Source of the DNA: a virus
Reading direction: 5' to 3' (one strand)
DNA: 41,682 bases
IMG/VR virus record: IMGVR_UViG_3300044808_000007
Coordinates: 1 to 41,682 of that record
In this document: positions 1 through 41,682 of the stretch, in pieces
Layout of the letters: each line of letters starts with the position of its first letter
Position numbering within the stretch: the first letter of the stretch is position 1
Notes under the pieces: model-generated
Told to the model about the DNA's origin: nothing
Seen by the model: the letters and a program-made list of their open reading frames with translations, nothing else
The model's database searches: none
Program-made: the position numbers and the translations under genes

Positions 1-127
1 TCCCTGCGGGAAGCCCAGTTGGGAGTCCTCGATGCTCAGGATCAACTCCAGGAGTCCCAGAGCCGGCTGAACGAGGTCACGGGCCAGGGGACCGAAGGCG
101 CGAGGGCGCTTGACGAAGCCCAGCGCG
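1..127. repeat. Terminal 127-bp direct repeat, left copy
   Basis: The first 127 bases are identical to 41556-41682. An overlap of exactly 127 bp, lying inside one continuous reading frame, is what a k=127 de Bruijn assembler leaves on a circular contig. It therefore marks circular closure and not a physical terminal repeat. Confidence 0.95.
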
Positions 128-1080
128 CGGTTCGGGACGCCGAGCTCGGGGTGGAGGGCGCCCAGCGCGGACGGCACGACGCGCAGCTCGCGTTGAACAA
201 GGCGCAGGAGGGCGACCTGACTCTGGCGGGCCAGTTGAAGGACGCCAAGATCGGCCTGCGGGACGCCGAGCAGGGACTGACCGACGCTCGGGAACGGGGA
301 GCGCAGGCCCGACTCGACTACGCCACCGCCCAGGAAGCAGAGAACAAGCTCCTCGGTACAGCCGGCGCAGCGGCGGGGATTCTCTTGGCGCAGCTGAACG
401 CCTTGGTGGCCGCCTATCCGCAGCTCCACCCGATTCTCGACTCAATCATCGCCAAGGTCGGCAGTCTCAACGGCCGCGCTGACATCACCGGGTACCCGAG
501 TGCCGGCAGCCGCGGAAGCGGCGACGGGATGGGGGAAAGCCGCGTCGGCCACAGCTGGCAGTCGATCATCCAAGACGCGGCCAGCTCAGGGATTCCGTAC
601 TCGGTCAACTCCACCGTTCGTCCCGGTGCCCGAACGAGCACGGGGAACGTCAGCCTCCACGCCCTCGGCAAGGCGGTCGACTTCGGCGGGACAGGCGCCA
701 ACCTCTCCGCGCTGTTCGACTTCTTCGCCCACGATCCGGGCGTGCGGGAGATGTTCTACTCACCCAAGGGCTACGGGCTGGTCCGAGGCAAGCACATCCC
801 CAACGCCCAGCTCAGTGGGTCGATCGTCAAGGACCACTACAACCACGTCCACGTCGGCGTCTACCACGGCGGCGGCGAGTTCCGAGCCCCGACCCCTGGT
901 GGAGAAGGACTGGCGATCCTCCGGGATCGTGAGGTCGTGCTGACGCCCGAGCAGGTACGCGGGTCAGGAGGGCATGTCGTGGTCAACATCCACATGCCCC
1001 CCGGCTCTGACGGCGACTCCGTGGTCGAAGCGTTCCGCCGCTGGGAACGTCGGAACGGGCCTTACCGAAGCAGCAACTAG
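1..1080 (+). CDS. Tape measure protein, C-terminal part with M15-like peptidase domain
   Basis: This is the 3' part of the tape measure gene that begins at 39897. Base 1 equals base 41556, and the frame is continuous, giving about 912 aa in total. The first third of this part continues the alanine-rich coiled-coil repeats (recurring DAQ/DAE...L pattern). It then carries a domain with the motif HALGKAVDF and, 55 residues later, HYNHVHV. This is the His-x6-Asp...His-x-His zinc-site pattern of M15/ARB_07466-like cell-wall peptidases (H773, D780, H835/H837 of the joined protein). Tape measure proteins set tail length, and some carry a muralytic domain that helps DNA entry through peptidoglycan. 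The gene ends TAG, two bases before a stranded ATG. Metal-site assignment is by pattern only. Confidence 0.9.
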   Translation, partial: SLREAQLGVLDAQDQLQESQSRLNEVTGQGTEGARALDEAQRAVRDAELGVEGAQRGRHDAQLALNKAQEGDLTLAGQLKDAKIGLRDAEQGLTDARERGAQARLDYATAQEAENKLLGTAGAAAGILLAQLNALVAAYPQLHPILDSIIAKVGSLNGRADITGYPSAGSRGSGDGMGESRVGHSWQSIIQDAASSGIPYSVNSTVRPGARTSTGNVSLHALGKAVDFGGTGANLSALFDFFAHDPGVREMFYSPKGYGLVRGKHIPNAQLSGSIVKDHYNHVHVGVYHGGGEFRAPTPGGEGLAILRDREVVLTPEQVRGSGGHVVVNIHMPPGSDGDSVVEAFRRWERRNGPYRSSN

Positions 1081-1082
1081 CG

Positions 1083-1096
1083 ATGCCCTTCGGGAC
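1083..1096 (+). repeat. Stranded copy of the downstream gene's start (pairs with 1624-1637)
   Basis: Two bases after the tape measure stop, ATGCCCTTCGGGAC matches TTGCCCTTCGGCAC at 1624 in 12 of 14 positions. The first eight codons read MPFGTEPY against (M)PFGTTEY. The frame from 1083 stops after about 18 codons. It looks like the ancestral start of the minor tail gene, cut off when the LAGLIDADG gene entered. Confidence 0.6.
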
Positions 1097-1102
1097 GGAA
1101 CC

Positions 1103-1612
1103 CTACGCAGCTGGGTGCGCCCGTCGCCGCCGGTCATAGGCGCGCATGCACTCCCGGCATTGGTTCCACTTCGTCTTGCCCGTGACGGCGTACTCGTGCC
1201 CTCTTTGACAGTGTGACTTGGAACCGTCCGACAGCCGACGAGGCATCGGCTTCGCGGCGGTCAGCGCCCTAGCAAACTGGTCTTTCTTCGGCTGCCCGAG
1301 CCACGGCCACAACATCCCGCAGATCGTCATCACGCGATCCAGCCGATTGCAGGTGTATGTGTACATGCGCTGCTGACGACCGGATGTGGGGGCGTAAGGG
1401 CCTAAGACGCGGCCTAAACCTCCTACCGCCACATGAAACCGATGGAGGCTCTGCACGCCTGCTTCGGCTTGATTGATCGAAATCCGAGCCGTCGCTCCTG
1501 TGGCTTCGAAGCACAGGAAGGTGCAGCCCTCGCCGTCAAAGAAGCCGGCTGCCCACGCCAGTTCGTGAGTGTCCACGAATTCACAGTGTACGAGCCAGGT
1601 GTGACACTTCAA
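1103..1612 (-). CDS. LAGLIDADG homing endonuclease
   Basis: The protein has 169 aa with one LAGLIDADG-type motif near the N-terminus (ELAWAAGFFDGEGCTF), so it would act as a homodimer. Near residues 130-160 it has a small zinc-finger-like tail with a CxxGH...CxxC pattern that resembles those on HNH proteins. It lies antisense between two co-directional tail genes, which is typical of a free-standing homing endonuclease. The start is taken as TTG at 1612 because an AAGGGG Shine-Dalgarno lies seven bases upstream on this strand. GTG at 1576 (VDTHELAW) is an alternative without a good ribosome site. Function is inferred from family motifs; the target site is unknown. Confidence 0.85.
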   Translation of the reverse strand: MKCHTWLVHCEFVDTHELAWAAGFFDGEGCTFLCFEATGATARISINQAEAGVQSLHRFHVAVGGLGRVLGPYAPTSGRQQRMYTYTCNRLDRVMTICGMLWPWLGQPKKDQFARALTAAKPMPRRLSDGSKSHCQRGHEYAVTGKTKWNQCRECMRAYDRRRRAHPAA

Positions 1613-1625
1613 AGGGGGTCCCCTT
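1612..1625. promoter_or_regulatory. Palindromic ribosome-binding site shared by divergent genes
   Basis: The palindrome AAGGGG-GT-CCCCTT lies between two diverging TTG starts (1612 on minus, 1624 on plus). Read rightward it supplies AAAGGGGG before TTG 1624. Read leftward it supplies AAGGGG before TTG 1612. Each Shine-Dalgarno is the complement of the other. Confidence 0.55.
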
Positions 1626-2907
1626 GCCCTTCGGCACTACCGAGTACGGGGCTCCGACCTACGGCGAGGGCGGACTGGTCCCCGTTGACGGGGTCGAGCT
1701 GCTCGTCGAGATCGCGTTCGACCGCGTCACCTGGATCAACGTCTCCCACCGCGTCCGGTCGCTGTCCATCCGTCGTGGGCGGTCGTCGGAGTTCGACACC
1801 TTCTCGGCCGGGACTTCTTCGCTCGTGCTCGACAACCGAGACCGATACCTCGATCCGGTCTACGAGGACGGGCCGTACTACCCCGACGTCAAGCCGATGC
1901 GCCCGTTCCGTGTCCGCGCGCACCACGGCTACGTCCTCTACCCGATGTTCCAGGGGTTCACGGACGGCTTCCCCCAGGAGTACCGCAACCCGTCTGACGG
2001 TCTGGTTCAGCTCACGGCGACCGATGCGTTCAAGGTCTTCGCGAAGGCGGAGAACCCGCACCCCATTCTCCAGCTCGATGACGACGAGGTTGGGTTCCTC
2101 GACAAGGCGATCCTTGGTGAGCTCGAAGACGAGCTGACGGGAACGCGGATCGCAACCACGTTGGCGAACATCGGCTGGACGTCCGTCTCCCTTGACGCCG
2201 GCCGAACCACCCTGCCGGCGGGCCAGGCGAAGGGCCCCACCCTCGCCCACCTGCAAGCGGTCGCCAGCACCGAGGACGGACGGCTGTTCGTCGGCGCCGA
2301 TGGGACCGTGAGGTTCCTCGACCGCCACGCGCCGTTTCTCGAAGAACGCTCCAACACCTCACAGGCGACCTTCGGCGACGGGCCGGGGGAACTGCGCTAC
2401 AGCGACATCACCTTCGATTTCAGCGACGACCAGATCCGCAACGACGCGTCGATTCGGATGCCCGACCCGGCCGGCGAGCGCAACGCCGAGATCAGCTACG
2501 AGGACGCGGACTCCATCGAGGAGTACCTCCGTCAGAGCTACTCCAAAGACGTGCTCTACACCGACCCGCGGGTGGCGCAGAACAACGCCGAGTACATCGT
2601 TTCCCGGTACAAGGACCCCGCTCTGCGGGTCGAGACGATCACCCTCAAGCCCGAGCGCGACCCGGCGAACCTCATGCCGCAAGTGCTGGGTCGGGAGATC
2701 GGTGACCGGATCACGGTCAAGCGTCGGCCGCAGGGGGTGGGCGATCCCATCGTCACCGAGACGCTGATCGAGGCCATCACCCACGCCCTTACGCCCGCTG
2801 GTGCCTGGACGGTGACCTGGAGCCTCTCTCCGGTCGACACCCGCAATTACCTCATTCTCGACGACGCCGCCTTCGGAATCCTCGGGACCGCTCTGTTGGG
2901 GTTCTAA
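1624..2907 (+). CDS. Minor tail protein (distal tail/baseplate hub-like)
   Basis: The 427-aa protein follows the tape measure gene, where siphoviruses encode distal-tail and hub proteins. The N-terminal part has WINVSHRVRSLSIRRGR and FDTFSAGTSSLVLDNRDRYLDP, a pattern common in actinophage minor tail proteins. The C-terminal half contains DGTVRFLDRH and a long beta-rich stretch, as in hub domains. The TTG start at 1624 has a strong AAAGGGGG Shine-Dalgarno, but it follows the endonuclease insertion. The ancestral ATG may be the stranded one at 1083. It most likely forms the ring or hub at the tail tip; the exact role cannot be assigned from sequence alone. Confidence 0.8.
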   Translation: MPFGTTEYGAPTYGEGGLVPVDGVELLVEIAFDRVTWINVSHRVRSLSIRRGRSSEFDTFSAGTSSLVLDNRDRYLDPVYEDGPYYPDVKPMRPFRVRAHHGYVLYPMFQGFTDGFPQEYRNPSDGLVQLTATDAFKVFAKAENPHPILQLDDDEVGFLDKAILGELEDELTGTRIATTLANIGWTSVSLDAGRTTLPAGQAKGPTLAHLQAVASTEDGRLFVGADGTVRFLDRHAPFLEERSNTSQATFGDGPGELRYSDITFDFSDDQIRNDASIRMPDPAGERNAEISYEDADSIEEYLRQSYSKDVLYTDPRVAQNNAEYIVSRYKDPALRVETITLKPERDPANLMPQVLGREIGDRITVKRRPQGVGDPIVTETLIEAITHALTPAGAWTVTWSLSPVDTRNYLILDDAAFGILGTALLGF

Positions 2908-2938
2908 GCCCCCATTCTTCTGACCCAAGGGGATCTGC

Positions 2939-3364
2939 ATGGCCTGGACAGACCCGCCCGACTTCACCACGGGCCAGATCCTCACTGCGGCAGAGATGGA
3001 CATCATCAGTGATGACCTGACCGATCTCAAGACCGAGACGGAGCACCGGCTCGAGGTGTCCGGCCGCACCGCATCCGTGGCCTACGGGACGCCTCCCACC
3101 ATCGAGATCGGCGGGTTCCTTTTCCAGTTCGGCACGGAGGTCGTAACACTCGATGGCTCGTCGAATGGCACGATCACTTTCCCCGAGTCCTTCCCCGCTG
3201 GGCTAGGGACCGTCGTCGCCAACAATGGCGACCCGAACGTCGCCGAGTTCAGCGTCGACGTTGGCGGCGCTCTCAACACCGGCTTCGACTTCCACTGCCA
3301 CGGGCCCGCCACGAACCCCAACGGTCTCGATGTGCGCGTGAACTGGTTGGCCGTAGGCTGGTGA
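2939..3364 (+). CDS. Small tail-tip protein, gp53-like C-terminal domain
   Basis: The 141-aa protein starts at ATG after an AAGGGGAT ribosome site. Residues 1-40 (MAWTDPPDFTTGQILTAAEMD, then a short helix) are the usual N-terminal attachment segment of actinophage tail proteins. The C-terminal part (FQFGTEV...ITFPESFPAG...NWLAVGW) resembles the gp53-like beta domain found at the ends of tail fibres. It probably sits at the tail tip and may touch the receptor. Its stop overlaps the endolysin start as GTGA. Confidence 0.65.
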   Translation: MAWTDPPDFTTGQILTAAEMDIISDDLTDLKTETEHRLEVSGRTASVAYGTPPTIEIGGFLFQFGTEVVTLDGSSNGTITFPESFPAGLGTVVANNGDPNVAEFSVDVGGALNTGFDFHCHGPATNPNGLDVRVNWLAVGW

Positions 3365-4116
3365 CCGACCTCCTGACGATCCTCAAGGGCGCCGTCACCG
3401 TCACCGACAAGCGGGTCCCTCCGCACTCGGGCAGCTTCCACCCTGTCGGGGTGCTGGTGCATCACACGGCCACCAAGGGGCCAGGACTGACGGTCGTGCA
3501 GAAGGGTCGGCCTGGACTCGCGGGCCCGCTGTGCAACCTGAACCTGACCCGCGCCGGGCTGGTCCACGTTGTGAGCGACGGCCTCGCCTGGCACGCAGGC
3601 GCCGGCAGCTCGGCGGTGCTGGCCGAAGTCAAGGCCGACAAGGCGCCGAAGGGCGACGCCCGCGCCCGTGGACTCAAGGACGACACCACTGGCAACGCCT
3701 GGCTCATCGGCATCGAGGTCGACAACGACGGCGTGGGCGAGGCGTACCCGCCCGTGCAGATCGAGGCGCTCGTCAAGGGCTGCGCGGCGTTGTGCCGCCA
3801 CTTCGGCTGGAGCGCCAACCGCGTCATCCACCACCGCGAATGGACGGCTCGCAAGATCGACATGAGCTACCGGGGCGACCTGCGCGGCGCCATCGCGCGC
3901 CTGCTCGCAGGTGCTCCCAACGAGGAGGACGACTTGACATCGGAAGAGCACAACAAGTTGGTCGCCATCGAGGGCCGGGTCGACCACTTCCAAGAGGTGT
4001 TCAACCGCTGGGAGCCCATCATCCTCGCCTTGGAGAACACCGGCGGTGGAGCAGTCGACCTCGACGCCCTGGCCGACAAGGTCGCAGACAAGATCGCCGC
4101 TCGGTTGAAGGACTAA
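3361..4116 (+). CDS. Endolysin, N-acetylmuramoyl-L-alanine amidase
   Basis: This 251-aa type-2 amidase cleaves the bond between N-acetylmuramic acid and the stem peptide. Visible motifs are VLVHHTA (zinc His34), LAWHAG, IGIEVDNDG (Glu119) and IHHREWTARKIDM (His158, Lys165, Asp167), which together complete an Amidase_2 zinc site. Residues 190-251 lack a recognisable wall-binding domain; they look helical (KLVAIEGRVDHFQEVF...LADKVADKIAARL) and could bind wall or oligomerise. There is no signal peptide, so export should need a holin. It is followed at once by small membrane proteins, as in a lysis cassette. Confidence 0.92.
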   Translation: MTDLLTILKGAVTVTDKRVPPHSGSFHPVGVLVHHTATKGPGLTVVQKGRPGLAGPLCNLNLTRAGLVHVVSDGLAWHAGAGSSAVLAEVKADKAPKGDARARGLKDDTTGNAWLIGIEVDNDGVGEAYPPVQIEALVKGCAALCRHFGWSANRVIHHREWTARKIDMSYRGDLRGAIARLLAGAPNEEDDLTSEEHNKLVAIEGRVDHFQEVFNRWEPIILALENTGGGAVDLDALADKVADKIAARLKD

Positions 4117-4253
4117 TGCTCCGCACGCCGGTCGGGCTCGCCCTCACCGGGATCGTGCTCGGCGGGACCCTCTACGCCGCCTTCGCCGTGGTGAAGATCG
4201 CCCTCGACTCCATCGACTGCGCCTGTAGCCGGATCGGAAGGTTAGGACGGTGA
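4116..4253 (+). CDS. Small single-span membrane protein of the lysis region
   Basis: The 45-aa protein starts at ATG overlapping the endolysin stop (TAATG). Residues 7-30 form one hydrophobic helix (GLALTGIVLGGTLYAAFAVV), followed by a short tail with CAC. Its place just after the amidase suggests a holin-like or accessory lysis role, but no family is recognised. Confidence 0.65.
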   Translation: MLRTPVGLALTGIVLGGTLYAAFAVVKIALDSIDCACSRIGRLGR

Positions 4254-4882
4254 CTGAGCAGGCCACTCCGGTTCCTGAGCCCACTGTGCTCACCACACAG
4301 CTCGTGCGCGCCGTGCAGGCGGAACGGGATTACGTCGATGGACAGATCGAGGTTCTGAAACAGCGACTCGACGGTATCGACAGGGCCACCGAGGTGCTCA
4401 ACGAGACGGTCAACCGGGTCCCGACCGACGTGCAGCAGGCGGTCGGGCACCTGAGGAGCCTGGTCGACGAGAAGTTCACCTCGGTCGGCACGCAGTTCAA
4501 GGAACGTGACACCCGCTCCGAGCGTGAGTCACGGGACAACAAGGTCGCCGTGGACGCCGCCTTCGCCGCACAGAAGGAAGCTGCGGCCAAGCAGGACGAG
4601 TCGAACGCCAAGGCCATCGCGAAGTCCGAGGCGACGACCGCGGAGACGATCCGCAACCTCGCCACGCTCGTGGACAGCGGGATCAACGGGCTGCGAGAGA
4701 CCCTCGACGACCTCAAGGTCAGGCTCGCTCGGATCGAGGCCGCAAAGATCGGCGGCCAGGAAGTGACGACCGAGCGCCGTGACGCCAACGCCGCCCTCTA
4801 CGCCGCCGCGGGGTTCGTGCTGACAGTCCTCGTCATCATCGGTGTTCTCGCCGTAGCAGGTGTGTTCAGCGGCAAGGCGTAA
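4250..4882 (+). CDS. Coiled-coil protein with C-terminal membrane anchor
   Basis: The 210-aa protein starts at GTG in a GTGA overlap with the preceding stop. Residues 25-175 form a long charged coiled coil rich in Ala, Glu and Lys (AAFAAQKEAAAKQDESNAKAIAKSE). Residues 183-205 are one hydrophobic helix (ALYAAAGFVLTVLVIIGVLAVAG). Proteins of this type are common beside actinophage endolysins and are usually left unnamed. A lysis role, such as holin partner or wall-facing tether, is inference from place and topology. Confidence 0.8.
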   Translation: MTEQATPVPEPTVLTTQLVRAVQAERDYVDGQIEVLKQRLDGIDRATEVLNETVNRVPTDVQQAVGHLRSLVDEKFTSVGTQFKERDTRSERESRDNKVAVDAAFAAQKEAAAKQDESNAKAIAKSEATTAETIRNLATLVDSGINGLRETLDDLKVRLARIEAAKIGGQEVTTERRDANAALYAAAGFVLTVLVIIGVLAVAGVFSGKA

Positions 4883-4940
4883 CCGGGAGGCGTCCAGACA
4901 ACGCGCGCCTGCGGAGAGACGAGGAACGAACGGATGACCC

Positions 4941-5375
4941 ATGGATTCCGGGTGGTGGACAGGCGCGGGCGTTGCCGGCGGATGGATCGGTGGGGCCGTC
5001 TCGTCGTGGTTGAAGTTTCGTGGAGAGAAGGACACGGCCAAAGCCACCACCGCTGCTGCTCAGGTCGGTCACGACCAGGCTGCGTTCGAGGGATACAAGG
5101 AGCTGGTGGAGGACTACCGCGAGGAGATTCAGCGACTCCACCGCGGACACGACTCGCTACGCGCCGACCACGACCAGTGTCAATCCCGTCTCCTCGCTGC
5201 CGAGACAGAGGCGAAATCCCTGCGGCTCCAGCTCGAGGACATGCAGCGTGAAATGAACGGCGCCCACCGCGACCTCGAAGACCTGCGGAGCGACGTGATC
5301 GCCCTACGCGGCTTGGTCGTGACACAGGTGATGGCCGAGGCCGAACGCAACGGTGACCCCAAGGAGAAGCCATGA
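4941..5375 (+). CDS. Coiled-coil protein with N-terminal hydrophobic segment
   Basis: The 144-aa protein starts at ATG. Residues 4-25 (GWWTGAGVAGGWIGGAVSSWL) are a glycine-rich hydrophobic segment that may insert in the membrane. Residues 28-130 form a coiled coil. Its layout is the reverse of the preceding membrane protein, which is anchored at the C-terminus. It overlaps the holin candidate by four bases and lies in the same operon. No family name is secure. Confidence 0.75.
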   Translation: MDSGWWTGAGVAGGWIGGAVSSWLKFRGEKDTAKATTAAAQVGHDQAAFEGYKELVEDYREEIQRLHRGHDSLRADHDQCQSRLLAAETEAKSLRLQLEDMQREMNGAHRDLEDLRSDVIALRGLVVTQVMAEAERNGDPKEKP

Positions 5376-5638
5376 CCACAGACACGTTCGTCGTTCGCAT
5401 GGTGGTCGGCATTCTCGGTGTCATCGCCATCGGTGCCCTCGGCGCCATCACCGTGCTCGCCTACCGCGAGCTCGGCATCCCTGACGCCCTCATCGCCATC
5501 GAGTCGGCCTCGCTCGGCGCTATCGGTGGGTTGCTCGCCAAGACCTCGACCGAGCCCACCGAGGGCGGGCAGAGCCTGCTCGTGGTCGTCGTGGGCGTCG
5601 TCCTGGCGGTGCTCCTGCTCCGCCTGGGGGTCTGGTGA
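5372..5638 (+). CDS. Holin candidate, two or three membrane helices
   Basis: The 88-aa protein starts at ATG overlapping the previous stop, with an AAGGAGAAG ribosome site. Hydrophobic stretches lie at residues 8-30 (MVVGILGVIAIGALGAITVLAY) and 69-87 (LLVVVVGVVLAVLLLRLGV), with a weaker one at 38-55. Size, topology and place in the lysis module fit a holin that opens the membrane for the amidase. This is inferred from topology; no holin family signature is distinct. Confidence 0.7.
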   Translation: MTTDTFVVRMVVGILGVIAIGALGAITVLAYRELGIPDALIAIESASLGAIGGLLAKTSTEPTEGGQSLLVVVVGVVLAVLLLRLGVW

Positions 5639-5832
5639 CCCCGGATCACTCCGACCGCACCCGAGCCGAGGTGTTCGTAGGCGAGGACGGCGACTTCTAC
5701 AGCCGCGTCTTCGACGCCAATGGGCACGAGCTCTTCAGGTCATCTGAGGGGTACCGGAACCAGGGCGACTGCGTCGACGTGATCCTGTCGCGCTTCGGGC
5801 CCATCCCCATCGACTACCTCGGCGAGGCGTAA
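5635..5832 (+). CDS. YegP/DUF1508-like small protein
   Basis: The 65-aa protein starts at GTG overlapping the upstream stop. The core, VFVGEDGDFYSRVFDANGHELFRSSEGY, has the pattern of the YegP/DUF1508 fold (FxGEDGxFYxRxxxANGxxxxxSExY). The biochemical role of such domains is poorly known. It abuts the spike gene, so it may be a virion-associated or chaperone-like partner. Confidence 0.6.
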   Translation: MTPDHSDRTRAEVFVGEDGDFYSRVFDANGHELFRSSEGYRNQGDCVDVILSRFGPIPIDYLGEA

Positions 5833-7575
5833 GTGGCCCGCCTCCACTCCGACTTCCAGAAGGGCACGCTGTCGGCCGCCCTGGTCGACGGTGCAGCGAC
5901 CACGCTGACCTCAGCCGCTCTGGCGGGGCTGCCGGCCGTGACTGCGCCCGTCACCCTGGCGTTGACCCTCGACCCCCTGACGGTGGGCGGCTCCTCGGAG
6001 ATCGTGTGGGTGACGGCGCACACCGGCGGCGCCACCACGGCAACCATCGCGCGCGCCAAGGAGGGCACCACCGCCCGCGCCCACGCGGTGGGCATCGAGT
6101 GGCGCCACGCCCCGACCGCGCTCGACTACGTCTTCGACGACAGTTACGAGAACGTCCGAGCGCATGGCGCCGTGGGTGACGGCGGCGACGACCTGGCCGC
6201 CATCCAGGCCGCCATAGACGCACTGCCGGCGACCGGCGGCGTCGTGTGGTTCCCCCCCGGCGAGTACGGGATCAGCGACTCCATCATCATCGACGCCGAC
6301 CGCGTCGTGCTCCGAGGTATGACGCACGGATGGTGGGAGGAGTTCATCCTCGACGCCGACCCCGGCCATAGCGACGAGGGTCCGGGCGTGAGCAAGATCA
6401 AGGCGCTCGCCACCGGGTTCAACCTCATCGAGATCCACAACACCGGCGCCCTGGCTCGTCGCGCAGGACTCGCCGTGGAGAACCTCTACCTCGTCGGCAA
6501 CGACTACTCGTCGTGGGCCATCTATTCGGACGACGACGCCGCCGAGCAGGAGGCGTTGTTCGTCGAGCGGTGCATGATCCACAAGACGAGCGGCGGCATC
6601 AACGTCAAGAGCGACTCGATGCGGGTCAACAAGTGCCACATCATGGACATCGGTATCAACCCGTCCATCCAGCTGCGAACGGGCTGGTTCGTCTCCATCA
6701 CCGACAACACCATCGCCGACAACAGCGGCGATGGTGTCGTGATCCTGTCGATGACCGGGCCGATCATCACCGGCAACGTCTTTGCGCGGATCGAGCGCGC
6801 CATCGTGATGAGCGGCGGCATCGAGCCGATCATCCAAGGAAATCACTTCTACGACAACCGCGACACCGACGTTGTCTTGGACAACGTCAAGAGCTTCGAC
6901 ATCTCGGGCAACCATTACGAGATGTCTGACAGCAACAGGAGCGCCATCGAGGTCGGCACCACCACGCTCTGCAAGTACGGCCAGATCACGGGCAACACCC
7001 TCTCCCAGTACCTCGTCACCAATGCCGCTGTGCCGATCAAGGTCGGGAACACCTCTGTTCGGGTCGGCGTGTTCGACAACTGCATTATCGGCGACTTGGG
7101 TGGGGGGTGGACGTCGGGGGGCTTCCTGCGGGCCGACAAGAAGGTCCGCACAGCGGGTCATGTGGTGTTCTCCTCCACGTCTTGGACGGACGTCGATACG
7201 GCCCTGGACATCGAGCTGTTCGGCACGGTGGGCGACTGGGTCAAAGTCACCGTCGCCGGCGTGTGGGACAACGAGGCCGTCTACTGCGAGATGGACGCTC
7301 GCTCGTGGGTGTCGGGAGCCGCCGTGAACTCTTGGGCGTTCGACGCGGCTGCCGGTGCCGGGGCCCTCGGCGTCTCGTCGTGGAAGGCGATCTCGGGTCA
7401 ATACAACCCCATCGGCGGTTCCATCATGCGGCGACTGACGGCCGCCGATCTCGTGGACAACACCGTCACCCTGCGCCTTCAGGCAAGGACCATCACCGCG
7501 GCGAACAAGACGCTGTTCGCGAGCACCGTTGACCCCTTCACGGTCATGGCAGAGAACTTGGGGCAGGGGGGATGA
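5833..7575 (+). CDS. Tail spike with pectate-lyase-fold beta-helix
   Basis: The 580-aa protein starts at GTG directly after the upstream stop. Residues 1-100 form a beta-rich N-terminal domain for virion attachment. From about residue 112, GAVGDGGDDLAAIQAAIDALPATGG followed by VWFPPGEYGISDSIII is the classic opening of a Pectate_lyase_3 right-handed beta-helix. Repeating short strands (ITDNTIADNSGDGVVI, ITGNVFARIERAI, IQGNHFYDNRDTDVV) continue to about residue 410. The last 150 residues form a separate C-terminal domain. Such spikes bind and often cut surface polysaccharide. It lies after the lysis genes and is the last gene before a strong terminator. Confidence 0.82.
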   Translation: MARLHSDFQKGTLSAALVDGAATTLTSAALAGLPAVTAPVTLALTLDPLTVGGSSEIVWVTAHTGGATTATIARAKEGTTARAHAVGIEWRHAPTALDYVFDDSYENVRAHGAVGDGGDDLAAIQAAIDALPATGGVVWFPPGEYGISDSIIIDADRVVLRGMTHGWWEEFILDADPGHSDEGPGVSKIKALATGFNLIEIHNTGALARRAGLAVENLYLVGNDYSSWAIYSDDDAAEQEALFVERCMIHKTSGGINVKSDSMRVNKCHIMDIGINPSIQLRTGWFVSITDNTIADNSGDGVVILSMTGPIITGNVFARIERAIVMSGGIEPIIQGNHFYDNRDTDVVLDNVKSFDISGNHYEMSDSNRSAIEVGTTTLCKYGQITGNTLSQYLVTNAAVPIKVGNTSVRVGVFDNCIIGDLGGGWTSGGFLRADKKVRTAGHVVFSSTSWTDVDTALDIELFGTVGDWVKVTVAGVWDNEAVYCEMDARSWVSGAAVNSWAFDAAAGAGALGVSSWKAISGQYNPIGGSIMRRLTAADLVDNTVTLRLQARTITAANKTLFASTVDPFTVMAENLGQGG

Positions 7576-7606
7576 CCTAGCCCCGCCCCTGCGTTCCAAC
7601 CGAGCC

Positions 7607-7643
7607 GCCCCCGCCTCCTGCGTCCGCCGCAGGAGGCGGGGGC
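7607..7643 (+). terminator. Strong terminator ending the late operon
   Basis: A perfect 16-bp inverted repeat (arms 7607-7622 and 7628-7643, five-base loop TCCGC) is followed by CTTCTTCG. It lies between the convergent spike gene and the leftward lysogeny genes, and could stop the late transcript before it runs antisense into the integrase. Confidence 0.85.
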
Positions 7644-7654
7644 TTCTTCGCGTT

Positions 7655-7948
7655 CTAGGGACAGAACTCGCGCACCGCTTCGAGGGTGCCCGGTTGGCTC
7701 GCGCGGGTGACCCGGAGCCGCCGGATCTCATCCGCAAGCGGCCCCCACTCCTTGTCCTCCGATGCTGCGGATCGTGCCTTGGCTTCTGCTCTCGCCAGTT
7801 CGGTCGACACCGCTTCGCCAAGGTCGGCAGCGTTCGCGACTGTCTTCTCCACGATGGCGCACGCTTCCAGTGCGTCGGCCCGGCCGTTCTTGCCGTCGCC
7901 GCCGCACGCGGTCAGGAGCAGAGCGAGTGCCAGCGCGATCCTCCGCAC
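7655..7948 (-). CDS. Small lipoprotein, superinfection-exclusion candidate
   Basis: The 97-aa protein has a short basic N-terminus, a hydrophobic run and the lipobox LLTAC with Cys15. It should therefore be exported and lipid-anchored outside the membrane. Residues 25-97 are helical and charged, with a second Cys near the end (REFCP). It starts nine bases after the integrase stop on the same strand, so it is probably expressed with the lysogeny genes. Prophage-expressed lipoproteins often block later infections. No specific family is recognised, so this role is inference from place and export signal. Confidence 0.78.
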   Translation of the reverse strand: MRRIALALALLLTACGGDGKNGRADALEACAIVEKTVANAADLGEAVSTELARAEAKARSAASEDKEWGPLADEIRRLRVTRASQPGTLEAVREFCP

Positions 7949-7957
7949 CGCAAAAGG

Positions 7958-8779
7958 CTAGACCGAAAGCTGGACCACGACGTCGCCTGCGTGACTCTGG
8001 TCCCACGCGGCGTAGATGGCGGTCGTTCTGGGGTCGGCGTGGCCCATCAGCTCCTGCGTCAACCGCAGGTCATGGGAGAGTGCGTAGATGCGCGAGCCGA
8101 AGTAGTGCCGCCCCTGGTGCCCGGTCGCCTCGATGGAGAGGGAGCGCAGGTAGTCGGCGATGACCCGAGAGACGTGCGCCGCCGAGATGTGGTTCCCCTT
8201 CCGGTTCGCCCACAGCCACCCGCGCGCCGGCAGACCGAATACCCGCAGCGCCGCGAGCACTTCAGGGTGCAGGGGGACGGTGCGTTGGTGGCCGCCTTTC
8301 CCCATGACGATGAGCAGCGGCGGGTCGGTGCTGTCCAGTATGTGGGAGCGGTCGAGCCCAGCAATCTCCATCGCCCGGAGCCCCTCGAACGCGGCCAGCA
8401 GGAGCCACGCCTTCATCCTCGGGTCGGCCTTTTCCACAGCGATGCGGAGGTCGTCCTGGTCCATCGGCCGTGGAAGCTGGCGGGGCAGACGCGGCCGGTG
8501 GAGGCGGGCCGTGGGGTCGGCGTCGGTGTGGCCTTCGAGGATGGCCCACTGGTAGAAGCAGGCAAGGTTGCAGACGTGCCAGTACCGGGTTTTGGCGCCG
8601 ACTCCACGCTCGTCTAACCAAGTATCAACGTCGGCTTTGGCTGCATCGAACAGCCGTCGGTCGTCTAGGAAACGCGAGAATGCGTGCAGTGAGCAACCGC
8701 GATGACGGACACTGCGGTCAATGTGCCCCCGCCGTCTCTGGTCCGCCTGGTAGTCACGGATGAGGTCTTCATCTGACAC
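7958..8779 (-). CDS. int: Tyrosine integrase
   Basis: The 273-aa site-specific recombinase integrates and excises the genome by strand exchange through a 3'-phosphotyrosine. Residues 1-100 form the SAM-like core-binding domain (YQWAILEGHTDADPT). The catalytic set is complete: Arg135 (FEGLRAMEIAGL), Lys161 (GKGGHQR), His221 and Arg224 (HQGRHYF), His247 (LMGHADPRTT) and Tyr256 (AIYAAWD). No arm-type N-terminal domain of the lambda kind is obvious and the length is short, as in compact actinophage integrases. It lies 23 bases after the repressor on the same strand. attP could not be located by eye. Confidence 0.95.
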   Translation of the reverse strand: MSDEDLIRDYQADQRRRGHIDRSVRHRGCSLHAFSRFLDDRRLFDAAKADVDTWLDERGVGAKTRYWHVCNLACFYQWAILEGHTDADPTARLHRPRLPRQLPRPMDQDDLRIAVEKADPRMKAWLLLAAFEGLRAMEIAGLDRSHILDSTDPPLLIVMGKGGHQRTVPLHPEVLAALRVFGLPARGWLWANRKGNHISAAHVSRVIADYLRSLSIEATGHQGRHYFGSRIYALSHDLRLTQELMGHADPRTTAIYAAWDQSHAGDVVVQLSV

Positions 8780-8802
8780 AGACTGTCCGGAGTCTGACCG
8801 AT

Positions 8803-9138
8803 TCAGGCACTTCGCGCTAGCGGTAAAACATGGATTCCACTCGGTGAGACTGTGAAGTCATAGGCCGGAGTCATGTCGTCAAGGAGCAACGATGACTGCC
8901 ACGCATAAGTACTGCTAACTGTTCCAGCAAGCCATCCATAGTCGAACCCTGTCGCCTCGGCCCAGTGGCGGATGTGGGTCAACCTGGGGCCGGGAGCGTG
9001 GTCCTTCTCCCACTGGGACACGAGCGGCCGGCTCACGCCGAGTACCTCAGCGATCGCCTGCTGGCTCATCCCCGCTCGGTTGCGGGCTATCGCCAGCCGT
9101 TCCCCGAGGGTCAGTTCGGGAACCATTGCTGTAGCCAT
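8803..9138 (-). CDS. Cro/CI-type helix-turn-helix repressor (probable immunity repressor)
   Basis: The 111-aa protein begins at ATG 9138 with a strong AGGAGGTGACG ribosome site; a longer frame from 9159 lacks one. Residues 10-65 form an HTH_XRE domain (LTLGERLAIARNRAGMSQQ, then IAEVLGVSRPLVSQWE). The C-terminal part has no peptidase or known dimerisation motif. It is transcribed away from the early operon and directly toward the integrase, so it is the best candidate for the lysogenic repressor. Promoter-like hexamers lie upstream (9169-9197). Role is inferred from family and place. Confidence 0.88.
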   Translation of the reverse strand: MATAMVPELTLGERLAIARNRAGMSQQAIAEVLGVSRPLVSQWEKDHAPGPRLTHIRHWAEATGFDYGWLAGTVSSTYAWQSSLLLDDMTPAYDFTVSPSGIHVLPLARSA

Positions 9139-9168
9139 CGTCACCTCCTCTCGCTGCACGTAGTGGGC

Positions 9169-9197
9169 ACCTTACGACAGACGCTGCATTTGCACAA
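9169..9197 (-). promoter_or_regulatory. Predicted leftward promoter for repressor and integrase
   Basis: On the minus strand TTGTGC (9197-9192) and TAAGGT (9174-9169) are 17 bases apart. The predicted start near 9162 gives a leader of about 24 bases before ATG 9138. Confidence 0.55.
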
Positions 9198-9199
9198 CC

Positions 9200-9208
9200 T
9201 GTGGATAA
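9200..9208 (-). promoter_or_regulatory. Perfect DnaA-box match in the immunity intergenic region
   Basis: TGTGGATAA is the exact complement of TTATCCACA, the strong bacterial DnaA box. It lies between the -35 elements of the two divergent predicted promoters. A chance exact match is possible in 41 kb; the location makes it worth noting. Confidence 0.4.
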
Positions 9209-9216
9209 GACTACGC

Positions 9217-9246
9217 TTGCAGTCGCTACCTAACATCTGCTAGAAC
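9217..9246 (+). promoter_or_regulatory. Predicted early rightward promoter
   Basis: TTGCAG (9217-9222) and TAGAAC (9241-9246) are separated by 18 bases. Transcription would begin at about 9252-9254, at or just before the GTG at 9254, so the mRNA would be leaderless. Leaderless messages are common in actinobacteria. Confidence 0.5.
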
Positions 9247-9264
9247 GGGCTACGTGCGTAGCCC
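9247..9264. promoter_or_regulatory. Inverted repeat enclosing the first early start codon (operator candidate)
   Basis: GGGCTACG-TG-CGTAGCCC is a perfect 8-bp inverted repeat. GTG 9254 lies at its centre and the predicted transcription start falls inside it. It could be a repressor operator, or an RNA hairpin hiding the start codon. Confidence 0.5.
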
Positions 9265-9439
9265 CGAGTCGCTTTTGACCACCAAGCAGGTTGCGGACCT
9301 GTTCCACGTCTCCCCGTCGTCCGTCTCCCGCTGGGTCAAGGCCCACCGGCTGGAGGCCATCCGAACCCCCGGCGGAGGATTGCGGTTCCGCGTCGAGGAC
9401 GTGAGCGCGTTCCTCAAGCGCGAGGGGAGCGCCGCGTGA
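9254..9439 (+). CDS. BldC/MerR-type HTH protein (Xis- or Cro-like)
   Basis: The 61-aa protein starts at GTG. Nearly the whole length is one excisionase-type winged helix: LLTTKQVADLFHVSPSSVSRW, then LEAIRTPGGGLRFRVEDVSAFL, where the RTPGGxxRF wing is characteristic of BldC-like DNA binders. It is the first gene of the early operon and divergent from the repressor. It may be the recombination directionality factor, a Cro-like switch, or both. No Shine-Dalgarno precedes it, in line with a leaderless start. Confidence 0.85.
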   Translation: MRSPESLLTTKQVADLFHVSPSSVSRWVKAHRLEAIRTPGGGLRFRVEDVSAFLKREGSAA

Positions 9440-9756
9440 GCACCTGCTCGGTCGGCGGCTGCGACCGGCCAGCGCACAGGCGCGGCTGGTGCGACACGCA
9501 CTACGCGCGCTGGTGGTCGACCGGCGACGTCCGTGCCGACGTGCCGGTTGGTGGCTTCCCGCCGTACCGGCCCCACACCTGCCGGGGGTGCGAGGTCAAT
9601 CCCTGGTTCCACCGTGCGCCGCGGTGCCCGCGCGGTCACGGTCCCGACTTCGTCCTGCTCCTGACCACGCGCGACGGCGTGGAGTTGTGGAACTGCATCG
9701 AGCCGGGGTGCTCGGGGCGGTACTTCACCGCTGAGGTTGCCGAGGCCGCGGCATGA
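9436..9756 (+). CDS. Zinc-ribbon protein of unknown function
   Basis: The 106-aa protein starts at GTG overlapping the previous stop. The N-terminus CSVGGCDRPAHRRGWCDTHYARWWSTGDV is a CxxxxC...CxxHYxRW zinc motif also seen at the front of phage HNH proteins, but no HNH core follows. Further cysteine pairs (CRGCEVNPW, CPRGHG, CIEPGC) suggest at least two metal sites. Probably a nucleic-acid-binding accessory protein; no specific function is claimed. Confidence 0.75.
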   Translation: MSTCSVGGCDRPAHRRGWCDTHYARWWSTGDVRADVPVGGFPPYRPHTCRGCEVNPWFHRAPRCPRGHGPDFVLLLTTRDGVELWNCIEPGCSGRYFTAEVAEAAA

Positions 9757-10730
9757 GTCTCGTGAACGTCGAGACGGGCGCGGTCGAGCCGATCCCCGGC
9801 CAGTTGTCGGTGACCGGGCTCGCCCTGCCGACGGACCTGGAGTACCCCGAGTGGGAGCGCGTCGGCCAGACCCTGCTGTCGATGGGCAAGAGCGTCATGT
9901 GGTGGATCGGGGACTGGTGGCGGTTCGGCGAGCAGTCCTACGGCGAGCGTGCGTCCCAGGCGCTTGAGAGCGCGTACGAGTTCGGGACCTGGGCCAACGC
10001 TGGCTGGGTCTGTGGCGCGGTTGGAACTTCACGGCGCCGTGAAGTTCTTTCCTTCTCCCACCACCAGGAGGTAGCGCCACTCAAGCCCGAGGAGCAGGAG
10101 AAGTTCCTGGACCTCGCTGAGGACGAGGGGCTCTCGACACGGGAGCTACGCCAACGGGTCAAGCAGTACCGCGCGTCGCTCCGTCACGGTGACTTCGCCG
10201 ATCCCGGCTCAACGCTTGGCACGTTCGGCGTTCTGTACGCCGACCCGCCCTGGCGTTACGAGCACGCCGAGCCGACGCGCGCGGTGGAGAACAACTACCC
10301 GACGTTGAGCCTCGATGAGATCAAGGCCCTCTACGTCCCCGCCGCAGATGACGCCGTGCTGTTCATGTGGGCCACGAGCCCGAAGCTGTCCGAGTCGATG
10401 GAAGTCCTCGACGCGTGGGACTTCAACTACCGCACCTGCATGGTCTGGGTGAAGGCCGACGAGGAGACAGGCAAGCAGCACATCGGCATGGGCTACTACG
10501 CCCGTCAGCAACACGAGCTGCTGCTGATCGCCAAGCGTGGCGAGCCGCCCGCACCCGAGGTGCAGAACCGTCCGTCGTCCGTCGTCACTGCTCCCCGAAC
10601 GGAGCACTCGGCCAAGCCGGTCGAGTTCTACGACCTGATCGAGCGCATGTATCCCGGACACCAGTACGTCGAGCTGTTCGCCCGCGGGCTCGACCGGCCG
10701 AACTGGACCGGCTGGGGGAACCAGGCGTGA
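9753..10730 (+). CDS. MT-A70 adenine methyltransferase fused to an LmbU-like N-terminal domain
   Basis: The 325-aa protein starts at ATG overlapping the upstream stop. Residues 150-325 form an MT-A70 methyltransferase: GVLYADPPWRYE (catalytic DPPW, residues 164-167), VLFMWATSPKL, RQQHELLLIAKRG and AKPVEFYDLIERMYPGHQYVELFAR. It would put a methyl group on adenine N6 in DNA. Residues 20-145 (ALPTDLEYPEWERVGQTLLSM, WWIGDWWRFGEQSYGER, SRRREVLSFSHHQEVAPL, GLSTRELRQRV) resemble the LmbU family of actinobacterial regulators and may give DNA recognition. It could protect phage DNA from restriction or mark it for replication. The next gene is a nuclease candidate. Confidence 0.85.
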   Translation: MSLVNVETGAVEPIPGQLSVTGLALPTDLEYPEWERVGQTLLSMGKSVMWWIGDWWRFGEQSYGERASQALESAYEFGTWANAGWVCGAVGTSRRREVLSFSHHQEVAPLKPEEQEKFLDLAEDEGLSTRELRQRVKQYRASLRHGDFADPGSTLGTFGVLYADPPWRYEHAEPTRAVENNYPTLSLDEIKALYVPAADDAVLFMWATSPKLSESMEVLDAWDFNYRTCMVWVKADEETGKQHIGMGYYARQQHELLLIAKRGEPPAPEVQNRPSSVVTAPRTEHSAKPVEFYDLIERMYPGHQYVELFARGLDRPNWTGWGNQA

Positions 10731-11278
10731 CCGTCCACACCTTCGACGCGGCGACGTCGAACAAGCACGACACCCACGACTGGTGGCCGACGCTCTACCA
10801 GCGAGCGTTCCCCCGGTACACGACCCATGACCTCGTCTCCGACGTCACCTTGCAGAAGGCCGGGATAGACCACCGTCTCCACCTGTCCGGCGGCGGCGAA
10901 CTGCTCGTCGACTGCAAGTGCCGGTGCCAGTCCAAGACGTGGCACGACGACCTCTTGGTCGAGGTGTGGTCCGACCGCGAGCGCAGCGTCGCCGGCTGGG
11001 CACGCAAGCCCCTCCGCTGCCACTACGTAGCCTATGCCTGGCCGCAGTTCCAAGTCGGGTTCGTCATTCCGTTCCACCTGTTGCAGCGTGCCTACGAGCG
11101 CAACAAGGACGCGTGGAAGGAGGCCACCGAGCAGCAGGGGAGTGGCTTCCGGGTGGTCGACGCCGACAACGGCTCCTACACGACCAGAAGCGTGGCGGTG
11201 CCCCTTGAACGCCTGATGGCGGACGTGGCCGAGGCCATGACCGTCTACTTCACCGAGGACGCGGAGCCGTTCGCATGA
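10727..11278 (+). CDS. Predicted PD-(D/E)XK nuclease
   Basis: The 183-aa protein starts at GTG in a GTGA overlap with the methylase. The core reads VTLQKAGIDHRLHLSGG, then ELLVDCKCR: an Asp on an early strand and a D-x-K on the next strand, as in PD-(D/E)XK nucleases, with Arg after the Lys. A following acidic segment (DDLLVEVWSD) is also usual. Possible jobs are trimming ends for the annealing protein downstream or cutting host DNA. The tight coupling with the methylase also recalls restriction-modification order. Assignment rests on the short motif. Confidence 0.55.
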   Translation: MTVHTFDAATSNKHDTHDWWPTLYQRAFPRYTTHDLVSDVTLQKAGIDHRLHLSGGGELLVDCKCRCQSKTWHDDLLVEVWSDRERSVAGWARKPLRCHYVAYAWPQFQVGFVIPFHLLQRAYERNKDAWKEATEQQGSGFRVVDADNGSYTTRSVAVPLERLMADVAEAMTVYFTEDAEPFA

Positions 11279-11475
11279 CCGCGTGCTCCGTGAACTACTG
11301 CTCGGCTCCCGTCAAGAGCGAGAACCTCTGCCAACTCCACTGGGCCGTCGAGCAGTACGTCGAGACGCCGAACGTGGACGACGCTCACCTGCTCCTCGCG
11401 CGGCTGGCTTACGTCGGCCCGGACAGCGACGTCGGGCAGTCCACCTCCGACGACAGTGGGTGGGGGCCAGCGTGA
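11275..11475 (+). CDS. Small cysteine-rich protein
   Basis: The 66-aa protein starts at ATG in an ATGA overlap. The N-terminal CSVNYCSAPVKSENLCQLHW repeats the C-x4-C...C-x2-H zinc pattern seen in the 106-aa protein at 9436. The rest is acidic and of low complexity. Function unknown. Confidence 0.65.
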   Translation: MTACSVNYCSAPVKSENLCQLHWAVEQYVETPNVDDAHLLLARLAYVGPDSDVGQSTSDDSGWGPA

Positions 11476-11768
11476 TCGAGCCCATCACCGAATCGGTGCT
11501 CGCCTCCCGGCTTGAGCGACAGATTCGGCAGCACCCGCTCCGCTCGGCCCGCCACCTGGCCGACCTCGACCGCATGTTGGAGCGCAAGGCCGAGTTGGTC
11601 TACGAGCGCAACATTCGCAACGGACTCTTGGCCGCGTTCGAGCGTCTCGGCCGCTGCTCGCACTGCGGCAAGGAGTTGAGCAACCCGAAGTCGGTTGACC
11701 GCGGCGTCGGTGCCACCTGCCAGAAGCGCATCGCCGAAGCAGCTCGTAGGCGGGAGGCGCTCGCATGA
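11472..11768 (+). CDS. DUF6011-like zinc protein
   Basis: The 98-aa protein starts at GTG overlapping the previous stop. A helical N-terminal part (SARHLADLDRMLERKAELVYERN) is followed by RCSHCGKELSNPKSVDRGVGATCQ, the short treble-clef pattern of DUF6011 (CxxCGxxLxxPxSxxxGxGxxC), often found in actinophage early proteins. Role unknown. Confidence 0.7.
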   Translation: MIEPITESVLASRLERQIRQHPLRSARHLADLDRMLERKAELVYERNIRNGLLAAFERLGRCSHCGKELSNPKSVDRGVGATCQKRIAEAARRREALA

Positions 11769-11923
11769 ACCTCACCCCCGCCGAGGTCCGCATGTTGGTC
11801 GAGCGAATCCGCGAGGCGGCCGGCGGCGAGAAGGCGTTCGGCCGTCTCACCCTGGCTGAGGTCGTGACGCGGTACCGCGAGGCGAAGTGGCGGTATCTCG
11901 GTGAACGGAAGTTGACGGCATGA
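11765..11923 (+). CDS. Small helical protein, 52 aa
   Basis: It starts at ATG overlapping the preceding stop and ends overlapping the next start, so it is part of an unbroken coupled series. The sequence is basic and helical (LTPAEVRMLVERIREAAGG, LAEVVTRYREAKWRYL). No family recognised. Confidence 0.6.
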   Translation: MNLTPAEVRMLVERIREAAGGEKAFGRLTLAEVVTRYREAKWRYLGERKLTA

Positions 11924-12156
11924 CCGTCGTCCCCGACTCCTGCCCCGATTGCGGCCAGCCAATCGAGTCCTTCGCCCTGTGGGACTGGCACATGAAGGTC
12001 GACCACGGTCGGGATTACGAGCCCTGCGACTACTGCGGGCAGTGGGACGACGAGCCGACCTACTTCGGTCACGGCGGCTGGCTGCACGAGCGGTGCTCGG
12101 ACGAACTCGCTTCTGAGGCAGCGCGGGCGTATATGGAAGGCCGGGAGTCGGCGTGA
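11920..12156 (+). CDS. Zinc-finger protein, 78 aa
   Basis: The N-terminal CPDCGQPIESFALWDWHMKVDH is a CxxC...HxxxxH finger, and CDYCGQWDDEPTYFGHGGWLHERC is a second metal site. It overlaps both neighbours by four bases. Probably binds DNA or protein; function unknown. Confidence 0.7.
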   Translation: MTVVPDSCPDCGQPIESFALWDWHMKVDHGRDYEPCDYCGQWDDEPTYFGHGGWLHERCSDELASEAARAYMEGRESA

Positions 12157-12299
12157 GGCACCGCTGCCAGCCGGCCGACCTGACCTACACCGCGCGCTAC
12201 GTCGCCTGCTCCCGCTGCCACCAACGTTGGGAGTGGCACGGCGTCCCTGACGGTTGGGTCTCCAACCCCCGGCTCGGTCCCGCGAGGTGGGGCCGGTGA
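12153..12299 (+). CDS. Small CxxC protein, 48 aa
   Basis: It starts at GTG overlapping the upstream stop and ends overlapping the annealing-protein start. It has a CSRCHQRWEW motif and an extra Cys near residue 5, enough for one zinc site. No function assigned. Confidence 0.6.
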   Translation: MRHRCQPADLTYTARYVACSRCHQRWEWHGVPDGWVSNPRLGPARWGR

Positions 12300-13279
12300 C
12301 CGACCAGCTCACCGTCCACCAGGCCGTCGCCCGGATCATCAAGGAAATGCCCGCGGTCCCCAAGGGCCAGGAAAACAAGGAGCAGGGGTACAAGTTCCGG
12401 GGGATCGACGACGTCCTTGCTGTCGCCCGGCCCCTGCTCGGCAAGCACGGCGTCGTGATCGTGCCGAGCGTGGTGGAACGGCTCTACGCCACCCGGACGA
12501 CACGCAACGGCTACGTGCAGCATGAAGTCAACCTGCACGTCCGTTACACGATCTACGGCCCGACCGGAGACCAGATCGACGCTTCGACCTGGGGTGAGGG
12601 GACGGACTCCGGCGACAAGGCGACGAACAAGGCCATGACGGCGGCGTTCAAGTACCTGCTGTTCCAGCTCCTCGCCGTTGGCGGCGACGCCGACAGCGAC
12701 CACTCCACGCCGGAGCGGTCCGTCGCCGCTGTACCAGCCCCGACGAAGGCAGCTGTCCAAGCCGTGGCCGAGAGCGTCAAGAGCCAGCCCGAGTCCGTGA
12801 GAGACGCCGTCAAGGCTCGCATGGCCGAGGCGAACTTGAGCTTCACCAAGGGCTTGAGCCAACTCGACCTCGACACCATCACGGACTGGGTCACCGAGCT
12901 TTCAGAGACCGCAGGGGAGGGCGCTACTTCGGTAGCCGTTGAGTCCGCGCCCTCCCCTGTGCAACCTTCCGACGACGGGGTCCCTCGGCGCACCTCCGCA
13001 AGTGAGCCAACCCCCACCCCGTCGTCGGAACCTTCTGGCGGGGGTGACGCTGTCGGGGAAGTCGGCGTCACCCCCGCCGGTGACGACCCGGCCGCGCTGC
13101 TGGCGCTGGAGGAGACGCGCGCGCTGATCGCCCGGTTCAACGCGCTCGAGCTGGAGCCGAAGGCGGCGGCGCTCGGATTCAAGCGCTCCTTGGGCATATC
13201 CGATTGGTTCGCAGCTGACCCCGACGCGCTCGGCAAGCTCAAGGCCAAGGTCACTGAGTTGGAGGGGGTCGCGTCGTGA
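12296..13279 (+). CDS. ERF-family single-strand annealing protein
   Basis: The 327-aa protein starts at GTG overlapping the previous stop. Residues 1-145 match the ERF family: YKFRGIDDVLAVARPLLGKHG, VRYTIYGPTGDQ and the signature WGEGTDSGDKATNKAMTAAFKYLL. ERF proteins anneal complementary single strands in phage recombination, usually with an exonuclease. A Pro/Ser/Thr-rich linker (about residues 215-260) leads to a helical C-terminal domain. The nuclease candidate at 10727 and the NinG-like protein at 13733 are plausible partners. It forms the core of the recombination section of the early operon. Confidence 0.93.
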   Translation: MTDQLTVHQAVARIIKEMPAVPKGQENKEQGYKFRGIDDVLAVARPLLGKHGVVIVPSVVERLYATRTTRNGYVQHEVNLHVRYTIYGPTGDQIDASTWGEGTDSGDKATNKAMTAAFKYLLFQLLAVGGDADSDHSTPERSVAAVPAPTKAAVQAVAESVKSQPESVRDAVKARMAEANLSFTKGLSQLDLDTITDWVTELSETAGEGATSVAVESAPSPVQPSDDGVPRRTSASEPTPTPSSEPSGGGDAVGEVGVTPAGDDPAALLALEETRALIARFNALELEPKAAALGFKRSLGISDWFAADPDALGKLKAKVTELEGVAS

Positions 13280-13494
13280 CCGACTTCTGCCACCAGTGCT
13301 ACGGCCGGCGCTACGTCCACATCGACGGCAGGCGGGTGACGTGTACCTGTGTGGCCCTGGCGCCCTTCGACGATCTGCGACGGGGCCGGGCTATTGCGTG
13401 TGAGGAGTGCGGCGACGCCGAGGCGGGGCCGTGGCTTGTCCGTGACGGCCGGGTGCTGTGCGAGCAGTGTGACGGTGCGAAGGCGGCGTCGTGA
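13276..13494 (+). CDS. Zinc-ribbon protein, 72 aa
   Basis: It starts at GTG overlapping the ERF stop. It has CHQCYGRRYV...CTC and CEECGDAEAGPWLVRDGRVLCEQC, the second a clear four-Cys zinc ribbon. Possibly an accessory of the recombination genes on either side; unknown. Confidence 0.7.
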   Translation: MTDFCHQCYGRRYVHIDGRRVTCTCVALAPFDDLRRGRAIACEECGDAEAGPWLVRDGRVLCEQCDGAKAAS

Positions 13495-13736
13495 CCTTCC
13501 AGACGCGACCCCGGTTCATTCGCACCCCGCCACCGCCGAAGGCGAAGGCTGCCCCGGCTCCCAAGCTGGAGCCCGTTGAGAGGGTCTACGCCGCTCCCGT
13601 CACTCAGTCCAAGGGTGCCCGGCAGTGGAAGGTCCGCGACGACTGTCCGACATGCGCCGCCAAGCGTGACCAGTTCGGCCGTCTAGAGGTTGGCCTGTGC
13701 GGGTCGTCCTGCTTAATGGCAAGGCCGAAGGCGTGA
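13491..13736 (+). CDS. Small protein with proline-rich N-terminus and CxxC pair
   Basis: The 81-aa protein starts at GTG overlapping the upstream stop. Residues 1-35 are rich in Pro, Ala and Lys, followed by DDCPTCAAKRDQFGRLEVGLCGSSC, a possible zinc site. It overlaps the NinG-like gene by four bases. No family recognised. Confidence 0.65.
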   Translation: MTFQTRPRFIRTPPPPKAKAAPAPKLEPVERVYAAPVTQSKGARQWKVRDDCPTCAAKRDQFGRLEVGLCGSSCLMARPKA

Positions 13737-14110
13737 AGGCCACGACATACGGCAAGGGTGCCCGTGGCCGCGCGACCCGGCTGCATTCGCTCCTGGTGCG
13801 TTCTAGGGGCCAATGCGAGGCGTGTGGCGGGACGAACAGCCTGCAGTGCGCGCACATCATCGGCCGTCGCTACGCAGCAACCCGAGCTGACGAGCGCAAC
13901 GCCTTCTGCTTGTGCGCCGGGTGCCACATGCGCTTCACCGAGCACCCCGACGAGTGGCTCGACTTCATCGACTCCACGATCGGGCGACCGGAGTACGACC
14001 GGCTCAAGGCCAAGGCCCAGACCGTCACCAAGACGAACGACGCCTTCTGGCTGGCCGAGTGCGCTCGTCTCTCTGCGCTGCTTGCTGAGACCGGGGGGAC
14101 GGCGGCATGA
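13733..14110 (+). CDS. NinG/Rap-like HNH recombination protein
   Basis: The 125-aa protein is taken from GTG 13733, which overlaps the previous stop like its neighbours; an upstream in-frame start at 13697 would overlap 40 bases. The core is GQCEACGGTNSLQCAHIIGRRYAATRADERNAFCLCAGCHMRFTEHP, a CxxC...H...CxxCH treble-clef HNH fold as in NinG/Rap. The tail is IDSTIGRPEYDRLKAKA. Lambda NinG is a junction-resolving nuclease in Red recombination. Its place just after an ERF annealing protein supports a recombination job. Confidence 0.82.
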   Translation: MKATTYGKGARGRATRLHSLLVRSRGQCEACGGTNSLQCAHIIGRRYAATRADERNAFCLCAGCHMRFTEHPDEWLDFIDSTIGRPEYDRLKAKAQTVTKTNDAFWLAECARLSALLAETGGTAA

Positions 14111-14316
14111 GGTGGCCGCTGCGACGGGCGATCCGCCTGAAGGTCATGCACATCCAGCCGGGGGACGTGGTGGTGCTGGAGTCCGACCGCCTGCTCTCTG
14201 CCGAGGCCGCAGTGCGACTGCGAGAGGCATGGCGAGCCTTCGCGGGCCTTGAGGGTGTCGACGTGATCGTCCTCGACGGCGTCAAGGCCAAAGCGATTCT
14301 GCGGAGGAAGCCGTGA
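14107..14316 (+). CDS. Small conserved-type early protein, 69 aa
   Basis: It starts at ATG overlapping the previous stop. The sequence VMHIQPGDVVVLESDRLLSAEAAVRL...VDVIVLDGVKAKAIL has a pattern met in many phage early proteins (PGDVVVL...LS.E, IVLDG). It suggests a compact alpha/beta fold of unknown function. Confidence 0.65.
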   Translation: MRWPLRRAIRLKVMHIQPGDVVVLESDRLLSAEAAVRLREAWRAFAGLEGVDVIVLDGVKAKAILRRKP

Positions 14317-14564
14317 GCCGCCGCCGGATCATCGACCACGACGAAGCAGTAGACGACGCCCGTAGGTGGAAGGCCGAAGCCGAACGCTTCGAGTCACAGG
14401 CGCGTCGATTGAAGGACCAGCTCGACCGAACGGTCATGGAGCACCACGCGGAGATGCGTGACCTGCAGCGGACGAACGAGCTCGTCATGCACTGGAACGC
14501 GGGCCTGGCGCTCGAGTTGTCCGCTGCCCGATTCGAACTCGACTCACAACGAGGAGACGCCTGA
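14313..14564 (+). CDS. Small coiled-coil protein, 83 aa
   Basis: It starts at GTG overlapping the previous stop. Residues 10-80 are one charged helix with heptad character (RRWKAEAERFESQARRLKDQ). No family or function recognised. Confidence 0.62.
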   Translation: MSRRRIIDHDEAVDDARRWKAEAERFESQARRLKDQLDRTVMEHHAEMRDLQRTNELVMHWNAGLALELSAARFELDSQRGDA

Positions 14565-14566
14565 CA

Positions 14567-14737
14567 ATGCTGGGACTGACCATCGCCTTCTTCTTGGCTG
14601 CCTGCTACCAGGCCGGTCGAGCGGAGTACTACAAGCGCCGCGCCGTCGACCCCTGGGCCACGGCGTGGAAGGACTTCCAGAAGCGCCAGAAGCTGCCCCG
14701 ACGCCATCCCTCGTTCTTCGACCAGGACGCCCGGTAA
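14567..14737 (+). CDS. Small membrane-anchored protein, 56 aa
   Basis: The ATG lies two bases after the previous stop, with GAGGAGACG upstream as ribosome site. Residues 1-15 (MLGLTIAFFLAACYQ) form a short membrane segment. The rest is basic, with KDFQKRQKLPRR. Unknown function. Confidence 0.6.
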   Translation: MLGLTIAFFLAACYQAGRAEYYKRRAVDPWATAWKDFQKRQKLPRRHPSFFDQDAR

Positions 14738-15057
14738 TGGGAAGCTGGATTCGCTGTGAGGAATGCACGGTGGAGGTCTACGCCACGACCTCGGACCCGT
14801 TCACAAGGGGCACGTTCTACGCCGTTCACACCCTGAGCGGGGCGGAAGTTGGGCACTACTGCTGCGCTGACCACGCCCAGCTCGGCATCCAAGCGTGGAC
14901 CGACATGCAGCACGAGGGCGCTGACGACGAGGCGGCGGCCGACATCGCCGCTCGGGTTGAGGTGTTCCGCAAGGCGCTCATGGTCGAGCACGGGGACGAC
15001 TGGGACATGGAGACGGTCAGCGAAGCGGCGCACATCTGCGCCAAGGCGGTGGTCTAA
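14737..15057 (+). CDS. Cysteine-containing hypothetical protein, 106 aa
   Basis: It starts at ATG in a TAATG overlap with the previous gene. An N-terminal beta part carries CEEC and HYCCADH, a likely zinc site (residues 7-50). An acidic helical part follows (ADDEAAADIAARVEVFRKAL). No family recognised. Confidence 0.65.
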   Translation: MGSWIRCEECTVEVYATTSDPFTRGTFYAVHTLSGAEVGHYCCADHAQLGIQAWTDMQHEGADDEAAADIAARVEVFRKALMVEHGDDWDMETVSEAAHICAKAVV

Positions 15058-15594
15058 GTGACCCCCCTCCTGCGTTACGGACTCCTCCTCCTGCTCCTGG
15101 TGGCGTGTGCCTCTCCACCCACCCAAGTCGCGGCGACGGATAAGGCCGACGCTCGGAAGGTCGCGGACGAAGCTGAGGCGTTTCGAGCAGACGCTCAACG
15201 ACAGATCGACCAAGCCGAAGCCGCAGTGCGAGAGTTGGAACGGGTCACCGCCGAACAACAGGCGAAGGCGGCTCACGAACGCTCGGCGCGCGCGTCGCGG
15301 TCACGGGTCACGACTCCGCGAGCCAGGACAGCACCTACTCCTCCGGTTGTCTCGGGTGACGTGTGGGGCCGACTGGCTGCTTGTGAGTCAGGGGGCAATC
15401 CCCGCGCCGTTGGTGGCGGCGGGAGGTTCTTCGGGCTCTATCAGTTCACGCTCTCGACGTGGCGGAGCGTTGGCGGGTCTGGCAACCCCATCGACGCTTC
15501 ACCTGCGGAGCAGACAGCACGGGCACAGGCACTTCAAGGGCGGAGCGGCTGGGGTCAATGGCCCTTGTGCAGCCGCCGCCTCGGCCTTCGGTGA
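15058..15594 (+). CDS. Rpf-like transglycosylase lipoprotein
   Basis: The 178-aa protein starts at GTG directly after the upstream stop. Residues 1-17 are a lipoprotein signal (LLRYGLLLLLLVACASP, lipobox LVAC, Cys17). Residues 28-78 form a coiled-coil stalk, followed by a Pro/Thr linker. Residues 101-178 match the Rpf/transglycosylase-like domain: VWGRLAACESGGN (catalytic Glu110), GLYQFTLSTWRSVGG, SPAEQTARAQALQ, GWGQWPLCSRRLGL. Such enzymes cut the glycan strands of actinobacterial peptidoglycan. It lies in the early operon, not in the lysis module, so it would act at the outer membrane face early in infection. Confidence 0.88.
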   Translation: MTPLLRYGLLLLLLVACASPPTQVAATDKADARKVADEAEAFRADAQRQIDQAEAAVRELERVTAEQQAKAAHERSARASRSRVTTPRARTAPTPPVVSGDVWGRLAACESGGNPRAVGGGGRFFGLYQFTLSTWRSVGGSGNPIDASPAEQTARAQALQGRSGWGQWPLCSRRLGLR

Positions 15595-15614
15595 GCGTTC
15601 AGGAAGGAGCGCAA

Positions 15615-15797
15615 ATGACTGGGGACACGCATCAGAGGTTGGCCGAAGTGCTGGACGAGCTCGAGAAGCTGGGCGCTCGAACGCCGTCCTTCAGGATCGC
15701 TGCGTTGTCGCAGCACGAAGCCGAGACGTGGCTGAGGAGTGAGCAGCGCCGGCTCGAGCAGTTGGCGAAGTCAACGGGTGAGCTCCACCTCCCGTGA
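15615..15797 (+). CDS. Small hypothetical protein, 60 aa
   Basis: ATG 15615 is preferred because AGGAAGGAG lies six bases upstream. An in-frame GTG at 15591 would overlap the previous stop in the local style and add eight residues. The protein is helical (QRLAEVLDELEKLGAR, EAETWLRSEQRRLEQLAK). No family recognised. Confidence 0.6.
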   Translation: MTGDTHQRLAEVLDELEKLGARTPSFRIAALSQHEAETWLRSEQRRLEQLAKSTGELHLP

Positions 15798-16258
15798 GTG
15801 CTGAGGCCACCGGGCATGTGTTCAGGTGCTCCCCATTCACGGGGGCCACCTTCGCCTGCCACCTCGCGATCGGTGACAGCGTGAACGACCAGCACCACAA
15901 CGAGTTCTTCATGTCGGTCGGCAACCTCGCGAAGAAGGCGAGGGTCACCCGCAGGAGCGCCCAGACGGCACTACGCAAGCTCGTCGGTGCCGGCTGTCTT
16001 GTGCTGCTCGAGAACGAGGACGGCGAAGTCCGCCGGTACCGATTCGAGTTCTTTCCACAGGCTGTGGTTTACGAGAGCAGGGGGCGTAGAGATTTCGCAC
16101 CCCCTGCGAAATCCACGACCTCTAGGGGGCGCAATGGTTACGCCCAAACCCAAGGGGTAACCCAAATGAAGGCGCGGGGTGCTTCGCACGACGAACACTT
16201 CTCACCCGGCTCGGGTGTTATTCGGCGTTTTCCAAAGGCCGGGAGCGACGACAAGTGA
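15794..16258 (+). CDS. Winged-helix replication protein (probable initiator)
   Basis: The 154-aa protein starts at GTG overlapping the previous stop. Residues 10-85 have the pattern of replication-initiator winged helices: DQHHNEFFMSVGNLAKKARVTRRSAQTALRKLVGAGCLVLLE. The C-terminal 60 residues are basic and unstructured. Several inverted repeats lie in its 3' half (16055-16166), as when an origin sits inside the initiator gene. No helicase or polymerase gene was found in the window, so replication probably uses host enzymes loaded by this protein. Confidence 0.7.
   Translation: MSAEATGHVFRCSPFTGATFACHLAIGDSVNDQHHNEFFMSVGNLAKKARVTRRSAQTALRKLVGAGCLVLLENEDGEVRRYRFEFFPQAVVYESRGRRDFAPPAKSTTSRGRNGYAQTQGVTQMKARGASHDEHFSPGSGVIRRFPKAGSDDK
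16055..16113. promoter_or_regulatory. Cluster of inverted repeats inside the initiator gene (origin candidate)
   Basis: There are three perfect inverted repeats. CCACAG-G-CTGTGG lies at 16055-16067 and is flanked by T runs, giving near-DnaA boxes on both strands. GCAGGGGG...CCCCCTGC has arms 16077-16084 and 16100-16107. GATTTCGCA-CCCCC-TGCGAAATC spans 16091-16113. The last two share bases 16100-16107 and cannot form together. A further GGTTAC...GTAACC pair lies just downstream. Confidence 0.4.
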
Positions 16259-16740
16259 CCCGTCCCCCCACCCTGCCCCGCGACGTACGCGCCGCGCGTG
16301 ACGACCTCGAGGACATCGCCTACAAAGCCCTGCGCTTGGCCAAGGAGCTCCCCGACCTCCACGTCCTCGCCTATGAGCGACAGGTCACCGGAGACGACCC
16401 ACACGTCGCCACCAGCCGGATCGGCTACAGCCTCGACGACGTGGGCAAGGCCGCGGCCCGCGACGCCCTGCGGGCCATCACTGGCGAGCACAACGCCTAC
16501 GGGGCCGCCGCGATTCGCAAGGCCCTCACGGCGCACCTCGCCCGCGTCCAGGGGTTCTTCGGCGGCGAGGGGGCGGACCAGAGCCTGCGGGGGACGCTGC
16601 TCGGCGACGAGTCGGGCGGGGGCGCGCAGCGTGAGCTGACCGAGCTGCTCAAGGCGCGGGAGCGTCGTGAGGCGAGTGGGCAATACACGCCGGCGCGGAC
16701 CGAGCCGCAGCCCAAGCGCGTGCCGGGAGCGGGTGGGTGA
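16255..16740 (+). CDS. Hypothetical early protein, 161 aa
   Basis: It starts at GTG overlapping the initiator stop. Mostly helical (VRAARDDLEDIAYKALRLAKE, IGYSLDDVGKAAARDALRAI, AIRKALTAHLARVQGFFGG) with a disordered C-terminus. It resembles no named family that can be cited with confidence. Being coupled to the initiator, it may be a replication accessory. Confidence 0.68.
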   Translation: MTRPPTLPRDVRAARDDLEDIAYKALRLAKELPDLHVLAYERQVTGDDPHVATSRIGYSLDDVGKAAARDALRAITGEHNAYGAAAIRKALTAHLARVQGFFGGEGADQSLRGTLLGDESGGGAQRELTELLKARERREASGQYTPARTEPQPKRVPGAGG

Positions 16741-16946
16741 CCGTGGAGGTGCTCCGTTCCGCCATCTGCCAGCGCCTCATCGACGCCGGCTACGGCCGGA
16801 TGCCTGATGTGTCTTGGTACGTCCTCGACGCCATCCCCGATGGCTGGGCGAAGCTCGACGGCGAGTGGATACGGCTCCGCCCGCAACAGGACTACGGCGA
16901 CCCCAATGGCGGCAGCGGGCCGCTCTGGACGACCGAGGAGGCGTAG
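16737..16946 (+). CDS. Hypothetical early protein, 69 aa
   Basis: It starts at GTG overlapping the previous stop. It contains VLRSAICQRLIDAGYGRMP and a Trp-rich beta segment (AIPDGWAKLDGEWIRL). Its TAG is followed at once by the first (A/G)TGGCGA start of the repeated series. No function recognised. Confidence 0.62.
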   Translation: MTVEVLRSAICQRLIDAGYGRMPDVSWYVLDAIPDGWAKLDGEWIRLRPQQDYGDPNGGSGPLWTTEEA

Positions 16947-16976
16947 ATGGCGAGCGTGGAAGGGACCCCAATCTGA
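16947..16976 (+). CDS. Leader minigene, 9 codons (MASVEGTPI)
   Basis: ATGGCGAGC begins directly after the previous TAG, runs nine codons, and ends in TGATG that starts the next gene. GGAAGGGA within it serves as ribosome site for ATG 16976. Two other places in the operon repeat this layout, so it is listed as a possible translational-coupling leader. Confidence 0.35.
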   Translation: MASVEGTPI

Positions 16977-17197
16977 TGGGCATGGCCTATGTCGTCCCCT
17001 TCGATGACACCGTCCGACGCTCCAAGGCGTACCCGAACTGCTGGTACTGCCCGTCGTGCGATGCGACGTACACACCCGGCCTGACGTGGGGCTATCGCTG
17101 GTCACCGAGGGGCAGCACGAACCCGAGTGAGGACAGGTGGGCCAACGTCCACAAGAAGGGCGACGAATGCCCGTTCTGCGGAAGGAAGCCAGGCTGA
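16976..17197 (+). CDS. Zinc-ribbon protein, 73 aa
   Basis: It starts at ATG in TGATG, coupled to the minigene before it. It has CWYCPSCDATY and CPFCGRKPG, two CxxC pairs about 40 residues apart that form one zinc ribbon. It ends in TGATG at the methyltransferase start. Function unknown. Confidence 0.65.
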   Translation: MGMAYVVPFDDTVRRSKAYPNCWYCPSCDATYTPGLTWGYRWSPRGSTNPSEDRWANVHKKGDECPFCGRKPG

Positions 17198-17937
17198 TGG
17201 CGACTTTGGTTCCGTACCACGAGGACGGCCAGGTGACGCTCTACAACGCCGACGCCCTCGACTTCATCGCGTCGATCGAGCACTCCGTGGACGCCGTGGT
17301 GACGGACCCGCCCTACGCATCGGGCACCCGCACGGAGGCGTCGAAGTCATCCAGTGGAGCCATGCTCCGTGCTGGCCGGTTCAGCGACCGTCCGCTCGAC
17401 CTCGACCAGATGACCACCACGGGGTTCGTGTGGCTTCTCCGAGCCGTTGCCCGTGGCATCTACCCCAACATGGGGGACGGGCGGTCCTTCCTGTGCTTCA
17501 TCGACTGGCGCCAGTGGCCGAACCTCGTGGGGGCGCTCGAGACGGCCAACCTCCGCATCCAGGGGATGCTCGTCTGGGACAAAGGCCACTTCGGGCTGGG
17601 CAACGGCTTCCGAGGCCAGCATGAGCTGATCTGTCACGCCGCCAAGGGCGTCCCGACCATCGCTGACAAGGGCGTGGGCAACGTTCTCAAGTTCCCACGG
17701 GTCGAGCCCGTCGACCACCCGAGCCCCAAGCCTGTCGGGCTGATGGAGAAGCTCATCGCCACCGTCACCGAGCCTGGAGATCTCATCTTCGACCCTTTCG
17801 CTGGCAGCGGCACGACGCTCCTAGCCGCCAAGAACCTCGGCCGGCGAGCCATCGGCGTCGAGTCTGACCCCCACTACTGCGAGGTGGCCGCGCGGCGGCT
17901 ACGGCAGGAAGTCCTCGACTTCGGAGGTGTGGCGTGA
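17197..17937 (+). CDS. DNA adenine/cytosine-N4 methyltransferase, beta class
   Basis: The 246-aa protein starts at ATGGCGACT. Motif IV comes first (VDAVVTDPPYASG, DPPY at 37-40) and the SAM-binding motif I last (LIFDPFAGSGTTLLAAKNLGRRAIGVE, residues 197-222), the order of beta-class amino-methyltransferases. HPSPKPVGLMEKLI is the usual motif X region. It would methylate the amino group of adenine or cytosine in DNA. No matching restriction gene is adjacent, so it is probably an orphan that protects phage DNA. The last codons GTGGCGTGA overlap the repeated start motif. Confidence 0.9.
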   Translation: MATLVPYHEDGQVTLYNADALDFIASIEHSVDAVVTDPPYASGTRTEASKSSSGAMLRAGRFSDRPLDLDQMTTTGFVWLLRAVARGIYPNMGDGRSFLCFIDWRQWPNLVGALETANLRIQGMLVWDKGHFGLGNGFRGQHELICHAAKGVPTIADKGVGNVLKFPRVEPVDHPSPKPVGLMEKLIATVTEPGDLIFDPFAGSGTTLLAAKNLGRRAIGVESDPHYCEVAARRLRQEVLDFGGVA

Positions 17938-17950
17938 ACAGGAGGCAGAA

Positions 17951-18130
17951 GTGAGCGAGGACACGACAATGACCGAACGGCTCTACAGCACCACCGACGC
18001 CAGCGTGTGGGCCAAGGAGTTCTGTGCCCTGTTCGGCATCTACACGCCCGAGGGTGTGGTGGAGGATGGCGAGGGGCTAATGATCGGATGGTTCGCCAAC
18101 GCCATCGAAACGGCCAAGAGGATCGGCTGA
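17951..18130 (+). CDS. Small hypothetical protein, 59 aa
   Basis: It starts at GTG five bases after GGAGG within the 12-mer CAGGAGGCAGAA, which recurs before the gene at 18661. Acidic and helical (ASVWAKEFCALFGIYTPEGVVED, WFANAIETAKRIG). Unknown. Confidence 0.6.
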   Translation: MSEDTTMTERLYSTTDASVWAKEFCALFGIYTPEGVVEDGEGLMIGWFANAIETAKRIG

Positions 18131-18133
18131 CCA

Positions 18134-18331
18134 ATGGCGACCAAGGAAGGTGACCCGATGAGCAATGTGGAGCGGCAACGCGCGCTGCACGAGGCCAAGG
18201 CCGACCTCGACAAGCGCCTACTCGTCTGCTCCAACTGCGGCAAAGAGGGCGTGCGTTCCCGCCGTCCCGGTGCCATCTGCACGCTCTGCCATGCCGAGAA
18301 CTGGGAGCCGTTCCGAGAAGGGTGGGACTGA
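18134..18331 (+). CDS. Zinc-ribbon protein, copy A of duplicated module
   Basis: The 65-aa protein starts at ATGGCGACC. After a variable helical N-terminus it has VCSNCGKEGVRSRRPGAIC, then TLC, a CxxC...CxxC zinc ribbon, ending WEPFREGWD. An internal ATGAGC at 18158 has its own GGAAGG and could be a second start. Its last 120 bases match 19501-19620 in 113 positions. Function unknown. Confidence 0.65.
   Translation: MATKEGDPMSNVERQRALHEAKADLDKRLLVCSNCGKEGVRSRRPGAICTLCHAENWEPFREGWD
18212..18331 (+). repeat. 120-bp duplicated 3' gene module, copy A
   Basis: It matches 19501-19620 with seven differences, four of them silent. It covers the last 39 codons plus stop. Upstream sequences are unrelated, and both copies are followed within five bases by another (A/G)TGGCGA start. 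Confidence 0.9.
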
Positions 18332-18334
18332 ACC

Positions 18335-18637
18335 GTGGCGACCGTGGTTGGCATCCAAGACATGCGGCACGACCTGGGCGAGTTCCTGCCCGACATGACC
18401 AGGCGGGAGAAGGTCAAGACCCTGCTGCGCTTCTACTGCCCCATCACCAAGGGCTGGGCCGACCCGCTGGTGTCACGGTTCGAGCGGTGGCGGTACCCGA
18501 TGCCGAAGCCGGACGTGGACACCATCGCACGCCACTTCGGGTGGGTCGAGGGCGTGCCCCATTGCCCCATCGGTGAGGTCTGCGAGCACGGCTGGGTGCT
18601 GACCCAAGAGGCGGCAGAGGGCGGAGGGTTGGTCTGA
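18335..18637 (+). CDS. Hypothetical early protein, 100 aa
   Basis: It starts at GTGGCGACC, three bases after the previous stop. The sequence (MRHDLGEFLPDMTRREKVKTLL, FYCPITKGWADPLVSRFERW, HCPIGEVCEHGW) has Cys and His residues that might hold a metal ion. No family recognised. Confidence 0.65.
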   Translation: MATVVGIQDMRHDLGEFLPDMTRREKVKTLLRFYCPITKGWADPLVSRFERWRYPMPKPDVDTIARHFGWVEGVPHCPIGEVCEHGWVLTQEAAEGGGLV

Positions 18638-18664
18638 GTGGCGAGCAGGAGGCAGAACCAATGA
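18638..18664 (+). CDS. Leader minigene, 8 codons (VASRRQNQ)
   Basis: GTGGCGAGC begins directly after the previous TGA. The frame ends in ATGA, overlapping ATG 18661. Its middle is the ribosome site AGGAGG for that gene. The peptide resembles the N-terminus encoded at 19119 (MATNEQNQ), as if a gene start had been cut off and reused as a leader. Confidence 0.35.
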   Translation: MASRRQNQ

Positions 18665-18795
18665 GCGGCCCGAAGTGCTCAGAGTGCGACCGACTCATCG
18701 GGCGCAACGTCGAGAACCAGTGGGTCCACTACCACGACCTGACGCCCGTGTGTCAGCCGTCAGGGTGGATTCGCATGAGCGAGCGGAGGCCGTGA
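18661..18795 (+). CDS. Small CxxC protein, 44 aa
   Basis: It starts at ATG eight bases after GGAGG. It has KCSECDRLIGRN and HYHDLTPVC, a likely single zinc site. It ends in TGATG with the next motif start. Unknown function. Confidence 0.58.
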   Translation: MSGPKCSECDRLIGRNVENQWVHYHDLTPVCQPSGWIRMSERRP

Positions 18796-18935
18796 TGGCG
18801 AACCTGACCCCCGAGCAAAAGGTCGAGTTGGAGGCGCTGAACCGTGCCTTCGATGAGTGCGCCTGCGAGGACGAGTGCGACGAGACGTGCGCCTGGTGCC
18901 AAATGGGCGGGCGCTGTTGGGCGGAGGTGGCCTGA
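18795..18935 (+). CDS. Small cysteine-rich protein, 46 aa
   Basis: It starts at ATGGCGAAC. Helical N-terminus (LTPEQKVELEALNRAFDE), then CACEDECDETCAWCQMGGRCW with six Cys. Probably a metal-binding or disulphide-rich small protein. Unknown. Confidence 0.58.
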   Translation: MANLTPEQKVELEALNRAFDECACEDECDETCAWCQMGGRCWAEVA

Positions 18936-18936
18936 G

Positions 18937-19119
18937 GTGGCGAGGCTGATTGAAGAACTGCCGTGGCTCATCGGGACATTGGCGTTACTCGTCTGTGCGT
19001 GGACGCTGTGCGGTCGGTTCTATGCCCGCATCTACCACCACAAGCTGCGCTGGTGGGCCGTGCCGTTCAGTCACGGTGCGCTGCTGTTCGGCAAGCGTCT
19101 GAACGATTGGGAGAAGTGA
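18937..19119 (+). CDS. Small membrane protein, 60 aa
   Basis: It starts at GTGGCGAGG, one base after the previous stop. Residues 9-27 (PWLIGTLALLVCAWTLCGR) are one membrane helix, followed by a basic, aromatic tail (FYARIYHHKLRWWAVPF). It might alter the host envelope; unknown. Confidence 0.6.
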   Translation: MARLIEELPWLIGTLALLVCAWTLCGRFYARIYHHKLRWWAVPFSHGALLFGKRLNDWEK

Positions 19120-19274
19120 TGGCGACCAACGAGCAGAACCAAGCCGAGCAGGACGTTCACGACCTACCGCCCACTGACGGCACAGGCCACCCTCACATGC
19201 TCGACCGCGACTGCTGGTGTGAACCGCTGGTCAGCGGTCGCACGGTGATTCATCGGGCGAATCGAGGCGGCTGA
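19119..19274 (+). CDS. Small acidic protein, 51 aa
   Basis: It starts at ATGGCGACC in TGATGG. Sequence MATNEQNQAEQDVHDLPPTDGT, then HPHMLDRDCWCEPLVSG, with a CWC near the end. Unknown function. Confidence 0.52.
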   Translation: MATNEQNQAEQDVHDLPPTDGTGHPHMLDRDCWCEPLVSGRTVIHRANRGG

Positions 19275-19399
19275 TGGGGAGGCTGAGGTTGCTACTTGCT
19301 GCTGCGCTCTTGCCGAAGGACTGGCACATCGTGCGGGTGGAACGTCCCGCCCTGGGAAGCGGTCCCCTCACCGACTACATCGTGGAGGTCTACGGCTGA
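19274..19399 (+). CDS. Small protein with hydrophobic N-terminus, 41 aa
   Basis: It starts at ATGGGGAGG, a near-copy of the repeated start motif. RLRLLLAAALLPKDW is hydrophobic but short. It ends in TGATGGCGACC at the next gene. Unknown; low support beyond its coupled position. Confidence 0.45.
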   Translation: MGRLRLLLAAALLPKDWHIVRVERPALGSGPLTDYIVEVYG

Positions 19400-19620
19400 T
19401 GGCGACCGCGGACGTGACCCATCCTTGCGGGTGTCGCACCCGAGGTGACGAGACGATGGACTACTGCGGCGGTCCTCCGGGTCACCGGGACCGAACCCCG
19501 AAGCGGCTACTCGTCTGCTTCAACTGCGGCAAGGAGGGCGTGCGCTCCCGCCGTCCCGGTGCCGTCTGCACGCTCTGTCAGGCCGAGAACTGGGAGCCGT
19601 TCCGAGAAGGGTGGGACTGA
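19399..19620 (+). CDS. Zinc-ribbon protein, copy B of duplicated module
   Basis: The 73-aa protein starts at ATGGCGACC. A distinct N-terminus (HPCGCRTRGDETMDYCGGPPGH) adds its own Cys/His cluster. It then has VCFNCGKEGVRSRRPGAVC followed by TLC, 36 of 39 residues identical to the protein at 18134. This is a 5'-different, 3'-shared paralogue pair. Unknown function. Confidence 0.65.
   Translation: MATADVTHPCGCRTRGDETMDYCGGPPGHRDRTPKRLLVCFNCGKEGVRSRRPGAVCTLCQAENWEPFREGWD
19501..19620 (+). repeat. 120-bp duplicated 3' gene module, copy B
   Basis: It is 113/120 identical to 18212-18331, from the AAG codon to the TGA. Homology stops abruptly at the 5' edge, where the two genes differ entirely. 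Confidence 0.9.
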
Positions 19621-19623
19621 CCG

Positions 19624-19746
19624 ATGGCGAAGCTGAGGCGCACCCGTTGCGACCGCTGGTGGTGCTGGCGTGGGCGCTATCTCGCCATGCGATTCTGCAA
19701 GAAGCATGGGCACCAAATCCTGCTCGGTGGAAAGGTGAAGCCATGA
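19624..19746 (+). CDS. Small basic aromatic protein, 40 aa
   Basis: It starts at ATGGCGAAG, three bases after the previous stop. RTRCDRWWCWRGRYLAMRFC resembles the protein at 20021 (RAARWWCRWHRLY), so the two may be diverged copies. Overlaps the next start by four bases. Unknown. Confidence 0.5.
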   Translation: MAKLRRTRCDRWWCWRGRYLAMRFCKKHGHQILLGGKVKP

Positions 19747-20018
19747 CTGAGGACCACGAAGCGAATCCGAAGATGGCCGACGACGACGCCCGTGAGGTGG
19801 TCGAAGGGGCCATCGGGCCGACCACTGCCGCTGACGTGTTCGAGGCCCTGACGGACAGAGGGTTCGTCGTCATCCCCAGGAAGTTGCTCTACCACGTTGA
19901 GGCCATGCTGCGGACGCTGAACCGGAGCGGCATCCGTCTCGATGAGGACTTCCCGGAAGCCGAGTTCCAGGAAGCCAAGTCGGCGCTGGAGGACTTCATG
20001 TTCCCGGAGGTGTCCTGA
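19743..20018 (+). CDS. Hypothetical protein, 91 aa
   Basis: It starts at ATG in ATGA with GGAAAGGTGAAG upstream, one of the few genes here without the repeated start motif. Sequence AREVVEGAIGPTTAADVFEALTDRGFVVIPRKLLYHVEAMLRT is a mixed alpha/beta domain. Unknown function. Confidence 0.62.
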   Translation: MTEDHEANPKMADDDAREVVEGAIGPTTAADVFEALTDRGFVVIPRKLLYHVEAMLRTLNRSGIRLDEDFPEAEFQEAKSALEDFMFPEVS

Positions 20019-20020
20019 CC

Positions 20021-20137
20021 GTGGCGAGCATGGACACCGACCCGAAGTACACCCGTGCGGCCCGCTGGTGGTGTCGCTGGCACCGGCTCTACACGAGCCA
20101 CAACCCGTGCTGCACCCGAGCGCAGGAGTTCAAGTAG
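20021..20137 (+). CDS. Small basic aromatic protein, 38 aa
   Basis: It starts at GTGGCGAGC, two bases after the previous stop. Sequence RAARWWCRWHRLYTSHNPCC has three Cys and two His, enough for a zinc site, and is similar to the protein at 19624. Unknown. Confidence 0.48.
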   Translation: MASMDTDPKYTRAARWWCRWHRLYTSHNPCCTRAQEFK

Positions 20138-20311
20138 ATGGCGGAGCAGATGGACGACCAGGCACCGCCCGAGGTGGGCGAGTACCAGCGTGACCTGCGC
20201 CGGATGCGGCGCTCGATTCACGCTGCGCTGTCCGAGTTGGGTGTGCCCGACGAGAGCTATCCCGCTCCCGTCGCCAACGCCGTGCGGATTCTGCGAGAGG
20301 CGCTGGGCTGA
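20138..20311 (+). CDS. Small helical protein, 57 aa
   Basis: It starts at ATGGCGGAG directly after the previous TAG, a one-base variant of the repeated motif. RDLRRMRRSIHAALSELGVPDESYPAPVANAVRILREAL is a two-helix pattern with a basic face. Unknown. Confidence 0.55.
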   Translation: MAEQMDDQAPPEVGEYQRDLRRMRRSIHAALSELGVPDESYPAPVANAVRILREALG

Positions 20312-20596
20312 GTGGCGAACGTCAACCTGCTCAACAAGTTCACCCAGGAGGTGCTGGCCGAGGCGCAGATGGTGTCCGACATGCTGCCCGGTCAGTTCGG
20401 CCTGTCAGTGTCCGCTGACTCCGACGTGGTGCTCTCCCTCCCCGATGGGGATTGGGTCGGCATCCGCATGTACGGACTCGACCAGGCCAAGCGCAGGTGG
20501 GTGGCGTGGCGGGGTTCGTTGCCGTTCGATGAGGGCAGCCAGTGGCCGACGTTGGGCGCTGCCGTCGCCCACTTCACCGAAGGATGGGACCGCTGA
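20312..20596 (+). CDS. Hypothetical protein, 94 aa
   Basis: It starts at GTGGCGAAC directly after the previous TGA. An alpha/beta sequence (LLNKFTQEVLAEAQMVSDML, LSVSADSDVVLSLPDGDWVGIRM, RRWVAWRGSLPF, TLGAAVAHFTEGW) suggests a compact fold. No family recognised. Confidence 0.62.
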   Translation: MANVNLLNKFTQEVLAEAQMVSDMLPGQFGLSVSADSDVVLSLPDGDWVGIRMYGLDQAKRRWVAWRGSLPFDEGSQWPTLGAAVAHFTEGWDR

Positions 20597-20841
20597 TGGC
20601 GAGCGAGGAGCAGACCCCGAATCGCACCCCCGGTCGAGACGACTTCGGCCGTTGGGACCCGATGGACGAGCCGACAGACGGCATGGTCATCGAGCACCTG
20701 GCCCTCAACCACGGGCGCATGGTCTGGAGTCGGCGCCGACAGCGGTTGGAGCACTCAACCAAGCGACCCATCGCCGCGCCACGTTGGCCGTGTCCGTTGT
20801 GCGGCAGTCCGTTCTGCTACGGCCCGAAGGGATGGAACTAA
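20596..20841 (+). CDS. Small CxxC protein, 81 aa
   Basis: It starts at ATGGCGAGC in TGATGG. Acidic N-terminal half (GRDDFGRWDPMDEPTDGMV), basic middle (WSRRRQRLEHSTKR) and a C-terminal WPCPLCGSPFCYGPKG with three Cys. Unknown. Confidence 0.58.
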   Translation: MASEEQTPNRTPGRDDFGRWDPMDEPTDGMVIEHLALNHGRMVWSRRRQRLEHSTKRPIAAPRWPCPLCGSPFCYGPKGWN

Positions 20842-20843
20842 GC

Positions 20844-21497
20844 ATGGCGAGCCTGGGCGGCGCGCGCGACCCGCTCGTTCTGTCGCTTTGTGACCGAACT
20901 GGCGTCATGGTCGAACCGTGGGCTGAGGCTGGATTCCGCACGCTCTGTGTGGACATCCAGCACGACGGACGAGAAGACGGCTTCGCCACCCGCAAGGTCG
21001 GGGCTGACGTGCGGACATGGCTACCTCCCTTGGACGACTACGCCATCGTGTTCGCCTTCCCGCCCTGCACCCACCTGGCGCAGTCGGGCGCCCGCTGGTT
21101 CGCTCAGAAGGGACTTGGCAAGCTCATCGAGGGCGTCGAGCTGGTCGAAGCCTGCCGGCGTATCTGCGAGTGGTCGAAGGCCCCGTGGATGCTGGAGAAC
21201 CCCGTGGGCCAGCTCTCGACGTACTGGCGCAAGCCCGATCACTACTTCGACCCCTACGAGTACGCGGGCTACGCCCTGGTGGACGAGGCGTACACGAAGA
21301 AAACCTGCCTCTGGGTGGGCGAGGGGTTCGTCATGCCGACCAAGCGGCCGGTGGAGGTCACCGAGGAGAAGCCCCGTATCCACTGGGCCAAGAACGACGC
21401 GGGCCGTGGGGACGTGCGGAGCGTCACGCCGTCAGGGTTCGCACGCGCCGTGTTCGAGGCCAACGTTGAGCAGATCAGAGCAAGGAGCGTGGCGTAG
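20844..21497 (+). CDS. Phage-type cytosine-5 DNA methyltransferase
   Basis: The 217-aa protein starts at ATGGCGAGC. Order of motifs: VLSLCDRTGVM and VDIQHDG for SAM binding, FAFPPCTHLA with the catalytic PPC (Cys75), WMLENPVGQLS as the ENV-like motif VI (residues 118-120), then a C-terminal part with YTKKTCLWVGEGF. This is the short form common in phages, with a small target-recognition region. It would methylate cytosine C5 and is the third DNA methyltransferase of the early operon. The few motifs fit, but a base-modifying variant cannot be excluded. Confidence 0.82.
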   Translation: MASLGGARDPLVLSLCDRTGVMVEPWAEAGFRTLCVDIQHDGREDGFATRKVGADVRTWLPPLDDYAIVFAFPPCTHLAQSGARWFAQKGLGKLIEGVELVEACRRICEWSKAPWMLENPVGQLSTYWRKPDHYFDPYEYAGYALVDEAYTKKTCLWVGEGFVMPTKRPVEVTEEKPRIHWAKNDAGRGDVRSVTPSGFARAVFEANVEQIRARSVA

Positions 21498-21892
21498 TGG
21501 CGACCAAGGTGCGGTGCCCAAAGTGCAATGGGTTCGGCGAGATCGAAGTCGAGGACGAGGAGCTGCCCTGTGAGGCGGAGATCGTCGTCGGGACTGAGGA
21601 GCCGATCCACTGTTACGCCAGCCGGAAGCACCCAGGTTGGCCGCACATGGCGATCCTCGCCTGGCCCTGCGCCGCCTGTGGTGGGTTCGAGGAGCACCAC
21701 GACACCTGCGCCGTCTATCTGGCCGATGAGGTGCGCTCGGAGAACGTCTGGGTGTCGACGTGGTGGTACTGGAACGACGGCGACCTGACCGTCACCCGCG
21801 ACCTGGCCGGGCTCGGACAGACGTGGCGCGATGCCTTCCAGCCCGACTCGCCCTACGCGGTGGGCGGCAAGTACCACCGGGCGGTCGCATGA
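21497..21892 (+). CDS. Cysteine-rich hypothetical protein, 131 aa
   Basis: It starts at GTGGCGACC in TAGTGGCGA, the last copy of the repeated start motif. It has CPKCNGFGEIE (a DnaJ-like CxxC), CYASRKHPGWPH, and CAACGGFEEHHDTC, suggesting two zinc ribbons, and a Trp-rich C-terminus (VWVSTWWYWNDGD). Unknown function. Confidence 0.68.
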   Translation: MATKVRCPKCNGFGEIEVEDEELPCEAEIVVGTEEPIHCYASRKHPGWPHMAILAWPCAACGGFEEHHDTCAVYLADEVRSENVWVSTWWYWNDGDLTVTRDLAGLGQTWRDAFQPDSPYAVGGKYHRAVA

Positions 21893-21996
21893 TCGAGGAC
21901 CGGGCCAGCAGGCCGATCACAACGAATGGGAAGCCTGCTGGCCCGACCTCTACGCCCCATGATGACAACCCCTCGGCGCTACATGCCGAGCGATGA
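21889..21996 (+). CDS. Possible small protein, 35 aa
   Basis: It starts at ATG in ATGA and ends overlapping the next start. The sequence MIEDRASRPITTNGKPAG is polar and unstructured. It is supported only by the unbroken chain of stop/start overlaps. Confidence 0.4.
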   Translation: MIEDRASRPITTNGKPAGPTSTPHDDNPSALHAER

Positions 21997-22196
21997 CGTT
22001 GGCAGCTGTACGGGGTGACGCCGTGAAGTGGTGCCGACACTGCGACGCCGCCCCTGTCCGCCGGCGCGGGCTGTGCGACTCCTGCTCGAGGTTCCTGCTT
22101 CGCAACGGCGTCCTGCCCGACCGCGCCACATTGGTCCGTCGTGAGCGACGCAAGGACGAGCGACGCCATATGCGAGCATCCCCAGCCAGTCCTTGA
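21993..22196 (+). CDS. Small zinc-ribbon protein, last gene of the early operon
   Basis: The 67-aa protein starts at ATG in ATGA; GTG at 22023 is an alternative. WCRHCDAAPVRRRGLCDSCSRFLLRNGVLPDRATLVRRE is a CxxC...CxxC ribbon with a basic tail, similar to phage HNH N-termini and WhiB-neighbour small proteins. Followed by a 100-bp gap. Confidence 0.6.
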   Translation: MTLAAVRGDAVKWCRHCDAAPVRRRGLCDSCSRFLLRNGVLPDRATLVRRERRKDERRHMRASPASP

Positions 22197-22295
22197 CAGT
22201 CGGGTATGGTGACATGCGTCAACGGTAGGAGTGTGCCCTAGGTGTCGTAGCGAACGACCCGCCACTCCCCAATCTGCGCCCGGAGGTTTCGTCCA
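22197..22295 (+). promoter_or_regulatory. Intergenic leader with structured RNA, possible late promoter region
   Basis: This is the first real gap after a 13-kb operon. TTGACA lies at 22193-22198 and TATGGT at 22205-22210; six bases apart, they cannot be one promoter. A nested inverted repeat follows: GGAGTG (22228) with CACTCC (22263), enclosing GTCGT-AGCGA-ACGAC (22244-22258). GGAGG lies ten bases before the next start. Confidence 0.35.
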
Positions 22296-22514
22296 TTGAC
22301 GTCGACCGACGGGCGCTTTCGCGCGTCCGAGCTCACACCCCTCCAACGCGCCGAAGCCCTGGCCCGTCGCTACTTCCCCGACGCCAAGGTCTCGTCCTCC
22401 TTCGGCTCGGTCGTCGTTGTGGAGACCGACGCCGTCCCACCGTGGACCTCGATCCTGGTGAGCAACCCCTCGCTGCACGGACAGCGCCCGACCTCGACAC
22501 GCAGGGAGAACTGA
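22296..22514 (+). CDS. Hypothetical protein, 72 aa, first gene of the fibre module
   Basis: It starts at TTG after GGAGG. Residues 8-60 (FRASELTPLQRAEALARRYFPDAKVSSSFGSVVVVETDAVPPWTSILV) look like a small alpha/beta protein. It is separated by one base from the next gene. No family recognised. Confidence 0.58.
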   Translation: MTSTDGRFRASELTPLQRAEALARRYFPDAKVSSSFGSVVVVETDAVPPWTSILVSNPSLHGQRPTSTRREN

Positions 22515-22515
22515 C

Positions 22516-22902
22516 ATGGCAACCGGACTCGCTGCTGCCGTCGCTGCTGCGTGGCTCGACGCGCTGGGCAACGCATCGAACTACACCGCCCCCACCGCGT
22601 TCTGGCTCAAGCTGCACGTCGGCGACCCCGGCGCCGCGGGCACGTCCAACGCGGCGACCGAGACGACCCGCAAGCAGGTCTCCTTCGGGGCGGCGTCGGG
22701 TGGGGCGATCTCCAACGACGTCGCTGTCACCTGGACGAACGTGGCCGGGACCGAGGACTACACCCACTGGTCGGCGTGGGACGCTTCGACGGCGGGCAAC
22801 TTCCTGTGCAGCGGCGTCATCACGGCAAACGCCGTCACAGCGGCGGACCAATTCTCGCTGCCCATCGGCGACGTCGATTTGACCCTAAACGTCGCTTCCT
22901 GA
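22516..22902 (+). CDS. Virion/tail fibre-associated protein, 128 aa
   Basis: The sequence AAVAAAWLDALGNASNYTAPTAFWLKLHVGDPGAAGTSNAA, then TRKQVSFGAASGGAISNDVAVTWTNV, with HWSAWDASTAGNFLCSG, follows a pattern common in phage structural proteins (WLKLHxGDPGxxGTxN...TRxxVxFGAAxxG...SxWDAxxxGxFLxSG). It is all-beta after the N-terminal helix. It probably forms part of the fibre or tip complex with the next gene. Exact position in the virion is unknown. Confidence 0.7.
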   Translation: MATGLAAAVAAAWLDALGNASNYTAPTAFWLKLHVGDPGAAGTSNAATETTRKQVSFGAASGGAISNDVAVTWTNVAGTEDYTHWSAWDASTAGNFLCSGVITANAVTAADQFSLPIGDVDLTLNVAS

Positions 22903-22905
22903 CCC

Positions 22906-23892
22906 ATGTCCGTCTTCGACATCCCCTCGGAAGCCGCGGCCGCGTTCAGCGACCAGGCGGAACCGGACCCGACTGATTTCAGGGTCCTGGCTGCCGGTTT
23001 CCTGCGCTCGGGTGTCGTCTCCGGCTGCGCCGTCACCGCCCAGGGCAGCCCGGACATGACCCTCGCCGTCGCGGCCGGAGTCGCGATGGTGAACGGCGTC
23101 ATGGTGGCCGTCACATCGGGCAACGTCACCATCACCACGGCGAACGCCACGAACCCGCGCTTCGACCTCGTCGTCGTTGACAACGCCGGTGCCAAGTCGG
23201 TCACGGCAGGGACGGCGGCAGCTAATCCGGCCTTCCCCGCCATCCCGTCGAACTCGGTCGTGCTCGCCGCGGTCTACGTGCCCGCCAACGACACCGCCAT
23301 TGGTTCGACGCAGATCGTCGACAAGCGGGTGCTGTTTACCGACCCGCCCGTGCTGGCTCCCGGCTCGGCGTCGGGGGTGCTCGGCAACACGGGGATGTGG
23401 TACGGCTACCCGTCAGCGACGACGACGTTCAACCCCGTTGTCGGGTCGCTGCGACTCAGTCCGCTGCACATCTCCAAGCGGCTCACCTTCGACCGAATCG
23501 GTATCGAGGTGACCTCCTTCGGAGCGTCCACCGCGGTGTGCAGATTGGGCATCTGGGCCGACACCGGAGCGGGCTACCCCGGTGCGCTGGTCCTCGATGC
23601 GGGGACAGTGGCAACCGAGACGCCCAACGGGTCGAAGGAGATCACCATCTCCAAGGTTCTGAATCCCGGCCTCTACTGGCTGGGCTACGTCGCCCAGGTC
23701 ATCAACTGCACGGTGCGCCACCACGCCGGGGCAGCCGGCATGAACACGGGGCTGCCCACCAACACCAACATCACGCCGGGGAACTACTCGGTCGAAGGCG
23801 TGACGGGGGCGCTGTCCGCACAGGACCCCTTCACCAGCGTCGTCACCCACAACGCGGGCGGCGGGCCACTCGTCAGGCTGAGGGCGGCGTAG
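22906..23892 (+). CDS. Fibre/receptor-binding-type virion protein, 328 aa
   Basis: Residues 1-150 (DFRVLAAGFLRSGVVSGCAVT, VAAGVAMVNGVMVAVTSGNV, NPRFDLVVVDNAG, VLAAVYVPANDTAI) have the pattern of tail-structure proteins of siphoviruses that connect fibre to tail. Residues 160-328 form a beta-sandwich-like domain (LTFDRIGIEVTSFGAS, CRLGIWADTGAGYPG, GLYWLGYVAQV), a likely binding head. It starts after GACCC with no strong ribosome site. A receptor-binding role is inferred. Confidence 0.7.
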   Translation: MSVFDIPSEAAAAFSDQAEPDPTDFRVLAAGFLRSGVVSGCAVTAQGSPDMTLAVAAGVAMVNGVMVAVTSGNVTITTANATNPRFDLVVVDNAGAKSVTAGTAAANPAFPAIPSNSVVLAAVYVPANDTAIGSTQIVDKRVLFTDPPVLAPGSASGVLGNTGMWYGYPSATTTFNPVVGSLRLSPLHISKRLTFDRIGIEVTSFGASTAVCRLGIWADTGAGYPGALVLDAGTVATETPNGSKEITISKVLNPGLYWLGYVAQVINCTVRHHAGAAGMNTGLPTNTNITPGNYSVEGVTGALSAQDPFTSVVTHNAGGGPLVRLRAA

Positions 23893-24150
23893 ATGGGCTC
23901 GATGACCGTCGTCACCGAGGACGGCAAGGGCAACGTCGTGGAGACGCGGACCGTGCATGTGCCCGACGAGTCGATCCGCGAGGACACGCTGCACCAGCGG
24001 GCACACGGCGCGCTCGTGGACCTGCGCTCCATCGCCAACGGCAGCGGCAACATGACCGCGGCGCAGCTCACGCTCGCCGTGCGGGCCATTGCCAAGGCGC
24101 TCATCACCGTCCTGCGCCTGCACCTGCGCCGCTTCGACGACACGGAGTAG
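23893..24150 (+). CDS. Small hypothetical protein, 85 aa
   Basis: It starts directly after the fibre gene stop (TAGATG). A beta hairpin (MTVVTEDGKGNVVETRTVHV) precedes two helices (TAAQLTLAVRAIAKALITVLRLHLRRFDD). It could be a fibre chaperone or small virion subunit; unknown. Confidence 0.6.
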   Translation: MGSMTVVTEDGKGNVVETRTVHVPDESIREDTLHQRAHGALVDLRSIANGSGNMTAAQLTLAVRAIAKALITVLRLHLRRFDDTE

Positions 24151-24153
24151 CCA

Positions 24154-24921
24154 ATGGGCGCCTTCCGCCTTCGCAAGTCGGGCGGCGGTTCGACGCTGCG
24201 GGGCAGCAGCAACGACACCCTGCGTGGAACGGACGCGGCCAGCGTCACCGGCACCGCAGCCGGGTCGTTCACCTTCGCTGGCACGGCGGCCGGTACTCCT
24301 ACCGTCCTTGGCACAGCAGCAAAGTCCCTCACGTTCTCCGGTACCGCCCTCGGCACGAGGACGACGAACGGCACGGCCGCTGCGTCCTTCGCCTTCTCGG
24401 GGACCGCGGCCGGCACGCCGACGGTCACCGCCACCGCGGTCGGCAGCTACAGCTTCACCGGGACCGCCTCGGGTGTGCCGACGGTCCTCGGTACTGCGAC
24501 AGGGACGTTCACCTTCGCCGGCACCGCGGTGGGTGATGCGGTCGTCACGGGCTCGGCGGTAGGCAACTTCGGCTTCACGGGTGCAGCGACGGGCGTCCGC
24601 ACCGTCCGGGCCACCGCAGCCGGGTCCTTCACGTTCTCTGGCACGGCGAGCGGTGCACGGGTCATCAGCGGTGAAGCGCTCGGGGCGGTCACCTTCACCG
24701 GGACCGCCGTTGGTGTCGTCACCGTCCAAGGCTCGGCCGTTGGTGCCTATGTGTTCACGGGCACGGTGACGGACGCCTACCCGACCAACGTCCGCTTCCG
24801 TGTCGCTACCCACACGACGTCTATGCGCCTGACGGCCCGCACCACCTCGGCGCGGCTCGGAGTGCGGACGATGAGCATGCGCCTTCGAGTTCGGGGAGAT
24901 CGGATCAAGGTGAGGCCGTGA
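24154..24921 (+). CDS. Decapeptide-repeat virion protein (GTAxG repeats)
   Basis: The 255-aa protein has three parts. Residues 1-32 are a basic/Ser-Gly head. Residues 33-212 are 18 tandem ten-residue units of the form GTAxGxxTFx; odd units carry SFTF-like strands and even units TPTV-like strands, so the true period may be 20. Residues 213-255 are basic with short repeats (TTSMRLTARTTSARLGVRTMSMRL). The regular Gly-Thr-Ala turns and alternating hydrophobic residues suggest a beta-solenoid or fibrous stalk. It lies between fibre-type genes and overlaps the next gene by four bases. No named family is recognised. Confidence 0.78.
   Translation: MGAFRLRKSGGGSTLRGSSNDTLRGTDAASVTGTAAGSFTFAGTAAGTPTVLGTAAKSLTFSGTALGTRTTNGTAAASFAFSGTAAGTPTVTATAVGSYSFTGTASGVPTVLGTATGTFTFAGTAVGDAVVTGSAVGNFGFTGAATGVRTVRATAAGSFTFSGTASGARVISGEALGAVTFTGTAVGVVTVQGSAVGAYVFTGTVTDAYPTNVRFRVATHTTSMRLTARTTSARLGVRTMSMRLRVRGDRIKVRP
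24250..24789 (+). repeat. Coding tandem repeat, 18 x 30 bp
   Basis: Degenerate units of exactly 30 bp encode GTAxGxxTFx; alternating units make a 60-bp period. Nucleotide identity between units is moderate, with GGCACC/GGGACC-GC at each unit start. The exact register could support unequal recombination and stalk length change. Confidence 0.85.
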
Positions 24922-25238
24922 CCGATTACGCAGGCGAAAAGGTCTCGGTGCTCATCACCGACGTCCGCAACAGTCTCGGCGTGGCGTTGACCGACGACAA
25001 CGTCGACTCGGTGACGATCGTGATCTACGACGCCGAAGGCGCCGAGGTCCAGGCAGAGGACGATGCGACCTGGGAAGCGACGATCTCAGGCTGGGTCTAC
25101 GAGTGGGACACGACCGACGTGGATGCCGGCCGGTACTACGCCGAGGTGCGAGTCAACTCGGTTGTCGACGACCCAGCTGGTGTGGAGTACCTGAGCATGT
25201 ACCTCGCTGCCTCACCCGTGCCTGTCCTGGTCCCATGA
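24918..25238 (+). CDS. Beta-sandwich virion protein, 106 aa
   Basis: It starts at GTG in GTGA. Sequence DYAGEKVSVLITDVRNSLGVALTDDNVDSVTIVIYDAEG, then WVYEWDTTDVDAGRYYAEVRV is typical of Ig-like/BppU-type beta domains in tail proteins. Its partners are presumably the neighbouring fibre genes. Role inferred. Confidence 0.62.
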   Translation: MTDYAGEKVSVLITDVRNSLGVALTDDNVDSVTIVIYDAEGAEVQAEDDATWEATISGWVYEWDTTDVDAGRYYAEVRVNSVVDDPAGVEYLSMYLAASPVPVLVP

Positions 25239-25411
25239 TGAAGGTCTTCCTCTCGACCGGCGACGTGACGGTGGAGTTCAAGGTCAAGAGCCCGTACTCA
25301 CCCGACGTGCTCGAGGACATGTGTCATCGAGCCAACGAGCTGCTCATCCAGCAGCGAGCCGCCGCGTCGCTGCTCAGCGTGGCAGGCGAGGATGCTGAGG
25401 AGCTGGAATGA
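25235..25411 (+). CDS. Small hypothetical protein, 58 aa
   Basis: It starts at ATG in ATGATG overlapping the previous stop. A beta hairpin (KVFLSTGDVTVEFKVK) is followed by a helix (SPDVLEDMCHRANELLIQQRAAASLL). Unknown. Confidence 0.55.
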   Translation: MMKVFLSTGDVTVEFKVKSPYSPDVLEDMCHRANELLIQQRAAASLLSVAGEDAEELE

Positions 25412-25680
25412 GCGTGTCCCGGTATCGCTTGGAGTGGTTCGGTCCAGAGAAGTACGGCCGACACGATGGGATCGAAGTCACGGTCTTTGGCTCACGGGCT
25501 CGTCGGTATGAGGACTTCACTGCGGACGACCTGGAACTGGTGGCGGACGCCCTCGGTCGCAGCCTGCTGAGTGAGGACAACCCCACTCGTACCGACGAGA
25601 TAGTGGGACGGTTCGGCGATGCCTTGATGGGCATCATCGACACGATTCGTTCTTCCGCTGGTGCCGACCCGCCCAGCTAG
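25408..25680 (+). CDS. Hypothetical protein, 90 aa
   Basis: It starts at ATG in ATGA. RYRLEWFGPEKYGRHDGIEVTVFGSRARRYEDFTADDLELVADALGRSLL is an alpha/beta sequence, like the previous small gene. It overlaps the HNH gene by 20 bases. Unknown. Confidence 0.58.
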   Translation: MSVSRYRLEWFGPEKYGRHDGIEVTVFGSRARRYEDFTADDLELVADALGRSLLSEDNPTRTDEIVGRFGDALMGIIDTIRSSAGADPPS

Positions 25681-25969
25681 GCCGTGCGTCTCCTGCGGGG
25701 CGCTGACCCGGTCGACCCGCTGCCCGCCCTGCCAGCAACGAGCCGACGCCATACGCAACGCCTCACGACCGCACTATCTGGGCAGCTACGCCAAGCGGGC
25801 CCGTGAGGTTCGGGAACGGGCCGAGACCTGCTGGCTCTGCGGCGGTGGAGCTCGAGCGACCGACCCCTGGACTGCAGACCACGTTGTGCCGGGAGACCCA
25901 GCCTCGCCGCTACGAGCAGCCCATAGATCGTGCAACTCGAGCAGAGGCGGTCGCAATAGAATGAAGTGA
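25661..25969 (+). CDS. HNH endonuclease beside terminase
   Basis: The 102-aa protein starts at GTG. An N-terminal zinc ribbon (CVSCGALTRSTRCPPC) leads to CWLCGG, then WTADHVVPGDPASPLRAAHRSCNSSRGGRNRMK, a complete HNH core (DH, H, N). HNH proteins of this size next to terminase genes often stimulate genome cutting during packaging in HK97-type phages. A second HNH gene separates it from the small terminase. Confidence 0.85.
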   Translation: MPTRPARPCVSCGALTRSTRCPPCQQRADAIRNASRPHYLGSYAKRAREVRERAETCWLCGGGARATDPWTADHVVPGDPASPLRAAHRSCNSSRGGRNRMK

Positions 25970-26027
25970 GCCGGGCGCAGCGTGAACTGCCCCGGCTCGT
26001 GGCCGAACCCTGGATAGAGGGAGCGAC

Positions 26028-26774
26028 ATGGACGAGCGTAGATGCGCCGAGTGTGGAGTCGGGTACACCAGCGCCAACTACCAGAGCCGCTTCTGCTCGG
26101 ACCGATGTAGGTGGACGGCCCACTCCCGCAAGCGCGACCGATCAGGCCGTACTCGAGGCGAGCGGATCTGCGACTGGTGTGGTCACACCTATCAGCGCAC
26201 CGGTCACTACCAGAAGGCGTGCTCGCTGTCCTGCGCCGCCGCCCTGAAGTGGGTAGGTCGCAGCGTCCCGATCAACTGGCGCTCCTGTGTCTACTGCGGT
26301 GGGTGGTACACCCGGTACCCCAAGCCCTGCGGTTGCGCTATTGAGTACACCCCGAGAGGCACCACCACCGAGGCAGTATGCGGTACCTGCGGTGAGACGT
26401 TTCTGTTCGTGAGTACGACCAACAAGCCGAAGTTCTGTAGTCCGCGATGCCTGAACCGGTCGCCTGCTAGCCGAGCAGCGCAGAAGGCGGCGAAGCGCAG
26501 GAGACGTGCCCGCAAGCGTGGCGCTGTCTGCGTTCGGTACGTCCCGACCGACATCTTCGATCGGGACGGTTGGCGCTGCCAACTCTGTGGTCGCAAGGTC
26601 AAGCGAACCGCAGCGGTGCCCGACCCCTTGGCTCCGACGATTGACCACATCATCCCGCTGAGCGCAGGGGGAGCTGACGCCCCGGCCAACGTCCAGTGCG
26701 CTCATTTCGAGTGCAACTGGCGCAAGTCCGATCGCACGGGTCCGAACGGGGATCAACTCCGGCTCTTGGGGTGA
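26028..26774 (+). CDS. Multi-zinc-ribbon HNH endonuclease
   Basis: The 248-aa protein starts at ATG with GAGGGAGCG upstream. Residues 5-145 hold four consecutive zinc ribbons (CAECGVGY...FCSDRC; CDWCGHTY...CSLSC; CVYCGGWY...CGC; CGTCGETF...FCSPRC). A basic linker follows (KRRRRARKRGA). The HNH core is at residues 165-240 (IFDRDGWRCQLCG, TIDHIIPLSAGGADAPANVQCAHFECN). The array of fingers and the insertion between a packaging HNH and terminase genes suggest a homing-type mobile gene, though a packaging role is possible. Confidence 0.85.
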   Translation: MDERRCAECGVGYTSANYQSRFCSDRCRWTAHSRKRDRSGRTRGERICDWCGHTYQRTGHYQKACSLSCAAALKWVGRSVPINWRSCVYCGGWYTRYPKPCGCAIEYTPRGTTTEAVCGTCGETFLFVSTTNKPKFCSPRCLNRSPASRAAQKAAKRRRRARKRGAVCVRYVPTDIFDRDGWRCQLCGRKVKRTAAVPDPLAPTIDHIIPLSAGGADAPANVQCAHFECNWRKSDRTGPNGDQLRLLG

Positions 26775-26865
26775 CGGGGGGTTTCAACCGCTGGGTCGCC
26801 ACCACGACATCACCCACACGCAGATTTGCGCATGAGTGCACAAGCGGCCGGATAGGGGGTGCACA
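26775..26865 (+). promoter_or_regulatory. Gap before the terminase genes, weak promoter candidate
   Basis: TTGCGC (26827) and GATAGG (about 26851) are about 18 bases apart. AGGGGG follows as ribosome site for the small terminase. A GTGCAC pair flanks the segment. Support is weak; cos or pac signals, if any, cannot be told by eye. Confidence 0.25.
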
Positions 26866-27315
26866 ATGCCAGCAGCCAAGCCAGCAGCCCTTAAGTTGCT
26901 CAACGGGCGAGGTCCGGGGAAAGACTCGGCCGGCCGCCCCGTCAACGAAGGTCCCAAGTTCGTTCGCTCCGCGCCCGAACCGCCGACTTGGCTTGGCCGT
27001 GAAGCGAAGGCCGAGTGGCGACGGATCGTGCCCGAGTTGGAGCGGCTCCGGCTCCTGAGTCGGGTCACCCGTTCGAGCCTTACGGCCTACTGCGAGACAT
27101 GGGAGGTCTTCGTCCGGGCGACGAAGGCGCTCCATGCCGGCCAGCTGACGATCGAAGCCAAACAGGGAACGCTTGCTCACCCTGCCGTGGGAATCCAACG
27201 GGCGACGGGTGCCGAGCTCCGCAAGTGGGCCACCGAGTACGGGCTGACGCCGGCGAGCGAGCAGAAGGTCAAGACGCCGGAGGCGGTTCATGTCGAGGAC
27301 GACGCCATCCTCTGA
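26866..27315 (+). CDS. terS: Terminase small subunit (P27 family)
   Basis: The 149-aa protein starts at ATG after AGGGGGTG. LKLLNGRGPGKDSAGRPVNEGPKF, PEPPTWLGREAKAEWRRIVPELERLRLLSRV and SLTAYCETWEVFVRATKAL are the usual P27 small-terminase pattern. It would recognise the packaging site and recruit the large subunit. It overlaps the large terminase by 26 bases. An upstream in-frame start at 26836 is rejected because it lacks a ribosome site. Confidence 0.88.
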   Translation: MPAAKPAALKLLNGRGPGKDSAGRPVNEGPKFVRSAPEPPTWLGREAKAEWRRIVPELERLRLLSRVTRSSLTAYCETWEVFVRATKALHAGQLTIEAKQGTLAHPAVGIQRATGAELRKWATEYGLTPASEQKVKTPEAVHVEDDAIL

Positions 27316-28822
27316 GGACGTAGCGGCCTGGATCGAGAAGCACTGCACCCACACCAAGGGCGAGTGGGCTGGGAAGCCTCTCGCTCTGGCGGACTGGCAG
27401 TCCCAAGAGATCGTCCGTCCGCTGTTCGGCACGCTCAAGCCTGACGGGACCCGCCAGTACCGCACGGCCCTCATCGGTATCCCCCGCAAGGCGGGGAAGT
27501 CCACCATGGGTGCGGCGATGGCGCTGCGTCTCCTGTTCGGAGACCGGGAGCCAGGAGCCGAGGTCTACTCCGCCGCCGCCGACCGTGAACAGGCGGCCAT
27601 CGTCTTCGAGATAGCGAAGGGCATGGTCGAGGCCAACCCGACGTGGTCGAAGGCAGCGAAGGTCTACCGCCGGTCGATCGTGCTCGAACAGCATGGCCGC
27701 TCCTACAAAGTCCTCTCCGCCGACGCCTACACCAAGCATGGCCTGAACCCTCACGGCGTGGTCTTCGACGAGCTCCACGCCCAGCCCAACCGCGAGCTGT
27801 GGGACGTGCTCACCACGGGCCAGGGGGCGAGGCGTCAGCCCTTGACAATCGCCATCACCACCGCCGGCTACGACAAGACCTCGATCTGCTACGAGCTGTT
27901 CGACTACGGCCAGAAGGTCAACGCCAAGGTCATCAAGGACCCGTCGTTCTTCTTCCGGTGGTGGGGCGCTCCCGAGTCGGCGGACTGGGAGAACGAGGAG
28001 ACATGGGAGCAGGCCCAGCCCAACCTCGACGTGTCCGTGTCCCGTGAGTTCCTTCGCTCCGAGGCACGGCAGGCCAAGCACCAGCCGCAACGGCAGAACA
28101 CCTTCCGCCGCCTCTACTTGAACCAGTGGACCTCAGCCAATGTCCGGTGGCTCGACCTCGGGCTATGGGACGAGAACGCCGGCCTGGTCAACGAGGACCA
28201 GCTCGCCGGCCGTGAGTGCTTTGGGGGGATCGACCTCGCCTCCACGTCCGACTTCACCGCTTGGGTCCTGGTCTTTCCCGGCGATCCAGTCCAAGTCCTG
28301 GCGAGGTTCTTCCTCCCTCGAGCGGCGGTCGAGAAGCGGACGGCTATGCGGCCCACGCTCGAGGTGTGGGAGCGAGAAGGGTTCCTGACCGTCACCGACG
28401 GTGACGTGGTCGACTACGACGCGGTCTACCGGCAGATCGACAAGGACGCCAAGCGGTTCCAGGTACGCGAGATCGCGCACGACCCGTGGAACGCCACCGA
28501 CCTCGTGCGGCGGCTGGACGAGGGCGGGCTGACGGTGTGGCCGCTGCAGCAGACCGTGAACGCTCTCTCCGCTCCGTCCAAGGAGCTCGAGCGGCTCCTC
28601 GGTGCGAGGCAGCTGAGGCACGGCGGCAATCCCATCCTTCGATGGATGGCCGACAACGTCATGGTCTTCAGCGACTCGGCCGGGAACATCAAGCCCGACC
28701 GCAAGAAGTCCACGGAGAAGATCGACGGCATCGCCGCCCTCGTGGACGCGCTGGCGGCGTCGATGCGGGAGCACGCCGGCCCCAGCGTCTACGAATCAGA
28801 ACGGGGGCTCATCACACTGTGA
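27290..28822 (+). CDS. terL: Terminase large subunit
   Basis: The 510-aa packaging motor starts at ATG inside the small-subunit gene. The ATPase domain has Walker A RKAGKST (66-72), Walker B GVVFDELH (Asp160, Glu161) and coupling motif TIAITTAG (186-193). The nuclease domain begins near residue 310 with GGIDLASTSDFTAW (Asp315) and continues to a C-terminal D/E-rich part (STEKIDGIAALVDALA). Length and order are those of HK97-like Terminase_1 proteins. It pumps DNA into the prohead and cuts the concatemer. Confidence 0.96.
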   Translation: MSRTTPSSEDVAAWIEKHCTHTKGEWAGKPLALADWQSQEIVRPLFGTLKPDGTRQYRTALIGIPRKAGKSTMGAAMALRLLFGDREPGAEVYSAAADREQAAIVFEIAKGMVEANPTWSKAAKVYRRSIVLEQHGRSYKVLSADAYTKHGLNPHGVVFDELHAQPNRELWDVLTTGQGARRQPLTIAITTAGYDKTSICYELFDYGQKVNAKVIKDPSFFFRWWGAPESADWENEETWEQAQPNLDVSVSREFLRSEARQAKHQPQRQNTFRRLYLNQWTSANVRWLDLGLWDENAGLVNEDQLAGRECFGGIDLASTSDFTAWVLVFPGDPVQVLARFFLPRAAVEKRTAMRPTLEVWEREGFLTVTDGDVVDYDAVYRQIDKDAKRFQVREIAHDPWNATDLVRRLDEGGLTVWPLQQTVNALSAPSKELERLLGARQLRHGGNPILRWMADNVMVFSDSAGNIKPDRKKSTEKIDGIAALVDALAASMREHAGPSVYESERGLITL

Positions 28823-29034
28823 AGCGCCTTCTCCGTCAACGCCTACGCCAGCGCTGCATCGTCACTCTGAAAGAAGGCTCGGCCTTCTCCGGCGTGCTCT
28901 ACCTCGTGGACTCCGAAGCCCTGGTCCTTCGAGATGCCGCCCAGCTCGATGCCGGTCCCAAGCGTGAGCCAGTGGGGGTCGATGGTGAGTTGCTCATCCT
29001 CCGGCCCGACGTGGCCTATCTGCAGCTCCCGTAG
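28819..29034 (+). CDS. Small Sm-like beta-barrel protein
   Basis: The 71-aa protein starts at GTG in GTGA with the terminase. CIVTLKEGSAFSGVLYLVDSEALVLRDAAQL, then GELLILRPDVAYLQL follows the Sm/LSm plan: V-x-L-x-x-G...G-x-L...D...L-x-L, then a last pair of strands. Genes of this size between terminase and portal are common in actinophages. A role at the portal vertex or in RNA binding is inference; no RNA-contact residue is certain. Confidence 0.68.
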   Translation: MKRLLRQRLRQRCIVTLKEGSAFSGVLYLVDSEALVLRDAAQLDAGPKREPVGVDGELLILRPDVAYLQLP

Positions 29035-29043
29035 GAGGGCGCC

Positions 29044-30492
29044 GTGATTCTCAGTGGCGGCGTCCTGACCAAGAGCCCCGACGCCGTCGTCTGGCGGGGG
29101 ACACCGGCGACATGGAACCTCCAGCTCTCGGGGTTCTGGTCCTCGTACTCGGGGATCTACCGCAAGCAGCTGTGGGTCGCCGTGGTGGTGAACAAGCGGG
29201 CCCGTGGTACGGCCCGGCTCCCGCTCAAGACCTACGTGCGTGGGGCAGACGACGAGCGCCAGGACGCGCGCGATCACCCCTACGCGGCGCTCCTTCGCAA
29301 GCCGAACCCTCGACTCGACTCTTTCGGTCTGTGGCTGTGGACGTCGTCGACCTTCGACATCTACGGCGAGGCCCTCTGGCTGAAGGTGCGCGACCGCGGG
29401 GGACGGCCGGTGGAGCTCCATCCCATGCACCCCACCTGTGTCCAGTCGGAGATGCGGGATGGTCGGATCGTCTACGAGATCAACACCCCGACCGTGACGA
29501 TCCACAACATCGACGAGTCCGACATGGTCCACTTCAAGACCTACAACCCCGACGACCCGTGCCGGGGCATGTCGCCGCTCGAGCCGCTCCGCTCCACGCT
29601 GGAGAACGAGGACGCAGCCCGGCGCGCCACGTCGGGGTTCTGGCTGCGTGGCGCCCGACCGGGCACCGCCCTGGTGCATCCCGGCAATCTCAGCCAGCCG
29701 GCGCAGGATCGCCTCAAGCTGCAGTTCGACTCCATCGCCGCCGGTGCTGACAAGACGGGTTCGACGGTGGTGTTCGAGGAGGGCATGAAGCCCGAGAAGC
29801 TCGACCTCACCGCCGAAGAAGCGCAGTACATCGAGACCCGCAAGCTGAACCGTGAGGAAGTCTGCGGGGCCTACGACGTGCCGCCGCCGGTCGTCCACAT
29901 CCTCGACCACGCCACGTTCTCCAACATCACTGAGCAGATGCGCTCGATGTACCGGGACACGATGGCGCCGCACCTCAAGGGTTTCGAGTCCACGCTGGAG
30001 TCGCAGCTTCGGGGGTCGGTGCGACAGGGGGCGACCGAGCCTGACTTCGGAGACGACGTGTACTCCGAGTTCCTCCTCGACGAGGTGCTGCGGGGCGACT
30101 TCGAGGTTCGCATGACGGCGTACCAAGCCTCTGTCAACTCGGCCATCAGCACCCCGAACGAGATCCGCAAGCTCGAGAACCGCCCGCCGCTGCCCGGTGG
30201 TGACCAGCTGTTCATCAACTCGACGATGGTTCCGATCGCGGTTGCGGCCGAGCCCCTCGCTCCCGCCGACGTTCCCGCTGCACCGGAGGATCAGCCGATG
30301 GCCGACGTGATCCCCATTCGGACGGTCATGGGCCGGCTCTCGCGGCAGGTGTCACTTGACGAGGTCGACGTGGACGCCCTGGTCGACGGGCTCAACGGTC
30401 ACTCGGCTGCGGTGCGTTCCGCGTACTGGGCGTCGAAGGCAGCCAACGAGGACGTAGCGGGCCTTCGGGCGCGACTCAAGGAGATGGCATGA
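29044..30492 (+). CDS. Portal protein, HK97 type
   Basis: The 482-aa protein starts at GTG with GGAGGGC upstream. Typical segments are SGIYRKQLWVAVVVNKRARGTARLPL, HPYAALLRKPNPRLDSFGLW, YGEALWLKVRD, MSPLEPLRSTLENEDAARR, RKLNREEVCGAYDVPPPVV and TPNEIRKLENRPPLPGGD. It forms the ring through which DNA enters and leaves the head. Overlaps the protease by four bases. Confidence 0.95.
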   Translation: MILSGGVLTKSPDAVVWRGTPATWNLQLSGFWSSYSGIYRKQLWVAVVVNKRARGTARLPLKTYVRGADDERQDARDHPYAALLRKPNPRLDSFGLWLWTSSTFDIYGEALWLKVRDRGGRPVELHPMHPTCVQSEMRDGRIVYEINTPTVTIHNIDESDMVHFKTYNPDDPCRGMSPLEPLRSTLENEDAARRATSGFWLRGARPGTALVHPGNLSQPAQDRLKLQFDSIAAGADKTGSTVVFEEGMKPEKLDLTAEEAQYIETRKLNREEVCGAYDVPPPVVHILDHATFSNITEQMRSMYRDTMAPHLKGFESTLESQLRGSVRQGATEPDFGDDVYSEFLLDEVLRGDFEVRMTAYQASVNSAISTPNEIRKLENRPPLPGGDQLFINSTMVPIAVAAEPLAPADVPAAPEDQPMADVIPIRTVMGRLSRQVSLDEVDVDALVDGLNGHSAAVRSAYWASKAANEDVAGLRARLKEMA

Positions 30493-31244
30493 ACAAGCGC
30501 TTCCTGTTCGCCGAGGTGAAGGCGACCAAGGCAGAGGACCCGACGGGGGAGTTCGAGGCCATCTTGTCGGCTCCGACGCTTGACCGCGACGGCGAGATCA
30601 TCGAGAAGGACGCGTTCGCGCCCCTGCCTGATTCGATCCCCGTCCATGCCTTCCACGACTTCCACGACCCGGTCGGCGTGGCGCAGCCCTACTACGAGGA
30701 CGACCTGCTCAAGGTCCGCGGCTACTTCGCGTCGACCGCCCGCGCCCAGGAGATCCGCACCCTGGTCACCGAGGGCGTCATCGGCTCGATGTCCGTCGGG
30801 TTCATGGATGCTGCCCGCGAGGAGAAGGACGGCGTGCCGACGGTGACCAAGGCCGAGATCCTCGAGGGCTCGTTCGTGTCGATCCCGTCGAACCGTGAGG
30901 CGGCCGTCCTCGTTGCCAAGCAGTACGAGGAGAAGGTCGGCGCCCGCAACTCTGCGAGCGACGCCGGCCGCATCCAAGGCGCACACGATCTGTTCGTGGA
31001 ACTCGGCGCCAAGTGCGCCGACGACGCCGACAAAGGCGCCGATGTTGTCGCTGCGATCCAGCGATACGAACGTCTCCTCGGCCCAGCCGGTGCAGCGGCT
31101 GAGTTCGATGTTCTCAAGAAGTCCACCACCACCGACCCCGACGACTCCGCCGCTCCCGCCGCCGAGTCTCTGGCTGACGTGACCGTGGCATTGGCACGAC
31201 TCGCAATCGCGCGGGCCGAAGCCACCCAGGCGCTCCTCACCTAG
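30489..31244 (+). CDS. Prohead protease, S21-type fold
   Basis: The 251-aa serine protease starts at ATG in ATGA. EFEAILSAPTLDRDGEIIEKDAF, VHAFHDF (His56), VIGSMSVGF (catalytic Ser102) and EGSFVSIPSNREAAVL are the HK97 protease pattern. Residues 150-251 form an Ala/Asp-rich helical extension that may act as scaffold or control element. It trims the capsid scaffold domain during head maturation. Confidence 0.93.
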   Translation: MNKRFLFAEVKATKAEDPTGEFEAILSAPTLDRDGEIIEKDAFAPLPDSIPVHAFHDFHDPVGVAQPYYEDDLLKVRGYFASTARAQEIRTLVTEGVIGSMSVGFMDAAREEKDGVPTVTKAEILEGSFVSIPSNREAAVLVAKQYEEKVGARNSASDAGRIQGAHDLFVELGAKCADDADKGADVVAAIQRYERLLGPAGAAAEFDVLKKSTTTDPDDSAAPAAESLADVTVALARLAIARAEATQALLT

Positions 31245-31266
31245 CGCCACCCACCACAACCCAACC

Positions 31267-31290
31267 GCAGCCCGCCACTCGGCGGGCTGC
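31267..31290 (+). terminator. Hairpin between protease and capsid genes
   Basis: GCAGCCCGCC-ACTC-GGCGGGCTGC is a perfect 10-bp stem with a four-base loop, followed by TTCGCG. The tail is weakly T-rich, so it may be a partial terminator or a processing site that raises capsid mRNA. Confidence 0.55.
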
Positions 31291-31317
31291 TTCGCGTTCA
31301 CGAAAGGGGTGGCCTCA

Positions 31318-32619
31318 ATGGCTACCAAGCGGGAGCAGCTCGAGAAGCTGGTCCACGACATGCAGGCGATCGCGGATGCCGCCGACGCCAAGGGCGACTT
31401 CGGCTCCGACGACCGCTCCAAGCTCATCGACATGATGGCCGACTCCAAGCGGCTGTCCGAGGAGATCAAGGCTGAGGCCGAGATCAGCGGCAACCTCACC
31501 GACACGAAGGCGTTCCTCGCCTCGCTCTCGGGCGATCGGGAGGAGACCGCGGCGGACAAGCACGACCTGACCGTGTCGGGCCTCTCGATGGACACGGCGG
31601 GCAAGACGCTCGGCGAGCTGTTCACCGAGTCCCCGGCCTACGGCGACTTCAAGGCCCGCTACGCCGGGCGCGACGGGATCATCCCGTCCTCGACCAAGGG
31701 CATCCAGTCGGGTGTGTTCCAGGTGGACGGCAAGGCCCTGCTCACGGGCACCTCGGCGACCTCCGCCGGCGCCGCAGTCCGCAACGACCTCTACGCCCCG
31801 ATCACCGACCTCGTCGGCTTCCGGGAGCTGAACGTCACCGACCTCGTCACCAAGGGCACCACCGAGTCCGACACAGTCGAGTACGTCCGGGTCACCGGCC
31901 GCACCAACAACGCCAGCCCGGTCGTGGAAGCCTCGGCCCACACGTCCACCTGGGGCACCAAGCCCGAGTCGGACATGGCGCTCGAAGTCGTCTCGACCAC
32001 GGTCAAGACGATCGCCCACTGGATGCCGATCACCAAGCGAGCGGCTTCGGACGCCCCGCAGGTGCGGACCCTCGTGGACAACTTCCTGCGCTACGGCCTG
32101 GAGGAGGAGCTCGAGGACCAGATCGTCGGCGGCTCGGGTACCGGCGAGAACTTCACCGGCATCCTCAACGCCAGCATCGAGACGGTCGGCTCCACCGGTA
32201 CGGACATCGACGCCATCGTGGACGCCATCCGCAAGGTCCGAGTCACGGGCAGGCGGCGCGCGACAGCCCTGGTCATCCATCCCAATGATTGGTATTCGAC
32301 CAATTTCCTGCTTGCCAAGAGTGGGGACGGGACGAACTCGGCAGCCAACTACATGATCGCCGACCCCCGTGCATCCGCGGATCAGCTCAACATGCTGTGG
32401 GGCCTCCGGGTCGTCATCAGCGAGAGCGTCACGGAGAACACGGCACTCGTCGGAGACTTCAGGCAGGCCGTCCTCTGGCAGCGTGAGGGCATCTCGATCA
32501 CGGTGTCGGATTCGCACAGCGACTGGTTCGTGCGAAATCTGCTCGCCATCCTCTGTGAAGGAAGATGGGCGTTCGGCGTGCTCGATCCCCAGGCCTTCTC
32601 GACTGTGACGAGCGTCTAA
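31318..32619 (+). CDS. Major capsid protein, HK97 fold
   Basis: The 433-aa protein starts at ATG after GAAAGGGG. Residues 1-110 form a coiled-coil scaffold (delta) domain (KREQLEKLVHDMQAIADAAD, LSEEIKAEAEISG) that the protease should remove. The mature part has SAGAAVRNDLYAPITDLV, EYVRVTGRTNNASPV, TIAHWMPITKRAASDAPQV, EELEDQIVGGSGTGENFTGI and LVIHPNDWY, all usual in HK97-type capsids. It forms the shell and is a likely substrate for the downstream glycosyltransferases. Confidence 0.95.
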   Translation: MATKREQLEKLVHDMQAIADAADAKGDFGSDDRSKLIDMMADSKRLSEEIKAEAEISGNLTDTKAFLASLSGDREETAADKHDLTVSGLSMDTAGKTLGELFTESPAYGDFKARYAGRDGIIPSSTKGIQSGVFQVDGKALLTGTSATSAGAAVRNDLYAPITDLVGFRELNVTDLVTKGTTESDTVEYVRVTGRTNNASPVVEASAHTSTWGTKPESDMALEVVSTTVKTIAHWMPITKRAASDAPQVRTLVDNFLRYGLEEELEDQIVGGSGTGENFTGILNASIETVGSTGTDIDAIVDAIRKVRVTGRRRATALVIHPNDWYSTNFLLAKSGDGTNSAANYMIADPRASADQLNMLWGLRVVISESVTENTALVGDFRQAVLWQREGISITVSDSHSDWFVRNLLAILCEGRWAFGVLDPQAFSTVTSV

Positions 32620-32645
32620 CTGTCACACCTCAGCGGTAAGATGTA

Positions 32646-32688
32646 GGCCAGTGGCCGGGGCGGTGCGTCAACACCCCCCGGCCTGGCC
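32646..32688 (+). terminator. Long hairpin after the capsid gene
   Basis: GGCCA-GT-GGCCGGGG-C-GGTG pairs with CACC-CCCCGGCC-TGGCC around loop CGTCAA, with one bulge. It lies 27 bases after the capsid stop and before the HNH gene. There is no T run, so it may stabilise or attenuate capsid mRNA more than end it. Confidence 0.6.
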
Positions 32689-32711
32689 GACACCTACTGC
32701 GAGGTGACGAC

Positions 32712-33554
32712 GTGGCTGATGGTAAGCGGTGCGCTAAGTGCGGTGAGACCAAGCCAACGTCGGAGTTCAGCAAGCACAAGGGCTGGCGAGATGGCCTGTT
32801 TCCGTACTGCCGATCTTGCAAGCGCGCGGTCGACCGAGCGGACTGGGCAAAGCACAGTGAGAAACGTCGGCCAGCTCGGGATGCGTATTACGCGGCCAAT
32901 AGCGATGCGATAAAGGCCAAGGCCCGCCAGCGGTACCGCGACAACCCGGAGGTCGCCAAGCGTCGGGCGACTGCCTGGCAAGCGGCCAATCCCGATAAGG
33001 CGAGGCAATACAAAGCGAAGTGGGTCAAGGACAATCTCGCTGGCGCTGTTCGGGAGAACACGCGCCGCCGCTACGCCCGTCGGCACGGTGCCGTCACGAT
33101 CAAGTTCACTCCCGAACAACTGGCAGCGAAGGTGGCCTATTGGGGTGGCCGCTGCTGGGTGTGCGGGGCTCCCTTTCAAGCCATCGACCACGTCAAGCCG
33201 CTAGTCGTCGGTGGGCCACACATCCTCGCCAACCTCCGTCCGATCTGTACGTCATGCAACTCACGGAAGCGTGCTTCATGGCCGCTCCCGAAAGGAGTCC
33301 CGATGGTCCACAGCCCGAGCAAGCGGTGGGAGGATGGCGTGCTCGCAGAGCGGGCCATCTCGACTAACGAACCCGGTGACCCGGTCCCCGACGACGGCGT
33401 CAGCGGCACGAAGCCCTACAAGACCCCCGTGCCGACCACGCACTCCCCCGAGGAGCGCGAGGCGCAGCGCGCCGCCGCCAAAGCGGTCCAGGCCGCCGAG
33501 AACAAGTCCGTCGAGCCCGAGGCGACAACCACCAAGGCCAAGCGCAAGAAGTAG
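32712..33554 (+). CDS. HNH endonuclease fused in frame to a small head protein
   Basis: The 280-aa frame starts at GTG. Residues 1-60 hold a zinc ribbon (CAKCGETKPTSEFSKHKG, then FPYCRSCKRAV). Residues 65-130 form a basic helical region with repeats typical of intron-type HNH proteins (YRDNPEVAKRRATAWQAANPDKARQY). Residues 145-195 are the HNH core (CWVCGAPFQAIDHVKPLVVGGPHILAN, then CTSCNSRKRA). Without a stop, the frame runs through KGVP into an 83-residue acidic/Ala-Lys tail that has its own ribosome site and ATG at 33303. The endonuclease seems to have landed before this small gene and lost its stop. Confidence 0.8.
   Translation: MADGKRCAKCGETKPTSEFSKHKGWRDGLFPYCRSCKRAVDRADWAKHSEKRRPARDAYYAANSDAIKAKARQRYRDNPEVAKRRATAWQAANPDKARQYKAKWVKDNLAGAVRENTRRRYARRHGAVTIKFTPEQLAAKVAYWGGRCWVCGAPFQAIDHVKPLVVGGPHILANLRPICTSCNSRKRASWPLPKGVPMVHSPSKRWEDGVLAERAISTNEPGDPVPDDGVSGTKPYKTPVPTTHSPEEREAQRAAAKAVQAAENKSVEPEATTTKAKRKK
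33303..33554 (+). CDS. Small head-associated protein from internal start
   Basis: This 83-aa product shares the 3' end of the HNH frame. ATG 33303 is six bases after AAAGGAG, the best ribosome site in the area. MVHSPSKRWEDGVLAERAISTNEPGDPVPDDGVSG is an ordered start; the rest is a Lys/Ala/Glu-rich tail (ERE...KAVQAAENKSVEPE). Small proteins of this kind often follow the capsid gene. It is probably the original gene at this site, made both alone and as part of the fusion. Virion location is inferred from position. Confidence 0.6.
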   Translation: MVHSPSKRWEDGVLAERAISTNEPGDPVPDDGVSGTKPYKTPVPTTHSPEEREAQRAAAKAVQAAENKSVEPEATTTKAKRKK

Positions 33555-34582
33555 TGCCCTCCATCGCCTTCTGGGCGGGCCAGGCCGGCGGGACGGCGCA
33601 GTACCGCTGCCACACCCCCGGCGAGGCGCTCCGCCGGCTGGGGTGGGACGTCGCCTACTACGACGAATCCATCCAACAGGCGGCGGACGGTCGGGTGCGG
33701 GGCGAGCCTGATGTGCTGGTGATCTCCCGCATCATGGGCGACCTTGTCCCCGAAGTCGTTCGCAAGGCCAAGCGCCACTGCCTCGTCGTCTACGACACGG
33801 ACGACTGGTTTTTCGATGTGCCGGAGTACAACCCGGCCCACGCCCTGCCCGACATCGGGTTCATGCATGAGGCGATGGCCGAGGCCGACTTCATCACCTG
33901 TTCCACCCCCGAGCTCGTCGAGGGTTACGCCAAGCTGAACCGGACGGTTCTGCTGCCGAACTACCTCGACCCTGACATCTGGACGGGCAACGAGGGGAAG
34001 TACCGGCGAGCGCACAACGGGGTCTACCTCGGGTGGATGGGGGCGTTCCACTGGCGCGGCGGCGACCTCGAGCTGCTCAAGCCCTGGTTGCCGCAGTTCC
34101 TCGCCGACCACCCGGAGGTCACGCTCGTCTCCGCCGGCTCGCCCGAGCTGTTCGAGTACCTGGGAGTCGATGGGCTGACGACACCGGACATGGTGGGACA
34201 GAAGCCGACGGAGTTGTCCAAGCACCTGCGGCCCTACTCGCACCTACCGGCCATGCTCGCCAACTTCGACGTCAGCCTCGTCCCGCTAGCCCAGAACAAG
34301 TTCAACGCCTGCAAGTCGTGGGTGAAGGGACTCGAGAGCAACGCAATGGGAGTGCCCGCGGTGGCATCCCCGTCGCGGGAGTATCGGGCCTACATCGAGC
34401 CGGGAACGAACGGCTACCTCGTTCGCAAGAACGCCTGGGCAGTTGCGGTGGAGCGAACCATCGACAACCTCGACGTGCTCCGCAAGGGCGCACGGATGGT
34501 GGCAGAGCGGTACTACATCGACGACCACGTTTCCGAATGGGTGACCGCGTATGAGGAGGGTCGCCGTCGTCGTCATCTCTGA
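33554..34582 (+). CDS. GT-B glycosyltransferase (GT4-like)
   Basis: The 342-aa protein starts at GTG overlapping the previous TAG (TAGTG). N-terminal Rossmann half: IAFWAGQAGGTAQYRCHTPGEALRRLGW, VVYDTDDWFFDVPEYN, ADFITCSTPELVEGY. C-terminal half: YLGWMGAFHWRGGDLELL, DVSLVPLAQNKFNACKSWVKGLESNAMGVPAVASPSREYRAYIEPGTNGYLV, which is the GT4 donor-sugar site with E at the expected ExxxxGxP position. It would move a nucleotide sugar to a protein or glycan. Its place in the head operon suggests virion glycosylation. Confidence 0.85.
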   Translation: MPSIAFWAGQAGGTAQYRCHTPGEALRRLGWDVAYYDESIQQAADGRVRGEPDVLVISRIMGDLVPEVVRKAKRHCLVVYDTDDWFFDVPEYNPAHALPDIGFMHEAMAEADFITCSTPELVEGYAKLNRTVLLPNYLDPDIWTGNEGKYRRAHNGVYLGWMGAFHWRGGDLELLKPWLPQFLADHPEVTLVSAGSPELFEYLGVDGLTTPDMVGQKPTELSKHLRPYSHLPAMLANFDVSLVPLAQNKFNACKSWVKGLESNAMGVPAVASPSREYRAYIEPGTNGYLVRKNAWAVAVERTIDNLDVLRKGARMVAERYYIDDHVSEWVTAYEEGRRRRHL

Positions 34583-35147
34583 CCGCGGCGACCGCTACCT
34601 CCCCCGCTGCCTCGCTTCCATCGACCGCTTCTTCCCGAATGAGTTCATCACCCAGCGGGTGATCGTGGACGACCCTGACCACGAATACACGGCGTCGGGA
34701 GCGGTGCGAGTGGGATGGGGTGCGGTAGAGGACGCCGACTTCGTCTTCTCAGTCGAAGAAGATTTCATCCTCACCCAGGGGGTTGACGTCGAAGGCATGG
34801 CAGCTGTCCTCGATGCAGAGGAGAACCTCGCCAGCCTGTGTCTCCTCCGCCAGCCGTGGAGCCAACCCGAAGTGGACGCGGGTGGGATCATCCAGCTCTA
34901 CGCCGACCAATGCACCGACCGTGAGACGCTCGGTCACGCATGGGTTCAGCACCGCTTGTTTTTCTCCTTGAACCCCTGCCTTGTTCCCCGGCGGGTCTTC
35001 TCCCAAGGCTTCGAGGAGGGCAGCGAACCCCGCCAGACTGAGCGACTCCTGGCTCAGGGCTACGTCTTCGGTTACTGGGGGCGGCGAGAGGACAAGCCGC
35101 GTTGTCTACACGTCGGCAACGTCAGGGCTGCGGGGAGCGTGCGGTGA
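34551..35147 (+). CDS. GT-A type glycosyltransferase
   Basis: The 198-aa protein starts at ATG inside the end of the previous gene (32-base overlap). RRVAVVVISDRGDRYLPRCLASIDRFFP is a GT2 start, VIVDDPDHEY the nucleotide site, and ADFVFSVEEDFIL (Glu69-Glu70-Asp71) replaces the usual DxD metal site. PWSQPEVDAGG and HRLFFSLNPCLVPRRVF follow. It lacks the C-terminal helices of larger GT2 enzymes. Probably adds one sugar in a short chain together with its neighbours. Confidence 0.75.
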   Translation: MRRVAVVVISDRGDRYLPRCLASIDRFFPNEFITQRVIVDDPDHEYTASGAVRVGWGAVEDADFVFSVEEDFILTQGVDVEGMAAVLDAEENLASLCLLRQPWSQPEVDAGGIIQLYADQCTDRETLGHAWVQHRLFFSLNPCLVPRRVFSQGFEEGSEPRQTERLLAQGYVFGYWGRREDKPRCLHVGNVRAAGSVR

Positions 35148-35713
35148 TCGAATCCGAGGCTCGCTTCACCGGCCCAACCGTTGCCTGCCCCCACCCCGAG
35201 TGGTGGACGTCCTCCGACGACGAGTCCACCGAGGTCGAAGTCTCCGATCTGCTCGCTGGGCTAGTGCGTGGGCTCCAGCCCGAGTTCTGCATCGAGACGG
35301 GCACGGCCTTCGCTCAGACATCGCAGACCATCGGGGCGGCACTGAAGCGCAACGGCCACGGCCGACTGGTCAGCATCGACATCGAAGCGGTCCGGATCAA
35401 GGACGGGCGAGGGCGGTGTAAGGGGCTCCCGGTGGAGTTCGTCTGCGGTAGCTCGCTGGACTACTCACCGGCCGAGACGATCGACTTCGGTTTCTTCGAC
35501 AGCAACTGGGACACGCGGGTCCCCGAGTTCCTGCGATTTCTTCCCTCCATGCGTCCCGGCACGGTGGTGGCTTTCCACGACACCGCCGAGAACCACGGGA
35601 GCTTCGACGGTGGCCGCGATCTGCGTGGTGAGATCGAGTTCCACCTGTCCAAGTATCTCGACCTCGTCCACTTCCCCACGCCGCGAGGGATCACCGTGGG
35701 AGTGGTCAAGTGA
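35144..35713 (+). CDS. Class I SAM-dependent methyltransferase of the glycosylation cassette
   Basis: The 189-aa protein starts at GTG in GTGA. PEFCIETGTAFAQTSQTIGAAL is motif I, GRLVSIDIE motif II, DFGFFDSNWDTRVPEFLRFLPSMRPGTVVAFHDT the later strands, as in Methyltransf_24-type O-methyltransferases. There is no DNA-methylase catalytic motif (DPPY or PPC). Surrounded by glycosyltransferases, it most likely methylates a sugar hydroxyl, capping the glycan. Confidence 0.78.
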   Translation: MIESEARFTGPTVACPHPEWWTSSDDESTEVEVSDLLAGLVRGLQPEFCIETGTAFAQTSQTIGAALKRNGHGRLVSIDIEAVRIKDGRGRCKGLPVEFVCGSSLDYSPAETIDFGFFDSNWDTRVPEFLRFLPSMRPGTVVAFHDTAENHGSFDGGRDLRGEIEFHLSKYLDLVHFPTPRGITVGVVK

Positions 35714-36480
35714 TCACCGCCATTTCGATGTGGAAGAACGAGGCGGACATCGGCCCGACGATCATCCGCCACCTGCTGGCCGAGGGCATAGACCTCATCA
35801 TCGTGGCCGATAACGGCTCGACAGATGGCACCCGCGATCACCTCGCCGATTTCGCCAAGCACGCCCCCGTCGAAGTGGTGGACGACCCCGAGCCGGCCTA
35901 CTTCCAGTCGGCCAAAATGACTCGTCTCGCCCACATGGCCGGCCAACGGGGGGCGACGTACATCGTGGCATTTGACGCCGACGAGTTGTGGTACTCCCCA
36001 CACGGCCGGCTCGGTGACGTGCTGCGAAACGCGGTACACCCGGTTCAGTGGGTCGAGGGCATGTACCACATCCCTCACGACGACGACGATCCCGACGAGT
36101 CCGACCCGATCCGTCGCATGGTGCATCGCAGAGCGGGGCGAGATTGCCCGCAGTCCAAGGTCTGCTTCCGCTACCTGCCCACCATCCGTATCGCCCAAGG
36201 CAACCACCGGGTGGAGCACCCAGGCGCCTACGGCCAGGGGCTGGTCGCCTTTCGGGAGTTCCAGTACCGCTCCTACGAACACTTCGTCCACAAGGTCAGG
36301 CAAGGCAAGGCCGCCTACGACGCGGGCGGCGAGGGGCTGCATCCCGAGCTCGGGATTCACTGGCGCCGCCTCGGCGCGTTGAGCGACGCCGAGCTCGAGG
36401 TCGAGTGGAAGGACTACCTCGCCACCCCGACCGTCTACGACCCGGCGCCGTTGCGAACCACCGAACTGGCGAGGAGTTGA
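35710..36480 (+). CDS. GT2-family glycosyltransferase
   Basis: The 256-aa protein starts at GTG in GTGA. VITAISMWKNEADIGPTIIRHLLAEGIDLIIVADNGSTDGT is the GT2 (Glyco_tranf_2_4) opening, and YIVAFDADELWY (Asp89-x-Asp91) the metal site. A following YHIPHDDDD and ending HPELGIHWRRLG are common in this group. It completes a four-gene overlapped set between the capsid region and the head-tail connector. Confidence 0.85.
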   Translation: MITAISMWKNEADIGPTIIRHLLAEGIDLIIVADNGSTDGTRDHLADFAKHAPVEVVDDPEPAYFQSAKMTRLAHMAGQRGATYIVAFDADELWYSPHGRLGDVLRNAVHPVQWVEGMYHIPHDDDDPDESDPIRRMVHRRAGRDCPQSKVCFRYLPTIRIAQGNHRVEHPGAYGQGLVAFREFQYRSYEHFVHKVRQGKAAYDAGGEGLHPELGIHWRRLGALSDAELEVEWKDYLATPTVYDPAPLRTTELARS

Positions 36481-36483
36481 GAC

Positions 36484-37107
36484 ATGGCAGCAACCGCTAT
36501 CGACCTCGTCTCCCTCGATGAAGCCAGGGCCGCACTCAACGTGCAGGACGTGGACTGGAGCCTCGACTCCGAGCTGGAGTCCTACATCACCGCCGTCTCC
36601 CAGCGACTGGATGATCTGTGCGGACCCATCGTCAAGCGGACGGTGACCGACGAGCAGTACCCCGGTGGCGGGCGGTCCATCGTTCTTCGGCAGGCGCCGG
36701 CATCTCCGACCGCGGCGTCGGAGATCATCTCGGTGACGGAGTACGCAAGCGGGACGGCGCAGACCCTCACGGCTGAAGGTCTCACCACCTCCACGGCCAC
36801 CGACTACGACTTCGACCCGACGACGGGCATCCTGCACCGGCGCTCGACATGGTCCGACGGCACCTTCGGTGCCCAGCGGGTCAAGGTCACCTACCTCGCC
36901 GGGCGGTACGACGACACCTTCTCCGTCGCTCCGAAGTTCAAGCAGGCGGCGGTCATCATGCTCAGTCACCTGTGGCGGGCCGAGCAGGGCGTCGGTGGTT
37001 CTTCGACGTTCGGCGTGCAGGAAGCCACGGGCATCCCCACCTTCGGTGTGCCCAACGCCGTGCTCGAACTGCTGGCAGACGAACGGCGAGCCCCGGCGGT
37101 GGCCTGA
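36484..37107 (+). CDS. Head-tail connector protein (gp6-like)
   Basis: The 207-aa protein starts at ATG after GAGGAGTTGAG. DLVSLDEARAALNVQDVDWSLDSELESYITAVSQRLDDLCGP is the helical start of phage head-tail adaptors, followed by a beta insert (DYDFDPTTGILHRRS, VKVTYLAGRYDD) and PKFKQAAVIMLSHLWRAEQG. It would bind under the portal ring. Confidence 0.85.
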   Translation: MAATAIDLVSLDEARAALNVQDVDWSLDSELESYITAVSQRLDDLCGPIVKRTVTDEQYPGGGRSIVLRQAPASPTAASEIISVTEYASGTAQTLTAEGLTTSTATDYDFDPTTGILHRRSTWSDGTFGAQRVKVTYLAGRYDDTFSVAPKFKQAAVIMLSHLWRAEQGVGGSSTFGVQEATGIPTFGVPNAVLELLADERRAPAVA

Positions 37108-37580
37108 TGGGAACGTCTCGGTCGGCCGGCGAACTGTCCCGGAAGTTGCGGGGTGCTGCAGGAGCGATCGAGGGCGCCGCAAGGGACGGCGTCGGCAAGT
37201 CCGCGCTGATGGTGAAGAAATCGGTCCAAGCCGAGCTCGTGCGCGTTGGAGTGCGTGGGGGACGACTCCGCGGGGTGGGGAAGAAGGGCGCCAGGATCGG
37301 CGTCCGCTACGACGTGAAGGGCACCAAGAACCCGACGGCGTTGGTGCGGGCAACCGGACCCTTCCACCTGATCGAACGTGGGACGAAGCCCCACACGATC
37401 ACCCCGAAGAAGAAGGGCGGGGCCATCAACATCGCCGGGACCGGGCCGCGGCGATTCGCCAAGCACCCCGGCACGCGTGGGAAGCATCCGTGGGCCAAGG
37501 GCGTCAATCGCGTCCTCCCGCTGGTGCCGAAGGTGATGGCCCGTGAACAGTCCGCGTCACTGAACCGGTACTTCGGATGA
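37107..37580 (+). CDS. Head closure/tail completion protein (gp10-like)
   Basis: The 157-aa basic protein starts at ATG in TGATG. The helix GELSRKLRGAAGAIEGAARDGVGKSALMVKKSV is followed by beta strands (GARIGVRYDVKG, LVRATGPFHLIERGTKPHTITPKKKGGAI) and HPGTRGKHPW, a set common in HK97 gp10-type neck proteins of actinophages. It lies between connector and tail terminator, as expected. Confidence 0.8.
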   Translation: MGTSRSAGELSRKLRGAAGAIEGAARDGVGKSALMVKKSVQAELVRVGVRGGRLRGVGKKGARIGVRYDVKGTKNPTALVRATGPFHLIERGTKPHTITPKKKGGAINIAGTGPRRFAKHPGTRGKHPWAKGVNRVLPLVPKVMAREQSASLNRYFG

Positions 37581-37975
37581 GCCGCACCACGGTTGCGGCT
37601 GCCAAGGCCGAGCTCTACGCGCTCCTCTGGTCAGCCAATGCTCCGACCTTCTCCGCAACGGGCGTCGACACCTCGTCTATCCATGTCTACGACCACGAAC
37701 CAAAGCAGATGACCCACCCCTTCTCGGTGACCATCGCGACTGCCGGGTTCACCCCGGATGACTGGGTGTTGGCGGTGCGGATCTACGCCGATACCGCGCG
37801 GGCGGACGCGAAGACGGCGCAGGACCAGCTCGACCTGCTCATCCCTGCGGTCGATGTGAAGATCGGCAGCAACGGTGGCTTCGGGCCGAGCTCGTGGGAG
37901 ATCGACTGGGACGCGGACCTCGACGCGCTTATCGCAACGAACCTCCTCAACGTCGGTCGACAGGACTACTTCTGA
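37577..37975 (+). CDS. Tail terminator protein
   Basis: The 132-aa protein starts at ATG in ATGA. TTVAAAKAELYALLWSANAP, VYDHEPKQMTHPFSVTIATAGFTPDDWVLAVRIYADT, then DQLDLLIPAVDVKIG is the alpha/beta pattern of lambda gpU/HK97-type tail terminators. It caps the tail tube where it joins the head. Confidence 0.82.
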   Translation: MSRTTVAAAKAELYALLWSANAPTFSATGVDTSSIHVYDHEPKQMTHPFSVTIATAGFTPDDWVLAVRIYADTARADAKTAQDQLDLLIPAVDVKIGSNGGFGPSSWEIDWDADLDALIATNLLNVGRQDYF

Positions 37976-38997
37976 TGCGGATTCTCTGCATTGAGCCCGG
38001 CTTCATGTTCAGCGTCCAGGACGTTCACAACGGGTGGGCGCGGGCGTTCAAGCAGCTCGGGCACGAGGTCCGCACTCTCAACCTGGCGGATCGGATCGGG
38101 TTCTACAGCAACGCCTACGTCAATACCGACCAGGGGATGACCAAGGTCTGTGACGAGGGGGAGGCGTTCCACAACGCCTCCAAGGGCATAGAGATCGCCT
38201 GCTACGAGTTCTGGCCCGACATCGTCTTCATCACGTCGTGTTTCTTCGTGCCGCAGTTCATCCTCAAGGTCATCAAGGCGCGCGGGCACAAGCTCGTCCT
38301 CATGCACACCGAGTCTCCGTTTGAAGACGACCGTCAGGTGCGGCTAGCTCCGTATGCGGACATCAACCTGATCAACGACCCGACGAACCTGCGCCTGTTC
38401 CGAGAGTACGGACGCACCGAGTACCAGCCTCACAACTACGACCCCGACGTCCATCGCCCTCGCCCCTCACAGCCCGACCTGGCATCCGACTTCTGCTTCG
38501 TCGGCACCGGGTACCCATCACGAATCGAGTTCTTCGAGAAGGTCGACTGGGCCGGCGTCGACGCGTGCTTTGCCGGCACCTGGGCCGGGACGGACGACGG
38601 CTCGCCGCTCCGCAAGTTCCTGGCGCACGACATCCATGACTGCGTCGACAACTCCGACGCGGTCGACCTCTACGCCTCCACCAAGCTCAGTGCCAACCTC
38701 TACCGAATCGAAGCACAGCGCCCTGAACTGGCCCGCGGGTGGGCGATGGGGCCCAGAGAGGTCGAGCTGGCCGCCTGCGGCGTTCCCTTTCTCCGCCAGC
38801 GGGGCGGTGAAGGTGACGAGGTGCTCGGGTTCCTGCCCACCTTCGACACGCCGGCCGACTTCAGCTTCCAACTTCGCCACTGGCTCGCACAGCCCGAGGA
38901 CGACCTCCGCGAGCTTGGGCAACGGGCCCGCGAAGCCGTGGCCGACCGCACGTTCATCAGTTCCGCTCGCCGTCTCCTGACGCTGCTCGAGCAGTAG
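37975..38997 (+). CDS. GT-B glycosyltransferase (CgeB-like), inserted before the major tail protein
   Basis: The 340-aa protein starts at ATG in TGATG. MRILCIEPGFMFSVQDVHNGWARAFKQLGHEV opens a Rossmann domain; PDIVFITSCFFVPQFILKVIKARGHKLVLMHTESPFEDDRQ and PHNYDPDVHRP are usual in CgeB-like glycosyltransferases. The second half (SDFCFVGTGYPSRIEFFEKVDW, WAMGPREVELAACGVPFLRQRGGEGDEVLG) carries the donor site with ExxxxGxP. It separates tail terminator from major tail protein, an unusual place. The likely target is a tail or head protein. Confidence 0.82.
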   Translation: MRILCIEPGFMFSVQDVHNGWARAFKQLGHEVRTLNLADRIGFYSNAYVNTDQGMTKVCDEGEAFHNASKGIEIACYEFWPDIVFITSCFFVPQFILKVIKARGHKLVLMHTESPFEDDRQVRLAPYADINLINDPTNLRLFREYGRTEYQPHNYDPDVHRPRPSQPDLASDFCFVGTGYPSRIEFFEKVDWAGVDACFAGTWAGTDDGSPLRKFLAHDIHDCVDNSDAVDLYASTKLSANLYRIEAQRPELARGWAMGPREVELAACGVPFLRQRGGEGDEVLGFLPTFDTPADFSFQLRHWLAQPEDDLRELGQRAREAVADRTFISSARRLLTLLEQ

Positions 38998-38998
38998 T

Positions 38999-39014
38999 CC
39001 CCCCTGCCGGGGGG
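38999..39014 (+). terminator. Short GC hairpin after the glycosyltransferase
   Basis: CCCCCC-TGCC-GGGGGG directly follows the TAG, with TTAC after it. It lies 22 bases before a second, stronger hairpin. Confidence 0.5.
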
Positions 39015-39035
39015 TTACCCGGCAACAACCAGCCG

Positions 39036-39061
39036 AAGGCCATCCCGCGAGGGGTGGCCTT
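39036..39061 (+). terminator. Terminator-type hairpin before the major tail protein
   Basis: AAGGCCATCCC-GCGA-GGGGTGGCCTT forms an 11-bp stem with one G-U pair and a GNRA loop, ending in TTT. The right arm contains GTG 39054, the only canonical in-frame start near the tail gene, so that codon would be paired. Either transcription partly ends here or RNA is cut here to give a separate tail-protein message. Confidence 0.7.
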
Positions 39062-39080
39062 TCCCATTGGAGGTAACGCC

Positions 39081-39479
39081 ATCGCACGCATAGCGGGCCG
39101 TAACTGCCGTGTTTACGTGGACATCGCGGGAAGCAGCAACGCCGCGCTCGTCCCTTTCATCAAGTCCTGGTCGCATGAGCGGGCCGTGGATCGCTTCGAC
39201 GTGACCGCCTACGGCGACACGAACAAGGCCTACGTCCAGGGTCTCCCCGACGCCAAGGGCTCCTACTCGGGGTTCTGGGACGACTCGACGGCGCAGTTCT
39301 ACACCGCCGCCACCGACGGCGTGAGCCGCAAGACCTACGTCTATCCGAACATCTCGGACCCGACGAAGTACTTCTACGGCTACGCCTTCTACGACACCTC
39401 CGAGGAGTTCCCCGTCGACGGCGCCGCGACCATCTCCGGCTCGTGGGCCGCCGATGGCGTGTGGTCGAAGGTCGGTTGA
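39081..39479 (+). CDS. Major tail protein, probable AUC start
   Basis: The tail-tube subunit, 132 aa from ATC 39081. GGAGG lies seven bases before this codon. The sequence (I/M)ARIAGRNCRVYVDIAG is where homologues begin as I recall them (MARIAGRNG-R-x-YV). DRFDVTAYGDTNKAYVQGLPDAKGSYSGFWDD and AATISGSWAADGVW are the tube-fold signatures. The only other candidate, GTG 39054, adds nine residues, lies inside the terminator stem at 39036-39061 and has no ribosome site. AUC is a very rare start, so a sequencing change from ATG must also be considered. Gene identity is sure; the start is open. Confidence 0.88.
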   Translation: MARIAGRNCRVYVDIAGSSNAALVPFIKSWSHERAVDRFDVTAYGDTNKAYVQGLPDAKGSYSGFWDDSTAQFYTAATDGVSRKTYVYPNISDPTKYFYGYAFYDTSEEFPVDGAATISGSWAADGVWSKVG

Positions 39480-39880
39480 TGCCGTTCATCTTCAACCTCG
39501 ACGGCCACGAGTTCACCTCCGACGACCTCACGGTCGAGGAGGCGGTGCGAATCGAGGAGCTCATGGGCAAGTCGTGGCTGGACATCAACCCCGTCCTCCA
39601 CGGCTCGGCCTTCCGCGCGATGGCGATCACCTTCCTGTCCACACACATGGATAGGAAGGACGCCATCGCGTTCGTCGGCGCGATCAAGTTGAACAAGGTG
39701 CTCGACCACGTCCGCTGGGTCGAAGAAGACGACCTCCCGGTGGAGTTCGAGGACGGCATCCCAAAATCGGAGGAGGCCACGGACGGCACTTCGACAAGTG
39801 GGTCTGCTGGGCCTACAAGCGGTTCGGATGGCCCCCCAACGTCACGCGCCAGCAGAGCATCCGTGACCTCAAGCTCCTGA
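39479..39880 (+). CDS. Tail assembly chaperone G
   Basis: The 133-aa protein starts at ATG in TGATG with the tail protein stop. MPFIFNLDGHEFTSDDLTVEEAVRIEELMGKSW, then FLSTHMDRKDAIAFVGAIKLNKVLDHV is the G-type chaperone pattern. It binds the tape measure protein during tail assembly. After Lys96 the zero frame reads a low-complexity Ser/Thr/Gly tail of 37 residues, as usual for the unshifted product. A slippery CCCAAAA lies at 39760. Confidence 0.85.
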   Translation: MPFIFNLDGHEFTSDDLTVEEAVRIEELMGKSWLDINPVLHGSAFRAMAITFLSTHMDRKDAIAFVGAIKLNKVLDHVRWVEEDDLPVEFEDGIPKSEEATDGTSTSGSAGPTSGSDGPPTSRASRASVTSSS

Positions 39881-39897
39881 ACGAGTCCTTAGCCTGA
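39479..39897 (+). CDS. Tail assembly chaperone G-T, -1 frameshift product
   Basis: A -1 shift at CCCAAAA (39760-39766) joins the first 96 codons of G to 43 codons in the other frame, which read IGGGHGRHFDKWVCWAYKRFGW, then VTRQQSIRDLKLLNESLA, ending TGA 39895-39897 in TGATG at the tape measure start. Total 139 aa. The helical T part is far better ordered than the zero-frame tail. This is the conserved layout of lambda-like G/GT chaperones. Confidence 0.82.
39760..39766 (+). promoter_or_regulatory. Slippery heptamer for -1 frameshifting
   Basis: C CCA AAA is in the right phase for the G frame (CCA 39761-39763, AAA 39764-39766) and allows both tRNAs to re-pair on CCC AAA. It is the only such heptamer seen near the end of the G gene. 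Confidence 0.82.
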
Positions 39898-41682
39898 TGC
39901 CCGGCCTCGTCGAACGTTTCCTCATCAAGATCGACGCCGAAACCGGCGGTGCGGTTCGTGAGTTCCGCAAGGTCTCGACCGAGTCGGACAAGATGGGCAA
40001 GTCCTCTGGGATCGCCGGAAAGGCGATGAGTGCCCTCGGGATCGAGGGGCGTCTCAGCGGGTCAGCACTGAAGGCCGGGATTGTCACGGGCGCCGCCGCC
40101 GCCGGCACCGCGTTGGCGATCTTTGCAGTCAAGGGCATTCAGGCGGCGAGCGATCTTCAAGAGCAGATCAGCGCGACGACGGTGGTCTTCGGCAAGAACT
40201 CGGCCGAAGTGCAGCGGTGGGCCAAGGGCGGCGCCGAGTCCTTCGGGCAGTCCCAGCGTGCAGCGTTGGAGGCGGCGAACGGATTCGGCACGCTCTTTGA
40301 CACCCTCGGCATCGGACCCAATCTCACTGCCAAGTTCTCCGAGGGGTTCACGCAGCTGGCGGCAGACCTCGCCAGCTTCAAGAACACCTCCATCGAGGAT
40401 GCAACCCAGGCATTGAAGTCCGGCTTGGTCGGTGAGGCCGAGCCGCTTCGCAAGTACGGCATCCTCCTGAACGAGACGGCAGTCAAGAACAAGGCGCTGC
40501 AACTGGGGATCGGTGGGACGGCTGGCGCTCTGTCCGAACAGGAGAAGGTGTTCGTCCGTTCGCAGCTGATCCTCGAGCAGACCGGACAAGCACAAGGCGA
40601 CTTCGCAAGGACGTCAGGCAGTCTCGCCAACCAGCAGCGCGTCTTGAGTGCTGAGGTCGAAAACCTCTCTGCCGAGCTGGGCCAATCGCTGGTCCCAGCC
40701 GCCAGCGGCGCAGTAAGCATCCTGACCTCGCTGATCCGAACGGTGAACTCGTTCAAGGCTCCCGAGTGGCTGACGAGTGGTGCACTCAAGCCGCTTCAGA
40801 CGCCACCGAAGGAGTGGTTCACTGTCCCGGAGGGCGCCCACAAGCCGCTCGACAGCTTGCTTCTCAAGATCGGCGTTCTGAAGGAGCGGCAGAAGGAAAC
40901 GGCAACATCGGCGCAGCAACTCGCCGATGCGATGGGGAAGTCGTCGACGGCCAGCGAAGCCGCCGGGAAAGCGCAGGCGATTTACGCCAGTCTGCTGTTC
41001 TCAGGTGCCGCCTCATCCGATGAGTTGAAGGGCGCCCAGCAGGGACTCGCCGAGGCATCCGCCAAGGCTGCGGCCGAGCAGAAGGCGCTGGCCGAGGCGA
41101 TGAAGTCGCCCGAGGAGAGGGCGAAGGAACAAGAGGCCGCGGTTACGTCACTGCGCGGCGTCCTCCTCGGAACGGCGTCCGCGCAACACAGCGTGGCTGA
41201 CGCCGACCGTGGAGTGCGGGACGCCAGCGAACGCGTCTCCGATGCACGGCAGCGCCTCAACGAGCTGCTCCGCAAAGGCAAGGTCGACGCCGAGGCAGTG
41301 TCGGACGCACAGTACGCGCTCGCCCAGTCCGTGCGGTCGGTCACGGCTGCGCAGGAAGACCTCGCCAACGCTCAGGAGCGGCTGAACACCCTTCGCAGCG
41401 GCGGTGACCCCGAGAACCGTGACGACGCCAAACGTGGCGTGACCTCGTCGATGCTGGGTGTCGAGCGCGCACAACGACGGGTCGTTGAAGCGCAGAAGGC
41501 TCTCAACGAAGCGCGCAAGAAGGGGGACACCGACGGCGTCAAGGACGCCCAACTCTCCCTGCGGGAAGCCCAGTTGGGAGTCCTCGATGCTCAGGATCAA
41601 CTCCAGGAGTCCCAGAGCCGGCTGAACGAGGTCACGGGCCAGGGGACCGAAGGCGCGAGGGCGCTTGACGAAGCCCAGCGCG
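39897..41682 (+). CDS. Tape measure protein, N-terminal part (continues at base 1)
   Basis: ATG 39897 overlaps the chaperone stop. The frame stays open to the end and joins 1-1080, giving 912 aa. Residues 40-80 are hydrophobic (LKAGIVTGAAAAGTALAIFAVK), then follows the tape-measure core (DLQEQISATTVVFGKNSAEVQRWAKGGAESFGQSQ; ASFKNTSIEDATQALKSGLVGEAEPLRKYGI; SLANQQRVLSAEVENLSAELG). From about residue 370 Ala/Gln/Asp-rich coiled coils repeat. It would span the tail tube and set its length; at roughly 1.5 angstrom per residue the tail would be about 135 nm. The C-terminal peptidase-like domain is in the other part. Confidence 0.93.
   Translation, partial: MPGLVERFLIKIDAETGGAVREFRKVSTESDKMGKSSGIAGKAMSALGIEGRLSGSALKAGIVTGAAAAGTALAIFAVKGIQAASDLQEQISATTVVFGKNSAEVQRWAKGGAESFGQSQRAALEAANGFGTLFDTLGIGPNLTAKFSEGFTQLAADLASFKNTSIEDATQALKSGLVGEAEPLRKYGILLNETAVKNKALQLGIGGTAGALSEQEKVFVRSQLILEQTGQAQGDFARTSGSLANQQRVLSAEVENLSAELGQSLVPAASGAVSILTSLIRTVNSFKAPEWLTSGALKPLQTPPKEWFTVPEGAHKPLDSLLLKIGVLKERQKETATSAQQLADAMGKSSTASEAAGKAQAIYASLLFSGAASSDELKGAQQGLAEASAKAAAEQKALAEAMKSPEERAKEQEAAVTSLRGVLLGTASAQHSVADADRGVRDASERVSDARQRLNELLRKGKVDAEAVSDAQYALAQSVRSVTAAQEDLANAQERLNTLRSGGDPENRDDAKRGVTSSMLGVERAQRRVVEAQKALNEARKKGDTDGVKDAQLSLREAQLGVLDAQDQLQESQSRLNEVTGQGTEGARALDEAQR
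41556..41682. repeat. Terminal 127-bp direct repeat, right copy
   Basis: Identical to bases 1-127. It joins the ends into a circle of about 41,555 bp and restores the tape measure reading frame. Confidence 0.95.

Follow-up and report, generated by a model that had tools for sequence, protein, structure and literature searches.

The question raised by this locus is why a run of small genes, encoding proteins that are mostly unrelated to one another, should begin with the same nucleotides at one junction after another. The window that was analyzed is a whole IMG/VR virus record of 41,682 bp with a GC content of 66%, and it encodes a large terminase, a portal, a head protease and a major head protein. 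A Pfam scan additionally identified an Erf recombinase and, encoded on the minus strand, a tyrosine integrase. Given this combination of head and terminase genes with a tyrosine integrase and Erf, the virus is probably a temperate tailed phage, and since the relatives of its MCP in bacterial genomes are mostly from Streptomyces and Microbacterium (38-44% identity), we infer a putative actinobacterial host. The array of small genes occupies 4.9 kb directly upstream of tail-type genes (Table 1). No tRNAs were found in the window, and Rfam gave no match. The junctions within the array are of a different type from those of the neighboring early genes: outside the array, between positions 9254 and 16740 of the window, RTGACC starts in 4-nt overlaps (RTGA) are common.

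The sequence-only reading had reported 15 frames that begin with exactly RTGGCGA and two more that differ from it by one base, and this count was reproduced in full (all of the numbered elements in Table 1, the two variants being those at 19274 and 20138). All fifteen frames do start with the motif, but two are very short, the one at 16947 having 9 codons and the one at 18638 having 8, and each terminates at the start of the gene that follows. The encoded proteins, which had been described as otherwise unrelated, are mostly so, the exceptions being the zinc-ribbon paralogs 18134 and 19399, which have a 39-aa C-terminus in common that is 92% identical, and 19624 and 20021, which are weak paralogs. 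A null model did not refute the observation: among the array genes of at least 25 codons (n = 19), 13 have motif starts, whereas codon shuffling gave 0.12 on average and never more than 3 in 20,000 trials. Elsewhere in the window, none of the 62 genes called by our own, crude gene caller, for which start positions outside the array are approximate, has a motif start (Fisher 7e-11 versus the array). The arrangement is also exceptional among other viral loci, as the window has 13 stop-adjacent RTGGCGA starts per 5 kb versus no more than 3 in 241 loci, and 10 of 20 consecutive called genes begin with the same hexamer versus no more than 5 in 170 loci processed with the same caller.

Table 1. Positions in the window of the array, its start-associated elements and related features.
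Feature	Position	Strand	Remarks
Phage_integrase protein	7958-8779	-	Pfam match
Array of small rightward genes	16947-21892	+	element or one-base variant at all but two gene junctions
Element 1, ATGGCGAGCGTGGAAGGGACCC	16947-16968	+	opens 9-codon frame 16947-16976; its stop, TGA, overlaps the ATG of gene 16976-17197; SD -11.6
Element 2	17197-17218	+	start of N4/N6 DNA methyltransferase 17197-17937 (PF01555)
Degenerate element, GTGGCGTGAACAGGAGGCAGAA	17929-17950	+	before GTG of 17951-18130; lacks A7 and C22
Element 3	18134-18155	+	start of zinc-ribbon protein 18134-18331
Duplication copy 1, 130 bp	18212-18341	+	92% identity; finishes on the right with RTGGCGA
Element 4	18335-18356	+	start of 18335-18637, 100 aa, no family match
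Element 5	18638-18659	+	opens 8-codon frame 18638-18664, overlapping the ATG of 18661-18795; SD -10.0
Element 6	18795-18816	+	start of 18795-18935
Element 7	18937-18958	+	start of 18937-19119, hydrophobic, likely membrane protein
Element 8	19119-19140	+	start of 19119-19274
Element 9, one-base variant ATGGGGA	19274-19295	+	start of 19274-19399
Element 10	19399-19420	+	start of zinc-ribbon protein 19399-19620, paralog of 18134-18331
Duplication copy 2, 130 bp	19501-19630	+	92% identity to copy 1
Element 11	19624-19645	+	start of 19624-19746
Array gene without element	19743-20018	+	begins ATGACTG, 4-nt overlap with previous gene
Element 12	20021-20042	+	start of 20021-20137, weak paralog of 19624-19746
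Element 13, one-base variant ATGGCGG	20138-20159	+	start of 20138-20311
Element 14	20312-20333	+	start of 20312-20596; sole site without C22
Element 15	20596-20617	+	start of 20596-20841
Element 16	20844-20865	+	start of DNA methyltransferase 20844-21497 (phrog_757)
Element 17	21497-21518	+	start of 21497-21892

The repeat had been described as a heptamer covering the start codon and codons 2 and 3. It does span the start, but the conserved element is longer, being a gapped, asymmetric and bounded sequence of 22 nt, RTGGCGA-N4-GR-N8-C, that reaches codon 8 and lies in gene orientation, on the coding strand only, at every site. In pairwise comparisons of the 17 sites, identity was conserved at columns 1-7, 12-13 and 21-22, with a weaker signal at columns 8-11 (z 3.8), and was no higher than in codon-shuffled genes at columns 14-20, 23-30 and 31-45; upstream of the start, only an enrichment of purines was apparent. 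Column +22 is C at 16 of the 17 sites (P 6e-9), a signal (-log10 P of 7.9) that exceeds the maximum of 4.5 among the best columns of 2000 codon-shuffled sets, while column +12 is G at 15 sites and column +13 is a purine at all 17. Elsewhere in the genome, C22 is found in 14 of 51 cases and G12 in 12 of 51. Because identity is raised at columns 8-13, 21 and 22 but not at columns 14-20 and 23-45, the profile is that of a recognized site with defined ends and not that of a decaying common descent.

The constraint on the element is at the level of nucleotides, because codon 2 is GCG in every MA start of the array (GCG accounts for 33% of Ala codons genome-wide) while codon 3 varies, having A as its first base at 16 of the 17 sites whatever the residue. 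A protein-level explanation was rejected on the same grounds, which also count against the reading that the element has no function, the 5' ends of the genes being alike through tandem duplication or through amino-acid selection for an MA- N-terminus. Duplication does occur here, as evidenced by the two paralog pairs and by the related leaders at 17929 and 18638, which have CAGGAGGCAGAA and RTGAGCG in common. However, the similarity is punctuated and does not decay from the start codon, and in paralogs 19624 and 20021 C22 is found at the same distance from the start even though the homologous cores are shifted by 12 nt with respect to it. We therefore strongly disfavor the absence of function and consider it very improbable.

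Among the array genes, homologs in other records were found for the two methyltransferases only, and the motif is absent from all of the inspected homologs of both. Their N-termini read MTPYY.., MNTPYY.., MKGTVVSLCD.. and similar, and in most of the homologs from annotated phages the start codon is part of a 4-nt overlap (RTGA) with the gene before it. The N4/N6 methyltransferase of the window instead starts M-ATLV-PYH, and the other (20844) has 13 residues before SLCD compared with 5-10 in four homologs; in both enzymes the added or replaced N-terminal residues spell the element. In the N4/N6 enzyme the Tyr common to its homologs is His (CAC), which gives C22, although His is also found in one homolog (L107). 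Because the homologs are without the motif and the methyltransferases of the window carry it as an N-terminal addition, the element belongs to the place and not to the gene, independently of gene family.

This addition of the element to genes that are without it elsewhere would also be expected if the 22-nt element were a seam for the swapping of cassettes, through a site-specific recombinase or annealing by the phage's Erf protein, with each seam supplying a working start. Such a joint had been one of the options in the sequence-only reading, and several features of the array lend it weight. The 130-bp duplication ends on the right at RTGGCGA; it covers a zinc-ribbon C-terminus that is joined to different N-termini, and different genes follow the two copies. 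Erf is encoded by the phage itself, the out-of-frame mini-frames at 16947 and 18638 resemble seams that were joined in the wrong frame, and the repeats of cluster O mycobacteriophages do recombine (PMC4351075). The joint is nevertheless weakened because columns 14-20 and 23 onward are unconserved, since homologous exchange would leave contiguous conservation. The left end of the duplication is away from any element site, and the only recombinase found was the Phage_integrase protein, probably an ordinary integrase. Between -25 and +40 of the junction starts there is no consensus fold of the kind that inverted-repeat recombination sites, such as integron attC, would be expected to give. The mini-frames, the decayed copy at 17929 and the duplication fit either cassette seams or an operator at every junction, and we view recombination as a serious rival to the latter but, on balance, rather unlikely.

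Most of the array starts had been thought to have no Shine-Dalgarno (SD) sequence. This proved to be incorrect, as every one of the 17 sites has an anti-SD pairing energy between -5.8 and -11.6 kcal/mol. The mean is -8.4 kcal/mol, compared with -6.2 in other called genes and -3.5 in stretches drawn at random from the region. The SD-like stretches are usually within the last codons of the preceding gene and have no conserved sequence. Contact with the preceding stop, which had also been remarked upon, is tight at every site, ranging from a 1-nt overlap to a 3-nt gap, and the register with the SD and previous stop holds at all 17 sites, including the two mini-frames of 8-9 codons. Because the site is in register with the SD and start even in those mini-frames, the reading we favor, while regarding it as somewhat short of probable, is that the repeat is a start-overlapping operator common to one operon, most likely read in the mRNA and acting on translation initiation.

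Under this proposal, one late-early operon of a temperate, actinophage-like siphovirus has the 22-nt site across the start codon and codons 2-8 in almost all of its genes, and the array genes would be translationally coupled, with a stop no more than 3 nt from the start and the SD in the preceding gene. A trans-acting factor, probably a phage-encoded protein, would bind the initiation regions of all of the array genes and would either repress or license translation of the whole gene set together. More tentatively still, we suggest that a phage-encoded, sequence-specific factor may read a 22-nt start-embedded operator common to an accessory operon, such that entering genes must acquire the element as an extra stretch at the N-terminus. 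Of the options first put forward, a sequence-specific site at the start codon is supported by the bounded pattern, the nucleotide-level constraint and the graft onto the methyltransferases. No sigma-70-like promoter was found within 15000-22600, which we count in favor of a translational operator. Counting against it are the lack of a consensus RNA structure (-25 to +40 around the junction starts) and the lack of a difference in accessibility between array starts and other starts, and a reading based on an RNA hairpin or on start accessibility was rejected for these reasons.

One precedent for such a factor is RegA of T4, a single factor that targets about 30 mRNAs in their initiation regions, at sites that overlap the AUG and are without RNA structure (PMC3014915). 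The array site is alike in overlapping the start codons of many mRNAs without RNA structure, but it is GC-rich and strict, in contrast to the RegA sites, which are A+U-rich and poorly conserved (PMC3014915). No match to RegA was found among the 20 proteins of the window that were scanned with Pfam. A phage small RNA, which had also been proposed, has no clear candidate and was not supported: the best-pairing windows outside of the array are coding, and the intergenic stretch 26776-26805 ranks 4th of 14,630 and is unconvincing. That stretch, between an HNH-like gene and a probable small terminase gene, pairs well as RNA with many of the 17 sites and is a weak small RNA candidate.

Translation could also be affected without a dedicated factor, if codons 2-8 directly favored initiation or reinitiation at the coupled stop-start junctions. 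The tight junctions and strong SDs at every site are in keeping with such a cis-acting enhancer, and GCN and A-rich early codons help initiation. On the other hand, a simple enhancer would tolerate GCC or GCT and have no need of C22, the array starts gain nothing in accessibility, and none of the 62 called genes elsewhere uses the element even though coupled genes exist there. We consider this explanation improbable.

The conserved blocks, columns 2-7, 12-13 and 21-22, are approximately one helical turn apart, which counts against a translational operator in that a DNA-binding protein would fit such spacing no less well. Because of this spacing, a transcriptional operator stays a serious rival, although an unlikely one in our estimation: a repressor would bind the duplex at the junctions and block transcription of the operon in the lysogen, and the overlap with starts would be a by-product of junctions of only a few bases. 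The site is asymmetric and present in one orientation in many copies within one operon, the phage has a tyrosine integrase and is probably temperate, and at 16947 and 18638 the site precedes the likely own start of the gene, all of which would agree with this view. The register with the SD and start, however, is not required by a DNA operator and yet is present at 17 of 17 sites. No repressor was found, the nearest wHTH protein (15794-16258) having only a sub-threshold match to HTH_36. The stoperators of cluster A phages, which are bound by the phage immunity repressor, are likewise asymmetric, oriented with transcription and present in many copies in temperate phages. They differ in being transcriptional, spread through the genome and without register with starts, whereas the sites described here are all within 4.6 kb, and in their 13-bp consensus, GGTGGMTGTCAAG. 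That consensus has no match at the 17 sites and is found elsewhere, on both strands, only with 2-3 mismatches. With up to 3 mismatches the L5 stoperator consensus has 41 matches versus 23 expected, scattered and often within genes, which is probably an effect of codon composition.

Among the repeats known from actinophages, the array most closely recalls the SAS of cluster K mycobacteriophages and cluster EF Microbacterium phages (PMC3203893; PMC7302621), which has a 13-bp asymmetric consensus, GGGATAGGAGCCC or GGGAAAGGACCCC (PMC3203893; PMC7302621), and the function of which still needs experimental verification (PMC12699233). Both are short asymmetric repeats in 10-19 copies at the translation starts of unrelated non-structural genes and are oriented with those genes. 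However, SAS is upstream of the start in the ribosome-binding position and contains the SD, whereas the array repeat begins at the start codon and reaches codon 8, its conserved columns being +1 to +22. The array thus resembles SAS but lacks its defining features, and the SAS consensus was matched in the window no more often than expected (40 matches with up to 3 mismatches versus 44). Intergenic repeats of clusters EC, EG, EI and O similarly precede small genes, in regions that are mosaic and mainly non-structural; those of EC are 21-30 bp and those of EG 14-22 bp upstream of starts, and those of EG and O are palindromic (PMC7302621; PMC4351075), but none is described as covering the start codon. 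Our literature searches found no phage repeat that overlaps starts. A second array was not found via relatives (terminase, MCP, methyltransferases, tail gene, small ORFs and 396 genomes of one bacterial phylum), nor among the matches listed in a pattern scan of IMG/VR.

The element of this array has the appearance of a putative control site, or joining site, common to the genes, in a layout that we did not find described for other phages. Start-tied repeats recur in actinophages, but this one is inside coding sequence, so that proteins with no other relation to one another are constrained at their N-termini and the repeat is open to silent mutation. Were it an operator, a whole accessory gene set, possibly anti-host, could be controlled or swapped by compact means, and it would offer a way to find more such arrays. 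As minor observations on the proteins themselves, CxxC zinc-ribbon-like motifs are present in several of the small array proteins (16976, 18134, 18661, 19399, 20596 and 21497), and downstream of the start at 18134 there is a second in-frame ATG, at 18158, with an SD of its own.
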